Below, in pieces: positions 1 to 64,000 of a stretch of 64,000 bases of DNA. Each line of letters starts with the position of its first letter. Position 1 is the stretch's first letter. Under the pieces are notes generated by a model that had not been told where the DNA came from, made no database searches, and saw only the letters and a program-made list of their open reading frames with translations. The position numbers and the translations under genes were made by a program. The stretch comes from Ischnura elegans. Its lineage: Eukaryota > Arthropoda > Insecta > Odonata > Coenagrionidae. Where the stretch lies: contig NC_060252.1 in NCBI RefSeq assembly GCF_921293095.1, forward strand, positions 75,350,866 to 75,414,865, given 5' to 3'.

Positions 1-323
1 TAGTGCATTAGCTTCTATCTATAACTACAGTCTTGCTACCATATTCACACCGTTTCATCCTTGACTTTACTTAAAGCAACGCACTTGGCGACTTGTTGAT
101 AGAAAACTTCACTCTACCAATTAATTAAATCACTTGTCTACGTACCACAGCAACTTGCTTTTAACTTCACTTGTTCATTTCGTGTCCTCTTTAAAAGTAG
201 CACTGTATCTACTAGCCGCGTCACGGCGACCGCCATCAAAAGAACCGCCTATCGGCCACTTGCCTAGGACTGCCCCGCCTCCCGGGGACCAGACACCGAC
301 AACGGGCCTGGGCAAGCCTAGGG

Positions 324-1791
324 ATGGACCGACTCCATCGCCCAAACTCCCGCATCCGCCGCCCAAGCTCCCTATGCTCCCTACGGTGTTATGCCCTGAG
401 GTCGCACGGGCCACCACCCTTCTTATCGACCCTTGTGTCGCCCAGCGTGCCCCCGGATGGCAAAGGTGTCTCTAAAGGGGCGAAGCCGTCTGCCTCGCCA
501 CTGCCGGATTCGCCTGACTCCCCGGGCTCAAGCGTGCCGTCAGCGCGAGTGAGTCGGGATGCACCCCTTGATGATGCTGCCTCGCCCTCTGCGCAGGACA
601 TCACTCCCCCCCGTGCTGCAATGTCTTCCCTTTCGCCATTCCAGGACAACTCCATGAGGTTGCTCACCTCCCCTAGGTCCGCCTTTGTCCCAATCAACCC
701 TGCGGCTACCTCAACCCCATCCTCGGTGCTTACTATGGTTCGCGCCACTCCAGCCAACCCCACTTCCGTGAACCCGAGCAACACCGTCCGCCTTAATACA
801 ACAAGGCCTCCATACGGGGACCCAGCACGCCCCCCACCTACTACCACCTGCCCCCCCCGAGAGACCAACCCTCACCTCACCTCAACCTACCCAGCAACCT
901 AGAAGAACCTCCCCCCTCCAAATTTCGGGCCTCCCTAGAAGCTGCAGTCAGCGCGGGTTTTCCCAAGCCTGGCGAGCGGTTTTCCCGGGACTCAGCCAAG
1001 TCTCTGGAATAGTAAATACAGACAGAGGCACAGCCGTGGTACATGTAACGACCACGGAGATGGACTTCCTCAGGCGCGGATACCGCCTCCTAGACCACCG
1101 CCTGGGGGAGCCGCTCCGATGGCATTTCCCCCCCGACAGCAGGAATCGTCCACCCTCCGAATCGCCTACTAATGATCGTGCCCGCACATGCTTTGTTGTG
1201 TGCGGAGTTCATTTCTCCACCAGGGTGGAAGTTATCGGCCGGAAGCTGGAGAGGATGGGCATCCGGTTCGTCGAGGCATGGAGGATAACTGACTACAGAT
1301 ACCGGAGAACGAAGTACATCCGGGTCCTCCTCCGAGACACACAGGCAGCACAGGACGTTATCGATAAGATGTGCAGGACTGGACTTTGGCTGGGCAATCG
1401 CTGGTATCGGTGCGAGCCGCCCCGCCCAGTCTCCAGGGAGTTTTACGGAGAGGAGAGACGCCCCCATCGCGACCAGCGGCCCCCGTCGCCAATGGCCGCC
1501 CCTTCCCACGCCCCGACGCCGGCACGCCCCCAGCGTCAGACGGCGGAGCGTGAAGACACACCTAATCTCCCCGACCCTTTCTCTGACCTTTTACAGGTTC
1601 CGGAGACCGACACGTCCAGACCGGCTACAACAAACGACGTAGTACGGTTCTTCGCCAGGGTGGTCAAGGAGACGTCACCATCAAGAGACGGGGGAGCACT
1701 GGCAGCCATCATCCGCACGGCAGCTAGAGAGGTCTTCGGATGGGACAGAGACGACGCGAGCTACGCCAACATTCTATCCCGCAATGGATAA
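324..1791 (+). pseudogene. LINE ORF1 region (RNA-binding chaperone-like), frame changed
   Basis: Two open frames overlap here: one runs 324-902 and is rich in Pro, Ser and Thr, the other is open without a stop from 772 to 1791. The change of frame must lie in 772-902, so ORF1 probably carries at least one indel; a further open frame at 134-475 suggests a second. The downstream part has a folded-looking block around 1180-1420 (VVCGVHFSTRVEVIGRKL onward, then KYIRVLLRD), reminiscent of the RRM-like or PRE/C2HC-type region of insect LINE ORF1 proteins. I see no CCHC zinc knuckles. The family role is RNA binding in the retrotransposition particle. The 3' end overlaps ORF2 by 8 bases. Confidence 0.6.
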
Positions 1792-4759
1792 GTCCCAACC
1801 TAGAGTGTCGTTCCTCAACATCAACGGGGCAGTGACCCAGAAACGGGCGCTGCTCCGGGAACACCTACGGAGCAGGAAGGTCGCCATCATGGGACTGGTG
1901 GAGACCTTCCTCAAACCCTCCGCTAAAATAAAGATCTCTGGCTTCCAGGAATTCTCCGTGCCGAGGGCCCAACCACGATCCGGCGGGGTCGCCCTTCTGA
2001 TCCGTTCAGACCTTGCGGCATCATCAACTAACATCCCGGAGGATTGCCTACCAGAGGGGAACGACGCAGTGATGGCCAGCGTGCGACTTGGACGTAGGGA
2101 TATACAGATTTGCGTCCTCTACTGCAGACCAAAAGCGCCGCTCCCGATGAAGCTCCTGGACTTCATCGTGGATAGCAAGAAGCCCACCATCATCCTTGGA
2201 GACTTCAACGCCCGCCATCACGCCTTCAGGGACCATATAACATCTACAAAAGGACGACAACTTCTATCCTTCCTCCTCCGTAGCCCCGTAGTGAGGATGG
2301 ACATCCCCTCTCCTACCTGTATCGGGAGAGGGGCCACGTACCCGGACCACGCCCTCATAACGAGTGACCTCTCGCCCTACGTGGGCGATGTCACCGTCGA
2401 CGACTGCTTGACATCTGATCACCTCCCTTTTTCTTTCCCTTTCAGGTGGGTCAAGCATCGTGGGAACTACGTCTTCGAAACCCCGGACTGGAAGAAAGTG
2501 GACTGGCAGGCCTTCAACGGGAAGGTGCGAGAGAAAACCACACCTACAGAAGAAATCCACACGGTAGCAGAAGTGGACAAGGCAATAGCAACGATGGAGG
2601 CAGCCTTCAACGAAGCAGTCGCCACCATACCAATGAGGAAGATCGACACCGCGTGCCCGCCCCTGGCTCCACATATCGTCCGCAGGATTAAAGACAAACG
2701 GGCGCTCTACAGGGACTGGATTAAAACCAAAGACCCGGCATTGAAACAGGAGTGGAACAGGCAAAACGCTATCATAAGGCAGAAAGTCATCCAGATGAAA
2801 GAGAAAGCATGGGCCGCCGCCTGCAAGAAATTGGACTACCGGGACGGAGGGGCATTCTGGCGGAAATTTAAAATACTCACAGGCCAGATGACGAACACGC
2901 CTACCTCCCTAAAAGGCCCCGATGAAATACCAATCGCAGACGCGGCAGGAAAAGCAGAGGAATTCCGGCGAGTGCTCGAGAATGTATACTCACCGATGCG
3001 CGACCCCCTCTTCAATGAAAAGAAGTTTGCGATCTGCACCAGGCACGCAGTAAGGAAGAGGGGTTACCTGCAGCCCAAACAGACGATGGATGCAGCCCAG
3101 CCGGACACGGGACTAATCAAACACATCTCAGAAGAGGAAATGGAAGACACTAGGCCCAGGAAGAACAAAGCACCGGGCGACGACTGCATCCGGACCCTCC
3201 ACCTACAGAAAGCCCCAGCGTGCCTTCCACTCCTGAACAAAATCTTCAACGCCTCCCTCGCACTCGGATATTACCCTCGGGCCTGGAAGAAAATGACGAT
3301 GGTGATGATCCCCAAGCCTGGAAAGGACAAAGCCAAGGCAGAAAACTACAGGCCCATCAGTCTGACCAGCACCGTGGGAAAATGGTTCGAGAGGATCATC
3401 GTCCGGAGACTGACGGATCTCCTGGAGAGTAACGGAGGACTACCACAGCTCCAGTATGGGTTCCGTCCCCACAGATGCACCACGGACCCTTTGGCACTCC
3501 TGACCAGCACCGCCGCAGAAGCCAGCAACAGGAATCAATACACGGCAGCACTGTCCCTGGACATAGAGAGGGCATTCGACAGCGTGTGGCACGACGGCCT
3601 CATGTACAAGCTTGAGAAGCTGCCCGGGATGGAGCCGGACATCCTGAGGCTCATCAACTGTTTCCTGAGAGACAGAAACGCGAAGGTGAGATTTGCATCG
3701 CAGCTCTCTTCCGCATTCCCACTACGAGCAGGTGTCCCACAGGGCACTGTGCTGTCCCCACTGCTCTTCTCGCTGTACTGCCACGACATCCCCACTAACA
3801 ACCGCCGCATCAGGAGCCAAAAAGTGGAAGTAATACAGTACGCTGACGACACTGCCCTATGGAGTACATCCCCGCAGGCCGACAAGGCAGTGAAGAAAGT
3901 CCAAACCATGCTCTTCCGGCTAGAGAGATGGTTCAAGGACTGGAGAATCCGGCCCAACCCAAAGAAGACGCAGCTGATTATAATCAAACCCGCAGCAAAG
4001 AAGCACTTGGACAACCTCAGCGTCTCCCTATGGGGCCAAGAAATTCACCGTGCAGACACCGCAACTTACCTGGGGACCCTAATTGACCACAACCTCAATT
4101 TCAGGAAGCATGTACACATCATATGGTCGAGGTGCAACAGACGAAGTAATTTAATCCGCGCAGTAAGAGCAAGAGGGCGCGGGGTCTCAGAACAGTGCGG
4201 CCTGCTCCTATACAAGGCCTTCATTAGACCTGTCATGGAGTACGCTGCACTGGCTGTCCTCCCGACCGGAAATGCCCTAAGACAATACGCCGCACTTGAA
4301 AGACGGGTTTTACGTCAGATTTTCCTGTTGCACCCTCGAACGAAGGCTCGAAGAGTATACGAAACAACTAACACTGAACCTCTCCTCCACAGATTATGCA
4401 GACTAAGGACCAACGCGGCCAAACGGATCTCCGTACACAACCCCAAGCTCTTCGAGGACATCATGCTTCCATCTAAGGGGGTCATCATTAAAAGAAAGAG
4501 GAAGAAGCTCTACTCTGCCCCCCGGTTCATCAACGACCACATGCACCTCTACCACCGGGACGTCATAATACCGCACACTCCAACGAATCGACCAGCCATA
4601 CCAGCTCCAGAGACATTAACCATCATCCCAGGACTCCCGCTCGTGCGGAAGAAGAGGACACGAAAAAGGAAGAGGACGAGGACGACATCGTCAATCAACG
4701 ACAGTGAAAGTGACCCCCCAGTGTGTCCCCAAAGTGCACCCCCTACTATTGGCAGATAG
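1784..4759 (+). CDS. LINE ORF2: AP endonuclease + reverse transcriptase
   Basis: 991 codons without interruption. The N-terminal endonuclease/exonuclease/phosphatase domain shows SFLNING (residue 9 on), ILGDFNARH (about 137-145) and SDHLPFSF (211-218), the catalytic Asp/Asn/His set of APE-type nucleases that nick target DNA. The reverse transcriptase has NYRPISL, QYGFRP, SLDIERAFDSVWH, GVPQGTVLSPLLFSLY and the YADD active site at 686-689, then the LGTLID thumb-side motif. The C-terminus is very basic (KKRTRKRKRTRTTSS) with no RNase H. The start ATG sits inside ATGGATAA, where TAA is the stop of ORF1, so ORF2 is probably translated by termination-reinitiation. The open frame suggests recent activity, although the element's ORF1 is damaged. 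Confidence 0.93.
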   Translation: MDKSQPRVSFLNINGAVTQKRALLREHLRSRKVAIMGLVETFLKPSAKIKISGFQEFSVPRAQPRSGGVALLIRSDLAASSTNIPEDCLPEGNDAVMASVRLGRRDIQICVLYCRPKAPLPMKLLDFIVDSKKPTIILGDFNARHHAFRDHITSTKGRQLLSFLLRSPVVRMDIPSPTCIGRGATYPDHALITSDLSPYVGDVTVDDCLTSDHLPFSFPFRWVKHRGNYVFETPDWKKVDWQAFNGKVREKTTPTEEIHTVAEVDKAIATMEAAFNEAVATIPMRKIDTACPPLAPHIVRRIKDKRALYRDWIKTKDPALKQEWNRQNAIIRQKVIQMKEKAWAAACKKLDYRDGGAFWRKFKILTGQMTNTPTSLKGPDEIPIADAAGKAEEFRRVLENVYSPMRDPLFNEKKFAICTRHAVRKRGYLQPKQTMDAAQPDTGLIKHISEEEMEDTRPRKNKAPGDDCIRTLHLQKAPACLPLLNKIFNASLALGYYPRAWKKMTMVMIPKPGKDKAKAENYRPISLTSTVGKWFERIIVRRLTDLLESNGGLPQLQYGFRPHRCTTDPLALLTSTAAEASNRNQYTAALSLDIERAFDSVWHDGLMYKLEKLPGMEPDILRLINCFLRDRNAKVRFASQLSSAFPLRAGVPQGTVLSPLLFSLYCHDIPTNNRRIRSQKVEVIQYADDTALWSTSPQADKAVKKVQTMLFRLERWFKDWRIRPNPKKTQLIIIKPAAKKHLDNLSVSLWGQEIHRADTATYLGTLIDHNLNFRKHVHIIWSRCNRRSNLIRAVRARGRGVSEQCGLLLYKAFIRPVMEYAALAVLPTGNALRQYAALERRVLRQIFLLHPRTKARRVYETTNTEPLLHRLCRLRTNAAKRISVHNPKLFEDIMLPSKGVIIKRKRKKLYSAPRFINDHMHLYHRDVIIPHTPTNRPAIPAPETLTIIPGLPLVRKKRTRKRKRTRTTSSINDSESDPPVCPQSAPPTIGR

Positions 4760-4854
4760 AGCAAAGACACTACAGACATAAAAAAACTCCAGTTAAAATG
4801 AAAATGCCAGTGAGCTCCAGTGTCGGGTATCAGACCCACTCCAGTGATATATGT

Positions 4855-4892
4855 CTATTTATTTACTTATTTATTTATTTATTTATTTATTG
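4855..4892 (+). repeat. (ATTT)n microsatellite in LINE 3' UTR
   Basis: About nine tandem ATTT units, one of them altered to ACTT, just after the ORF2 stop and before the GC-richer part of the 3' UTR. Confidence 0.9.
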
Positions 4893-5213
4893 TGTGTTGT
4901 CCCTTATTTATTTTTCAGAGTTTATTAATTGTTAAGTTACCACCGTAATCTATTTTGGCACGTGGGTGACTATTGTGTTGATTTTATTATACATATTTTA
5001 TTGCGAACCGTGGTGGCCTGATGGTGGTTTTACGGGTTTCCCACCTCCTTAGGGCGAATGCCGGGCCGACACCACTCCCGTACCAGTGAATATCCCCAGT
5101 AATGCTGAAGAGGCGCAAGCCTACACCAGCTCCACGAGTAGTTGTTATGTTGTTATTGTTGTTAATTTTGTAACCTTTTGCTCGTGGAATAAACAAATTT
5201 TGACTTGACTTGA

Positions 5214-6165
5214 GTAAAAAAATGTATCGGTCAGCCATTACTGTCGACTCTCCACATGTTAAATTTTTGCAGGATGCTTTAATTTTTATAAATGGCATTA
5301 AAGTTATTTCAAAGAAGGGTCTAACTGTGACAGGGAGAGTGAAATGTATCTATGGGTGGAAATTTACTATTTCATCGGTGTTACACATGTGGAAAAGGCT
5401 ACATGAGAATGATGGCATGTCATTTCTTTTAACCCGTCAAATGAATCAAGACCCTCTTGAAAACCTTTTTGGGGATATCAGAAAACAGGGTGGAAATTGT
5501 GACCACCCATCACCATATACCTTCCAAACTGCTTTCAAAAAGCTTCTCTTGACCTCAATAAAAAAAACCAATTGAAAATGGCAACTGTTTGGCTGATGTT
5601 GGGTCATTTATGACCAACGTTAAAAGTTTTGTGGATTTTACCTCTGGATGTGGTCACACTTCCTCTCAAATATTGAGGGTAAACACTCATGACTACAGAC
5701 AAAAATTATTTGCAAGAGAATGCCGAGGTGTATGTTTCAGGGTATATTTTTAAGAAATGTCTTCAGCAGCACTCCTGTGAAATCTGCATGAAGTATTCAC
5801 AGGAGAACAACATGATGGTGGACCCATCTCAGCTGTTCTGTTCTGAAAAGGCATTCAGTGGTGAGTCATTTGGAGGACTGTGCATGCCAAATGTAAAATT
5901 CGTGAACTATATATCCCTTTTGAACAGGAAATTTGAAAGAGAATTTTCAAAATGTTATTGGGAATCTCAATTAGGAAAAAAAATTTTAAATGCCAGAAAT
6001 TGTATTTCTATAGAGTTGCCGTGCCCAGAATTTCCCCTTGATTATTGTATTAAGTTGTTCATAAGGATGAAAATATACCATTCCTTCAAAGATCTTAACA
6101 AAAGAGCGAAAGGAAAAGTCAGAAAGAAAGGGAAGTCGGACAAGATAAATGTCCTTTCTACATAA
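5214..6165 (+). pseudogene. P/THAP9-like transposase, C-terminal remnant
   Basis: An open stretch at 5210-5575 reads through GWKFTISSVLHMWKRL and LLTRQMNQDPLENLFGDIR-QGGN, the C-terminal signature of P-element/THAP9 transposases (family form: LTSRLNQDPLENFFG). The coding continues in two other frames to 6165, including VSGYIFKKC...C, the usual cysteine motif near the C-terminus. Frame changes lie at the A-run near 5561-5567 and again around 5700-5740. The N-terminal half (THAP finger, first catalytic residues) is absent, with the LINE 3' end at the break. It ends in a basic tail and is followed by a tandem repeat. Confidence 0.8.
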
Positions 6166-7010
6166 TGTGTACTGTGCCAAAATGATTTTTTATGGTGATG
6201 AAATTGTGCAATATGGTGATTCCTGATGGTGAAGCCTGGGCAATGGTTTTTAATAGTCACCATGTTATATCACACATAGATTTAATTTTTTCGCATTTCT
6301 GCCTTATCAATATTTTGTGGTGGTGAAGGTTGTGTATTAATCTCATTTATTGACATGTACTGATAGTGAAGCCTGGACAATGATTTTTATGAGTCACCAT
6401 GTTAAATCACACAAAGATTCAATTTTTTTGTATGTCTGCCTTATTCATATTGTGGTGGTAAAGGTTGTGCAATAATGTCATTAATTTACTGACATACACT
6501 GATGGTGAAGCCTGGACAATGATTTTTAGAAGTCACCATGTTGCATCGCACAAAGATCTTATTTTTGTATGCCTGCCTTATTAATATTTTGTGGTGGTGA
6601 ATGTTGTGCAATAATGTCATTCATTGACTGACACATACTGATGGTGAAGCCTGCACAATGGTTTTTATAAGTTACCATTTTATATCACACATAGATTTAA
6701 TTTTTTCGCATTTCTGCCTTATTAATATTTTGTGGTGGTGAAGGTTGTGCATTTATCTCATTTATTGATATGTACTGATGGTGAAGCCTGGACAATGGTT
6801 TCTATAAGTCACCATGTTAAATCACACAAAGATTCAATTTTTTTGTATGTCTGCCTTATTCATATCGTGGTGGTGAAGGTTGTGCAATAATGTCATTTAT
6901 TGATATGTACTGATGGTGAAGCCTGGACAATGATTTTTATAAGTCACCATGTTGTATCACATAAAGATCTTATTTTTGTATGTCTGCCTTATTGATATGT
7001 TGTGGATGTT
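6166..7010 (+). repeat. ~137-bp tandem repeat, about six copies
   Basis: The phrase GATGGTGAAGCCTGGACAATG (or a close variant) recurs at about 6226, 6363, 6502, 6641, 6778 and 6913, giving a period of 135-139 bp. Units also share AGTCACCATGTT, TGTCTGCCTTATT and TGTGGTGGTGAAGGTTGTGC. The array starts right after the P-like remnant's stop and decays near 7010. It may be a subterminal array of that transposon or an independent minisatellite. Confidence 0.9.
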
Positions 7011-7685
7011 AATAAATATTTTTCTCATAATTCAAAATATGGCATCACAGCTTATTTTACTATTCCCCAAAGCTACTCAGAACGAATCCTTATCCTGGTG
7101 TCAGGTATGCTTCAAATGGCTTCTTTTAACTAATGACCTTATTATATACCTTGCTCCAATGTTGAAATTTGCATTTTGTTTGGTTTCTACTCTCCTTTCA
7201 TATAGTTGTCTTCGTTGGACCAAAATGTAGGTTTTTATTTATTTTCTCTCATTCTGATCTGATCAACGAAAAGTCCATGAGTTTTACTCTAAAGACTAAT
7301 AACGGTTTTCATTAGTATGTGCTGTCAACTATCTTCATTCTTGTGAATATGATTTACTAGGTTAATGATAGAGATTTAACGCTAGATGTGTGCCTCAAAA
7401 TGCTTAATAGTTTTTTCTCGATAAAATTAATCGGAAAACAGTAACTCCAAGGCTTTATAACGATTGGCAACGCTTTTTAATTTTTTTCCTCATTGCTTTA
7501 AACATACAAAGGCACTATTCTGCAGTCAGCTGTAGTTTCCACATTTTTATTTGAATGTAAACCGGTATATACATGCTTGATATGAAATACATCGGCCTTA
7601 TATTATACCGTTATTCCAGCTTCTGCATTCAAGGCTGCATACTCATAACGTGTTTTTGGTATCCCGCCCGTTTTCACTTACTGAG
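7011..7685. other. AT-rich stretch without a recognised gene
   Basis: No coding region or element end that I can support. Short open frames here have no recognisable motif. The right part, from about 7600, probably belongs to the 5' flank or leader of the piggyBac-like gene that follows. Confidence 0.5.
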
Positions 7686-7689
7686 AACA

Positions 7690-8143
7690 TGGCCGCCGCG
7701 CGCATTCCCGATTACAACATTTCAATGGAGGCGAGCGCTTTTGTCCTCTCTGTATATACTCTGTGACTCAAGCGAAAATTTTTTCCCGCCATCCTCTTCT
7801 TCCGAGAAAGACACCGACGAAAGCAATGAGGACGGTTCTGGCACTGCGGGCCTTGCAGATGAGGGCGACATTCCACCCCCTCTCCAACTCCCGGCACGTG
7901 GGTCTGCTATCGTTGGACCCTCTGCTACCTGGGTCGGCACTCAGGGTACATTTCCCCCTGAAATACCCTTTGTCGCGTCCTCAAGGTTGAAGACCATCCC
8001 TTCCGGCGGCGCTCCGAGGGTTTTTTTCAACTTCCTTGCGAATGATATTTTATTGTAAATAATCCTCTCGGAGACGGAGAAAGATGCAGACATCCTTCCC
8101 CAAGGGCCCCGCATAACTGATTGGAAGCAGTTTCTTCGACGTT
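7690..8143 (+). pseudogene. piggyBac-like transposase, 5' half
   Basis: The frame at 7760-8058 reads an acidic Ser-rich N-terminus, then ATWVGTQGTFPPEIPF and a segment ending FFNFLANDILL. After a stop, ETEKDADILPQGPRITDWKQ follows. This is the start of the DDE_Tnp_1_7 (piggyBac) fold. The gene breaks off just after RITDWKQ, and the matching second half starts at RITDWKQ near 17610. The two halves share a 23-bp segment with one mismatch. Probably one element split by ~9.5 kb of later insertions, less likely two copies. Confidence 0.75.
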
Positions 8144-8232
8144 AATTAATTTAATATAGGGATATCTTCAATTAAAAATTTGCATGCTTGTTGAATAATT
8201 TTTATCGTTTCATTTAAAAAAATTTGCCTTGA

Positions 8233-10145
8233 TATTTCACAGATACTTTGAGGGAAATGAGTGTTATTCAGGACCCCTCAAATCTTGAGGTGTCGAGAAG
8301 GTCGCGTCTAATCGGTGAGAAAGCTGTAATCAAATTTATGGAGATACTTGAAGAGAACAGTTTAGTGGAAGAGGAAGAACTGTTCTTAGAGTACGAAGAC
8401 GTGGAGGCAGATTTTGTTTCCGACAGTGAGTGCGAAGAGGAGTCAACAGAAAGCAGCACGCCCCCGTTGCAAAGTGCCGGTGAATCCTACGAGCCTTCAC
8501 CAAAATCCCCTAAATGTATCCCCCATGTAGGGAATGGAATAATCTTAACCTTTCAATTAGGAACTCATCATCATTGGCATCTTTTAAGAGGAGGCTACAC
8601 AAAGCACTTTTCACCTCACAACAAGTAGGTATACATGACACTGAGCAGCACCTGCGACAAAGTGATATGCATCACTGAATGCTTGTATATATATACATGT
8701 TATATTTTATATCTTAATTGCTTGTGTAATATTTGTGTATCCTATGTATCTCATGAACTATGTTGTATTTTGCATGTAACATGACATTACCTTTCACTCA
8801 GTAGGTTTTCGCAGGTTTTTCACGCCCCCCTTCTTGTGTGGGCGTTTTCCTGCAGTGGGTTTTTTCGCTGAAGGATATTACACCCTTATCCTCATGTTTT
8901 TTCCCACCAACTTAAATCTTTTTTACACAAAAATTTCACATATAGTTGTTTATATTTTTTGACATTTCACAAACAGTGTATATTGTATATTCTTGGTACT
9001 GTAAACGTTTGTCTAATATTTTATAATATGCTTGCATTGACGTTATCGAGGGGTTAGGTGGAAGAGGGGACTTTCCAGTCTCAACCTCGCCCGGTAAAGG
9101 CATTTTATTATTATTATTATTATTATTATTAAATACGCGCGGGTTTCTTTGGAAACCAAAATTAAAGTGGTAAATCTCGATAAAGAACACCCGGATATGT
9201 CGGTAGCTACCCTACAGAAGCGAGGATCACATTTACTGAAGAGAAAATCTCAACTTAAGTCCTGGAATAAAGACATTGAAAAGGGGGGTACGCGGTTAGA
9301 TAAGTGCGAAATGATAAAGAAATGCACCTACAATAGATTTTGTGAGGCAAGGAAAAGAAAGGAGCATGTTACGTCCAGATCACTGCAGCAGTGGGGGTTA
9401 GCCGTAGTTTATCAACACATGTCACCAGAATTTGAGTTTTCTGCCTCAAGATCCTGGATGATTAAATTAAAAAAGAATTTAAAATTCGACAGAGAAAAGT
9501 GACTAATTATGTTTCTAGTAGGGACACAAAGTCTTTTCATGAAATATTGAAGAGCGCTGAGGTTTTCCAGAAACAAGTTAGTAAACTTATGCCTACGTAC
9601 GCTCCAGAATACATTATAAACACAGATCAAACTGGATGTGAGTATCTAGTTGATATAAAACGGACCTTAAGCCATCAGGGAGAAAAGGACGTGCTCCTCT
9701 GCGCTGAAGACAGAAACGAAGTGACTCATTCTTACACAGCCCAATACTCACTAACCTCAGACGGTAAACTCTTACCAAAAGTTTTTCTCTGTATGTACGA
9801 AGTAGGGGGTTCATTCGGTCCTAGAGTGAAAAAAAATGTAGAGGAAATTGAGGGAAAGGTGGAAGAACGTTGTCATGGCTTCGTCCAAATCTGGAAAATT
9901 GACGACTAATTTGTACAAGATCATTTTAAGAAATGTATTGAAGCCGTACGTATCCACAAATAAATATATTCTTATAATAGATTCATGGGGAAAGTACCGC
10001 ATGAAAAATAAATAATTACAGCCAAACTAAGGCCCATTCAATGGATCCACTACCAGTTCAAATATATGTTTGCCATTCCGAATGCCATAAAAAATACGGC
10101 ATTGGAAAAGGCGGAGCAAGTTTCGTGGTCTCCCCTTGTTAGTAA
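8233..10145 (+). pseudogene. pogo-like (CENP-B HTH + DDE) transposase, broken
   Basis: The N-terminal piece (ATG at 8257, to about 8515) is acidic. After a LINE insertion, coding resumes at ~9149 with an HTH region (RSLQQWGLAVVYQHMSPEF, then SWMIKLKKNLKF). The DDE part reads IINTDQTGCEYLVDIKRTLS (9610 on) with the first Asp, then HSYTAQYSLTSDGKLLPKVF, a frame change into SSKSGKLTTNLYK, and IIDSWGK (about 9975) with the second Asp. The remainder is shortened and ends with a C-terminal-like FKYMFAIPNAI at ~10070. Several frame changes and an internal deletion make it inactive. I did not find its terminal repeats. Confidence 0.75.
8515..9131 (+). mobile_element. 5'-truncated CR1/L2-like LINE 3' end
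   Basis: Reads WNNLNLSIRNSSSLASFKRR near 8537-8596, the conserved last segment of CR1/L2-type reverse transcriptase proteins, then a stop at ~8676, a 3' UTR, and an (ATT)n tail of about nine units at 9103-9131. Short 3' fragments with a microsatellite tail are typical of this group. It interrupts the pogo-like transposase N-terminus. A target duplication is not obvious. Confidence 0.75.
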
Positions 10146-10322
10146 AGATTATTAACTTTGTGGATTCCTTAGTTGTTGCGAAATAACCACTGGAGTTGCA
10201 AGGTATGGTGATAGAGGAGCCTCAGATTCTGGAAACAATGTGTAAAATTGCACTGACGATGGAGATGCTGTGGAGAGATGAGCTGGATGAACATGACATC
10301 CAACATTTTTCCCCTACAAATT
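10146..10322 (+). repeat. Exon-like segment, copy 1 of a duplicated P-associated unit
   Basis: ATTATTAACTTTGTGGATTC and the following ~160 bases match 12945-13115 at roughly 80 percent by eye. I do not recognise the peptide it would encode. It joins the pogo-like gene on the left and the 5'-truncated piggyBac on the right. Confidence 0.7.
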
Positions 10323-10329
10323 ACTTCCT

Positions 10330-12336
10330 GTAGCATTATTTTGACGTTTTCTCAAAGCATCCCTCCGTAATGCATAGTATGTGGAAAGTGATACGCGAAG
10401 TGACATTTCTACGGACGATTTAGAGGACATTGAACTCTCTGGTTCGGAATCCAGCTCTTCCGAGACTACGGATGCGAATCCCGAGGAGACAGAGGATGAA
10501 GAGCTGACGACAAAAAGGGAATGGCAGGAAGTGAATACATCAGGCACTCCCTCTCCTGCACCTTCAAGGTTCAACTTTGAAGGTAATGAATCACTAAAAT
10601 TTACGTTAATCCAAATCGTGGAGTGCAGCATTTTTTCGAAATGTTTTTTGATGACCAATTGATTAAATTTATTACCGACGAAACAAATCGGTATGATGAA
10701 CAATATTTACGGAAAAATCCTTCCAGTTAACGAGACCAATGGCGAGCTGGGAGTGCTGCTGAAATGCGTATTTTTTGCACTGATAATGTTACAAAGTGTT
10801 GTGCGAAAACCTGAGTAGGAACATTTTTGGTCAACGAGGCGAATACTGAATACCCCTTTTTTTGGTGAGACTATGTCTTACCGGCGATTTGAAAAAAATC
10901 GCCACTTTTAGCATTTTTGTAACAATTATGAGTACGATACTCAAAGTCATCCCAACCCAAAGCTAAATCAAATTTGGGCAATTTATCAAATTTTGAATGG
11001 TAAATTCAGCGAGTTTTACACTCCAGAAAGGGATGTGGCAGTAGACGAAAGCCTCTTGCTGTATAAAGGATGATTGGGTTGGTGTCAATATATTCCCCAA
11101 AAAAGAGCTAGATTCGGCATAAAAACTTTTGTCCTCTGCGAGTCCAACACTGGATACGTCTGGTCAACAATTACATTCCGGGAAAGGCACTACTCTTGAC
11201 ACAGACTTTGAAAGTAAGCCAATGTCTTCCCAAGTAGCATTGTCACTAATGAAACCACCGTTTGAAAAAGGGTATTGCGTCAAAACGGACAATTTTTATA
11301 CCTCTCCACAACTGGCTGCGGAACAAATTTCTCATTCCTGTGATACATACGGAACTGTGCGCGCACCGCGAAAGTGAATGCCAGAGGGGCTTAGGAAGAA
11401 AAAAAATGAAGAAAGGTGATGTGGCACCTTTCCGTAAAGGTAAAATTTTTGTTCTCCGCTGGAAGGACAAGAAGGAAGTGACGTTACTCTCTACGGTTCA
11501 CAGTGGAGAAGTGAGAGAGGTGCAGAAAAGGGAGGTAGTGGTTATTAAACCAAAGGTAGTCGTCGACTACAATGAGACAATGGGGGTGTTGACAGGGTGG
11601 ATCAGCATTTGACTGACTAACCAATCCCAAGAAAAATAGGGAAAAATATTATAACAAATTATTTTTTCATAAGTTGGACATTGGTCTATGGAATTCATAT
11701 GTTTTATAACGAAAAACAGGTGGTAACAAAACACATTTGCAATACAGTCTTGACCTGATAGATAAAATGATTGAACTATACTTCCCAAGCGTTCCCTCCC
11801 CTAAAGCAGGTAGGCCACCCGCAAAATCCCGTCCCTACCGATTTACCGAGAGGCATTTCCCAGACCTAATCCCACACGGAAAATAAGGCAAACCCAACTA
11901 GAAAGTGTGCTGTTAGCTCCCGAAAAACGAGATGCGCGTGAAAAAAAGTGAGGAGGGAGAGTCGCTATTTTTGTCCTGACTGTTATGTGCGTCTTTGCGT
12001 TGCTCCTTGTTTTAAAGTTTGCAACACAAAAATAAACTTCTAGCATATAAAATATTTAACTGTGTTTCAAAATAGGAGTTTATATAAATATTTTTCTCAC
12101 ATTAACGTCTGTTTTTATAGTGAGTAATTTTTGTGGCTAATTTATATTGAAATATTTCACTTGATTTATATGCAAAAAATACATGGAAAGTGATAAAATA
12201 AGAGTAAATTATAAAATAAATAACTTGGTAAAATATTTAAAGAATATATTTTATTTAATATCTACCCGTAAATAAATAAAAAACGTACCTAATTAATATG
12301 ACATTTCTTGCGAAATATCCGTCAGTGAATGGGTTA
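10330..12336 (+). mobile_element. piggyBac-family transposon, 5'-truncated, broken
   Basis: Transposase remnant in several frames. It has an acidic N-terminus (10381-10560), then FDDQLIKFITDETNRYDEQY near 10645, DVAVDESLLLYKG near 11035 (first catalytic Asp), FGIKTFVLCES at 11113, GKGTTLDTDFESKPMSSQVA at ~11180-11240, TDNFYTSPQL, DYNETMG at ~11567, and a C-terminal Cys-rich finger (KCAV-SRKTRCA, FCPDCYVRLCVAPCF) at ~11905-12015. Its right end is GTCAGTGAATGGG next to TTAA at 12333-12336, the expected piggyBac terminus. The left terminal repeat is missing. Multiple stops and frame changes. Confidence 0.85.
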
Positions 12337-12337
12337 A

Positions 12338-13110
12338 AAACAACCTATTTACATTTTCAGGTCCAGCGAATAAATTCTAATATATGGCTCTTCAGATGAA
12401 ATGCTATTAATATTCTGGAGAAGCCGTCGAGAGTAAAATATTGAAATTGCCTACTCCCCATCATGAGGCTGTGCGAGTATTTTGCTGCCTCCCTAATAAA
12501 GAGCACCAAGGGTCGGCGCTACCCACTCCACTGGGTATACGAATGTCTTCTGCTTAGAATTAAGAGTAGGAGGGCATATGAACATCTTAGAGCCCACAAG
12601 GTCTCGACCCTTCCCAGCATTAATACAATAAGTAGATATAAAATATAAAAAAGGAGCATATGTGTTTAAGCAGGCAATTTTTAACCGTGTAAAGAAAAAT
12701 TCCAAGGACATGGCCCCTGAGGTTAGAAGGGGTCGAGCAGCATGTAGCAGGTTCTGTCCATTTTTTTTGTTGCTGTACATTTTTTTCATAATCGGTGAAT
12801 TTATTATTGACATGCACTTCGCTTCTTGATGAAATGAAGCTATCCAAGTCTGAAAATAAGCTTATAATTTGCAGGTGCTGTTTCGGAATAAGGCGGTGAC
12901 AATAAAGGAAGAGGAGGTAGTCGGAAATTGGGATGATTTAGTATGGATTATTAACTTTGTGGATTCTTTAGTTGTTGCGAAGGAACCACTGGAGTTACAA
13001 GGTATGGTTATAAGGTATCCTCATATTGTTGAACCAATGTGTAAAACTGCACTGATGTTGGAAATGTAGTGGAGGGATGAGCAGCATGAAAATTTCAATT
13101 TTTCCACTTA
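12338..13110 (+). pseudogene. P/THAP9-like transposase, partial tandem copy 1
   Basis: An acceptor-like tract TTTACATTTTCAG (ends ~12360) precedes a segment with WVYECLLLRIKSRRAYEHLR near 12530-12590, matching the HTH region of P/THAP9 transposases. Further on, LLDEMKLSKSE appears at ~12820, the first catalytic region. A second exon-like stretch at 12869-13069 (VLFRNKAVTIKEEEVVGNWD) repeats the 10146-10322 segment. The 12338-12850 part is repeated at 13455-13860, about 1.1 kb downstream. Confidence 0.65.
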
Positions 13111-13454
13111 TGCCTCCTGGATTATATCAGTATATATATTGCGACCCATAGCGCGTGTGCGACATTTTTGGGTTACCTGCCCGAGAGATCCCATAAACTG
13201 GGGACCCGGGAGCGTAGAGTCCGTGGCAGCCTCTGCATTGAGTTCCGAACTGCCAGGAGAATAATGAGGGACCATGAGATGAAAAGGAAGGTCAAGCCAT
13301 CGCAACTCAGACATGTAGCTGCATTGAAGATGTGTAGGATAAAGAATAAACGTTTGGTGCAGCAAGTATTATAATTTCAAAATATCTTACGTGTAGCAGA
13401 CTCATGCCTGGTGAACAGTTTTGTTTGGAATAAAATTTCATAATTGATTTTAAA
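13111..13454. other. Linker between duplicated P units
   Basis: An open frame of 68 codons (13168-13374) has no motif I recognise. In the duplicated unit upstream this interval is missing and piggyBac copy 10330-12336 occupies its place. A TTAA near 13451, followed by ACAACAACCTATTTAC, looks like the unoccupied equivalent of that insertion site. Confidence 0.5.
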
Positions 13455-14540
13455 CAACAACCTATTTACATTTCAGGTCCAGCGAATCATGTCCAATACG
13501 GTTGCTCTTCAGAACAAATGCTCTAAAGATTCTGGAGAAGCCATCGAGAATAGAATAGTGAAATTGCCTGCTCCCCATAAAGAGGCTGTGCGAGTATTTT
13601 GCTGTCTCCCAAATAAACCGCACCAAGGGTCTGCTATACCCACTCAACTGGGTTTACGAATGCCTTCTGCGTAGAATTAAGAGTAGGAAGGCATATTAAC
13701 ATCTTAGAGCCCACAAGACCTTGACCCTTCCCAGCAATATTAGGGGTGAAGCAGCGTGTAGCGTGTTCTTTCCATTTTTTGTTGCTGTACATCTTTCTCC
13801 TCATTTATTTTTGGCAGGCACTTTGATTCTTGATGAAATGAAGCTATTCAGTAGTGTTGTGTTCGAGAAGAGCACTCTGGAGGTAAAAGGCTTCACGGAT
13901 TTAGGTGACCACACTCTACTTCATCATAGAAATCAGCGAGGAGACCATGCTCCAGTCATGATGTTTCAGCCCTTCCGAGTTCGATGGGTGCAAGAATTTG
14001 CTTGTTTCCTCAGTAAGGGCTGTGCATCAGGTACCAACCTCCACCACTTGGTTTAAGAATGCATCATTTTTCTGGAGAAAGCAAATTTCCATGAGGACAT
14101 GGTCACGTGTGATGGTACCCAATTGAATCCATGGAAACTATGTGGAAGCAGTTTGGTATCGATGATAATAATGTGAGCTGTGGTCGCCCTTTCAGTTGTT
14201 TCAGATGAAGAAGATTGTCGTTTTCCTCAGATTTTCCATATCCGGCGAAAAATGAGGAATTTCATCACTGCTCAAGAAGAAACATGGGTAAGTAATGATG
14301 CCAAGTAATAGGTTAATTTACTATTTACCTTTGTATTCTTACGCACGTATAATTCACATTAATTGAATAATTATGGCATATTTAGACACCAGACGGCATT
14401 GTTAAACTGCCGCACTGTGATTCAGTGCTAAATATGGGTAGTCTAAGTGAATTCCAGCTGAAGGCTTCTCCGAAATTAACTGCTGACCTCCTCCACCCAA
14501 AGCCATATCCAAAAATGAACGTGGCGAGGGCATTTCAGGT
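13455..14540 (+). pseudogene. P/THAP9-like transposase, copy 2, catalytic exons
   Basis: Exon-like blocks with splice-like borders. 13479-13760 has the HTH (ECLLRRIKSRKAY). 13818-14030 is open and reads GTLILDEMKLFSSVVFEKS and VKGFTDLGDHT, then VMMFQPFRVRWVQEFACFLS, ending CAG before GTACC; this is the RNase-H-like catalytic start of P transposases. 14200-14287 reads FPQIFHIRRKMRNFI, ending before GTAAGT. 14385-14538 reads DGIVKLPHCDSV and SPKLTADLLHPKPYPKMNVA, ending CAG before GTATTC. P elements are known to carry introns, and here they are still visible. Some frames are damaged. Confidence 0.75.
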
Positions 14541-14789
14541 ATTCATCTACAAATAAATAATTATTTTGTGGAGTGATTTCTGTTTGGTACCCTTATTATT
14601 TTGTAAGTATAGTATACTATTATTTAGATATCAAATAATATTAGCTGAATGCTATTTCGTCTCATTTTATGGTTCATTTGTCTTTTTAGTGTGCTCTGGA
14701 TTGTTGTTGTGAAGTTGAAAATTTTTGTTGAAATGAATTTAGTTCCTGCCCTATCTCAAAGCGGCATATGAAACTCGGTTGGGTATTCT

Positions 14790-15400
14790 TTTTAATTTGC
14801 AGGCCATATGCCAAAATATTGCCGCTGGCATGCACTCGTACAGGACTCAATGTCATTATTGATATCTCTGCTGCCTTTTATCAGCTCCAAATTCACGTTA
14901 GGAATTGGAAATTTTAAGGTATTAAATATAAAAATGAAACACATTCCTTCACAAGGCTGCCTATGGGCCATTCCCTCAGCCCGGTAATTTTACAAAGCTG
15001 GGCGGAAGATTGTGCAGTGTTAATTACCCAAAAAATTTGAGTGAATGTAGTGTGCTACCTCGACGATTGGCTGTTATATTCACAAACTCAGTTTCAAACC
15101 CTTGGCATAGTAAATTATCTCACAGAAAAACTGGGAATCACGATCAACATGACAAAATCAAAATTATCCCTAGTGCATGAAATAAAATATTTATGAGTGC
15201 TTATCAACACTACAAATCGCACCCTACAACTCACACAAAGTGCAAAAACAAGAGTTAAAAGAGTGATCCCAATAATACGTCGGCTCCGCAAACAAGACAT
15301 TGCAAAAGCTGCGGGCTACTTCGCATGGATCTACTGGGTCCTAAGATTGAGCGAGTGGAAGGCTCAATCTCAGATATGAACTCAAGGATACCATCATGCA
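14790..15400 (+). pseudogene. Reverse-transcriptase fragment of a retroelement (fossil)
   Basis: Short recognisable RT blocks: a GHSLSPVI-type segment near 14970, a CYLDDWLLYS active-site box near 15055, and a following KLGITINMTKSKLSL stretch. The YLDDWLL form is closer to DIRS-type or other LTR-like retroelements than to LINEs, but I cannot place the family. It is a broken internal piece with no ends visible and sits between two exon-like blocks of the P-like transposase. Old by appearance. Confidence 0.55.
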
Positions 15401-15509
15401 TTAAGAAAAGGGAAGGGCAATGTAGGGTAAGGAAGAGCTAAATTAGCCCTTAGTTATGCAGATTTAAAGGTTATGTTAAATTATCACCCTTACATTAAAT
15501 ATTTATAGG

Positions 15510-15740
15510 CAATGACGGAGTTCCTGGATTATCTTCAGCTCTGGGAAGCTGAGGCCAAAGGTAAGTCGTACAATTTTCTCTCCGATAGCAGTTGCTTGGG
15601 GTTTAAAGTCAGTCCTCGTGCCACACTGGAACTGTGTAAGTTCCGAGATGCTGAGTGTGGTTATCAGATTTTGATGACAGAGAGGCTTAATCAAGATGCA
15701 CTAGGAATATGATTTTTTTATAGTAGAAAATCCCGCCAGT
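15510..15740 (+). pseudogene. P/THAP9-like transposase, late exon
   Basis: After an acceptor-like ATTTATAG, the open frame reads EFLDYLQLWEAEAKGKSYNF, then SPRATLELCKFRDAECGYQI and MTERLNQDALG. RLNQDALE-RFFG is the C-terminal hallmark of THAP9-type transposases. The FFG part continues in the block at 16932, the interval being filled by other transposons. Confidence 0.8.
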
Positions 15741-16250
15741 TGCGAGGTGCGGTCAGTAATACGGCTTTTGTTGGCAACAAAAACTTCAAACCGATTGAAA
15801 ATTATGGTCAAGTGTGCGAAGTGTACGGAGAAAATGTAATGAACGGATGCTCTGTCCGGAAGTGGTGCATTCTGTTTAAATATGGCCGAAATAACGTTCA
15901 AAACAGAGAGAAGAGCGGAAGTCCGAGCATTGTGACTGACGAACTGGTCACTAATGTCCGCGAAAACAGCCGTTTCACAATAACGGATTTTTCGCTTTGT
16001 TTCAAACAAGTTTCACGGATTTTGTTGGTTGAAATTGTTAAGCAAAGACATGGTTACCACAAATTTTGGGCTAAATGGGTGCCGAAAATTCTTACAGACC
16101 GCCAAAAAGGTCAACGAATAGGGTTAGCTCTAAACCGCACACAAGAACTCCTTAATGTTTTCAACTGAGAGGTTTGCCCCATCATCCGTGCTAGTCTTGA
16201 TCTTACACCAAGCGGATATCACTTGTTTCCATGAATGAAGACCTGGCTAG
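15741..16250 (+). pseudogene. mariner transposase remnant
   Basis: The open frame 15740-16168 reads EVYGENVMNGCSVRKW, FKYGRNNVQNREKSGSPSIV and WVPKILTDRQKGQRIGLAL, the HTH and linker of mariner transposases. A C-terminal trace, TPSGYHLFP then MKTWLA, lies near 16195-16240. The catalytic D,D34D core between them is missing, so it is internally deleted. Confidence 0.8.
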
Positions 16251-16269
16251 CAGCAATGAATTATATTCA

Positions 16270-16752
16270 AGATCTAAAGATAGGGAGGGGTGGATTCAGT
16301 GTTTGATCTGTAAAGGATAGGCTCACGAGGCGTGCGCTAATTGTGAAGAAGATGATGACAATTTCATACGTGACATTTGTTCCTAAAATGTAAATCTTAA
16401 CTCACACAGTGGTAATTTCTTATTTTAAATTAATAAATATTGCTGCACATTGTAAAAACAGTGAAGTTTGTAACATAAATTCCCAAAAATAGCATTATTA
16501 ACTTTTTAATGTAAAACATATAGGTGTCGGTTATGCCCCACAAGAGGGGCAAAACCGTCATTTTGTCAGTATTAGAAAAAAAATTCATATAAATTTAACC
16601 TGTATCAGTAAAGAATAATGCATCAATATTTTATTTCTTTAAATAGTAAATGTTGCAATTACGCTAATTTTGTGTAAATATTTGTAGCAGAAAGCCAAAT
16701 TTCTCATGAAAAAGCTTAGCAGGTCGGTTTTGCCTTACTCTCCCCTATTGCA
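16270..16752 (+). mobile_element. 3' end of a pogo-like element with a PHD finger
   Basis: SKDREGWIQCLICKG-AHEACANCEEDD-NFI-DICS (16285-16395, with one stop and a Cys replaced by Arg) is a PHD zinc finger tail like the one at the end of the larger pogo element (29640-29759). Downstream, GTCGGTTTTGCCTTACTCTC (16726-16745) resembles the inverse of GGGGCAAAACCG near 16540 and may be the terminal repeat. No DDE core remains. It lies inside an intron position of the P-like gene. Confidence 0.55.
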
Positions 16753-16931
16753 GGCGGCAAAAGCTTGCCCACCGATATGATTTGTGCCTCAATTTTTGGG
16801 GGCCATGGAGTTAAGTAGTATTTTGTCGCTCTTCCAGATGCATGTAATAAAATATTTTTACCATATTTAGTTTCTCTATATTCTAAAACGTTCTTAGTTT
16901 GTGAATAACCATCATAAATTTATAATTTTTC

Positions 16932-17347
16932 AGCGATTCTTTGGTATGATGGGTGCGGCATGTGGGTCAAATAATCATCCTGACTTCACCACGTTCATCC
17001 AAATCTTCCGCTTAATGGGCTCATACTCGCTAATAAAGCCATCTAAGTGAAGATCGGTGTCGGGTGAGGATATGCTCACGACGCTGGTGTATGCTGGAGA
17101 TTTGGATGTACCAAAGAACCACTCCAGTGCTCTCAGCGGCATGCTTGTGGAGATATTGGAGAGGGGTGACCTGGGAGGGAACACGATCAATCCACCTGAG
17201 AAGAACGATCATGACTACCTCAAAACCTCTACTCTAGAGTTTGTGCTCTCATACTTTTCCGGATATATAGCCATAAGAGCTATGAGATTCACTAAGTGTG
17301 AGGCATGTAAGGCAATGGCAGAGCTAAAGCCGCGGGAACAGACGGCT
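16932..17347 (+). pseudogene. P/THAP9-like transposase, C-terminal exons
   Basis: After AATTTTTCAG, the block reads RFFGMMGAACGSNNHPDF and IFRLMGSYSLIKPSK, directly continuing the RLNQDALG of 15700. The next open frame, 17057-17347, reads GEDMLTTLVYAGDLDVPKN and LSYFSGYIAIRAMRFTKCEACKAM, with the GY-x-(15-20)-C-x2-C motif near the C-terminus of P-type transposases. A stop separates the two parts. Confidence 0.8.
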
Positions 17348-17384
17348 TAGGCTCCGAATTTTATTTAATAGTTGTAGAAACCAT

Positions 17385-17580
17385 TGCTAAAGATTTATTT
17401 GAGGGCATTTTATATAACTTAGAAAAGGGAATATTAACAAAATCGCAAAGAGAAGGAAAAATTATCCTTATACAAAAACGCCAGAATCCGGTCACAATTA
17501 AAGATTACAGACCAATCACAGTCCTTCACACGGACTACAAATTTCTGGCCAAAATGATAAAGAATTAATTAATGACGATA
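17385..17580 (+). pseudogene. Non-LTR reverse-transcriptase fragment
   Basis: Reads NLEKGILTKSQREGKIILI, then VTIKDYRPITVLHTDYKFLAK, the first RT blocks of L1/RTE-type elements (family form: DIKNYRPITLLNTDYKILAK). About 190 bases, both ends lost. It lies at the border with the second piggyBac half. Confidence 0.7.
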
Positions 17581-17609
17581 GCTTAGGAATTTATGTATCC
17601 CTTACAATA

Positions 17610-18782
17610 CGCATAACGGATTGGAAGCAGTTAAGCAGAGAAGAACTGGAGATTTGGCTCGGCCTTCTTCTCCACATGGGCACAATTAGAGTAAACAGGA
17701 TTTCTGACTATTGAAGGAGGTCAGAGTTAGTGCGAGTGCCAATATTTGGGGAGATAATGAGCCGTGATAGGTTTTTAGGAATAATGCAGGCGCTCAATTT
17801 CTCCACCAACCCTGGAGAAAATGAACCGTTACCAACCGTTAGACTGTATAAAATAAGACCCCTGCTTTCCAGCAGTCCATGAATGACAGTGTTTCTACGG
17901 GTAGGAAATTTGTCATTGACGAGTAAATGGTCGGCTGATATTTAGGCAATATGTACAGGGTAAGAGGCATAAACATGGCATTAAAATTTACATGCTTTGT
18001 GAACCTTCTAGTCTTGTGTTGAGGCTCTTAGTGTAAGATGGGGCAAGAGATATTGAAGTAGGCGGTCGGGGCCACGCAGAAATTGTTGTCCACAAACTGA
18101 TGCGTGACTTCAAGGGAATGGGACACAGTTTATAAATGGACAATTTTTATAGTAGCTGACCAAAGACCTGCTTGAAGAACAAACATTTTGCACAGGCACT
18201 CTGCGGTCAGGTAGAAAAAATAGCCCGCTTGTTGTAATCGGCGCAAATTCGAAGGGGAGACCATTGCCCGCTACACCAATGATGGGATGTTTTTTCTAGC
18301 GGAAAGACGAGAGGGACGTCACAATGATCTCCTCTGAATTTGGATGCAAATTTGTGGATGAGCCTAGCAAACGAAGGCCCAAGCGAAAGCCTGAGTAGAT
18401 TGCCAAATACAATATAAACATGAGGGGAGTTGATCATTGCGACCAACTCTTGTCTTACTACCCTTGCGAGCACAAATCCCTGAGGTAAGAAGCTGGCAAT
18501 TCAGATGATGGTTGTGAATAGTTTTATTATGTATAACAAATTTAGTGGGGCTAAGAAAAGCCTACATGAATTTAGGTAAGATTAATTGAATCCCTACTCA
18601 CAATAGGATCGCGGCCGGCCCCTCCTTAGCCCATCGCTACATCCCACTTTCCTGCCTACACTTCATCCAGAGAGAAACACAAGAAGCAGAAAAGGTGCTG
18701 AGAGTGCCACAGTAAGGCAGTGACTACGATTTGCCTAGTATGTGAAGGTCAACCAGGGCTCTGTCTAAGGTCTTGCTTTTAA
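17610..18782 (+). pseudogene. piggyBac-like transposase, 3' half
   Basis: Starts at RITDWKQLSREELEIWLGLL and continues MSRDRFLGIMQALNFS, FVIDE (~17910, catalytic Asp), HKHGIKIYMLCEPSSLVLR, DIEVGGRGHAEIVVHKL, MDNFYSS (~18140), CTGTLRSGRKNSPL, KYNINMRGVDHCDQLLSYYP (~18410), and a C-terminal Cys-rich finger CHSKAVTTICLVCEGQPGLC. It ends SCF then TAA, where TTTTAA is also the insertion site of the next MITE. There are several frame changes and stops. It pairs with the 5' half at 7690-8143. Confidence 0.85.
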
Positions 18783-19482
18783 TCCTTTCACTGCTGTGAA
18801 TGTACCTGGTACGTTCGCACGGCAGGCTGCTGTGAACGTACTTTTTCTTCCTCCCTGCCACGCACTTCGAAGTGTCCCTAATCCGGGACCCTTTCCTCGA
18901 CGAGCTCAGCCTCGCAGGCCCCTATCTTCGACCCTCCGAGCGGGGAGTCTCCCTCCCCAAATGTGACCGCTCTGACTGCATTTTGAAAATATATCAATCA
19001 ATGCGATCATCAAAAAATGATTGTTTGCATCGCACTCCTGCCAATCAGGCAATCAACTACGTCCTTGAACCGCGTTTTGCGATGAGAAATAACGATTTTG
19101 TTAACTTTGCTCAAAAGGCCATTTTCTGGTAGTCCTCAGGCACGTTTTCAGCAAAGTTAATAAAATAGTTATTTTTCATCGCAGAAACAGTTCAAATACG
19201 TACTTGATCGCTAGATTGGCAGGTGTGCGATGCAAACAATTATTTTTCGATGATCTGATTGATTGGTTGATTTTCAAATTGCAGTCAGAGCGGTCACTTT
19301 CGGGAGGGGATGGCCCAAGAGACGGACCAGCGTGGGTGAGCTAGTCGAGGAAAGGGTCCCGGATTTGCTACCCTACCGAGGGTGTACCACGCCCATCCTA
19401 GAAGTACCTGCTCCATGGCCCAACGAAACGCATTTTAACCGCATTTGAGGAGGTTTTCGGAGATTGAACAGCAGTGAAAGGG
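18783..19482. mobile_element. 700-bp palindromic MITE, TTAA target (piggyBac-type)
   Basis: Flanked by TTAA at 18779-18782 and 19483-19486. Ends are TCCTTTCACTGCTGT and ACAGCAGTGAAAGGG. Long imperfect inverted arms run from each end to an axis near 19130: GGGACCCTTTCCTCGAC at ~18888 pairs with GTCGAGGAAAGGGTCCC at ~19345, and GTGACCGCTCTGACTGCA pairs with its inverse at ~19280. The whole copy could fold into a hairpin. It inserted in the stop codon of the piggyBac-like gene. No coding capacity. Confidence 0.9.
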
Positions 19483-20702
19483 TTAAATATATCATAAAAA
19501 TTTGTAAGAATTTCTATAGAAATGTTTCAATTCTTCAATTAATCTTTCTCAAGTTATTATTTACGTTAAATATTAAACTTGGAATGTGATGAGCAAGCAG
19601 ATTATTACCATATGACATTTCCACCTAAATACCACTTCCTTGCAGTTGGGTAACAAAAGCACCTTCTGCAATTTGCAAAGTCTCCGGATATGTGATTACG
19701 GCCATTTCTAATATTACTCTCCAGAAGCTTGATCACCTCTGGAGACAGGGGCGGCTCCAGCCAGGGGGCGTGGGGGGCGCGCCCTCCCCCGCCCTGTGCG
19801 ATGACTGACGGAATTTTTTTGCTGCTTGCAATCTCCTCTTACCTATGCCAGGAAAGGCGAGAATGAAATGATGGCTCGTCACCCATTGTAATACCGAGTA
19901 TCAATTTGTGAATCGAAGCGCGTGGCCGAAGTCATCCCATTCTACGGTACATACATTCCTACAGCCAGAAAGAGTTTTTCTCGAAGTTGAGATGTTCCGA
20001 ATAATTTGCTTCACTATCGGCAGGCGAGTTTATTTTCTTTGCAGAAAATTTCTGCAACTATATATTCCTTAGATGAGCTTGCCAGACCTATGATTCGAAT
20101 TTGAAAGTCTGCAACTCCGACAACAGATTCATCGGTCGTTTCCACTCGTAGGCACGGTCAAGCAGCACAAAGGTGGAGCGCAGGTATCTGTTTTGCTGGC
20201 CTGCTGTTTGACGTTGGAGCTCTGTACAATTAGAGGTAAGGGTGGTAATATGAGCCATGTAGGTATTATGAGCCCCCACGTTTCTGGCCATACTGTGCAC
20301 ACCATCTAGTGGATATTTTTGCAAACACTATATTAAGTTCGTATTTATACCACTAGAGCGCTCTGGTTCATTTGTGGATGATAGTTGACGGTTGCAACAG
20401 TTGTTTGTGCTTTACATCATCTGAAGACTTTGAAAGGTACGTAGCTAGCCTTTAATTAAAATTACTGTTCGATAATATTTTCTCTTACATGCTATATTAT
20501 CTGATAGAGTAGGTTTTAAACTTCGACTTCATGTAGGTGATAAATAATTTACAGAGTAAAAAGTTAGGTTATTGGTCGATGAAATTCAACATGGCGATGC
20601 TGGTAATGTGAGCACCCTTCTGTGTCTGGTATATGAGCCCCAACGTTTGAGGGGCTCATATTACACACACTAAATCTTGTGTTCGTATTTTTATTGTTTC
20701 AG

Positions 20703-22569
20703 ATGCCACGAAAGGTTCTAGGCTCTAAACCTAAACCTAAAAGAAAAAAATGGAATACTGACGATATGGTAATGGCAATAAAGGCAGTTAGGAATAAAGA
20801 AATGGGCTTGAAAAAGGCTTCGAAGACATTTTCTGTCCCAAGACCGACTCTGCAAAGGCTTGCTCGAGTTGATAAACCACCGGAAGAAGCAGCTTCCACT
20901 CGCCTGGGAAGGAAGACTACAATGGAAGATGAGTTGGAAAAGGAGCTGGTTGAGTACCTGCTACTTATGGAGAGCAAATTTTACGGTCTTACCAGGCAAG
21001 ACGTTCGCAGAATAGCTTACCAACTTTGTGAAAGAAACGGAATCAAAAATCCATTCTCAAGAGAGGGGTTAGCTGGTAGGGCGTGGTTTGACCACTTCAT
21101 GAGGCGGCACAAGGATGTGTTATCAGTATTGAAACCTTCATCCACTTCATTTTCAAGGGCAAATGGATTTAACAAAGAGGCGGTAAACAATTTTTTTGAC
21201 ATCTTAGAAGCTGAGTATAGTAAACACAACTACCCTGCCGACAAATTTTTTAATGTGGATGAGACGGGAATCTCAGTGGTCCAAAGCAAAATCCCCAGAG
21301 TAATTGGTCTACGGGGAAAGAGACAAGTTGGGGCTCTTAGCTCAGCTGAAAGAGGTTCTCTTGTGACTGTTATCTGCTGCATGAGTGCAGGGGGCACCTT
21401 CATTCCGCCCATGTTAATTTTTCTACGGAAGAATGTCAGATCTTTTAATGAAGAGTGCTCCGCCAGGAGCAATTGCTAGGTGCCACCCATCAGGGTGGAT
21501 TCAGTCTAACTTATTTACTGATTGGCTACGTCATTTTATCGAGAAAACTAAACCCACAGAAGAAGATCCAGTGATTCTGATTCTTGATGGTCACAACTCG
21601 AATACGAAAAACATTGATATTGTGAATCTTGCAAGGGATAACTTTATATCAATCATAAGTTTGCCCCCACACACGTCACATAAGTTGCAACCGTTAGACA
21701 AGTCATTCCTGGGGCCTCTAAAACACCACTACGGCGAAGAAATACGTCTTTTTATTCGACATGGTCAAAAACGTGTGGGACCTTACGAAATTGCAGAGCT
21801 TTTGGGAAAAGCTTACTTGACTTGTCAGACGGGGTCTATAGCCGTATAAGGTTTTAAAACTACCGGATTGTTTCCATGTGATAGAAATGTTTTCACTGCT
21901 GCAGATTTCGCACCGTCATCAGAGGAGACGCTCAACATGGAAACCCTTCAATAAGCTAGGAAGAGGAACCACACCAATCCTCAAATAGACCTAGGACAAA
22001 ACGTTGGCAGATCTACTGAACTCTCAGAGGAGGACGTCAATGATCCTGAAGAGATCGATCAAATCCTAAACAAGGACAACGCACCCGAAATCGAGACTCA
22101 CTGACAGCCCAGCACATCCACCTTATTTCGACATTCCACAGAAGATTTTGCCCCTGCAGGTCCATCCGGTGAATGTGGTCAGTCTATACGAGAACAACGC
22201 TCTACTGTATCACCAAAGGATATATGGTCTGTGCCCAAACCTAAAAAAAAAAAGGTTTCAAACAAAGGACCAAAACCTTCAAAAGCTGCTCTAGTCACAT
22301 CATCGCCGAACAAAAATGCCCTCATTCAAGCTGCAGAAAAGGGGAAATTAGATGAGAATAACAAAAGAAAAACCAAAGAAAAGAAAAAATTAGAGCTTCT
22401 AAAAATAAAAAGATCACAGTCAAACGACCAGTAAAACGGAAACTTCTTGTAGACGACGAATATTCAGATAAATCGGACTGTTCCGTCAATTCTGGAGAGT
22501 CTGTTTTGGAAATGTCAATGGGCGTTGATAAATCCGGAGAAGAGCATACACCCTGTATGTTTTGTGAAG
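20703..22569 (+). pseudogene. pogo-like DDE transposase (main part)
   Basis: The first open frame (ATG 20703 to 21479) has an N-terminal psq-type HTH (NTDDMVMAIKAVRNKEMGLKKAS), a CENP-B-like HTH (GRAWFDHFMRRHKDVLSV) and the first catalytic Asp in FFNVDETGISVV. A frame change in 21430-21480 moves to 21433-21849, with VILILDGHNSNTKN (second Asp) and HKLQPLDKSFLGPLKHHYGE (third Asp). After further stops at 21847 and 21952 the basic region KPKKKKVSNKGPKPSKAA (22234 on) follows, another frame change near 22430, and the start of the PHD finger, PCMFCEG (22550-22570). At least four lesions, so this copy is inactive by itself. Confidence 0.9.
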
Positions 22570-22573
22570 GACT

Positions 22574-22862
22574 TGTGGCGGCACAATTCAAATCCGCGCG
22601 CCAGCCGTTGGTGCGTCTGGCGACCGGCAATTGTCGCGAGAGTTTGGAGACGCCACCGCCAGAGGTCGCAATGGTCGACCCACGCCGCTGACTGGGCACC
22701 GCCATTACTTTTCCGAGAGTCTGACCGAATCTTGTGAGCTGTACGCACGCTACCGTGACCACGCCAACCGGCGTTATTCTGTATCGAACGATCTATCACG
22801 AAAATACATTGTTATTGTTAAATTGGGGTGGTTTATTTGACGCTACTGCACCTTCCCCCTCA
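22574..22862 (+). repeat. 5' LTR
   Basis: 289 bp, starts TGTGGCGGCAC and ends CTTCCCCCTCA. It is the near-identical partner of 29347-29635 and is followed two bases later by the tRNA-Trp primer site. Confidence 0.93.
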
Positions 22863-22929
22863 AGTGGTGACCCCGACGTGATTATAGTGTTTTTTTTGTG
22901 ATTTTCGTGCATCGTGTAAGTTGGCGTCC

Positions 22930-25900
22930 AAAATGGCTGCCCCCGTGGACCAAGTCCCTCCAACCGGCGAGGCTTCAGTAAGTCGAGTAGCTATGCGTGT
23001 GCCTCCTTTTTGGCCGGAACGACCTGCACTTTGGTTTAGCCAGTTGGAGGTACAGTTTTCCCTCGCCGGCATCACAAACGAGCTCACCAAGTTCTCCCAC
23101 GTGGTGGCTCAATTGGACAACCGCCATGCCGTGGAAGTGGAGGACATTATAGTGAATCCCCCAAGTGACTCCCCATACAAGCGGATAAAGGACGAGCTGA
23201 TTTCACGTTTATCTACGTCCCAAGAGACGCGCATCCGCAAACTCCTCGAACACGAGGAACTCGGCGACCGGAAGCCGTCACAATTTCTCCGCCATATTTT
23301 TTATTTTTATTTTAAAGAAATATATCCACATACAGCATATGCCATTTTATAGTGGCCAGGTAACAATACATAAATTAGAGGACGAAGACGCAATATAACA
23401 TGTAGAAAACAATAATTACATTTACAAAAACAAAAGGACAACAAGAAACTGCAGTGACAGACTACTTCGGTGACAGATAGGATAGGGAAAGGGTTATGAA
23501 GGATTTCAATGGAAGTGCAAAGGGGTCGATGTGTGGAGGGAGTGAGTTCAACACAGAAGTAATGCGGTAGAAAAACGAGCGTTTAGTGAGGGAAAGTCTA
23601 GGAATGGGCATGTGGATTAGGGGATGAGAACGGGTAGGGCGGGGTGTAACTTTAAAATTGATAAAAGAGAGCAATGCTGGGCAGTCGATGGTGGAATTGA
23701 GAATCTTATAAATAAGTTTTAAATCAGCTGTGAGCCTATGGGTAGTGAGATTGGGGATGAAGAGGGAGGAGAGAATAGCATTAGTGGACATGTTGCGTAA
23801 ATGCGGTATTCTATTTTTTACTATATTGGCAAAGAAATTGCTGACACAGTTCAGGGATGAGAGGTTGGTTTGTGAAGAGATAGACCAGATGGGACCAGTA
23901 GGTAAGAATTGGAAGAATGATAGATAGTTTTAGAAAAATGCCTGGACTCTGTGATGAGTGTCATTACTCTTGGCCCCATTATCCTTTTTGGTGACTTAAA
24001 TCTCTCAATCCATTGGGAGTCTCCAACGAGTGGGTCTCCCGTGGACGCCCATGATGAGTACTTTCTCCAAAATTTCATTTACGCCCTTCATCTCTCCCAG
24101 TTCTGCAATGAATGGACACGAAACGCGGCAACGTTGGACTTCCTTCTTTCCACCACTCCCCCCGAGGCAATAACCCCCAGCAGAAACATCTTCGACTCAG
24201 ACCATGAGTCCCTTGACGTCATTTACAACTTTTCCAGCCCCAAGAAACACCGCGGGGTTCCACCCCGCCCTCTGAAGCCTTTCCTTGCATGGTCGAAGGT
24301 TTGCTGGGAGGTCGTAAACCGCTCCCTCGACCTCATACCCTGGTCACTGCTCTCCTCCATTACCCCCGAAGATGGAGTGGACTTCCTGTACGCCGTCATT
24401 GAAAGTGCCGTTAAGGATTTTGTGCCTATTGTTCAACCTAAATCTAAGAAATTCCCCTCCTGGTTTAAAGCTGACACCCTGCATGCTCTCAGAAACAAAA
24501 ATCAAGCGTGGTACCTCTACAAGACGACTCCGAACGAACATACTCGTCGCTCTTACACAGAGCTTCGTCGATTTTCTAAAGCTCTCATCCGTCGTGACCA
24601 CAAGGAATATGCGCATAGTGTCTGCTCATCTATCACCACCACCCCTAAAAAGTTCTGGTCTTTTGTGAATCGCCGCCGCAATCATTCTAGAATTCCGGAC
24701 TATGTTTATTATGAAAACAGTAACGCCGAGGGCCCTAATAGACCAAACTTGTTTGCTAAATTCTTCTCTGAATGCATGACGCCCCTCTCTTCCCCACCTC
24801 TCACCCATGATCACTTCCCTGCACCCATTTCCAGTAATTTCCTCTGTGAAATCCGAACCGACCCGCTTGAAGTTCTTAAATATTTACGCAAAATTCCCCT
24901 TCAACGTTCATCAGGCCCTGATGGCCTGAGTCCGATATTTGTTCACCATTGTGCTGAATCACTCTCCATTCCTTTAACTTTGCTTTTACACCGATGCTTT
25001 TCCCTTGGCTTTTTCCACCACAATGGAAAACTGCTAATGTTATCCCCATTCATAAATCCGGGCCAAAAAATGTTGCATCAAACTATAGACCCATCTCCTT
25101 ACTTCCAGTTCTCTCTTCTGTTTGTGAAAGAATAATCTTAAATCGACTATACTACTTCACCTCCCCTCATCTCTCTGATAATCAACATGGTTTTCTTCCG
25201 GGCCGCTCATGCATGACCAACTTATCCGTCTTTCAGCATAATGCCATTAACTCCATTAATAATAAATCACAGTTAAGACACCATTTTCCTGGATTTTTCA
25301 AAAGCTTTTGACTCTATCAATCATAGCCTCCTCCTCCACAAATTAGGTGAACGATTTAATATTTCTGGTAATTTCAAAAGTCTCCTAACTAGCTTCCTCA
25401 ACAATCGAACTCAAAGGGTTATTCTTTCTGGCTCACCTTCTCCTTGTTCTCCTCTGACATCTGGGGTTCCTCAGGGGAGTGTCCTTGGTCCTTATCTGTT
25501 TAACTTGTATATTGATGATCTTGCCTCTTTGCTACCTTCTTCCCAAGCTCAAACTCTCCTTTATGCTGACGATTGTAAATTGTTCAAGGAAATTCAAAAA
25601 CCATCTGATTGCCAAAACCTACAGGATGCCTTACGTCAGACATCGAATTGGTGTAATGTCTGGAATCTTGCATTAAACCCAGATAAAACCCAGATATCCG
25701 CTCTCTTGCGGGTAATTCCGTACCCGATGACTTTGTACGCACTCTTTGGGTGAATCGCTTGCCATCCTCCGCCCAAGCGATCCTGGCCACGCAGGATTCC
25801 ACGGATTTGGCGGGATTGGCGAAGCTGGCCGACAAGGTGTGTGAGGTGACGTCACACCCCCAGGTCGCTAGCGCCGAGGCGTATTCCGAGATGGCGGAAG

Positions 25901-26150
25901 TCCGGAAGCAGATGGCGGAGCTTACCAGGCAAGTCGCAGCGTTGAGCACTCGGTCTCGCGGTCGCTCGCGCTCCAAGAGCCGACCTCGAAATCGAAGCTC
26001 ATCCGGGAACCCTGATCCGCGGTATTGCTTTTACCAAGGGAGATTTGGTGCTGCTGCCAACAAGTGCCGCCCCCCTGTGCTTATGTGGCGGAAAACCCGA
26101 AGAGCAGCGGTTGATGGCGGCCGATGGCAGTTGCTCTACGCCCCGCCGCC
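22930..26150 (+). pseudogene. Gypsy gag region (fossil, interrupted by a LINE)
   Basis: The left part encodes a gag N-terminal domain of the kind found in CsRn1-type elements (PPFWPERPALWFSQLEVQFS, then LISRLSTSQETRIRKLLE). The right part resumes after the LINE with a Lys/Arg- and Ser-rich gag C-terminus (SRGRSRSKSRPRNRSSSGN). Gag packages the element RNA. It is not functional in this copy. Confidence 0.8.
23296..25706 (-). mobile_element. CR1/Jockey-type LINE with 5' inversion
   Basis: Two oppositely oriented pieces of one non-LTR element. On the minus strand, ~23935 down to 23296 holds the RT C-terminus (TADLKLIYKILNSTIDCPAL, then RSFFYRITSVLNSLPPHID) and an A-rich 3' tail at the left edge. 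On the plus strand, ~23951-25706 holds the endonuclease end (ILFGDLNLSIHWES, SDHESLDV) and RT (NYRPISLLPVLSSVCERI, FLDFSKAFDS, GVPQGSVLGP, LLYADDCKLF, LNPDKTQ). The segment between LNPDKTQ and the C-terminus is missing. This is the arrangement expected from twin priming. One frame change occurs at ~25080 and another near 25285. Confidence 0.85.
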
Positions 26151-29100
26151 TTTTCGTCATTGATGCCGCAACGAAGACAGAGTTTTTGGTCGACACAGGT
26201 TCCGACCTCTGTGTTTATCCCCGGGCGAAAGTGAAAGGACGGAAAGCTTAAGCCGCCTATCAGTTGTTCGCCGCGAACGGCACCGTGATCGCGACATACG
26301 GATGGATCGACTTGTCGCTCAATTTCGGTCTCAAACGCGACTTCCGCTGGCGATTCATCGTCGCGGACGTTGACAGACCGATAATTGGCGTCGACTTCCT
26401 TTCCTTTTTTAATCTACTTGTGGATGTTCGCGAGCGTAAATTAATCGACGGCATAACCTCTCTGGCGACCCGCGGCCTTGAGGTGACCTCCAATCACCCG
26501 CAAGTGAAGACTGTTGTAAATAGTTCTCGTTTTCACGCTGTGTTGGCTGAGTTCCCCAGATCACTCGGCCATCTGGGACCCCCAGCGAATTTCGTCACAC
26601 GACGATGCATCACATCAAGACGACACCGGGTCCACCAGTCGCCTGCAAGCCCCGCCACCTTGCACCGGATAAGGCGAACATCGCCAAACAGGAGTTCGAG
26701 GAGATGGTGCGGAACGGCACAGCGCAGCGCTCCGACAGCTGTTGGGCATCGGCACTTCATCTAGTGCCTAAAAAGGATGGTGACTGGCGCCCTTGCGGCG
26801 ACTACCGCGCACTGAACGCGCGAACCGTCCCCGATCTGTACCCGGTGCCACACATTGCGGACTTCGCCCACAATTTAGCCGGTAAGTGCGTGTTTTCCCG
26901 CATAGACTTAGTGCGTGCTTACCACCAAATCCCAGTGGCCCCCGAAGATGTCCCTAAAACCGCCCTCACCACTCCCTTTGGACTCTTCGAGTTCACACGC
27001 ATGCCCTTTGGCCTGCGCAACGCTGCACAGACTTTCCAGCGTTTTATCGACGAAGTGCTGCGAGGCCTCGATCACGCGTATGCGTACCTTGATGACATTC
27101 TGGTCGCATCGCGCGACGCCAATGAACACGAATGCCACTTGCGTGCTCTTTTTAAACGACTCAGTGATTTCGGTATTGTAATTAACCCGGCGAAATGTGT
27201 ATTAGGTGTTGACGAAGTGACTTTCCTTGGGCCTACAGTGACTGCCTCTAGCATTAAGCCCACGCCTAACAAAATTGACGCTGTGAAGTGCTACCCCATA
27301 CCCAAGACTGTCAGGGAACTACGTCAGTTCCTTGGGATGGTAAATTTCTATAGACGGTTAATCCCGAATGCCGCCGACGTGCAATCCCCCGTGTGTGAAG
27401 TGTTAAAGACAGGAGTGAGGGGTAGTGATGCCATTGATTGGACGGTTGCGTTAGACCGCGCTTTCAATGAATGCAAAGACGCTCTCGCGAGCGCGACATT
27501 CGTGGCACATCCCGATGTGCGATTGCCGCTGGCCCTTTTTTGTGACGCGTCAGATAACGCAATGGGTGGTGCATTGAATCAACGCGAGGGTGACGAGTGG
27601 AAACCACTTGGTTTTTTCACTCGTAAGCCGAAGCCGCCCCAGCGTAAGTACAGCCCATACGACTGTGAACTTCTTACCGTTTACGAAGGAGTGAAATATT
27701 TTCGACACATGTTGGAAGGGCGTGAATTTCGTATATTCACGGACCACAAACCCCTTGTTTACGCCTTTCAACAGAAGCCCGAAAAGTGTTCCCCCCGGCA
27801 GTTCCGGTACTTGAATTTTTTGGCCCAATTTAGCACCGACATTCGACACGTCGCCGGTCGGGAGAACGTTGTCGCGGACGGCCTTCCGCGAGTTGAAGCG
27901 CTCTCAGGTGGAATTGATTTTGACGCGCTCGCACGCTCGCAGGCGCAATTCTTTTCGAAGTGCGATGAACTTGGCAATTCCCTTAATTTAAATAAAGTGC
28001 GCGTCCCCGGATGCAATGGTGAAGTTTGGTGCGACGTTTCGACCCCAACGGTGAGACCTTACCTTACGGAGTCGTTCCGTAAGCCGGTGTTTGATTCCCT
28101 CCATCAATTGTCCCACCCTGGCATTAAGGCCTCCACCAAACTGATCTCCGAAAGGTTCGTGTGGCCGTCGATGCGGAAGGACTGCCGCACCTGGGCGCGA
28201 GCCTGCATCCCGTGCCAACGGTCCAAAGTGCATCGTCATACAGTGTCCCCCATCGGCAGTTTCGTTTCCCCATCGCAGCGCTTCGACCACGTCCACCTTG
28301 ACATCGTAGGACCCCTACCAGTGTCCAATGGCTACCGCTATTGCGTCACGTGTGTCGACCGCTACTCGCGATGGGCTGAAGCCATCCCAACAGCAGACGT
28401 AACAGCAGATACGGTCGCACGCGAGTTCTTTCGCGGCTGGATCTCGCGTTTCGGCACCCCGTTGATAGTCACCACGGACCAAGGCCGGCAGTTCGAGTCT
28501 GCTCTCTTTCACCGGCTTTCTGTGCTCACCGGTACCCGTCATCTGCGCACCACTGCGTACCACCCCGCTGCCAATGGAATTGTGTAACGATTCCACCGGC
28601 AGTTGAAGGCTGCTATCATGCGCCACGAGACCGACAGCTGGTACGACACTCTACCTGCTGTGCTTCTCGGCATTCGAGCAGCTTGGAAAGCCGACATCGG
28701 TGCATCACCGGCGGAACTTCTCTACGGAGAGCCTCTTCGCCTTCCTGGAGAGTTCTTCGCTCCTACCCAGCCTGACAACGAGGACGAGTCATTCGTCGCG
28801 AAGCTGCGCCGGCACTTCCGACGGATCCAACTCGTTCCCGCCTCGCATCACGGAGAGAGGCCAGTCTTTGTCCACCAGGACCTTCAGTCAGCCTCTCAGG
28901 TGTTCGTGAGAACGGACGCCACCCGGCCCCCACTGCAACCGCCGTACGTGGGCCCCTTCCGCGTCGTCCGCCGCGACGCCAAGTTCTTCGTGGTCGGCAT
29001 GAAGGGCAAGGAGAAGGCGGTATCCGTAGACCGCCTGAAACCATCGTACATCTTGGCAGCGGAGGACGGACGTCACGACGCCGGTGGTACATCGGGACCA

Positions 29101-29170
29101 CCGCCTGCCATCGACATCGCTGACCGATCCCGGACAGGCGCAACGAGCAACCCGCTCCGGGAGAAGGGTC
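26150..29170 (+). pseudogene. Gypsy pol region: protease, RT, RNase H, integrase (fossil)
   Basis: Protease with LVDTGSD near 26190; reverse transcriptase about 26.7-27.3 kb with LDDILVAS as active-site box and [12 protein letters not shown] after it; RNase H about 27.5-27.9 kb ([20 protein letters not shown]); integrase about 28.05-29.1 kb with a zinc-binding H-H/C-C region ([20 protein letters not shown]), a catalytic core ([26 protein letters not shown]) and a C-terminal domain (PYVGPFRVVRRDAKFF). Domain order and residues fit Metaviridae. The region looks largely preserved but not whole. Confidence 0.88.
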
Positions 29171-29346
29171 CATTTCCCCAAGCACTTGGAGGAGTTCGCC
29201 ACCTAGGCGATATATTTTTTTGCAATACCACTGGCGGAGGTCACTGCACTGTGGCTTCCATTCCCCCCCCCCAACCCTATTGATTGTCACTAATTACTTT
29301 TTTTTCTCAAAATTCTTTAGTGGCCTTAAGACTGCGGAGGGGGTGA

Positions 29347-29635
29347 TGTGGCGGCACAATTCAAATCCGCGCGCCAGCCGTTGGTGCGTCTGGCGACCGG
29401 CAATTGTCGCGAGAGTTTGGAGACGCCACCGCCAGTGGTCGCAATGGTCGACCCACGCCGCTGACTGGGCACCGCCATTACTTTTCCGAGAGTCTGACCG
29501 AATCTTGTGAGCTGTACGCACGCTACCGTGACCACGCCAACCGGCTTTATTCTGTATCGAACGATCTATCACGAAAATACATTGTTATAGTTAAATTGAG
29601 GTGGTTTATTTGACTCTACTGCACCTTCCCCCCCA
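29347..29635 (+). repeat. 3' LTR
   Basis: 289 bp, starts TGTGGCGGCAC, preceded by a polypurine tract and followed by the GACT target duplication. Confidence 0.93.
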
Positions 29636-29639
29636 GACT

Positions 29640-29759
29640 CTACTCAGCAGATCAGCATGGAGAACTCTGGGTACAATGTATGATGTGTGAAATGTGGGCG
29701 CACAACGACTGTGCTGGTACTGAAAAAGATGTCTATGTTTGCGATTTTTGCAGACCATA
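29640..29759 (+). pseudogene. PHD finger, C-terminal part of the pogo-like transposase
   Basis: Reads ADQHGELWVQCMMCEMWAHN then DCAGTEKDVYVCDFCRP and a stop. Together with PCMFCEG at 22550-22570 it supplies the C4-H-C3 ligands of a PHD finger. PHD fingers usually read histone H3 tails, so a role in target choice or chromatin tethering is possible but unproven. The Gypsy element split the finger between its first Cys pair and the rest. Confidence 0.85.
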
Positions 29760-30332
29760 AGTTATTTTCTGACTTTTGTACACTGCTAAGGTTTTGTAAT
29801 TACTAAATTTCTATGTCATTTTTCTTTGTCATATTTCATATAAGGATATTTGTGAGTATGATATTTTATGACACTGTCATCTATGTATTCACTTGAGGGG
29901 CTCATAATACAATCACAGAACATTTATTAAAAAATACGCCTTCTTTTGATTTTTAATTTATATCTTACTTTTTGTGTGTTTAATCAACTCCATATTTTTT
30001 TATATTCACCGAATGATATATACAAAGTTCAACTTATATACATTAGTTAAAACCAGTAAGAAAAAATTATTTTAGTAAAAATGTAAATAGGGGCTCATAT
30101 TACCACCCTTACCTATACGAGCAAAAATTGTTGAAGATTTCCTCTGACGACACATTCTAAAGTTGAAGACTTTCTCTCTGAAACGGTTGGAGCAATTCAT
30201 CAATCACACGTGAGCCTGGACAGTTGCATTCGTTTTGGGGTTGTATTCTTTTTTTATGTTATCAAAATGATTTCTCTTTCTTTGTGTATTTGTAGATCTA
30301 AATTTATTTGCACAGATATGCAAAATGGTTAG

Positions 30333-31085
30333 GTGGCTAATAAGGAAGAAGCCTCGGCTAGAAAACGATTCAAAGGAACAAGATTCGACATCTATTCCCG
30401 CGACTTTTTAAAGCATCAAGTAAACGTAATAAAACCATTGTTGATATCTTAGTTCATCAAATGACAGGTAACTGTGAGACTAGATGGGTAGAAAGGCATA
30501 AAGCTATTGTAACTTTTAGAGACGACTTACATGATATTGCCAAAGCTCTCGAAAAAGTGTCAAAGTGGGATGATTATAAAACGGCAACTAAAGGAAGACG
30601 TTTATTGTTATCAATTTGTAATTGTGAATTCATTTGAACTGTATATAGTCAGAGTGATGTTTTGAGTGCAATTTATATTTTAAGCAGATATTTGCAAAAT
30701 GAGACTAATGTTTTTCAAGCTAAAAAAAAAAAGTTGACCGAACTTTTGAAGTACTAAAGGATAAGCGGATGAACTATGAAAAAACAATTTTCTCTGGAAT
30801 TTTTGCAAAGGCTAAGAAAATTATGGAAGAAATGGACATTCAAATCCGCATTCTACGTGCAGCCAATCGACAAAAGAATCGAGCAAATTACCCGGCTACC
30901 AATGATGAAGACGATATAATCGCGTATTTGGAAAAAATAATCTATATTCCCATTTTAGATTACGTAAATACGGATATCAAGGACAGACTTGCTGGAGAGT
31001 CAATAGTGCTTCAAGTTGAATACACTAATCCCAGCTGTTTTCATGGAAATAAAAAATTCGGGCTCGTTAAAATGCATGCTTGAAA
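30333..31085 (+). pseudogene. hAT (Zaphod/ZMYM-type) transposase remnant
   Basis: Successive short open pieces read TRWVERHKAIVTFRDDLHDI (30480 on) and ALEKVSKWDDYK, then an open frame 30769-31083 with MNYEKTIFSGIFAKAKKIMEE, RILRAANRQKNRANYP and YIPILDYVNTDIKDRL. These match the central part of hAT transposases of the Zaphod/ZMYM class. The catalytic N-terminal half and the C-terminal dimerisation domain are lost, and frames change at the A-run near 30722. It belongs to the outer hAT shell. Confidence 0.75.
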
Positions 31086-32026
31086 AAATGTGATAAATAT
31101 GCACCGTTATTGAAAAAAAAATAAAAGTACAATGTTAACGGAATTAGATGAGAACTTTTTTGAAAAAAAATTCCGGAATTTAATGACATGAAACCAATGA
31201 AAACTGCCATGGAACTTTGTGTGTGCACATGATTGTATTTATAAATACTTGATAATAATCGCTATAATAACTTCTCAAAAATATTTTCCAAGATATTCAA
31301 ATGAAATGCGGCTAATGATTTTACTGTCGACTTCAGTTGTATTTTCTTGATCAATCATACAGTAGTACCTGAAATCCAAATGTTAAATACTTATGGGTAA
31401 AATTGGAATTTAATATATTGAAGAGAAAACTTCATTTCGCCCGCTAAGCACTTTTGTCAAGGGGTATAAAATGCGAACTCGCATCACGTACCGTAGACTA
31501 CCCTCTATTTAAAAATGTTACGCTTATGTCTGCTTTTTCTCTCTCAATTTTTGATCTACAGGGATGGGGTTTGCTGCATTTGGTGTGGATTCTCTGTTTT
31601 CATGATTTGATCATAATTGAAAGTGCATAAATAATTCACGAGTCGTAAATTATACTCACAATTTTCCCATAAGATTGCACAGCGTTTTTTTTTTATTTTC
31701 TCGCACTATTTCCCTCAACTCTCCATCGAAATCTACCATTCAAACGTCTATTCAAAGCTTGTGTCTCCCGCTTGGAACGAAAAATATACAGATCGTTTGA
31801 AATTCCACACGTAAATCGGAAATTACTTTTACAACTTTTTCCTTAAAATAACACGGGCTTTTGCAATTTTCTCGGTGCAACAATTTCAACAATTTGTACC
31901 AATTCCTTCATTCTTTCTCAACTATAATGCCGAAACTCTTATTTTGACGCTTGTATGCCACATCATGAGAGAGAGAGAGTGGGGGGAGGGGTAAGCAGCC
32001 CGTCGCGCCCCCCCCTCAAGGAAATC
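31086..32026. other. Non-coding right part of the hAT shell
   Basis: AT-rich with no coding trace I can support. The last 60 bases before the TIR are C/G-rich (GCGCCCCCCCCTCAAGG), mirroring the GGGGGGCGCGCCC just inside the left TIR. Confidence 0.5.
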
Positions 32027-32041
32027 CTGGAGCCGCCCCTG

Positions 32042-33165
32042 TCTCCCTGTCCCCTGTAATGAATCGCTGAAGTCATGGCAGTCTGCAGTCGCAACAAACT
32101 TTCCGAAACCTCACAGAATTAAGGAGCCTTGATGAAAGGCATTATTATAAACTCTATAAACTCGAGCAAGAGATATTAATTTTTCACACTCTCCAGTGAA
32201 ATGGCCGAGTAGTTGCTCCTAAATATACATATGTGAACCTAAGGATCTGTTGCAGAGTTCACTTCCTCAACCAGGAGAGGTGAAGCACATAAACCTTGTC
32301 AAAAATTTAATTAAAATGTTTAATTGTAAAAAAAATACACAATTCACACTTAAAAAAATCTAAGTGGTAACATTCTGTTTTTAACCACACCAGACTGCTA
32401 TTTATTTTTATACCTTCTCGTCAATAGTATAGGGGTTTGAATTCTTTGTTGGCTATCATCCACAGATCGGTAAGCATGATAAGGTGCTCTTCATTTTTTT
32501 GTGTCAGTCAGTCCTTTCCGTTGTGTCGTATAATGTTATGTGAGTGTGCAGTAAATTATTCGCTCAAGTGAAATTGTGTTTCATTGTCCACAATGACGTC
32601 TCACTGCATTCCAACCAGCAACTAGAATGTTATATGATGGCAACACACACCACAAGTTGCTTACAAAATAGTTACCTATATTCCACCATATTTTAAATAT
32701 ATTGTCAAAATTATTTGCAGTCATTTAGTGCGATAAATTAATTATCTACACTCTCCATGTTTCAAGTTGCATTAAATTGCTAACTTAGTAGTCAGCAATA
32801 TCCTATAAATTCTAAACTTCCATGTTCCATACAACCCTTTTAGTCGACTTTTACGACAAGCAGGGATACTGCGGGAGAATTCTATATCCCCCAACCCGCA
32901 GGGGTACATTCTTGCAAAGAGACGCCCTTCCCCAAAAAAAAAAAAAAACAAAAAAAAAAAAACCAACTACCATGTGTATTAAATGAACACACATCAGTCT
33001 GAAATTAGACCATTCTCAAGAGAGAAAGAAAGGTAACTCAGCAAGTTCAGTTTACCAACGTGATTTCACTGAATAAAAGGATTACAACTATGGGCTTGAA
33101 TAGTAATAATAAGATAAATGCTCCAATAGCTGTAATGTATTTACTAGTCCGCAGTACACCAACCC
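32042..33165. other. Gene-free flank with a conserved repeat trace
   Basis: AT-rich. At 32835-32960 TTAGTCGACTTTTACGACAA and a short hairpin (ACTGCGGG ... CCCGCAGGG) precede two A-runs of 12 and 13. This looks like the tail of a dispersed repeat, family unknown. Nothing else recognised. Confidence 0.4.
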
Positions 33166-33570
33166 AGGTATTTTTGTTTTGGTTTGCGGGGATGACTTAA
33201 GACTGCAGGGACAATACACAGTCTCTCAACTGGCAAGCCTTGACAATCACTCACACGCACACACACAAAGATACACAGCCTAAAAATGCCAAGAGAATAA
33301 GCTCAAGAAGAGTGAGCCAAGATGTATAGTGAGACAAGATAGGTGTGAATAGCGCTATTTCAGCCCCATAAGGCCCTTTTCAACACGAAGCAGTATTACA
33401 AAACAACCCTCTTCTTGAGCTAATTCTCCTGGCACTTTTAGCCTGTGTCTTTGTGTGTACCTGTGTGTGTGTGTGAATGAGTGATTGTCAAAACTTGCCG
33501 GTTGGCAGGCTGTATTAGGTCCCCACAGTCTTCACTCCATCCCTGCAAACCAATACAGTAACACCCGGGT
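33166..33570. repeat. Inverted-repeat (fold-back) element, ~405 bp
   Basis: The left arm 33166-33320 pairs with the inverse of 33410-33570: GGTTTGCGGGGATG with CATCCCTGCAAACC, GACAATCACTCACACGCACA with its inverse, and GCTCAAGAAGAG with CTCTTCTTGAGC. The arms are about 80-85 percent alike by eye, with a ~90-bp loop and a CA/GT microsatellite inside each arm. No target duplication seen. Confidence 0.75.
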
Positions 33571-35057
33571 CGATGTAAAACGGACAAGTAGAATACATAA
33601 CGGTTGATGGAGCACTTCATCAAACAATTTCAATGTGTTTCATGTTACTACTTAATCTTCCATTTGACTAAGTACATAAAGGTAAGTTGACTGATTTCAT
33701 AAGTGAGCTAGCTGCCTCCGCAAAATTGCAGACTATTCATGTCAAGGCCACTTCATACACCAACCTGGACTGAGTCAGCCAGATTGATTCCAGTTCAGTT
33801 GGTTATCATAGTGACATGCCAAAACATCCATTGGTTCATTGTTACAAAAAATAAATCCTAAAGCAACAGTATAAACGATGTACAATGAAGACTACATACA
33901 TCCTTCAGGCATCCCAAGGAGAGGGTCTTTAACTTACCTGAGTAGAGGAACACAAGGTAAACAAATAAAACACACCATCAAGATAAATAAAACAGTACAT
34001 ATATTTTTTTTTCTGTCTGAAAGCAAATAGGAAAGATCCATGCCTACCTAATCCAAAATCAGATTCCAATGGTTCATTCCCATCCAGATATCCTCTCCTT
34101 AATGCTGAAGATTAAGCTCTAGCTTTAATCACACACCATGCTCTGGACATAGTTAACTAAGACACACCACTCTCTGTATTGCCTGACTTTAAGGCAGCTA
34201 GTACTCATTCAAATTATTCTTTGTCTTAAAAAATGCCATACTTCCTAGACAACCACGAGACAAATTTGTACATTTTCAGAACAACGAACTACAAAAACAG
34301 TATTAATCACAGTCCTGATGGAATTTCTGTAAGCACCACCTCCAGCACTGCCATGGCAATGACCTCTTATTCGAGTATTAGTTGGAAGAATTTACAGCTT
34401 TATATCATTTTAAGTACAGCCCCATTTATGTACAACCTAAATTCAGTGAAAAAGTAATGCTTCAAATAAGTGGTACTCCTTGAGTTATTAGAATGCTAGA
34501 GGTAAAACAGATGATTGGTCTTTCCAAATATTGGCCTATGTTATGGCAAATCATATATTTCATAGCCACATAAAATGCTGCCTAAATGGAGCATCTAAGC
34601 ATCATAATGCACACTAAACATTTATGAAATGAAGCTCATAAGTGCTTGAAGAGGTCTGAAAATTACTATCTACATATGTCATTAATTCTAAGTTCAAGTA
34701 GTCTTTAAGAGTACTAACTCATTTTAGGCCACACACATACAGGGATACAAAGTCCTCAAAGGAATTTATAAAGCTTCATTGGCTAGCGAGTTGAAACTAT
34801 GAAATTAGCTCTGCACACTGGATCAAAAATTTTCTGGTTAAGAGAACTTCAATGCAAATTAAAATTTCTCCACTCTTATAAACCTTATTTCTAACATCAA
34901 TTAAAATATGAAGATCAAATTACTTTGTATTCATTTAGCAACCTATTAAACTCCATGGCCCGATATGACCCATAGCCCCTCAGCAATATTTTCCAGTAAT
35001 GAACAATAACTCCTCAGTGTTTTGTAGTGACAATAACACAAGGTTTGTAAATAAATA
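33571..35057. other. AT-rich gene-free stretch downstream of TMEM165
   Basis: No coding motif or element end recognised. It could include distal 3' UTR or intergenic DNA of the minus-strand TMEM165 gene. Confidence 0.4.
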
Positions 35058-35726
35058 CAGCAGACTCCCGGTTATTCGGCTGCAGTATATCTGTGCATGA
35101 TTTTCACTCTCGCTCAATTTTTTTCGCGATCTTTTAAAAAAAATCGGACGAAAAATCATCGGAATTATGGCATTAATTCTAGGATACACCGGGCTTATTA
35201 TTTGCGTTAGAATCCCTTTCGTAAAACAGAAGCTATCACGCGCTAGCTGCTTTCATGAGAGTACAGTGTTCCTGTTTTCCAAACCTTATGGTGCGCAACC
35301 GCGGTCCTTGACCGCAGCAGTTGCAACCCGGCGACGACGTGGCGCGGTGCCTGACATCGAGCAGTGGTTTAGAAGCATTCGTTCAAACCACTTTTCTGCA
35401 TCCATGATCACACAGCCACGGATGTGTGGTTTTCAAAACCAGGCCTTGCATGGAGCATTAATAATACGACTGCAACCATGTTATTGCCGCTAAAAAGATC
35501 ACGAACTGGCGAAGAAAGCTCTCAATGAGTCCGGGTAGAACTCCAAAATATATAGGATAACTGCATAAATAATAATAAATTGTTTTACGTAAATTATGAA
35601 CATAAAAATTATTACGTAAATTATGAAAATTACGAGACATGAAAGTGAAAGTTTGGGTTATCCGTGTTTTCCAATTATTCGTGCTGTCTCTCCCCATCAT
35701 TAGCCCGGATTATCGGGAGCGTGCTG
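35058..35726. mobile_element. Tigger/pogo-type MITE, 669 bp
   Basis: Ends CAGCAGACTCCCGGTTATTC (35058 on) and GATTATCGGGAGCGTGCTG (to 35726), inverse with a few mismatches, with TA on both sides (35056-35057, 35727-35728). CAG...CCGG-TTAT termini are usual for Tigger-like elements. A GC-rich core at 35290-35350 is unlike the flanks. No transposase recognised. Confidence 0.8.
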
Positions 35727-35728
35727 TA

Positions 35729-37060
35729 GTTCATGAATAACAATTCTGAAACTATTTCCATACACTGAAAGTTAAGTAATTCCATTTTTATTCCAATCAA
35801 AGGCTTTTAACAATCATAGTATAGACCAATCAACACAAAATTAAAATAAATATATATATATCAACATTCAATTCCTGTACAGGAACATTCATTATCTTCA
35901 CCCTTAGGGTAGGAATGCTTAAATCTGCCCACTGACAATGCATACATTCGGCATCATCAAATATAAACAGCAATACTATGCACAAATTAAATATGTACAT
36001 ACAAGGGACGCCTCACGCACTACACAAGGGATAGACAAAAATCACAAAAACTAAGTATTAGGAAGCCACTCATAAACCACTAATGAACTTGCACGTGACG
36101 GTTTAAAAATCATTTATGTACAAAAAAAAAGTTAAACTCAAATTTTTGACAGACAAGGCTTGAAACATGCCAATAATACATGGATTTTAAACACCTTACC
36201 ATCGGAGTCCACTTTTATTAAATGGTATAAAAATATATTTCTTTGAATGATTATGAGCACTGGGTTTGATCATTATCGAGTGGGACTTGACATGAAATGG
36301 CAACATTAAATTCAATGATAAAAAAATGATAAAACTTTCATCCAATAAATTGAAAACTGCTGCTGCCTGAATTCCACCAGTCATCACTCCTGTGCACCAT
36401 TTCGGTACAAAGATGAGGTTAAATGTTCACCAATACTCCACACATCGCTATAGGATTGTCCATAACACTTATGATTTACATTTATAACCACACAGATGAT
36501 TCATATCAATCTCTTTTAAAATATACATTTCTAGTCACTCAACCCGACATTATTTAAATTTAAAGCAGAGGTCATTACAGTTATTTTGATAACCAACCAA
36601 CCCCATTCTTCAATGACTTCATCACTTTCTACAAATCTGGGTTACAGTACATATACTCAACAAATGGAGGAAACTTAACTATGCGATACACATTTACCAC
36701 AGCGATTCATTTGAGAGCGAAACTGTCAATTCCAAGCTCTTCTTCTGCATAAGTATATGAATAACCCATAAAAATGTAGATAATTACAAACTATTGCATG
36801 GAAAAAATATTAATACAAGTTGGTATTTCAAAACTCATTTCTATAGGTTCTCCGTCAGTTTTTACATCTATGGGCTGCTTGGCAAAAACAAATTCCAGCA
36901 AATAAATAAAATAAAACTGTGCTGAAAATAAAATCTGTTGGCCCATGGCAAGGTGAATAATGATAAATATGGACAGACATCAACATACAGTTTGGTGGGA
37001 AACAATCACTCTTGGTGGCATGAATTAACTGATGATATCATCACACGGGTTACACGCAAA
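35729..37060 (-). other. Probable TMEM165 3' UTR and flank
   Basis: Follows the TMEM165 stop on the minus strand. A minus-strand AATAAA lies at 36214-36219, about 840 bases after the stop, and another near 35787. Which is used cannot be told from sequence. No other gene. Confidence 0.45.
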
Positions 37061-37134
37061 TCACTCCCCGTTTGGGTCGAAAAACAACGCTGTCACAGCA
37101 AACAAAATGAACACAACACCACCAACCAAGGTCA
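37061..37134 (-). CDS. TMEM165: TMEM165 exon 6 (stop codon)
   Basis: 74 coding bases after acceptor CTACTTTCAG. Encodes VTLVGGVVFILFAVTALFFD then PNGE and a stop, the last helix of the family. Confidence 0.95.
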
Positions 37135-40100
37135 CTGAAAGTAGAACAGTATTACCTTTAATCCCTACTTCTCAGAATTAAGAACAAGGATCAGATTAAT
37201 TTGAATAGAATACACTTAGTGAGGTTTTTGTCGAGACCAGAAGGGTACATCAGGAAAATAAAATAATTATGAGAAGGTCATAAGAACCATTTTCTGATTC
37301 AACACAGGATTTTGGCATTGTGCTCCCTACCCCAATACCAAAACCTCCCTATTTTTTCTGGCATACTATCAATTTTAGCATTCAATTGCCTATCCACAAA
37401 TTATTTTGAACTATACATAAAAAAATTTATCCACAATTTCTTATTTCCAACCATATCAGAGTCGACAAAGAATACTGACAGCAAACGATGCATAAGACAT
37501 GAAATGATAACTTTTTATTTCCAGAGTAAATTTAAACCCTGCAAACTCTCATATGTGTTCTTCTCAGAGAAATTGAAATTTGCTTGATCTTGACTCATTT
37601 AAAAATATTTAAGGGTGTATTTCAAGCGAAAGAGTTAAAATAACTGACAAACATATAATATAACATGATCAATCAGCAAAAATGAGTAAATGTTTTACAT
37701 GCAAAACTGATAACCCAGGTAATTTTCAAATAAAACGCTCATCTTTTAGTACCACATCATGGAAATTTCAAGTTTAGACAGCAAGGGTAACAAAATTTTT
37801 ATAATTTGACATGAAATTCATTCATGGATAAAAAACAAGGCAACACAAATTAGCTCCTATGCTTCTGTTAAAAAGTACATACACAAAAAAATGCAATTAC
37901 GGTGAACATGGGATTTGAACTAGCAGCCGAGCCTAAAGCCACCGAGTGCATCCAATAGGAAGCGGATGATGAGTCGACCTCTAGATATAGAGGATTGCTG
38001 CAAGATTACAGAGTTCACTCATTGAATGAGCAGTCACGGACAAAAAGCGACAGCATTCTGAGGGGTTATTGGTCTAACTTTGGGTAAGGTAGGTCAGTTA
38101 AATGACAATGTAATCGATGAGGATCCTATGACTTGGAAATAGAGGCTGCCAGCAATTATGCCTCTCATCACCTGGGGCAGAGGGCAGCAGACCTTCATGT
38201 GTGTGAAGGTGGAGATCATATTGGTCGGTACCACGACACAAATTTCACCACGACCATGGGAACATTTACTTTTAATAGCTGTGGTACTTCGATGTGGAAG
38301 GCAATGGGAAACCACCACGTTGTCCTCCCGAGGAGTTGCAGCTACTCCACTCACTTTATACCATGATATCATGGAATTCTCACAAGCAAAATATTCCGGT
38401 GACAAACTAGTCACCTATCATTCGGATCTCTGGGCAGGGACTACTCGAGAGGGTATATCGGTCAAATGTGATGGAATGTTAATGATGGGAATTTGGAATG
38501 CTAGATTGCTTCGTACCTGCAGTAGGTTAGAAAAAAGGGATTATGCTTAAAAAGAGTGCTAGGTTGAATGTTAAAAGCTACCTGCTCTTCAATGAGAGGA
38601 TAGCAATGGCAAAGATAGAAACTAAACCCGTACCTACTGTCGTGGTTCAGGTTTACATGTCTATATCAGTTTATGAAGATGAAGAAGTAGAAGATGTCCA
38701 CCAAGACGTAACGGAAATAATCACGGAAGGGGAAGATAACCTTATTAGGTATTTAAACAATTAAGACGGCTGGAATGCTGTCATTGGTGAAGGTCAAGAC
38801 GGAATGATAGCTGGGAAATATGGATAAGGAAATTCGGAATGAATGAGGAGAATAGCTACTTGAGTTCTGCACTGAACAAAGGCTAGTAGTTGCCAACACT
38901 TTCTTCAAAAATTCCCTATGAAGAAGATAAAGGTGAAAGATGCCAGGAGACCTCAGAAAGATTCCAGATCAACTGCAGTGGGACCTCGTTAAAGCAAGTA
39001 CGGGCTATTGCGAGACCCCTGCCATTACGAGAGATAGCCAAGGCACCGTCAATTGACCCTATGATTAGCATGTAAAAAAAAATTTGTTTTTACGAGGCCC
39101 TTTTGGTGTTGGCACTTGCCATTGCGAGAATTTCCATCACCGGAAAACCTTCACCAAGAGTCCCTAATCTCCGTAATTGCTGGCGATCTGTTACAAATGA
39201 AGTTAACATGGAGTGCTCAGTCTGAAATTCATGTAGTAAAATGCCATTTGATGAATAAGTAATTTGTTTTAGTGAAAATATTGTGGCATTAACATTCATG
39301 AATACTCGATCTTCTTTTGTTCTTCGGGCAACAGCATACTCGCATGTCCATGAGTTGCGTGAATAGAGCATTTGAAGGTAGACACCATGGCTAAAAAACA
39401 CAAAACACGCCTAAGCAAAAAAATGAAAATAATGGAGCAATATGAGAGTGGCATAGTTAATTTATCTTCCTATTCACTATTCACAATATAAAAAAAACAA
39501 AAGCACCCAAGGAATTCAGATCATGAAGAGTTAGAAGGAGCTTTGTTCGGATGATGGTCTGAAGGATTATGGCTAAAGGCTTCGCTAATGGCTACGTTTA
39601 AGGCTAAAGTGGAGTATTTTAGTGATAGATTGAGAATCGAGAACTTCGAGAGTTCAGAAGGTTGGTTACAATAATTCAAAGCATGTAAGTGTTATCTCCC
39701 TTCATAATTGCTGGTGATGCCTGCAGTGTAAACCCGAAGTCGTGGAAGAAAGGACTCCGATCCTAGCGGAATGTCTTGAGAAGTATTCCCCATTCGATGT
39801 AACGCAGACGAAACGGAACTCTTTTATAACCTACTCCCCGACAAAACCCTTGCAGTTTGAGGTATTTCTTGCCATGATGCTTCTAGAGGCAGGTAATGCA
39901 CCTTATGTGAAGAGCTGATTCTGCACTTTAAGTTTATTTAATTAAAAAATTCCACCTTCCTTTTTCATGTTTCACAGTCAGTATTGAGAATTTTAAATCA
40001 ATAAATTCATACTGGTAAGTTTTGTTGGCCTTAGGGTGTATGAGATATGCGTATTCCTTTTCATTTCTTTGTTGCATATACAGTAGAACTTCGGTTATAC

Positions 40101-43100
40101 GACCCTCAGTTATACGATGACCTCACTTAAACGCAGATTTTCTTTTGGTCCGGTGAATAACCCCATACGAACCCATGTATTTCCAACCTCAGTTATGAAA
40201 GTCTTCACTTATACTTATACGACGACCTCGGTTACGAAATGTTTTTTTCCAGTACAATGAGATAAAATACCTCACTTAACTTAGTCCAAAAAGCACAATT
40301 TCAGAAGAAACAAGTGTAGCATGAGCGCATTCAAACAGGATGAGACAGACTGGAAACTTCAGGCATAAAATTTGCATACTATTCACCATAAATATTTTCC
40401 TCTGGGATTCAGTCAGGGTGAGGCCTTAACATGGGGTGAACGGGGAAAAAACTAAGGTTATACATAGTAACGTCAAGGATTGGAAAAGAACCTTCACCAC
40501 ACTTCACAGTAGAAAGACATCAATTTCAAGGGGAGGATATCTTCAAACATGTTCTCTGGTAACATAAATAATAAGAACCAAAGCCCTTATATCCAATAAT
40601 ACTTCTCAGAGAAGTAAAAATAACTAAATAACTTCAACTCTTGAAGTCAGCGGCAGAGAAGTCAAGAGTGGAACCATTCAATATTTGGTGCTACCGAAGC
40701 ATGAAGAAGATAAAATGGATCAACCAGGTAAGCAAATAGGAAGTAGTACGAAGAATGAGAGAAAAAAGACTTTTCAAATCAGAAGAAGATGGGACAACTT
40801 AGAAGGCCACATCATAAGACATGCTGGCCTGATGAAAACAATCATCGAAATACAGGCGGATAGGAAGTAGAGCAAGGGACAGCTCCATATGAGTAACATA
40901 GGACAGGTTATTGAAAGAAAATTAATGTGTCACCGTGAAAAGGCTAGCAGATGGGAGATTGAAATGGAGAGCTACATCATACCCATCTTACAATTGCTGG
41001 CTTCCAATCATGACCATAACAAAGGAGATGTAAGACTAGTAATGACGACTGTTCACTGACCTGTCCTCACTGAGATCTTCTGCGCAATCATTCTGCCGCC
41101 AAGAACAGCCATTCCAGTACATATTGCATGGCCTAGAATACCCCCAATGGTTACTCCAACCACATCCTGTAAAAAAAATATCAAATTATTTTAAACCACT
41201 CTTGAGAGTACGTAGCTCATTTAAACTCAATAAAAAAGTATTAATCCAAAGGAAGAAAAACACTGTGAGAGTTCTTCACCGACTAGGGAAGGCTACAAAC
41301 AATGACTCCAGCACCTCAATTATGTAAATGTGACAGCGATGACGGCGATAGATGACCATCACGTTCCGCTGTATCGCGCGATCATGTAAGCCACCGTCAT
41401 GGCGCGTATCATATAGGTACGAGCGCGTGAGGTTGGTATCATTGAGAAATCTGAAGAGCCAATGAAATCCTTCGACACATCTTTGTCCGAGAATGCGTCG
41501 TCTGCGGAGTCTTTGAAATAACAATAACAAACAACGAAAACATAAAATGGATGCAATTCAAAGCTAAGTACTTCGCTTCGCCAATAGATAATAGTATGAT
41601 AAAGTACTCGTATAATGGTAAAGTTATTGGAAAAGTGTAGTATTACTTTTCGATGTGTGATAACGTAATCCATTATGCTAATGCTCGCCGGGAGATGCTG
41701 CAGTCATTATATTTACTATATCGTACAGAATGGCCGAAAAGTCGTGACCTTGGATTGAAACAAATTAATGTTGAAATGATAATGGAAGTGTAATCGCGCT
41801 AGCGATTTGAATGTAAGTAGTTAATAGTTGATTTATGATGATAAAAAATCGAAAAGGAGTTTAACGATGTTCATGGTGAAACAAAACTCAGTACTATTCC
41901 ACAAACTTTTATTTTAATAGTCTACTACTTTCGACGTTTATACCGTCATTATCAAGACTAACCTGACTGTTAAAATAAAAGTTTGTGGAATAGTTCTGAG
42001 TTTTGTTTCACCATGAACATTTCAACGTTCCAAGAAGTAACGCCCAAATCAGTTGAGTTTAACGATGTTGACATGTTGGAGAACGTACTTGGCAAATGTT
42101 GGTAATTAAACTTCGATATAAAGTAATTGACGTTTGAATCACGGATGTACTTCAATTAGCAGTACTTTCCAAGTTGTTGTGTGGAAATAAAGCAGCTGAA
42201 TAGAATTCACTACCGTGCGCATATAACAATTGAACAACGTGGACAACTAATAATGTCAAGAGAGCACTCCAGTAGAAATAATTAAGGATTTCATTGGTTT
42301 TTAATCGATTATGGGGCATTTTTAAATTAAATAAACAATAATTTTTTCCTAATATATGCATTTAGTGCTCGTTTTTATGTCAGCATATGCTTATCACCAT
42401 CGGTTTCGAACGTGATAGGCCGATGACGCTGGCAGCGTGATAAAGAGAGCGATCACGGTTTCATAAACGCTGCTATCACCTTCCGTCACGGGAATCGCGT
42501 TGCCCCTGGCAACGACATCGCTCTCACCCTTCTCACAGTTACATAATTAGGGTGCAGGATTTAAAAGATGTATTTTTTCGCTGCAGAAGGCAAATAAAGA
42601 TGGTAATTTAAAAACAGTTCATCTACAACTCTTCATTGGAATTAATTATATAAAATCATAAGATCAGCCGACCAATTTCCATTACCCCCCTACCATTTCT
42701 GGGCGATTACACTGTGGTTACCATACTAAACTCCACATTCAAAGATTGCCTACATTGTTCAAGGCCTAATGAATAAAATGGTTTTTCCTTCATCAATCAT
42801 GAATATTTTAAAAGATTTTTCACTTGTTATGTTACTTAAGGAGAATTTGATTCATTTACAGCATTTTTCTCATTTGGTTAATATTTTGTCGTAAAGAAGA
42901 GATACAGTAAAACCTCTACGTAGTGAACCTCTTTACATCATAAACCTCCATACTTCATACCACCCCTACGGTCCTGTCAGATTTACATGTAAATTTATAG
43001 GCAAACCTCTTTGTAGTGAACCTCTTTATCTCCTAAAACCTCCACTTATCACACCAAGGAGACACCCCCGAGACAACCTAACTACCTCCGCAAATAGTAC

Positions 43101-46100
43101 CAAGACAACTAGAGATCATTAATGCAGCTGCCATTACGTACATGGAATGACATTTTCAGCAATATGTTTCACGCTTATATTTTTCTTTTACACCATTAAT
43201 ATGCAGTAATTTTCACATTAACAATTAGTTATGGCCATTTTGTTCGATATGAGAGTATACCTAACAGTGAATAAGTCTTTTTCTTAACCTTAGTGCATCA
43301 ATAAAAAAGATATCCAACTGTCCTAATCATTTTAAATGACTATTGAATTAAAAGAGATCACATCCCTTTCTCTCGAATCATGGTAAAAATCACCCGATAG
43401 TGCTCACTTTGTATTATTAAATATATGTTCACTAGTGCATGCATGTTTATTTAAACGCATATAATATAATGGTTTAAAAGACAGTAGTGCCTTACATTTC
43501 CAAAGGATATGAAAAATAGGAGCGTATCACTAAAACCTCTCTATAGTAAACCTCCATACATCAAATTGCCCAAATTTTGGTCTCTTACATTACGATGTAA
43601 AGAGGTTTTACTATAATTACAATGAGTAGGCTGATTTTATATTTGTAACAATTTACTACAATATAAAAAGAAAGATTTTGACTACAAAAACCGAAATTAG
43701 CATCTCTATTTGCATATAGCATCAAACAAAAATCATGGCATTCAAATCGAGGTGTCAATTCATAGCTTTCACTTTTGAGTTGAATCACTGAGTAGTTAAT
43801 GTTTACAAATTATTCTTCCAAATGTTCTTCAGTTAGAAAAAGATGGACACTAAAAGAATTCAGTATTTAATACTAGTGATGGGTCGATTCCAAAATTTTA
43901 TCGATTCCGATCCCGATTCCGATTCTGACATTTCGATTCCGATTCTACCGATACCGATTCCATCGATTCTGATGCCATAGGCTCCAAGAAAAATATCACT
44001 TAATTCCAGGAAACAAGAAAACCACTTTTAAAAATATTACTCCGTGAAAGAGTCAGTTGACAAAAGCATCTTTCATATCATTACTATGTAATTAAAATAT
44101 ATTAGCTAAATTTCAAAACAGAGCATACCTGAAAAGTGGTGTTACATGATAGGTATTATTTTAGAATATTGGCACTCATAATATGTCGACAATATATATA
44201 TATCCAAACTACAAGGGAGAGCCCTGAGTACATAAATTTTCATAGCTGTGATAAAGATTGCATACTACGTAAATGGATCATGTAATACATATTTGGCCCT
44301 TTCAAATTCTCAAGCAGAAGAAACAATTATTCTACATGCTCAGCCAGCAGGTTTTGATGTCTCCATGTTACAGTATTACTGCCTGCAGAAAATTGCCTCT
44401 TGCTACACATGTGTGTTATTGGGCAAGTACTTTCCCACCAAAATTGCAAGATTTTGGAGACTTTGGAATTTTTATTAAAAATGGGGAACTTGCATGAATT
44501 TTTTTTATTTCACAGGCGGATAGAAAATTATTTTCTGAATACAACAAAGAAAACCGCATGTTTATCTGAGTTTTCCTTCGCGAGATATTTAATGATAAAT
44601 ATTACGAATTTTAAAGCGCGGGAAAAACTACCTCACCCCCAAGCCACTGCCGACGAAGCCTCGATGACGTCAAAGGTGCCTAAACACCACGCGAAGCTAT
44701 TGTTGTGATTGTTTGTAATAGTTGCCAGCAGTTGTGAGAGCTTCGTTTGTTAGACGTGTTGATTATTTTATATTTAAAGATAAATATCCGACGATAGAGG
44801 CTTGGAAGCCCTCATATTTTGCATTATTTATAATATTAATATCTGAGTACGGGCATAAAATATAAAACTGGAGCAGTTAAACCAAAAATTCTATAATACC
44901 TAAATAACATCGTTGTAGGAGTCTGAGCCACGGCCATTGGAAGGGAGATACGTTAATTGTAAGTTGATGTTATCGACGGCATATAATTCATTTAAGTATG
45001 CAATTAGAAGGATTTTGATGTTTACTGATGTCCGCTTAGCTTTTATATACAATAACTTCATCCGTTTATTCGTAGGTACCGGAGAATTCGTCGTTCAGGA
45101 CTGTCTGTGCTTGTATTATGGGGTGAATTCCATTCAATGCAACTTTTGCTCGCTGATTGGAGACATCTAGAAACATTTTTGTGCCAAAATAGTGTTATTT
45201 TCAACGTGACATCTCCCGTTAAGCTACTGCTAATAATCACAGTGCCAGTGGTTGTAATGCACAAAGTTTGACAAGGCTGAAAAATATCGGCCAAGAGTTA
45301 TCAGTGTTCCATCGTGATTGAATTGTAAAAAGTGCTATTACGCTATCGATAAATGTCTAACAGTAGTGTAAAAATTGTCAGTGGCGTGCTAATCTCCGTT
45401 GTTCACCGTAGATATGATATTTCACGATCACGCTATTGAAATGAAAACTGTGTGTGAAGTTTGTTATTCCATTATTTCAACGAATAGTAGTGAGAAATGT
45501 CACCTGTGTCACTTGTGTGGGTTAATTTAAGGGTTTAAATCAGTGAATAAATAGTTGTATTCATCATAACGAGTTCTGTTATTGTAAGTTGTACGTGATG
45601 AATATAAGAATGTGACAGTGACATCCAGTTTTTGATAAGAGTATTTGCCTATTTCCCGCTATATTTTTTATTGTATATGGTAGTATATTGTTTATGGATT
45701 TACCTATATTATTGAAATAGGTTGTAGTTTGTGTGTGTGTTGGCAGCGGAACCGATCGCGATCTCACATGTGGATTGTGTGCAGACTGTTTTGCTGTGAA
45801 TTCGTACCGTAGGACGGATAGGAATACCTTCTCCGCTAATCCGGCGTTGCCAAATTCAACAGCACAGCTTACTCTAATGTCAACAGCACAGCTTACGATC
45901 GTTATCCTGCTGTATTACAAGTTTCTTTCACAACTCGATTTGCCGCCAACGTATAGCAATAATTTGTCTTAACAAATTCCATGAGGGTCATGGCATCAAT
46001 TTTTGGTGTCCTAAAAAAAGGCTGGTGTCCTAACATCCCATGCCACACGCCTTATAGGCGGCTTGCGGGGTATTATGTAGACGTAGATGAATTTCAGGTG

Positions 46101-49100
46101 TACTATTCGAACGAGTGGCAACGTTATCATCCATTTTTCTGATAACTAAAACACACGAAGTGAAACGCTTGTACTTCATCATCCCGATGCCGCATTATTA
46201 ATATCCCAAGTAATAATCTAGGCACAATAGCAATAGGAAAACTTGCCCAAGAATAACAGAACAAAATAAAGTGACGATTAGCGGCTAAATACTCCCTCAA
46301 AACAAATTTTACTCCAAGCGCTCAGCGTATTTCCCTACTCCCCACGGTTGTTTAGGCACCTATGACGTCACGCCTGGCCTCGGCAACGCTCGGGTGTCTT
46401 CGCGCAGTGGTCGGCTCAGAGAAATTTTTCTCGATTTTAAATGCAATTTTTTTATTTCTTTTGATGTTGAATGGAGAAACTGAAGGTATTTTTGCGAGCT
46501 AATGTATTCATTTGACTTATTCAAAATAGTTTTTAGAGCAATCTACGACCCATGCAAGTTCCTCATTATATCAACGATTTTTTCGGATCTTGAATCTTCA
46601 TGGAATTCAAGTGGACGAAGCAAACAACTATAGAACTAAACTTCAGTTTTGTAGAGCCAAAAAAATTCTATACTTCTCACGTCATTTAATCAACCTTAAA
46701 AATTCTTGTTTTTTTTTAAGTTCAAGGAAGAAACTAAACGCTACAAATGAATATCACATCGGACGGACGCAGTAATAAAAAGGCTAAAAGAGCCTTGTGG
46801 TGTGAAAACTCCCCCTTCCGCGCGACTCACCTCGGCGAAGGTGGAAAGGGAAAAAGGGTATCGGTTGTTGCCTTTCACGGAAACAGTTCATTTTTCTCTC
46901 TCTTAAGCATGCTGACTTAATCTCTTCACTTTACTTCAATACCCGAGGCATATTTCTTACGCGTGGGATGGTTCCGAAAAATATCCAATCACTAGTATTT
47001 TCACTCGAGTAATGCGCTAAATGGTCTAGTCGATCTATACATAATCCTTTTTAACATCCTCAGTTTAGTGTTTTATGTCAATGAAGGCGATTATCCATGC
47101 TTTAAATGACGATTTTCAAGACTAATGTTTTTAAAAAAACTTGAAAAATCGGCCTCAGTTACCGAGCCTTAAAGTTCCGCAGCGTGTAGCTCAGCCTTGA
47201 CGCGCGATTGAAAAATCGCTCTTATTTCCTTCGTCGCAAACTTTTTTTTTCAAGATTTCTACTCAGTACTCTTTAGAAATCTCTACTTTATATTGTGGTT
47301 CAAATTTTCCGAGTTATATTTTTCGTAAACGAAAGATAATGTCTACTTTATGTCAAATTTCACGTGAACAACGGGTCGGCCATTTTGCGTCGTAAAACCA
47401 GACAGATGAGAGCCAAAATCTTCAAAAGTCATTGAAAGTATAGGCAAAGCACCAGATCAAAGGAATATTGCGTTTTTTATTCCACAAAACTCATACCAAC
47501 GCAAAACCACTTGGATAAATTCAAAGATTTTTTAGGAAAAACGATATCTCGCGTGGCATTAAAAAATTGGTCATGTTTGGGCCTCTGTATCTCACTAAAG
47601 GTCCGTATTTATGTAATATGGCATATAAATCAATATTTGGTAATGATTTATGAGTATTTACGCTGAGTTTCAAGTCTCTATCCCCAAAAAGGTCATTTTG
47701 GATTTTATTCCAGCTTTTTCCGATTTCGGACCAGTGTGCGCGGAGTAGGAAGACGATCGGCCGCCGCGGCTGGCGTAAAGGTATTCGGTGCCCACGTCGA
47801 CAACTATAGTGTATTCGGCAAGCTGAAACTACCAAGCCAAGGCATTAGAATGACTTATCGGCTTTAAAAACTGCATTATTACATGAGTTTCATGATAGCG
47901 CTTCCTGTCGGCAAATTGCTGGACCTACTAGCCTCGAAAGCTCTGTAACCTTAACTACTCGACTCGACATTCGTAATGCTACTCGAAACGCTCGAGTCGA
48001 GTACCAACTACTCGATCGACTTGAATTTTCGAGTACTCGCACATCCCAAAAAGATGTGTTTTGTTATTACGATTACGTGGCGCGAAAATTCAAATGACTA
48101 TTGGAAACGCGGTCGTATATTTTGTTGTTTGAAGTACTACTGGAATCAGAATCGATTTTTCGCCTTGGCAAGTACTCGTTTTCGATTCCGGTTCTTGGCC
48201 GAGAATCGAGGAATCGAAGAATCGAGGAATCGAACCGACCCATCACTATTTAATACTTAATTTGAGGGTAAAAATATAATATATAATTGGAAAATCAGTC
48301 TTTTTACAAAGAAGACATATTTACAACAATACGCACGTGAACTACAAATCAAAACAACAGCAAATTTGATAAATACTCAGCAATGATAGGGTGAGCAATT
48401 TGACTCGGAGACGTGGTCTTGTTCATGATCAAAGTATAGTAGAGCGCTTTCTCAGGGACGAAATATACATCGAGACGCAAAGGTGATTTACCCAATGAAT
48501 ATTATATCCTTCACTGGTGTATTTTACATGAGACCGCAGTGTCTTGTAGTTATTTTTCTTAAACCAGAACAGAAAAAGTGAAAGCTATGCCCGATGGCAC
48601 TATCACACACTATGTACTTGCCTTCATGCCGTGTGTCTATTGTTTCTAAGAGTAGCTGATGGTGTGATTGAGCCGCGTGTTCACGAAACCATATCCTGCT
48701 GACTGCCTCTGGTGCTATGAGACCGTTTTTTGAAGTGTCAGGAATATGGTTTTTGCCATCATACAGCAATTACACGCATTTAACCTATCTCGGACAATCC
48801 TAATTCTTTGTTCAAGTCGGTACACATCAAGTGACACAGCCATGCACGCATGGCTTCTGGAAATAAGCACCAACATTATTTTGCAATACACATTTCATTT
48901 GCAAAATTACATGCAATTACATAAGTTACAACACACACAGATCTCATTCCTCTGTGACATAGAACACTGATAAAAAAGAAAAATGGCATGTAAAAGTAAA
49001 TTTGGGAATCGCAGGATTTTATCCTTCATCTTCGGTACAACGAGCTCCTGACATAGCAAGTAATTAAATGGGAATTAAGAGCACTCCATGAAACGGACTT

Positions 49101-52100
49101 CTAATTTGCTTAGTAATGTACTCTACTATGCATTGACACTTAACAAAGATGTCAGAATAAACCACCACTCATGACCACCATGTCATCCAAAAATGCCTCA
49201 AGAATGCTCGCTGCTATTTCACAACGACATAACCCACAAGCATATCAGCACTATGCATGACTGACAACTCAGACATGACTTGATGTTCCTTTTCAAAACA
49301 TTCAGTATAAAACAATTTCTGTAATGGAAAGCTCACCTCTCTTGCAGCAAGAATGATGGTTGTCAGCTGCGACCTGTCACCCCACTCAGCCAAAAATGTC
49401 AGAGTGAAAGACTGAATTAATATCCTGGACACAAAGGATATTAAACTCTGTTTCTTGCGAGATCCTCCAGATTCAACATCTGCAGTTAGTGAGGTGTTCA
49501 CCTCCTTCTCATACTGAAAAAAATTAATTAAGTTGAATGAAAATGAAAAACAATTCAAAACCATACTTCTAATCAACAGTTCAAAGTAAAGCAATTTAAA
49601 TTATTAAGGTACCAAAAAATAGATTAAAATGGCTGGGAGCCCATACACAATTACCCATTCTGCACATTTGATCAATAGGAAAGTTATTGAAACTTTAAGA
49701 GTAGTAATACTTGGTGGAACTGTGTAACAGGTGATATAATGACAGATAAAAATTTGCATGTGCCACAGAATTTTATAGTTAATTGACCCATGTTTCAAAA
49801 ATTTGTCATTTTCTTGAAAAATGCCATACAAACATTTTCTGTCATAATGCTACCGAGGAAAGTTGCATTCAACAAGGTATGAACTTGGGAAAACAAAAAG
49901 AATAAGTATCCACGACAACGTGGAGTAATATCAAATAATGCTCAAAAACGTATCAATAGAAACTAGGCCCTTAAGGTTGGGTGACATTAATGGCACTAAG
50001 GTCCTCAAGGTCCCTATCATGCAAATTCCTTGCAAGTACTTTTCCGCAGTGTCAAAGGATGTAAAAAGGCAGCAATAAATGAAAAAACAATAGGGTAGCC
50101 CTTAATTTTGGAACTTTACAATAATTGTTTCTCCACTCTTTTAAAATAACATACAATCCAATTTCAGGCTTTTCCACATAGAATATATGAAAATTTACTT
50201 CAAAATACTTTGTACTTCATTCACACATTACTCTAAAATCCAAAAATTATTTTGCCAATTTATGACACCATTGGGGGAAGTAGAGCTTGAAATGTTTACA
50301 AGTTATTAAGGTTGTCAGATGAATACAGCACATTACCTTTTGACTTATTAATACATTACAGCATACACTAAAATTGCTCGGAAGCTCAACAAGAATTACC
50401 CCTTCTGCACATGTTAAAAATAGAGAAGTGCCAAAAATGATCATTAAAATGCCAATAAATGAGGTTGGGAAAGCTAACAAACAAGTATCTCTTCCAAGAA
50501 AACCTCTTCTTTTTTAATACAAACAATTTAACAAGAAACCATTTTCTTACTAAATTTATCATGCTATAATTTCACAAGTGAATGTTTGGCAAAGACAATT
50601 TTCGAGTCACTGTAGGCCAAACGTGAAATGACAAAATCCTATGCAATGAATAGCTCTGAGCACATCCCCTCTTGTAGTTTATGCATTTGTAATCCCAATA
50701 GTTAAATTCTGCTTTTATCAGCAGTTTTTCCTCTGTACACATTCTGGTTTCTTCCTTATCCTCTTTTGATATATATTGCTATAAACACAGTCTTGATTAG
50801 CTCAATTGGCCCCTTAGAATCCTCACATATTTGTGAAAAGTTATCTTAAAAAAATAGTCGGCCCATCTCAAACTGATTTAATTGAGAAATAAAATTCTTC
50901 TTGACCATTCATAAGTATATAAATTTTTAAACAGTTAAGTTCATCTTTATGCCCTTTTTTTCTTTCTATTTTATTCATGCATTTTTGTCATTTTAACTTA
51001 AAAAATACAAAGACTTAAATTGTCTAACTTTTCAAAGAACACATTAACAATACTCATCGTTATAGGCCAAGCCGCCTCGAATATTCTATAACTTATGCCC
51101 TATCACCTAAGGAATGAGTAAAATTAAACCTGAAGCAGTCTTCTAGAAATAACAACAAGAATATTTACCTCATCCTCCCTTTTCCTCAAATCTGACTGCA
51201 CCTCTTCAAACTCCTCCTGACCTTCAGTTGGTGACATGTAGTAACCTTCCTTCAGCATTTTTAAACCAAAAATAGCAAACAATGCTGTGGATATGTAATA
51301 AGTAAGAGCCCTGGGAATTATAGTGGCTGCCAATCCAAAGACAGCTGAAAAAAAAGTATCCTTTTTATGCTGCTGGATTGAAAAAAGAATAATACTTAAC
51401 ACTAATATAAACCTATTTTTGTCAACCTAAAAATAATGCTACATCATGTGTCTAACTAGAATACAAGGTAGAATAATTTAAGAGAGACCACAAATCGCAA
51501 GTAATTTATGTGAAATTCCACTACAGAGGAAATCGGGGAATGACTTTGGAGTGGGGTTGGCCAATGACCATGGAAACATGGTCCAATACTCCCCGAAAGT
51601 GTGGCTACAACCAGCCGTTACACTAGTCACAAGGCCATTATTCTTTTCCAGCTGGAAATATATTAACATAAATTCTTAATAGAGCGATAACATTTACAAA
51701 GCCATAAAACTACGATATTCAGCGAGACGCCCTTAACCCTACAAGTGATAAACTATGTATTAAAATAGGGATCAATTATTACCTGAAAGAACAGTCATCA
51801 GTGCCAGAGCAGAGATGGCGCCCATGAAAACTGTACATCTAGGATGCCTCATGGCCATGATGGCAGCAATGAAGAATGTTTTGTCCCCAAGCTCAGACAC
51901 AATAATGACTGATATTGAAGCAACAAATGCATGTATGAAACCCAAATCTTTCTGAGTAGATGACTCCACAGTGACTCCATCCTTTTCAGTGTGAACTCTC
52001 TGAAAAAAGGGCTCTTTTACAATTTCAAACTTATTAAGTAACCTAGTGGAAGAACAGCTGAAATTAAATATCGTCACTTGCCTGGGTCGGTGGAACTTCA

Positions 52101-52225
52101 TACTTCGTTTCCAAATCTATCGGTTCCTTTTCGGCATACACTGAACATATTGCCAAGCTATTTACTAGGAACCCAATCAAGAGTAGACATTGAATATATT
52201 TAAAAAACACTGTGAGGTTGCCCAT
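37061..52225 (-). CDS. TMEM165: TMEM165/GDT1-family Golgi cation-proton exchanger
   Basis: Six coding exons add up to 894 bases (297 codons plus stop), close to the ~324 residues of vertebrate TMEM165. All exon phases agree. The N-terminal hydrophobic segment (residues about 9-30) could be a signal or anchor. The first UPF0016 repeat carries ELGDKT (84-89) and the second EWGDRS (222-227), the paired E-x-G-D-[KR]-[ST] motifs that form the ion path. Family members move Mn2+/Ca2+ into the Golgi in exchange for protons and support glycosylation. An acidic cytosolic loop (EGQEEFEEVQSDLRKREDE) lies between the repeats. Introns are 82, 438, 1655, 8170 and 3926 bp, the largest filled with transposons. 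Divergent from the F-box gene. Confidence 0.96.
37135..38099. other. TMEM165 intron 5, right-hand unannotated part
   Basis: AT-rich. A stretch near 37912-37935 (GGGATTTGAACTAGC, inverse of a tRNA B-box-like TTCAAATCCC) may be the trace of a tRNA-derived SINE on the minus strand, but the A box is not convincing. Confidence 0.35.
38100..38975 (+). pseudogene. RTE-like LINE fragment, endonuclease ('craniofacial development protein 2-like')
   Basis: After a 5' leader, coding traces read MMGIWNARLLRTCSRLEKRD (38485 on), NERIAMAKIETKPVPTVVVQ with VYMSISVYEDEEVEDVHQDV (38596-38700), GWNAVIGEGQDGMIAG (~38769) and FCTEQRLVVANTFF (~38870) in more than one frame. These are the endonuclease blocks of the RTE-like elements that often appear in arthropod databases as craniofacial development protein 2. 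It is truncated on the right by a Tigger-type end at 38976. Confidence 0.7.
38976..39920 (+). mobile_element. Tigger/pogo (JRK-like) transposon remnant
   Basis: Begins CAGTGGGACCTCGTTA, the usual Tigger-type terminus. A transposase N-terminus MAKKHKTRLSKKMKIMEQYE lies at 39388-39447, and a later block KYSPFDVTQTKRNSFITYSP with DKTLQFE-like similarity at ~39780-39870, where the catalytic NADET is not preserved. The right end was not found. Heavily decayed. Confidence 0.65.
40081..40280. mobile_element. Left end of another Tigger-type MITE
   Basis: TA then CAGTAGAACTTCGGTTATAC, with internal repeats of GACCTC(A/G)GTTA in the next 200 bases. The right end was not found. Confidence 0.55.
40281..41060. 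other. Intron 5 sequence next to exon 5
   Basis: Nothing recognised. A short open frame at 40685-40870 resembles the tail of RTE-like elements (RRRWDNLEGHIIRHAGLMKT) and may be a LINE 3' trace. Confidence 0.4.
41061..41166 (-). CDS. TMEM165: TMEM165 exon 5
   Basis: 106 bp, acceptor TTTTTACAG and donor CAG/GTCAGT, phase 0 to 1. Encodes DVVGVTIGGILGHAICTGMA and VLGGRMIAQKISVRT, a conserved membrane segment of the second repeat. Confidence 0.95.
41857..42069. repeat. Hairpin insertion with 15-bp direct repeats
   Basis: GAGTTTAACGATGTT occurs at 41857-41871 and 42055-42069. Between them, arms 41867-41917 and 41970-42020 are inverse copies over 51 bases with one mismatch (ATGGTGAAACAAAACTCAG...). 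The loop holds TTTCGACG and GTCATTATCAAG. A 34-base unpaired tail lies on the right. It sits in TMEM165 intron 4. Confidence 0.85.
42070..42902. other. Intron 4 stretch without recognised element
   Basis: AT-rich, with a GC-richer patch at 42400-42540 that has several CGATCAC/TATCAC repeats. Nothing I can name. Confidence 0.35.
42905..43613. mobile_element. Tigger/mariner-type MITE, ~709 bp
   Basis: Starts CAGTAAAACCTCTACGTAG and ends ACGATGTAAAGAGGTTTTACT(A), with TA on both sides (42903-42904, 43614-43615). Internal repeats of AACCTC near the ends (42925-42945, 43010-43035, 43530-43560). No coding. Confidence 0.8.
43874..48248. mobile_element. Non-autonomous hAT-type element, 4375 bp
   Basis: A perfect 8-bp target duplication TTTAATAC (43866-43873 and 48249-48256). 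TIRs TAGTGATGGGTCGATTCC and the inverse of GACCCATCACTA. Subterminal GATTCCGAT/ATCGGAATC-type repeats flank both ends. I recognise no transposase inside. It contains what may be a second element's end at ~47960-48050 (TCGAGTACTCGCACATCCC) and inverted traces at 44470-44700 and 46330-46560. Confidence 0.85.
48257..49336. other. TMEM165 intron 4 next to exon 4
   Basis: Nothing recognised. An 81-codon minus-strand frame at 48524-48769 has no known motif. Confidence 0.4.
49337..49513 (-). CDS. TMEM165: TMEM165 exon 4
   Basis: 177 bp, acceptor TTTTTTTCAG and donor GAG/GTGAGC, phase 0 to 0. Encodes the rest of the loop and the second motif FTLTFLAEWGDRSQLTTIIL. Confidence 0.95.
49514..51168. other. 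TMEM165 intron 3
   Basis: AT-rich. Two minus-strand segments, near 49630-49690 and 50385-50470, read a similar AEWVIVYGLPAILIYF / AEGVILVELPSNF-like peptide, so a small duplicated repeat is present. No gene. Confidence 0.4.
51169..51344 (-). CDS. TMEM165: TMEM165 exon 3
   Basis: 176 bp, acceptor TTTTTCAG and donor GAG/GTAAAT, phase 1 to 0. Encodes transmembrane segments FGLAATIIPRALTYYIS and TALFAIFGLKMLKEGYYM, then the acidic loop. Confidence 0.95.
51783..51999 (-). CDS. TMEM165: TMEM165 exon 2
   Basis: 217 bp, acceptor TTTTTTCAG and donor CAG/GTAATA, phase 0 to 1. Encodes RVHTEKDG to TVLS and includes the first catalytic motif SELGDKTFFIAAIMAMR. Confidence 0.95.
52082..52225 (-). CDS. TMEM165: TMEM165 exon 1 (start codon)
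   Basis: 48 codons from ATG (52225) to PPTQ. The donor is GCAAGT, a GC-AG intron in its commonest form; using it keeps phase 0 into exon 2. No GT donor nearby keeps the frame. Confidence 0.88.
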
Positions 52226-53103
52226 TTTCTGTGGTGATTACAGCTTACACAAGAGAAATCCTAAGACTTTCTTTCCCACCGAAGAGAGGCAAGCATGAAC
52301 GGGAACAATCAAAGTTACACATTAATGAAAGTCTCTTACTAGGTTATTTCAGTGCATAATACTAAATCGTCTACCTCGCTGGAAGTTAACCACAGAGGAG
52401 TTCCTTCACTTACCTTTCAAGTAATATAATAATTCTTGGACGGATTTTGGAAATTTTTTGATCTTAAGATGTACAAAATATATATCAATTACGTTCCCTT
52501 AGGTCAGAACGCGCGATCAAGTCAAGTTACACATCATCACTCCGGTCAGAATACGAAAGACCCGATACAAGCAAAAAGTCGGGCATTTAATCTGCAAGAG
52601 TGGACCAGCTGATAAGATAAACACTAACAAACACTATGAGTGAGCCGAGAAAAAACTATCGAAAGGGCAAAATACGATTTTTTCCTGACATTTAACGACT
52701 AGCTGTGACATTTTCCATGATTGCGCACGAGGTGGCACGAGGTGCCAAAATTTAAACAATTGACGTACGATTTAACCCCATCCCCCACGCCGCGCCGGAA
52801 CCAATGTTCCGGTTGGTTCCGGCGTTCCGGTATCCGATTGGTGGTAATGGGTTTGTTTACAAGTTGAAGATAGTATCGTCCAGTATCGTCGTATCGTATT
52901 CAATAGAAGTGTAAGATAAATAACCCATGAAATAACGATAGAGAATGGAGTAAGGCAGGAGTAACGTGATGGTGCTGTGGTTGTTATTAAACAAAGCCAA
53001 ATGAGGCGTATAAATGGTTTCCCTTTAGTGTTGAATCAATTGCTCCAAAAAATACTTATTCAGCAACATTTCACTTCGATTCTGCGTGTGCTGTGGGGTT
53101 ATT
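52226..53103. promoter_or_regulatory. Bidirectional promoter region, TMEM165 / F-box gene
   Basis: About 880 bp separates the two divergent start codons. A compact GC-rich block at 52787-52842 holds CCGGAA (52795-52800) and TTCCGG at 52807, 52817 and 52825, which are ETS/GABP-like sites. It also holds CCAAT at 52801-52805 and an inverted CCAAT (ATTGG) at ~52837. No TATA box is placed convincingly. The rest is AT-rich and likely contains both 5' UTRs. Confidence 0.6.
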
Positions 53104-53287
53104 ATGATGGATAATTTACCCCTTGAAATGATTGAGCATATTCTTAAGTTTGTTGATGGTCATACGCTCATTAAAACGAAAGCTGTTTGCAAGAAATGGA
53201 ACGACGTAGCTCGGTTATTCGACGAGGCACGTAGTTCATTAGATCGTGTTGTTAATGACATTATTTTGCCTAATATTCCGATCTGCC
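53104..53287 (+). CDS. F-box gene exon 1
   Basis: Encodes the F-box. The 3' border is uncertain: TGCC/GTAATT at 53287 gives phase 1, but exon 2 needs phase 0. Phase-0 GT sites at 53248, 53251 and 53296 are weak. Upstream the frame has no in-frame ATG. Confidence 0.65.
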
Positions 53288-56200
53288 GTAATTATGTTTT
53301 GATTATACTGTATATTACTTAATTGTGTTATATGCCTTGCAGAACCAGCCTCATTGGAGAAATTTATGTTTCAAGGAAATTTCACGCGTTGTCCTTCTGG
53401 AATTGACTATTAAAAAGTTCCCTTACTGGAGACCCAGTACTAAGAACGTAGATGAGTTGAACTGGAAAATCCTATACTTGACTTGGTTGCAGTGGAAAGT
53501 GCTCAACAATTTTTTGTATCATATTGATGTATTATTGGAACAGAAAGCGTGTTTTGTTACTTGCATGAAGATCGTTGGTGAGATGATGTTTTGTAACTTT
53601 GATTGACGCTCTGTTATAATTCTAGCGATTTGCACATTTATAAATGTACTGTCATTTCAGAGAACTCCATTGTGATAGGATTGCACAGTGGAGAAATAAA
53701 ATCATGGGAGACATCCGGTGGTGAACCATTCCTAATAGCTAGGCATCGGTCCAGAGTGACCTGCCTTGAGGTTTTGTGCGTTTTAGGTGAGATCCTCTGT
53801 TAAAGTATTTTTATGGGCTTTTCTTGGAGGCATGCATGGGTAATGATTTAGGAGAAAAGTAAGGGAAATGGGACACTTTTCTCTCAAATATCTCATTGTA
53901 ATCTTCACTAGTGGGTCATTGTATGTCAGGTCATCCAGGCATCACACCCACCCATGGGCATACCCAGAGAGGGGGCAGCAGCTAGAAGTGAAAATAAATT
54001 TAGTTCAAAACGAAATTTTTGAAGAAATTTTCTTTTGATGAAAAATGATGTTAACTTAAGACGTGGAACTAAAATAAAAATCATAATTTTTTTCCAAGCA
54101 AACCATTTTAAAAACTAATGAAGCCCTGACATAATTTTCTTAAAATTTGGTTTCATCAACATTTTCTGCACTAAAGTGTTGCAATTTGGAAGACCAAGGC
54201 TTGTTCCCCTCCCCCCTAGTTTTGGTCCTGGGTATGCCCTTGCACCCAGCTACACGGATTTGGATAAAACTTGGCAATATTCATTCTTCCATAAAAGAGT
54301 GATGGCAAGTGCTATAGTTTCTCTTAAATACTCTACACTTTTGCATACTTTTATTCTCTGAAGAAAAACAGAACCAGAACATTAAAAAATGGATGTGTTT
54401 ATTTTTGTATTTAAATTGTATTAGATTCATTCTTAGAATCAATGTTTAAACACAGAAAACAGTTGTGTCACTAACATTTTATCTCATTTCTGAGAAGGGC
54501 CATCACTGACTACCGGGATTGTGAATATTTTTTCAGTACATCAACATTTTTTAACATCAAGGGAAGCAAAAAGCCATGAATTTAAGCCTCATAGGTGGTG
54601 AGTCATATCTTAAGGAATATAAGAAAATAAAATTTAGCTCGATTAACTTATTGCCTTTGGTCAAACCATCGCCATGTTTTACATATGATTTTCTAAAATC
54701 TTATGAAACATATTGTTTCAAGAATTTTCTATATCTCTTAGGGCGTTTTTTTTCAAATTCTATTACAAATCCTCATGCCTTCTCTGATAAACCTGCAAAT
54801 TTTCGTAAGATTTGGTTGAAAAATGAAACTGGAACAATGTGTTTTCCTCTAGAGTCACGAGTGCCCTTAGATACCACATTCATCAAAAAACTGAACTTGC
54901 TCCCAAACTTCAAATTTTTGTGAAAAAAGATAGTAGAGATACCCAAGAAAAATTTTACATGGTTTCATTCCAGAGAGAAGGATGAAAATTGCCACCTTTT
55001 ATCCCCAAATTTGTGTCTGTGGGTAGCATGCCTGGAAGAACTGACATAGAATGACCCCTGTCTGAAGCAGCTATACCTTTCCTATGTCGCATACTTTCCT
55101 TGGACTCATAGCCTTGGATATTTCTAGTGTCTCATACTTTCCTAAAAAAAATTTGAGAAATAGCCATACATTTCTGAGGGAAGTGTGTGAGCCACCTGAA
55201 AAGTGGGATCTTTTCTCTGTCTCACATTTTTCCTACCCTTCCTGCTTCAAACTTTTTCATGTCTCAGACTTAACCTCACAACTGCCTGGCTTACACTTTT
55301 CTCTCATATATCTTAGGGAAGACAAAGGCGCTGACAACTTTGTCTTGTAAAGTCTCATTTATTTCCCTGGAATTTCTCTGAAAATCACTTTCTCTTATGA
55401 ATTTCCAGAAACAGAGAGAAATTTAGTAGTTTTTCAAAATCCTCCTCCTCCTTTGGTATTCAATCCTAAGATTGGTTGGCACTCTCCATTTTTCTCTCTC
55501 TCCGCCTTCCTCTTCATATCGTCATAGCTTTTGCATCCAACATTCTTCATAATTTGGCCTATAAACTGGATCTACGGTCTTCCTCTGGGTCTTTTTCCAT
55601 CAACATGACCCTCTAGGATAGCCAATAGGATCCCCTCTTGCATGGGCGTACCCAGAATCAAAACTAGGGGGGGGGGGGGGCAAAACGAGCTGTGGTCGTT
55701 CAAGTTGTAACTTTTTTTGCACAGAAAAGGTTAATGAAACCAAAATTTTAAGGAAATAATGACAACAATTTATTAGTTTTTATAATTATTTGCTTGAAAA
55801 AAAAAAAGATTTTTATTTTAGTTCCATGTCTTATACTAATATCATTTTTTTCAAAAGGAAAATTTGTTTATAACTTCTGTTTTCAACTAAATTTATTTTC
55901 GCTTCTAGGGGGGGGGGGCAGTTGCCCCCTCCCCTACCCCCACTGAGTACGCCCATGCCTCTTGCCTCATTATATGCTGAAAAAGTTGGACTCTTCTATC
56001 TACGACCAATTTCATTATATGCTTTTTTTCTCTTTGATTAGATTCAATATTTCCTCATTTAATATTCGGTGTGTCCGCTCAATTTTTAGCATTTGTCTAT
56101 AACACCATAGTTTGAATGAAATCAGTCTTTTCCTATACTCTTTCGCCAGAGTCCTTGTGTTACAGCCATATAATGCCACACTCTGTGCGTTAGTTTTAAG

Positions 56201-59200
56201 AATTCTTTGCCTAATTTCAAGGCTGTTACTTCTGGATGCATGATCCTGCTTTTTACGTCTACATTAGTTCTTCCATCTCACGTGATCTTTCTCCCTAGAT
56301 ACGTGAAGTCATTCACTTGATCAAGTTTTTCTCTACCAATGTTTGTCTGCACTTCCATCACTTCATCTTTATGACATGCCATTACTTTTGTGTTTGATTT
56401 ATTTATTTTCATCTTGCATTCTTCTTTCATGGCAGTTTGCATTTTATTTAGCATGGTCTCGGGGTCTTCTTGACTTTCAGTAAGGACAGCAATGTCGTCA
56501 GCATATCTTAGCATGATTATTCTTTCACCGTATATTCTTATGCCTGTGTCTAATTTTTCCTTGGATTTGTCAAGAGCTCTTCTATATGAAGGTAAAAAAT
56601 AGTGGATAGTAGTGCACAGCCTTGACATAAGCCGTTTTCCAATTCGCAATTATGTATTCACCCTTCGTGCACTTTTCGATCCTCAACTTACGGATGTGAC
56701 GACAGCAAGGGTGGATCCAATTGGCGAGGGCGCAAGGGAACGAAGGGTAAGTGAGCAAGGGAACTCGGATTCTCCCTCGCTACCTTCCCCTCGTAGGAAG
56801 TGGACATGAAAATGGCGGCAATGGAAAAATCAGAAATCTTGAACTGAAGTTTTAAGTAATTTTTTGTTTATTATGTGAAGAGAGAGCATCCAATCGGTGC
56901 CAGAAAAGTCAAAATACTAAGCAGTCTAAATTAAAAACGTAAACAAACCGAGTAGCAGGGTGAAATTAATTCTTAAATCAACCACGAGATGTCCTAACCC
57001 GACCCTGCGCTTCACATTTCGTTACTGTCAACAGTTCGCATTATTTCCGTTTACACTTTATGGCGCCAGTAGAGCATTAGTAAGGGAGCAGGGTGCAAGG
57101 GAGAAAGGGAATGAGTGCACACTACGTGGAGTGGAAAACGGCCATAGACCTTTCTGAATCTCTACTTCCTCTTGCTCTCTCTCCTTCCAGAGATAACAGC
57201 CTTTTGGTTCCTGTAAAGGTTCCATATCAATTTTCAGTCCCTATTATATATTCCTGCATCTTTCAAGATCATAAATATTTTATCCCATTTTATGTCATCA
57301 AATGCTTTTTTATATCCACAAATGCTATGTATGTAATACCAATATCTTTCAGAATACTAGGATAAAATTTGCTCACTCTTGCTAATCTTGTTGGTGTCCA
57401 TTGGTTTTTCATATTATATTTTACTCTCAATTTGTTCCCCTTTAAGATGAAAGGAAGGAAGCTAAAGCAGATAAAAGACTGAATTATATCCTATCGACGT
57501 CTCATGATCGGATGGTGAAAATATCATACTTAATAGAAGAAAGTATGGAACCAAAAGTATTTGATATATGCCATCATGAGCATGCAACCATTATGATTAG
57601 GTATGAAATTTTATTGCCATAAGTTCTGTTATTATGAGCTTGTGTATGTCCAATACATGCTATGTATTTCCAAATATAAGTTAATATTGTAGCACTCAAA
57701 ATTTGAAAATATCTTACAGAACTCAGCAAAGTTACTTTGCTACTCTAGACGAGAGTGGAGGTATTGCTGTGTTTTTAGTTTCTGCTCCCCAGCTCGATGG
57801 TATAATGCCCATAATCAACTTCATTGTACTTTATCATCCCTGCAAGCCTCCAGTTGTGTCCCTGGACCTATGGGGTACCAAGGTAATATTTTTAGCAACA
57901 CCATGTATGATTAATAACTTATAAGCCTTGATCAGTACTCTCAAGTGCATATGCATATGGGCAATTCCATTTGTGACGGAATTACCTTTAGAGAAAATTA
58001 TGCAATAGGATATTTCGATTGATTTGTAAAATACAAAAAAATTGTAAAACTTTTAACTGTGCTTGATCAAAAAACATTTATGAAGGTGATTTTCATGTAC
58101 ATAAACAAAATTAATTATCGAAATACCTTCTAAACAAGCCCATAATTAAAATGTGACGGAATTACTGCGAGGTCAACCTCCTAAGTGGAATGATTTTAAA
58201 CATCTTCAAAGCTCTGTGAATCGATGTATAGTTTGAAAACTTTTAGCAAGGCTGTGAATAATATTTCAAACATTGATTTCTTGAAATTCAATCAATTAGC
58301 TGTTGATTTATAAAGATAAAATATTTCCAGCCTAAATTTTAATTAGTAAGAAAAAGTTGATATTTTCATGGAAATGCCCATATTTAACCTTTAGAAAACT
58401 CACAAGCTGTGGAATTCTCATCCTTCAGTGGTTTGGTATTCTATCATTCAACAATTTGTTCTATACTCATAAGGAAATGGCTAGCCATTTCTTAATTGAA
58501 CATAATGTAACCTGTTTGTGGGCCTTACATTGTATATTCCCCTAGGTATTATTTATTGAGTACATACTTTTTCCAAACAATATAATTATATGTAAGTAAT
58601 ATACAAAATGTATTCGTTCAATTGTATTAGGCTCAACTATGTGGAAATTAATACACGAAAATGAAAAGGAGACTTTGTTCATTTCCACAGATTTATTTTG
58701 GCGGTACAACATGTTTCGACCAACGAGGTCATTATCAAGTACAAAAATTTCGAATGTTAGCTAACATATATACTCTTGAAGGGGTTGAGGGAAACAGTGG
58801 AAGGAGTGGGTGTCAGGAGGGGGGGGGGGAAGGTGCTGGGTTGGAAACCCCAAGTGGGGGTTGTATTAAGAAAACACTCCTCCCCCCCCCCCCCTCCTGA
58901 CACCCACTCCTTCCACTGTTTCCCTCAACCCCTTCAAGAGTATATATGTTTGCTAACATTCGAAATTTTTGTACTTGATAATGACCTCGTTGGTCGAAAC
59001 ATGCCGTACCGCCAAAATAAATCTGTGGAAATGAACGAAGTCTCCTTTTCATTTTCATACAAAATGTAGTTTGTTTTTCCTGGCCAGCATCTTTGTATGT
59101 ATAGCAATTAGGTATTTACTTCTGGACACACGAGAAGTTCTCATCCTGGTAATATATTTGATAACTAATGACTTTGAGTTTTATTTACATACAATTTTAT

Positions 59201-62200
59201 ATTGCTTGCAGCTTGTGTATTGAAACCATTGATTAGACCTGTAAAAACGTGGTAAGAATTGGTGTGTATATATGTATTTCATTATTTATATTGACATGGC
59301 CACCACAGAGCATCATCCTCAAGTGCACAAATGTACTTACATTGTTTATACACTCTATACTGGTGGAGTAAGGTAATTGTTTTGAAGGAGGAGGGGTTCA
59401 TTACTTTCCATGGTGCCGCGGTGGTATGCAGTGCCTCTTGGAGATACTGTCCTAGGTCTGATAAGCATAAGCAAGTAGCTTTTAAATATTCATTAACTAT
59501 GTTTGAACATCAGTGTTAAGCTGGAGGAGTAAACTGTTACCTTGGGTAGCCACCATCATGGATCCTCCAGTAATTAGTTTTTAGTAGTTAGTAATTAATA
59601 AACCTCCAGCCTCTTTTTTAATTGCAAAATTTTTAACATAGACACCAAAAAAGATGGAGTATAATTTTGTGTTTGGACTCACATTATGAGGTCAAAATAT
59701 CTAAATGATAAAATTTGGTTTAAATGAAACAAGACATACAACCCTTTTGTGAAGCATATATAAAATAATCAAAATTGCTTTAAGTGCCTAAAATTAGAAA
59801 TAAAAAATGACACACTATTGATGGGACAGTCTGGACCTTCAATATGGTTAACTTCTACTGAGTGAACTGCATGGCCTTCGAAAAAGAATCGCAAAACATA
59901 GCATATTCACGATATGCTGAATTTCTGAACTGTAATTGCTCCAACTTTTGCTTTGAACAGACTTTTTGTTTTTCCAAATTGGTGAAATGTAGCCAGTGGT
60001 ATATACGGGTACAAAACAATACTGTTTGCTTCTCATTGTCTTCTTCTTTTATGAAAAACCAAGATACTGTACACCGAACAGTTAGATAATACTCATAATA
60101 ACTTGTTCACTTAAACTCCTGTGTTGAACTAGATGGGACGTGAAGGGGGCTGTTTCCCTTGGCATTATGATTCAGTAATTTTTTGGAACACATTAAAAGG
60201 CTTAAGATTTGACAACAGTACCTCTGCTACCCACAGCCTTTAACCTCCTGTATCACAAACTCCTAGCCTCCTTAAAGATTAATATCTTTTCAATGTATCC
60301 AGTTTTAATGTACTAGGGGAAGTGGGGGAGAGCTACCTCCCTTTTAATTTGCAACTTCTCTAAATGTGCATATTTTTGTGAGTGCACCTGAGTATTCAAT
60401 TGTGCGGTAAAACTAGTGGTGTCAATAAATCTTTAAACATGTGGCATTGCAGAGTTAATTCGTCAATTGCTGATGGCAAAGATTTCCACCAGGTGAGGCT
60501 CTAAACCATTATCTTATGTTGTATAGTTTAGCTGTAATATGGTTGGCATTATTTTAAAAGCCTGCCCAAACAGTTTTCAGAAACTTCGAAGTTTCTCTGT
60601 ATAGGCCTGGTAACACAATATGTATATTAACGCACAGTGGCAGATCTATGGTATCCAATTTACAATAGATAGATTGGTAATTTTTTCCGACCCCCACTAC
60701 TGCTGGAATATTTAACCCCACTTTGCCCCCCCCCCTTGTCCCTATCCTGGATCCGCCACTGTTACCGCATATGAGTTAATGTGTGAATGCACGAACGATT
60801 TTGGCGGATCAAAAGGGAATGCACCTAATCAAAACTGGTTCTTTTTTCTGTTCATGCATTCGTACAATTTTCATGGTGGTTTGTGCAGGTTTGTGCCTTA
60901 ATAGACTCTATTGGTTAGGGAAAATATTACTGCCAGTGAAAGGTATGTATCTGTAGGTGAGAGGTACCAAAAACACTTATTCTGAAGGTGGGGAACTGAA
61001 TACCATCTGTAAGTCGGAGACTTCTCTGACCAAGAGGTTTCAATGCATCTCTTTTTTTCATGGCAGATCATTGCTATGACGAAGAAAGGCACGATTATGG
61101 CAGCTGACTTTGCTGAGGGTGATGACACCATGGTAGAAGTCTGCTCTCTTGAAAATGATACTGTTCATGTAACAGTAGTAGAAGATTCCTCCACATATTT
61201 TAGTAAGGTCAACCATTATGAAGGTTTAGAGATTTTACAGTACTACAACTGGAGGAACAACATTTTCATGTGGATCTCAGGTATTTGTTTGTTTCGAAAT
61301 CATTACTATTGTCTTGAGTTTATTACATATTCACCATAATGGATGTATGATCATGGTCATGGCTACAGTGGGTGCTGTGGCACCTGGGCATGATTCTCTG
61401 ATGGGGGCAATAGCAGCCTATTATTGCGCCCCTCAGATATCAATTCAAAACAATCCAGTAAAAAATGAAAACTTTGATATTATAATTTTAATCTAAAAAA
61501 TACAAAAGAGCTGTGACTTAAAATTTCTTTGTAAAAGTTTTTAAGAGAGGTTGAATTTTAATTAGCAAAGTCCTCAACCCAAAAGATAGGGTGTGAATGG
61601 TCATTCGAGATTATTGCAAGTACACATTTTTTTTCAATCTGAATGCTCACCTGTCAAGTTAAATAATGAAAAATAATATTACTTGTCTAACAATAATAAT
61701 GATCCGTAGTGAAAGTATCAATGGGATTTCTTTTTCCTATAGTAATTTGACAATGAGAAACTTTTCCCATAGGAAACTATATGTTCCTACGGGAATACCA
61801 TACATTCATAACATTTTAGTGTTTTGTGTAAATCTGCTGTATGTGAAATTTTACTTTAAATTTTTTAATAAGATTTTTCTGAAAAAAAAAGAATGGTGCC
61901 TTTGCTATGAAGTAAAATACGTACATTACTTGTGGGAGCTGGCATATCAACCTGATGCACTTTTTGCCCAACATATAAGTATGATTATTAAACACAATGT
62001 TTTAAGTGGTATAACATCTCTGGGAAAACTTTTTTCTCGGCAGCTGCTTTGGAACCCTTTTGAAACATCAAGATCTATCATGGAAATGCTGTGGAACTCA
62101 TTTGTACAAAAAATTGGAAGTGTGTATGAAGAAATTTGTAACTCATTTGTAATTCCCCTTCGAACTCCTTTGTACAGTGTTCGTGTGAAACTGTTTTCTA

Positions 62201-63923
62201 CACATTTGGAACTCCTTTTGAAAGATTTAACAGGATTTCCAGGCGTCATCATTCGTATATTAACTGCCGTGTACGGAGAAGATTCATGTGTAACTGCTTT
62301 CCACACATTTGCAATTCCTTTGAATGACTCCATGCGATCTATAGACGTCATCATTTGTTTTGGAACTGGCTTCTCCGTGCCAACATACCATGGCCAAGTT
62401 CAGTCCGATTCATTTGCTCAAGAAAATGAAAATTCTCTATTATGTTTATGCAATAGGAATGAATAAGCAGTTTAATAAGTCAGTTAATGGAACTGGAATG
62501 CCAAAATGGTCTATCGATTAAGTTTTAAAAAATTATTATTTTATTTTCCTTGTTGCATAAATCATATTTTTGGAGCCATTTTGAATTGCGGCGAGGGTAT
62601 CATCACTGCGTGCCGAGAGTCTTGGTTGCGTAAAATGAGGTATTCAATAGCAATTTCATGGCAAACATCGTGAATAATGAAGTTTTTCGAGTACATAGAT
62701 TATTGTAAAAACATTAATTTCTATGCTTTCATAATATATTTCGTACATAAATGCTGAATTTTACAATGATTTTTATTGCAAAAAATTTTTGTCAATTCTT
62801 CCGCTCTTCAATAGTTTCAAAAAAGAGTATTTTACATCGATGTATGTACATAAAACATACAGGTCGATGCATTGTCTTCCCGATCCCCAAGCAACGGAAA
62901 TATCATCTCTTTTTCAATAGTTTTAATTTTTTTTGCCAAACATCTATCCCTCCTTCGAAAATCTGTTTCAATGTTGCTGTATTGCTACAAATTCAGGTAC
63001 CCGGAATTGCATTATGCATCGGATTTTTGGATATTTAACATGATGGTTTTCAAGAATAAATATCCCAAAACGAATGCATTTTACTTACAATTAGTAATGG
63101 ACACTGAATGATCCACAGAAGACTGGAGTTAAGCTCTCGATATGTATGTACTTTCTTGACCACCAAAGCCACTTACCCCCACTCAACCTATACTGCCAGA
63201 GTACTCACCACCCTCCAAGTCGGTACTTGAGGTAGGAAGGATCGTCACTTACAGATAAGTTCGGATATGTAGTGGGACATACCCAAGAACAGTGACTATA
63301 TATCATCTTGGAATGAAATTACTGCCGAACTTCAATCCATTATAGTCGCCTGGTATAGACTCCTTCAGCAAATCCAGCATAAATTCCTAGGCAACTCCAG
63401 AAGCCATCTTGAACTGCTACAAAGCAGTTTGCATGATGTACAAATGAGTTCCAAAGCGGGTGAACGACTGGCACAAATCAGTTCCAATGTTAATTCCAAA
63501 TGAGTTTGAAATTTTGTTCCACGGCACTTTCCATTAGAAATCCAAAGGAATTCAAAATTTGTTACAAATGAGTTAAAAAGGTGTACAAATGAATTGATGA
63601 CATGGTAGGATGCTATGATCATCGATGTCATGAACTTCTGTGTATTGTGTTTCAATTCCAGAGCAGTTCGAAAGCAAATAGGTACTAATCAGTGGCTACA
63701 AAGCGAATAGATGACGGCTCCAAATGGCTTACACAGCAGAAACTTTCCCCTGAGATATTATTGTTGAAAATAGTTTGCTATTTTAAATTTTCAGATGACC
63801 ATAAAATGCTATTATCACTCAATGGATCGGAATATTATGAGTACAATATAGAGAAGGTTCTCAAAACTTATCCAAGGGCAGCACTGATCTATGGAAACAT
63901 GTTTATCCTTGGAATGAATTCAG
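53104..63923 (+). CDS. F-box protein with WD-like repeats (5' part, runs off window)
   Basis: Seven visible exons. The N-terminal F-box NLPLEMIEHILKFVDGHTLI then KAVCKKWNDVAR lies near residues 4-37; F-box proteins bind SKP1 and bring substrates to SCF ubiquitin ligases. Later exons encode beta-rich segments typical of WD40 blades (NSIVIGLHSGEIKSWET; YILSTSHDRMVKI; SYFATLDESGGIAVFLVSAP; IIAMTKKGTIMAADF; MLLSLNGSEYYEYNIEKV). I cannot assign an orthologue. Introns hold MITEs and an RTE-like fragment. The exon 1 donor is unresolved and exon 4 has a frame conflict. The start may be ATG 53104 or 53107. Confidence 0.8.
53343..53577 (+). CDS. F-box gene exon 2
   Basis: 235 bp, acceptor GCCTTGCAG and donor GTTG/GTGAGA. 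Encodes NQPHWRNLCFKEIS, where W-RNLC resembles the end of F-box regions, then a Trp-rich helix region KNVDELNWKILYLTWLQWKV. Confidence 0.85.
53661..53786 (+). CDS. F-box gene exon 3
   Basis: 126 bp, acceptor GTCATTTCAG and donor TTTTAG/GTGAGA, phase 1 to 1. Encodes a WD-like blade ENSIVIGLHSGEIKSWETS and HRSRVTCLEVLCVL. Confidence 0.88.
53952..54242. mobile_element. MITE, ~290 bp (CATGGGCATACCC family)
   Basis: TIRs CATGGGCATACCCAG and CTGGGTATGCCCTTG. Flanks CACCCAC/CACCCAG suggest a ~7-bp target duplication. A second copy of the family, in opposite orientation, lies at 55641-55957; both share AAAATTTTCTTAAAATTTGG or its inverse. Confidence 0.75.
54243..55439. other. F-box gene intron 3, unannotated part
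   Basis: AT-rich, T-rich on the plus strand, with open frames at 54576-54923 and 55084-55350 that show no motif. Nothing further. Confidence 0.4.
55641..55957. mobile_element. MITE, 317 bp, second copy of CATGGGC family
   Basis: TIRs CATGGGCGTACCCAG and CTGAGTACGCCCATG with a perfect 7-bp duplication CCTCTTG (55634-55640 and 55958-55964). G-runs of 14 and 10 lie just inside the ends. It inserted into the RTE-like fragment. Confidence 0.88.
56631..57142. mobile_element. Possible MITE in the RTE-like fragment, 512 bp
   Basis: Short inverted ends GCCGTTTTCC and GGAAAACGGC bracket DNA that is foreign to the RT coding and that splits it between NLYRNQK and GLCQGCA. The inside has GCAAGGG(A/G)-type repeats near both ends. 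A target duplication is unclear. Confidence 0.55.
57447..57601 (+). CDS. F-box gene exon 4 (frame conflict)
   Basis: Acceptor CCCTTTAAG. Reads DERKEAKADKRLNYILSTSH then DRMVKISYLIEE, and in another frame MEPKVFDICHHEHATIMIR to the donor ATTAG/GTATGA. The AAAA run at 57540-57543 is one base too long to join them. A donor GTATGG at 57544 would keep frame with exon 5 but shorten the WD blade by about 18 residues. Confidence 0.65.
57720..57882 (+). CDS. F-box gene exon 5
   Basis: 163 bp, acceptor TATCTTACAG and donor CCAAG/GTAATA, phase 2 to 0. Encodes TQQSYFATLDESGGIAVFLV, then YHPCKPPVVSLDLWGTK, a WD-like blade. Confidence 0.88.
57883..58600. other. F-box gene intron 5, left part
   Basis: AT-rich. 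TGTGACGGAATTAC occurs twice (57973 and 58152), perhaps a short duplicated trace. No gene. Confidence 0.4.
58601..59068. repeat. Hairpin insertion with 12-bp direct repeats
   Basis: ATACAAAATGTA occurs at 58601-58612 and 59057-59068. Arms 58657-58829 and 58882-59056 are inverse copies, about 98 percent alike by eye, each with CATGTTTCGACCAACGAGG then TCATTATCAAG and a G/C run at the loop side. A 44-base unpaired tail lies next to the left repeat. The loop is ~52 bp. It carries no real gene; open frames in it mirror each other. Confidence 0.88.
59069..60634. other. F-box gene intron 5, middle part
   Basis: AT-rich with no element ends or coding motifs I can support. Confidence 0.4.
60635..60761. 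mobile_element. hAT-type MITE, 127 bp
   Basis: TIRs CAGTGGCAGATCTA and TGGATCCGCCACTG. Flanking 8-mers TTAACGCA (60627-60634) and TTACCGCA (60762-60769) match at 7 of 8. Termini and target size fit hAT. Confidence 0.82.
60762..61066. other. F-box gene intron 5, right end
   Basis: Nothing recognised apart from the polypyrimidine tract before exon 6. Confidence 0.5.
61067..61280 (+). CDS. F-box gene exon 6
   Basis: 214 bp, acceptor TCATGGCAG and donor TCTCAG/GTATTT, phase 0 to 1. Encodes IIAMTKKGTIMAADFAEGDD to NWRNNIFMWIS, WD-like. Confidence 0.87.
61281..61940. other. F-box gene intron 6, left part
   Basis: AT-rich, nothing recognised. Confidence 0.4.
61941..63720. repeat. Possible transposon with inverted subterminal repeats
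   Basis: 61941-62330 has repeated GGAACTC(A/C)TTTGTAC-like motifs (62095, 62140-62165, 62205, 62310). 63390-63720 has the inverse, GTACAAATGAGTTCCAAA-like, at least six times. The middle (62470-63300) is ordinary AT-rich DNA. The pattern suggests a non-autonomous element with subterminal repeats, ends not defined. The 266-codon frame at 61666-62466 has no known motif and is probably not a gene. Confidence 0.5.
63795..63923 (+). CDS. F-box gene exon 7
   Basis: 129 bp, acceptor AAATTTTCAG and donor ATTCAG/GTTTGT, phase 1 to 1. Encodes DDHKMLLSLNGSEYYEYNIE to LIYGNMFILGMNS, another WD-like blade. The gene continues past 64000. Confidence 0.85.
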
Positions 63924-64000
63924 GTTTGTACATATCTCAAATTGTTTTACGCCATGGAAATATGTTTGTAGCATTTATTCTCATTTGGCTTTGTGAAAGC

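Follow-up and report, generated by a model that had tools for sequence, protein, structure and literature searches.

Four mobile elements nested at one locus

We analysed 64,000 nt of the Ischnura elegans genome (assembly GCF_921293095.1, contig NC_060252.1, positions 75,350,866-75,414,865 of the forward strand), hereafter called the window. Four mobile elements lie in it, one inside the next: a hAT-type element holds a pogo-type element, which holds a Ty3/Gypsy element, which in turn holds a LINE. The nest and the order of insertion that it implies had been proposed in a sequence-only reading of the same DNA. Both are real: at three of the four borders, this genome has relatives that run through uninterrupted, and each of the three inner hosts has intact copies (hAT copies that lack pogo, pogo copies that lack Gypsy and Gypsy copies that lack the LINE). 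Empty sites are thus present for the pogo-type element, the Gypsy element and the LINE. Among the scored matches in the genome, the four-level nest occurs a single time. Seven queries, each spanning a border or an end, match at full length at the window locus only (about 40 candidates scored per query), so chance is not an issue.

Such a structure is of a common kind, and nesting is already established as a relative clock: in the parts of PMC2517846 available to us, nested clusters serve relative dating, with older elements interrupted by younger ones and the order taken from the nesting. The window shows the same relation and does not differ in kind from those clusters; it has four levels, built of four types of element, at a single locus. 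The less ordinary part, which we find mildly interesting, is that the innermost LINE lies partly backwards, although target duplications are all but missing in its family.

The outermost border

19746..32041, no strand assigned: hAT-type element, outermost shell, in halves 19746-20232 and 30116-32041; ends common to family copies

The terminal inverted repeats of this element, CAGGGGCGG, are perfect over their first 15 bp (15/15) and carry a terminal motif that we take to be typical of hAT. Starts and ends of family copies coincide with 19746 and 32041, the ends already proposed, or differ by a few bases. Two window frames and two frames of the family copy L022 gave no Pfam match to a hAT transposase, so it is by its ends and the target site duplications (TSDs) of its family only that the element is assigned.

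The window copy is flanked by TCTGGAGA on the left and TCTCCCTG on the right, with no direct 8-bp TSD, whereas all three family copies that could be checked on both flanks (L008/L022, L004/L023 and L014) have perfect 8-bp TSDs. A simple single insertion is therefore not demonstrated at the outermost border. An inverted TSD (GGAGA/TCTCC) was considered and not adopted, as it spans merely 5 bp and the outer 3 bp differ. The outer flanks, joined as 400+400 bp, gave no match across the join among the 40 of 1568 candidates scored; since 39 of the 41 rows obtained are a high-copy repeat of the left flank, this does not amount to the absence of an empty outer site. Both the missing TSD and the lack of a match across the flanks would suit an outer border that is an assembly join, or two hAT copies hybridised by ectopic recombination, instead of one insertion. 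We give this somewhat less than an even chance, as both halves match one family end to end and the terminal repeats match each other; it would in any case not affect the sequence in which the three inner elements inserted.

The pogo-type and Ty3/Gypsy elements

20233..30115, plus strand: second shell, a pogo-type Tc1/mariner element broken at 22573/29636 (Pfam; terminal inverted repeats 23/24)
20231..20232: TA duplicated at the pogo-type insertion, left copy (hAT copies L004, L008 and L011 have the empty site)
30116..30117: TA duplicated at the pogo-type insertion, right copy (same comparisons)

The pogo site is uninterrupted in 21 of the 26 fetched hAT copies, the remaining 5 not showing both sides, and 19 of the 21 crossing copies share 2 bases there. 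Without the pogo-type element, the site reads CAATTACGAGC in L004, L008 and L011; GAGGTA and TACCTA, previously left outside, hence belong to the element. The termini, placed at 20239/30109 in the sequence-only reading, lie 6 bp further out. The terminal inverted repeats match at 23 of 24 positions. The transposase survives in two broken frames with Pfam matches to HTH_psq (2.9e-9), HTH_Tnp_Tc5 (1.3e-5) and DDE_1 (5e-16); a TA duplication together with an HTH plus DDE_1 transposase places the element in Tc1/mariner.

22574..22862, plus strand: 5' LTR of the Ty3/Gypsy element, 6/289 differences from the 3' LTR
29347..29635, plus strand: 3' LTR of the Ty3/Gypsy element (LTR comparison)
22570..22573: GACT target duplication of Gypsy, left (empty site in pogo relatives L032 and L033)
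29636..29639: GACT target duplication of Gypsy, right (empty site in pogo relatives)
22865..22883, plus strand: putative primer binding site, tRNA-Trp type, after the 5' LTR
22888..23295, plus strand: start of gag, DUF7041, cut by the LINE (Pfam PF23055, E=5.1e-30)
26551..28587, plus strand: pol with reverse transcriptase, RNase H and integrase domains (Pfam)

The ends and the GACT of the third shell had been read correctly. Its LTRs, of the TG...CA form, differ at 6 of 289 positions (2.1%, 95% CI 0.8-4.5%), and both pogo copies that reach the site among the matches scored (2/2) are free of Gypsy and support the GACT duplication. LTRs and the order reverse transcriptase-RNase H-integrase identify a Ty3/Gypsy element, probably of CsRn1 type. 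The segment at 22865..22883 is presumably complementary to tRNA-Trp. A candidate for the CX2HX9CX3C gag motif of the CsRn1 clade, seen by eye in the window frame 25687-26163, keeps its spacing with two of its four residues replaced, and no envelope domain was found in the four frames scanned. A tRNA-Trp primer binding site is a feature of the CsRn1 clade according to the portion of PMC2582038 at hand. With elements described there, the window copy shares a 4-bp TSD, the lack of an envelope domain in the four frames and, presumably, a primer binding site of this type; it differs in its degenerate, correctly spaced gag Cys/His motif and in the LINE that interrupts gag.

An innermost LINE in two opposite-strand pieces

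23298..23925, minus strand: LINE 3' segment, A-rich tail at its left end (97.4-98.7% to all fetched copies (23 of 24) but L063, at 96.3%)
23926: junction of the inversion, with one added base (from alignment to L071 and L077-L081)
23927..25687, plus strand: inverted LINE 5' segment with endonuclease end and reverse transcriptase (colinear, about 99%, in L077-L080; RVT_1)
25675..25696: 11-bp tandem duplication, AAACCCAGATA twice, at the putative second-strand priming junction, including filler 25688-25693
23294..23297: left ATAT, a possible TSD of the LINE
25694..25697: right ATAT, a possible TSD of the LINE

The LINE had been described as one element at 23296-25706 with an A-rich tail. The A-rich end holds, at 23295-23299 in relatives. 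On the right, LINE similarity stops at 25687 in all 38 matches listed (40 of 219 candidates scored), followed by 6 filler bases and then by Gypsy from 25694, so that 25706 is Gypsy sequence. Nor is the LINE colinear: it consists of two opposite-strand pieces, overlooked in the earlier description, and the 233 bp that should lie between the two are absent. Of the 24 fetched LINE loci, 17 contain both breakpoints (23925 and 25687), in every case (17/17) on a single strand at a distance of 233 bp; in the window the same breakpoints lie on opposite strands. At the 5' breakpoint, the 34-mer 25655-25688 (last base not T) is unique in the genome.

All Gypsy copies that show both sides of the LINE site (8/8) are uninterrupted there, and the two sides meet with 2-3 shared bases, which gives a single insertion point. 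Two fragments of one LINE, on opposite strands, thus occupy one target site, as is expected of twin priming; the internal junction has no microhomology. The claim that each shell has its own ends is wrong in its details at the pogo and LINE borders; besides, the LINE is internally inverted and the outer hAT lacks its TSD.

The reverse transcriptase is recognised as RVT_1 (4.4e-37), and Exo_endo_phos_2 falls just below threshold (27.2 bits, cut-off 27.4). Matches among solved structures are to the LINE-1 ORF2 and R2 reverse transcriptases, which does not place the clade; we assume it to be on the CR1/L2/Jockey side.

Divergence agrees with the nesting order, and the only separable pair is hAT and LINE (private changes 40/2368 vs 18/2356, p=0.005, a rough figure). 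The relative clock proposed earlier is therefore right in direction, but divergence cannot separate Gypsy, taken at half its LTR difference (3/289), from the LINE (p=0.49) or hAT from Gypsy (p=0.62).

Origin of the inverted LINE

Very probably, the hAT element was followed by the pogo-type element, then by Ty3/Gypsy and then by the LINE, which arrived by target-primed reverse transcription (TPRT) with twin priming. After insertion of the hAT element, the pogo-type element entered it at a TA, Ty3/Gypsy entered the pogo at GACT, and the LINE entered the Gypsy gag. First-strand synthesis of the LINE would start at the A-rich tail, near 23298, and run for about 630 nt. The second-strand nick would prime on the same LINE RNA at a point some 870 nt from the RNA 3' end, within the RT gene, with about 3 nt of microhomology (ATA) and a single slip of 11 nt, and 1.76 kb would be copied the opposite way. 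The two products would then be joined with one extra base, with loss of the 233 nt between them. Directly shown are the nest, the succession of the three inner insertions and the two-strand LINE with its breakpoints and its missing 233 bp; the process of twin priming, the role of microhomology and the slip are what we infer. Twin priming predicts a 5' inversion with an internal deletion (PMC2837659, in the part available).

A colinear, 5'-truncated LINE whose 5' part was flipped later, by an inversion plus deletion, would also fit the inverted part and the 233-bp loss as a two-break rearrangement, and would suit an internal junction devoid of microhomology. One breakpoint would nevertheless have to fall within 6 bases of the LINE/Gypsy border, with no loss of Gypsy, exactly where the 8 uninterrupted Gypsy copies meet with their 2-3 shared bases, and we consider this course very unlikely. 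Even harder to credit are two separate insertions, a minus-strand 3' fragment and a second, plus-strand LINE. Both pieces do come from a family of at least 81 copies (those with the probed RT 18-mer), but the second LINE would lack a 3' end and tail of its own, stopping inside the RT gene at 25687, and would have to abut the first precisely at its 5' end, at what the uninterrupted Gypsy copies make a single insertion point.

This account as a whole has points against it: the internal junction without microhomology, the hAT element without a TSD, family TSDs that do not rise above control, and a proposal drawn from a short-TSD LINE in cells, which gave no 5' inversions and for which an overhang of about 5 nt was suggested to be too short to prime (PMC4245944, section 16, the part seen). 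In the LINE family of the window, 19 copies have TSDs of 0-5 bp (mean 2.47, maximum 5), and 342 swapped-pair controls give a mean of 2.03 and a maximum of 5; the ATAT of the window, at most a TSD, may therefore be chance.

Two other copies of the family carry smaller inverted ends. One of these is also explicable by snap-back; the 77-bp inversion of L065 is compatible with snap-back as well as with twin priming. L088 is a candidate further twin-primed copy, with an opposite-strand 3' piece 2.1 kb off and other repeats between. In L054, an antisense LINE piece, 64% identical, adjoins the LINE and is taken for another LINE family; matches below 85% were dropped when copies were compared on both strands. 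A priming hot spot was considered and rejected: the window (1036) and L065 (1021, both in L071 coordinates) lie 15 nt apart, yet L087 ends at 943, and the cases are too few.

Comparison with known LINE inversions

Twin-primed, 5'-inverted human L1 copies were reportedly described by Ostertag and Kazazian in 2001. With those treated in the available part of PMC2837659, the window LINE shares a 3' segment with tail, an inverted 5' segment and an internal deletion, as well as an outer junction with microhomology and an internal junction devoid of it. It differs in coming from a family that has TSDs of 0-5 bp and a tail of TAAAA type, and that need not be L1.

The sections of PMC4245944 at hand offer a closer comparison. 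ZfL2-1 in cultured cells has similarly short TSDs of about 5 bp, but no 5' inversion, whereas the window LINE has one of 1.76 kb; extra nucleotides at 5' junctions are known for the related ZfL2-2, which has them in common with the window LINE. Outside L1, those sections report 5' inversion in one Nimb-2_DR insert only, from a family with TSDs of about 12 bp. In a limited literature search, the titles and abstract openings described no twin priming in a short-TSD LINE, and in the parts of PMC5389967 and PMC2718515 retrieved, twin priming appears in the reference lists only.

The nest is a clean, base-exact example of a known structure and puts four transposable element families of one genome in order. 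Of greater weight is the inverted LINE. The literature found is mostly on human L1. We propose, tentatively and as something a little short of probable, that LINEs with TSDs of about 5 bp or less can second-prime on their own RNA and so produce kilobase 5' inversions, with as little as 3 nt of pairing. If true, the window insertion and the two smaller inverted copies would contradict the proposal that an overhang of about 5 nt is too short (PMC4245944, as far as seen). In this assembled genome, a young LINE family whose TSDs are very short has several inverted copies, which makes that overhang proposal directly countable.

Borders of the nested elements

The window (G000:C7:75350866-75414865) belongs to an assembly of 1.72 Gb in 110 contigs. 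The borders of each family in the nest were drawn by BLAST of copies fetched from the same genome (L-numbered loci) against the window. Copies of the outermost element, a hAT, span 19746 to 20230-20232 and resume at 30116-30117. A hAT free of the pogo-type element is seen directly in 21 of the 26 fetched copies, the window not counted; in the remaining five (L010, L014, L017, L026 and L028) one or both sides were not reached or kept. Two bases, TA, are common to both sides of the site in 19 of the 21 crossing copies, and the sides lie one base apart in L007 and L018. At the empty site, L004, L008 and L011 carry CAATTACGAGC; the window reads CAATTA, then GAGGTAAGGG ... CCCTTACCTA, then TACGAGC. 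The ends at 20239 and 30109 proposed in the sequence-only reading are therefore corrected:

20233-30115, pogo-type element, 24-bp terminal inverted repeat matched at 23 of 24 positions

Pfam finds HTH_psq, HTH_Tnp_Tc5 and DDE_1 in this element, and four other family members, one at 73%, occur among 40 scored of 82 candidates. The copy on contig C2 (L033 and L082) retains the right end TACCTA, and its left end, TA then GAAAGGG, is three bases shorter than the window's. The left terminus is missing from the copies on C19 (L083) and C3 (L084).

Two pogo-type relatives, L032 and L033, are uninterrupted at the Gypsy site and read GAAGGACTCTACTC, with a single GACT. This motif brackets the element at 22574-29635 on each side in the window, which bears out GACT as its target duplication. 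The LTRs, read earlier as about 2 percent different, show 6 differences over 289 positions (2.1%, with an exact 95% interval of 0.8-4.5%). The sequence two bases past the 5' LTR is presumably a primer-binding site of the tRNA-Trp type. CsRn1-like elements, as described in the excerpted text of PMC2582038, combine such a site with a 4-bp target duplication and the gag Cys/His spacing CX2HX9CX3C; the duplication length and the spacing recur in the window, with two of the four motif residues substituted. The gag is interrupted by the LINE and has several frame changes, and Pfam detected no envelope domain in the four frames scanned, out of a larger number. Elsewhere, an LTR 98% identical to the window's (L031, C10:66295162) shows no Gypsy internal match within about 1.35-1.5 kb on each side and is probably a solo LTR.

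The outer hAT border is less regular. Three hAT copies with both flanks have perfect 8-bp duplications (GGATACAC, ATAGGGGT and TGTGAATG); the window hAT has none, its flanks being TCTGGAGA on the left and TCTCCCTG on the right, which joined give the palindrome GGAGATCTCC. The window hAT may have lost its duplication when two hAT copies recombined ectopically, or may have inserted in an unusual way; an assembly join may also account for these flanks. No second copy of the outer site was found among the candidates scored; the 1568 candidates belong to the whole joined-flank query, which holds a high-copy repeat (19346-19490, 39 places at 80-92% identity among the matches listed).

Within 19718-19745, the left 8-mer is matched by an inverted copy, TCTCCAGA, set 12 bp outward from it, and the right flank (32042-32049) likewise opens TCTCC. 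A hairpin-like repeat lies close to the nest on its left, with two nested inverted repeats at 19000-19260, one of 71 nt (85%) and the other of 42 nt (88%). On G000:C2, near 119.67-119.70 and 121.51-121.54 Mb, mirror-image LTR-end and hAT matches lie about 24 kb apart at each place, which suggests an inverted duplication.

A LINE in two opposed pieces

Eight Gypsy copies (L034, L036, L037, L040, L041, L044, L046 and L047) are uninterrupted by the LINE: 23296-23297 joins 25694-25696 directly, with 2-3 bases common to both sides. The proposed genome search for sites lacking the inner shells was thus successful for the pogo-type element, the Gypsy and the LINE. In the window, one LINE lies in the gap as two pieces in opposite orientations:

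23298-23925, minus strand, LINE 3' piece, A-rich 3' end at left
23927-25687, plus strand, inverted LINE piece, end of endonuclease and reverse transcriptase
25675-25696, 11-bp tandem AAACCCAGATA x2, right LINE end

ATA is common to the right LINE end and the target sequence after it, and the internal junction has one added base and zero shared bases. Both breakpoints are present in 17 of 24 fetched LINE loci, on one strand and 233 bp apart in all 17; these 233 bp are missing from the window. The entire inverted piece is colinear in the relatives L077-L080, with 14-18 mismatches per 1762 columns, and is 81% identical to L081. The 34-mer at 25655-25688, reaching one base beyond the breakpoint, is unique in the genome.

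One twin-primed insertion event accounts for all of this anatomy. The first primer would give the tail and 3' end and the second the inverted piece, and loss of the RNA stretch between the two primed products would leave the 233 bp missing. We infer from the arrangement that two cDNAs were made. Inversion of the LINE after its insertion, or two separate LINE insertions, would each require a coincidence at the Gypsy border. In the human L1 loci of PMC2837659, too, the outer junctions show microhomology and the internal junction lacks it.

Divergence and nesting

Private changes of the window hAT number 12/479 on the left (against 7 other copies) and 28/1889 on the right (against 12 of 19 copies offered, seven being dropped for coverage under 95%). 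The LINE has 6/596 (against 21 of 24 copies, three dropped likewise), its inverted piece 12/1760 (against L077-L080, L081 left out), and the pogo-type piece differs from its two relatives by 2.6-2.7%. Rough comparisons, between sets unlike in size and choice, give p=0.005 for hAT versus LINE, p=0.49 for one LTR branch (taken as 3/289) versus LINE, and p=0.62 for hAT versus that branch. As a relative clock, the nesting holds for order, with which divergence agrees; the inner three elements are not separable in time. The window exceeds every compared copy in private changes in three of the four counted sets (hAT left 12 versus 1-7; LINE 6 versus 0-5 and 12 versus 2-3); its LINE thus falls outside the youngest of the copies sampled. 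Every element of the nest is of a known kind, and nested transposable elements are common and have served for relative dating before, according to the excerpt of PMC2517846.

Target duplications and inversions in the LINE family

Eighteen of the 24 fetched LINE copies were compared together with the window, the other six having no 5' end inside their locus. The best flank match averages 2.47 bp (maximum 5), versus 2.03 bp (maximum 5) in 342 swapped pairs; therefore no target duplication is detectable above chance in this set.

With matches under 85% dropped, the sole inversion among the 24 fetched copies, all retrieved by 3' end, is a 77-bp inverted 5' end in L065 (C6:103339727), which could be a snap-back. 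A reverse-transcriptase 18-mer marks 82 genome places, equal to 81 copies because L065 carries it twice. Over the portion of the genome spanned by the first 100 of 269 places of a LINE 3' marker, 27 of 37 18-mer places have a same-strand partner and none an opposite-strand one. The 10 partnerless places comprise three sense-colinear by matches, four colinear on reading (L085, L089, L090 and L091) and three that break off (L086, L087 and L088). Over about 2.9 kb read upstream of these three, L087 (also L135, C2:120885244) has a 43-bp inverted 5' piece of the same LINE, L088 a 3' piece on the opposite strand at a distance of 2.1 kb, which may or may not be part of the same insertion, and L086 no inverted piece. 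Of the other 45 places, the window accounts for one and L065 for two; the remaining 42 were all fetched and are colinear over the range covered, about 150 bp past the 18-mer. Adjoining-piece inversions thus number 3 in 81 copies, window included, with 42 of the copies checked over about 150 bp; of the three, the window's alone reaches kilobase size.

Short overhangs and second-strand priming

The excerpt of PMC4245944 reports no 5' inversion for ZfL2-1, a short-TSD LINE, and one inversion outside human L1, in a Nimb-2_DR insert, whose family has target duplications of about 12 bp. It suggests that overhangs of about 5 nt do not suffice for priming a second reverse transcription. Unlike ZfL2-1 in that account, the window LINE has an inversion; from its sequence, it appears to have primed a second strand in a manner that the short-overhang model disfavours. 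Small as the number of cases is, the window LINE appears to be a natural case of such priming, provided that its overhang at insertion was indeed short.
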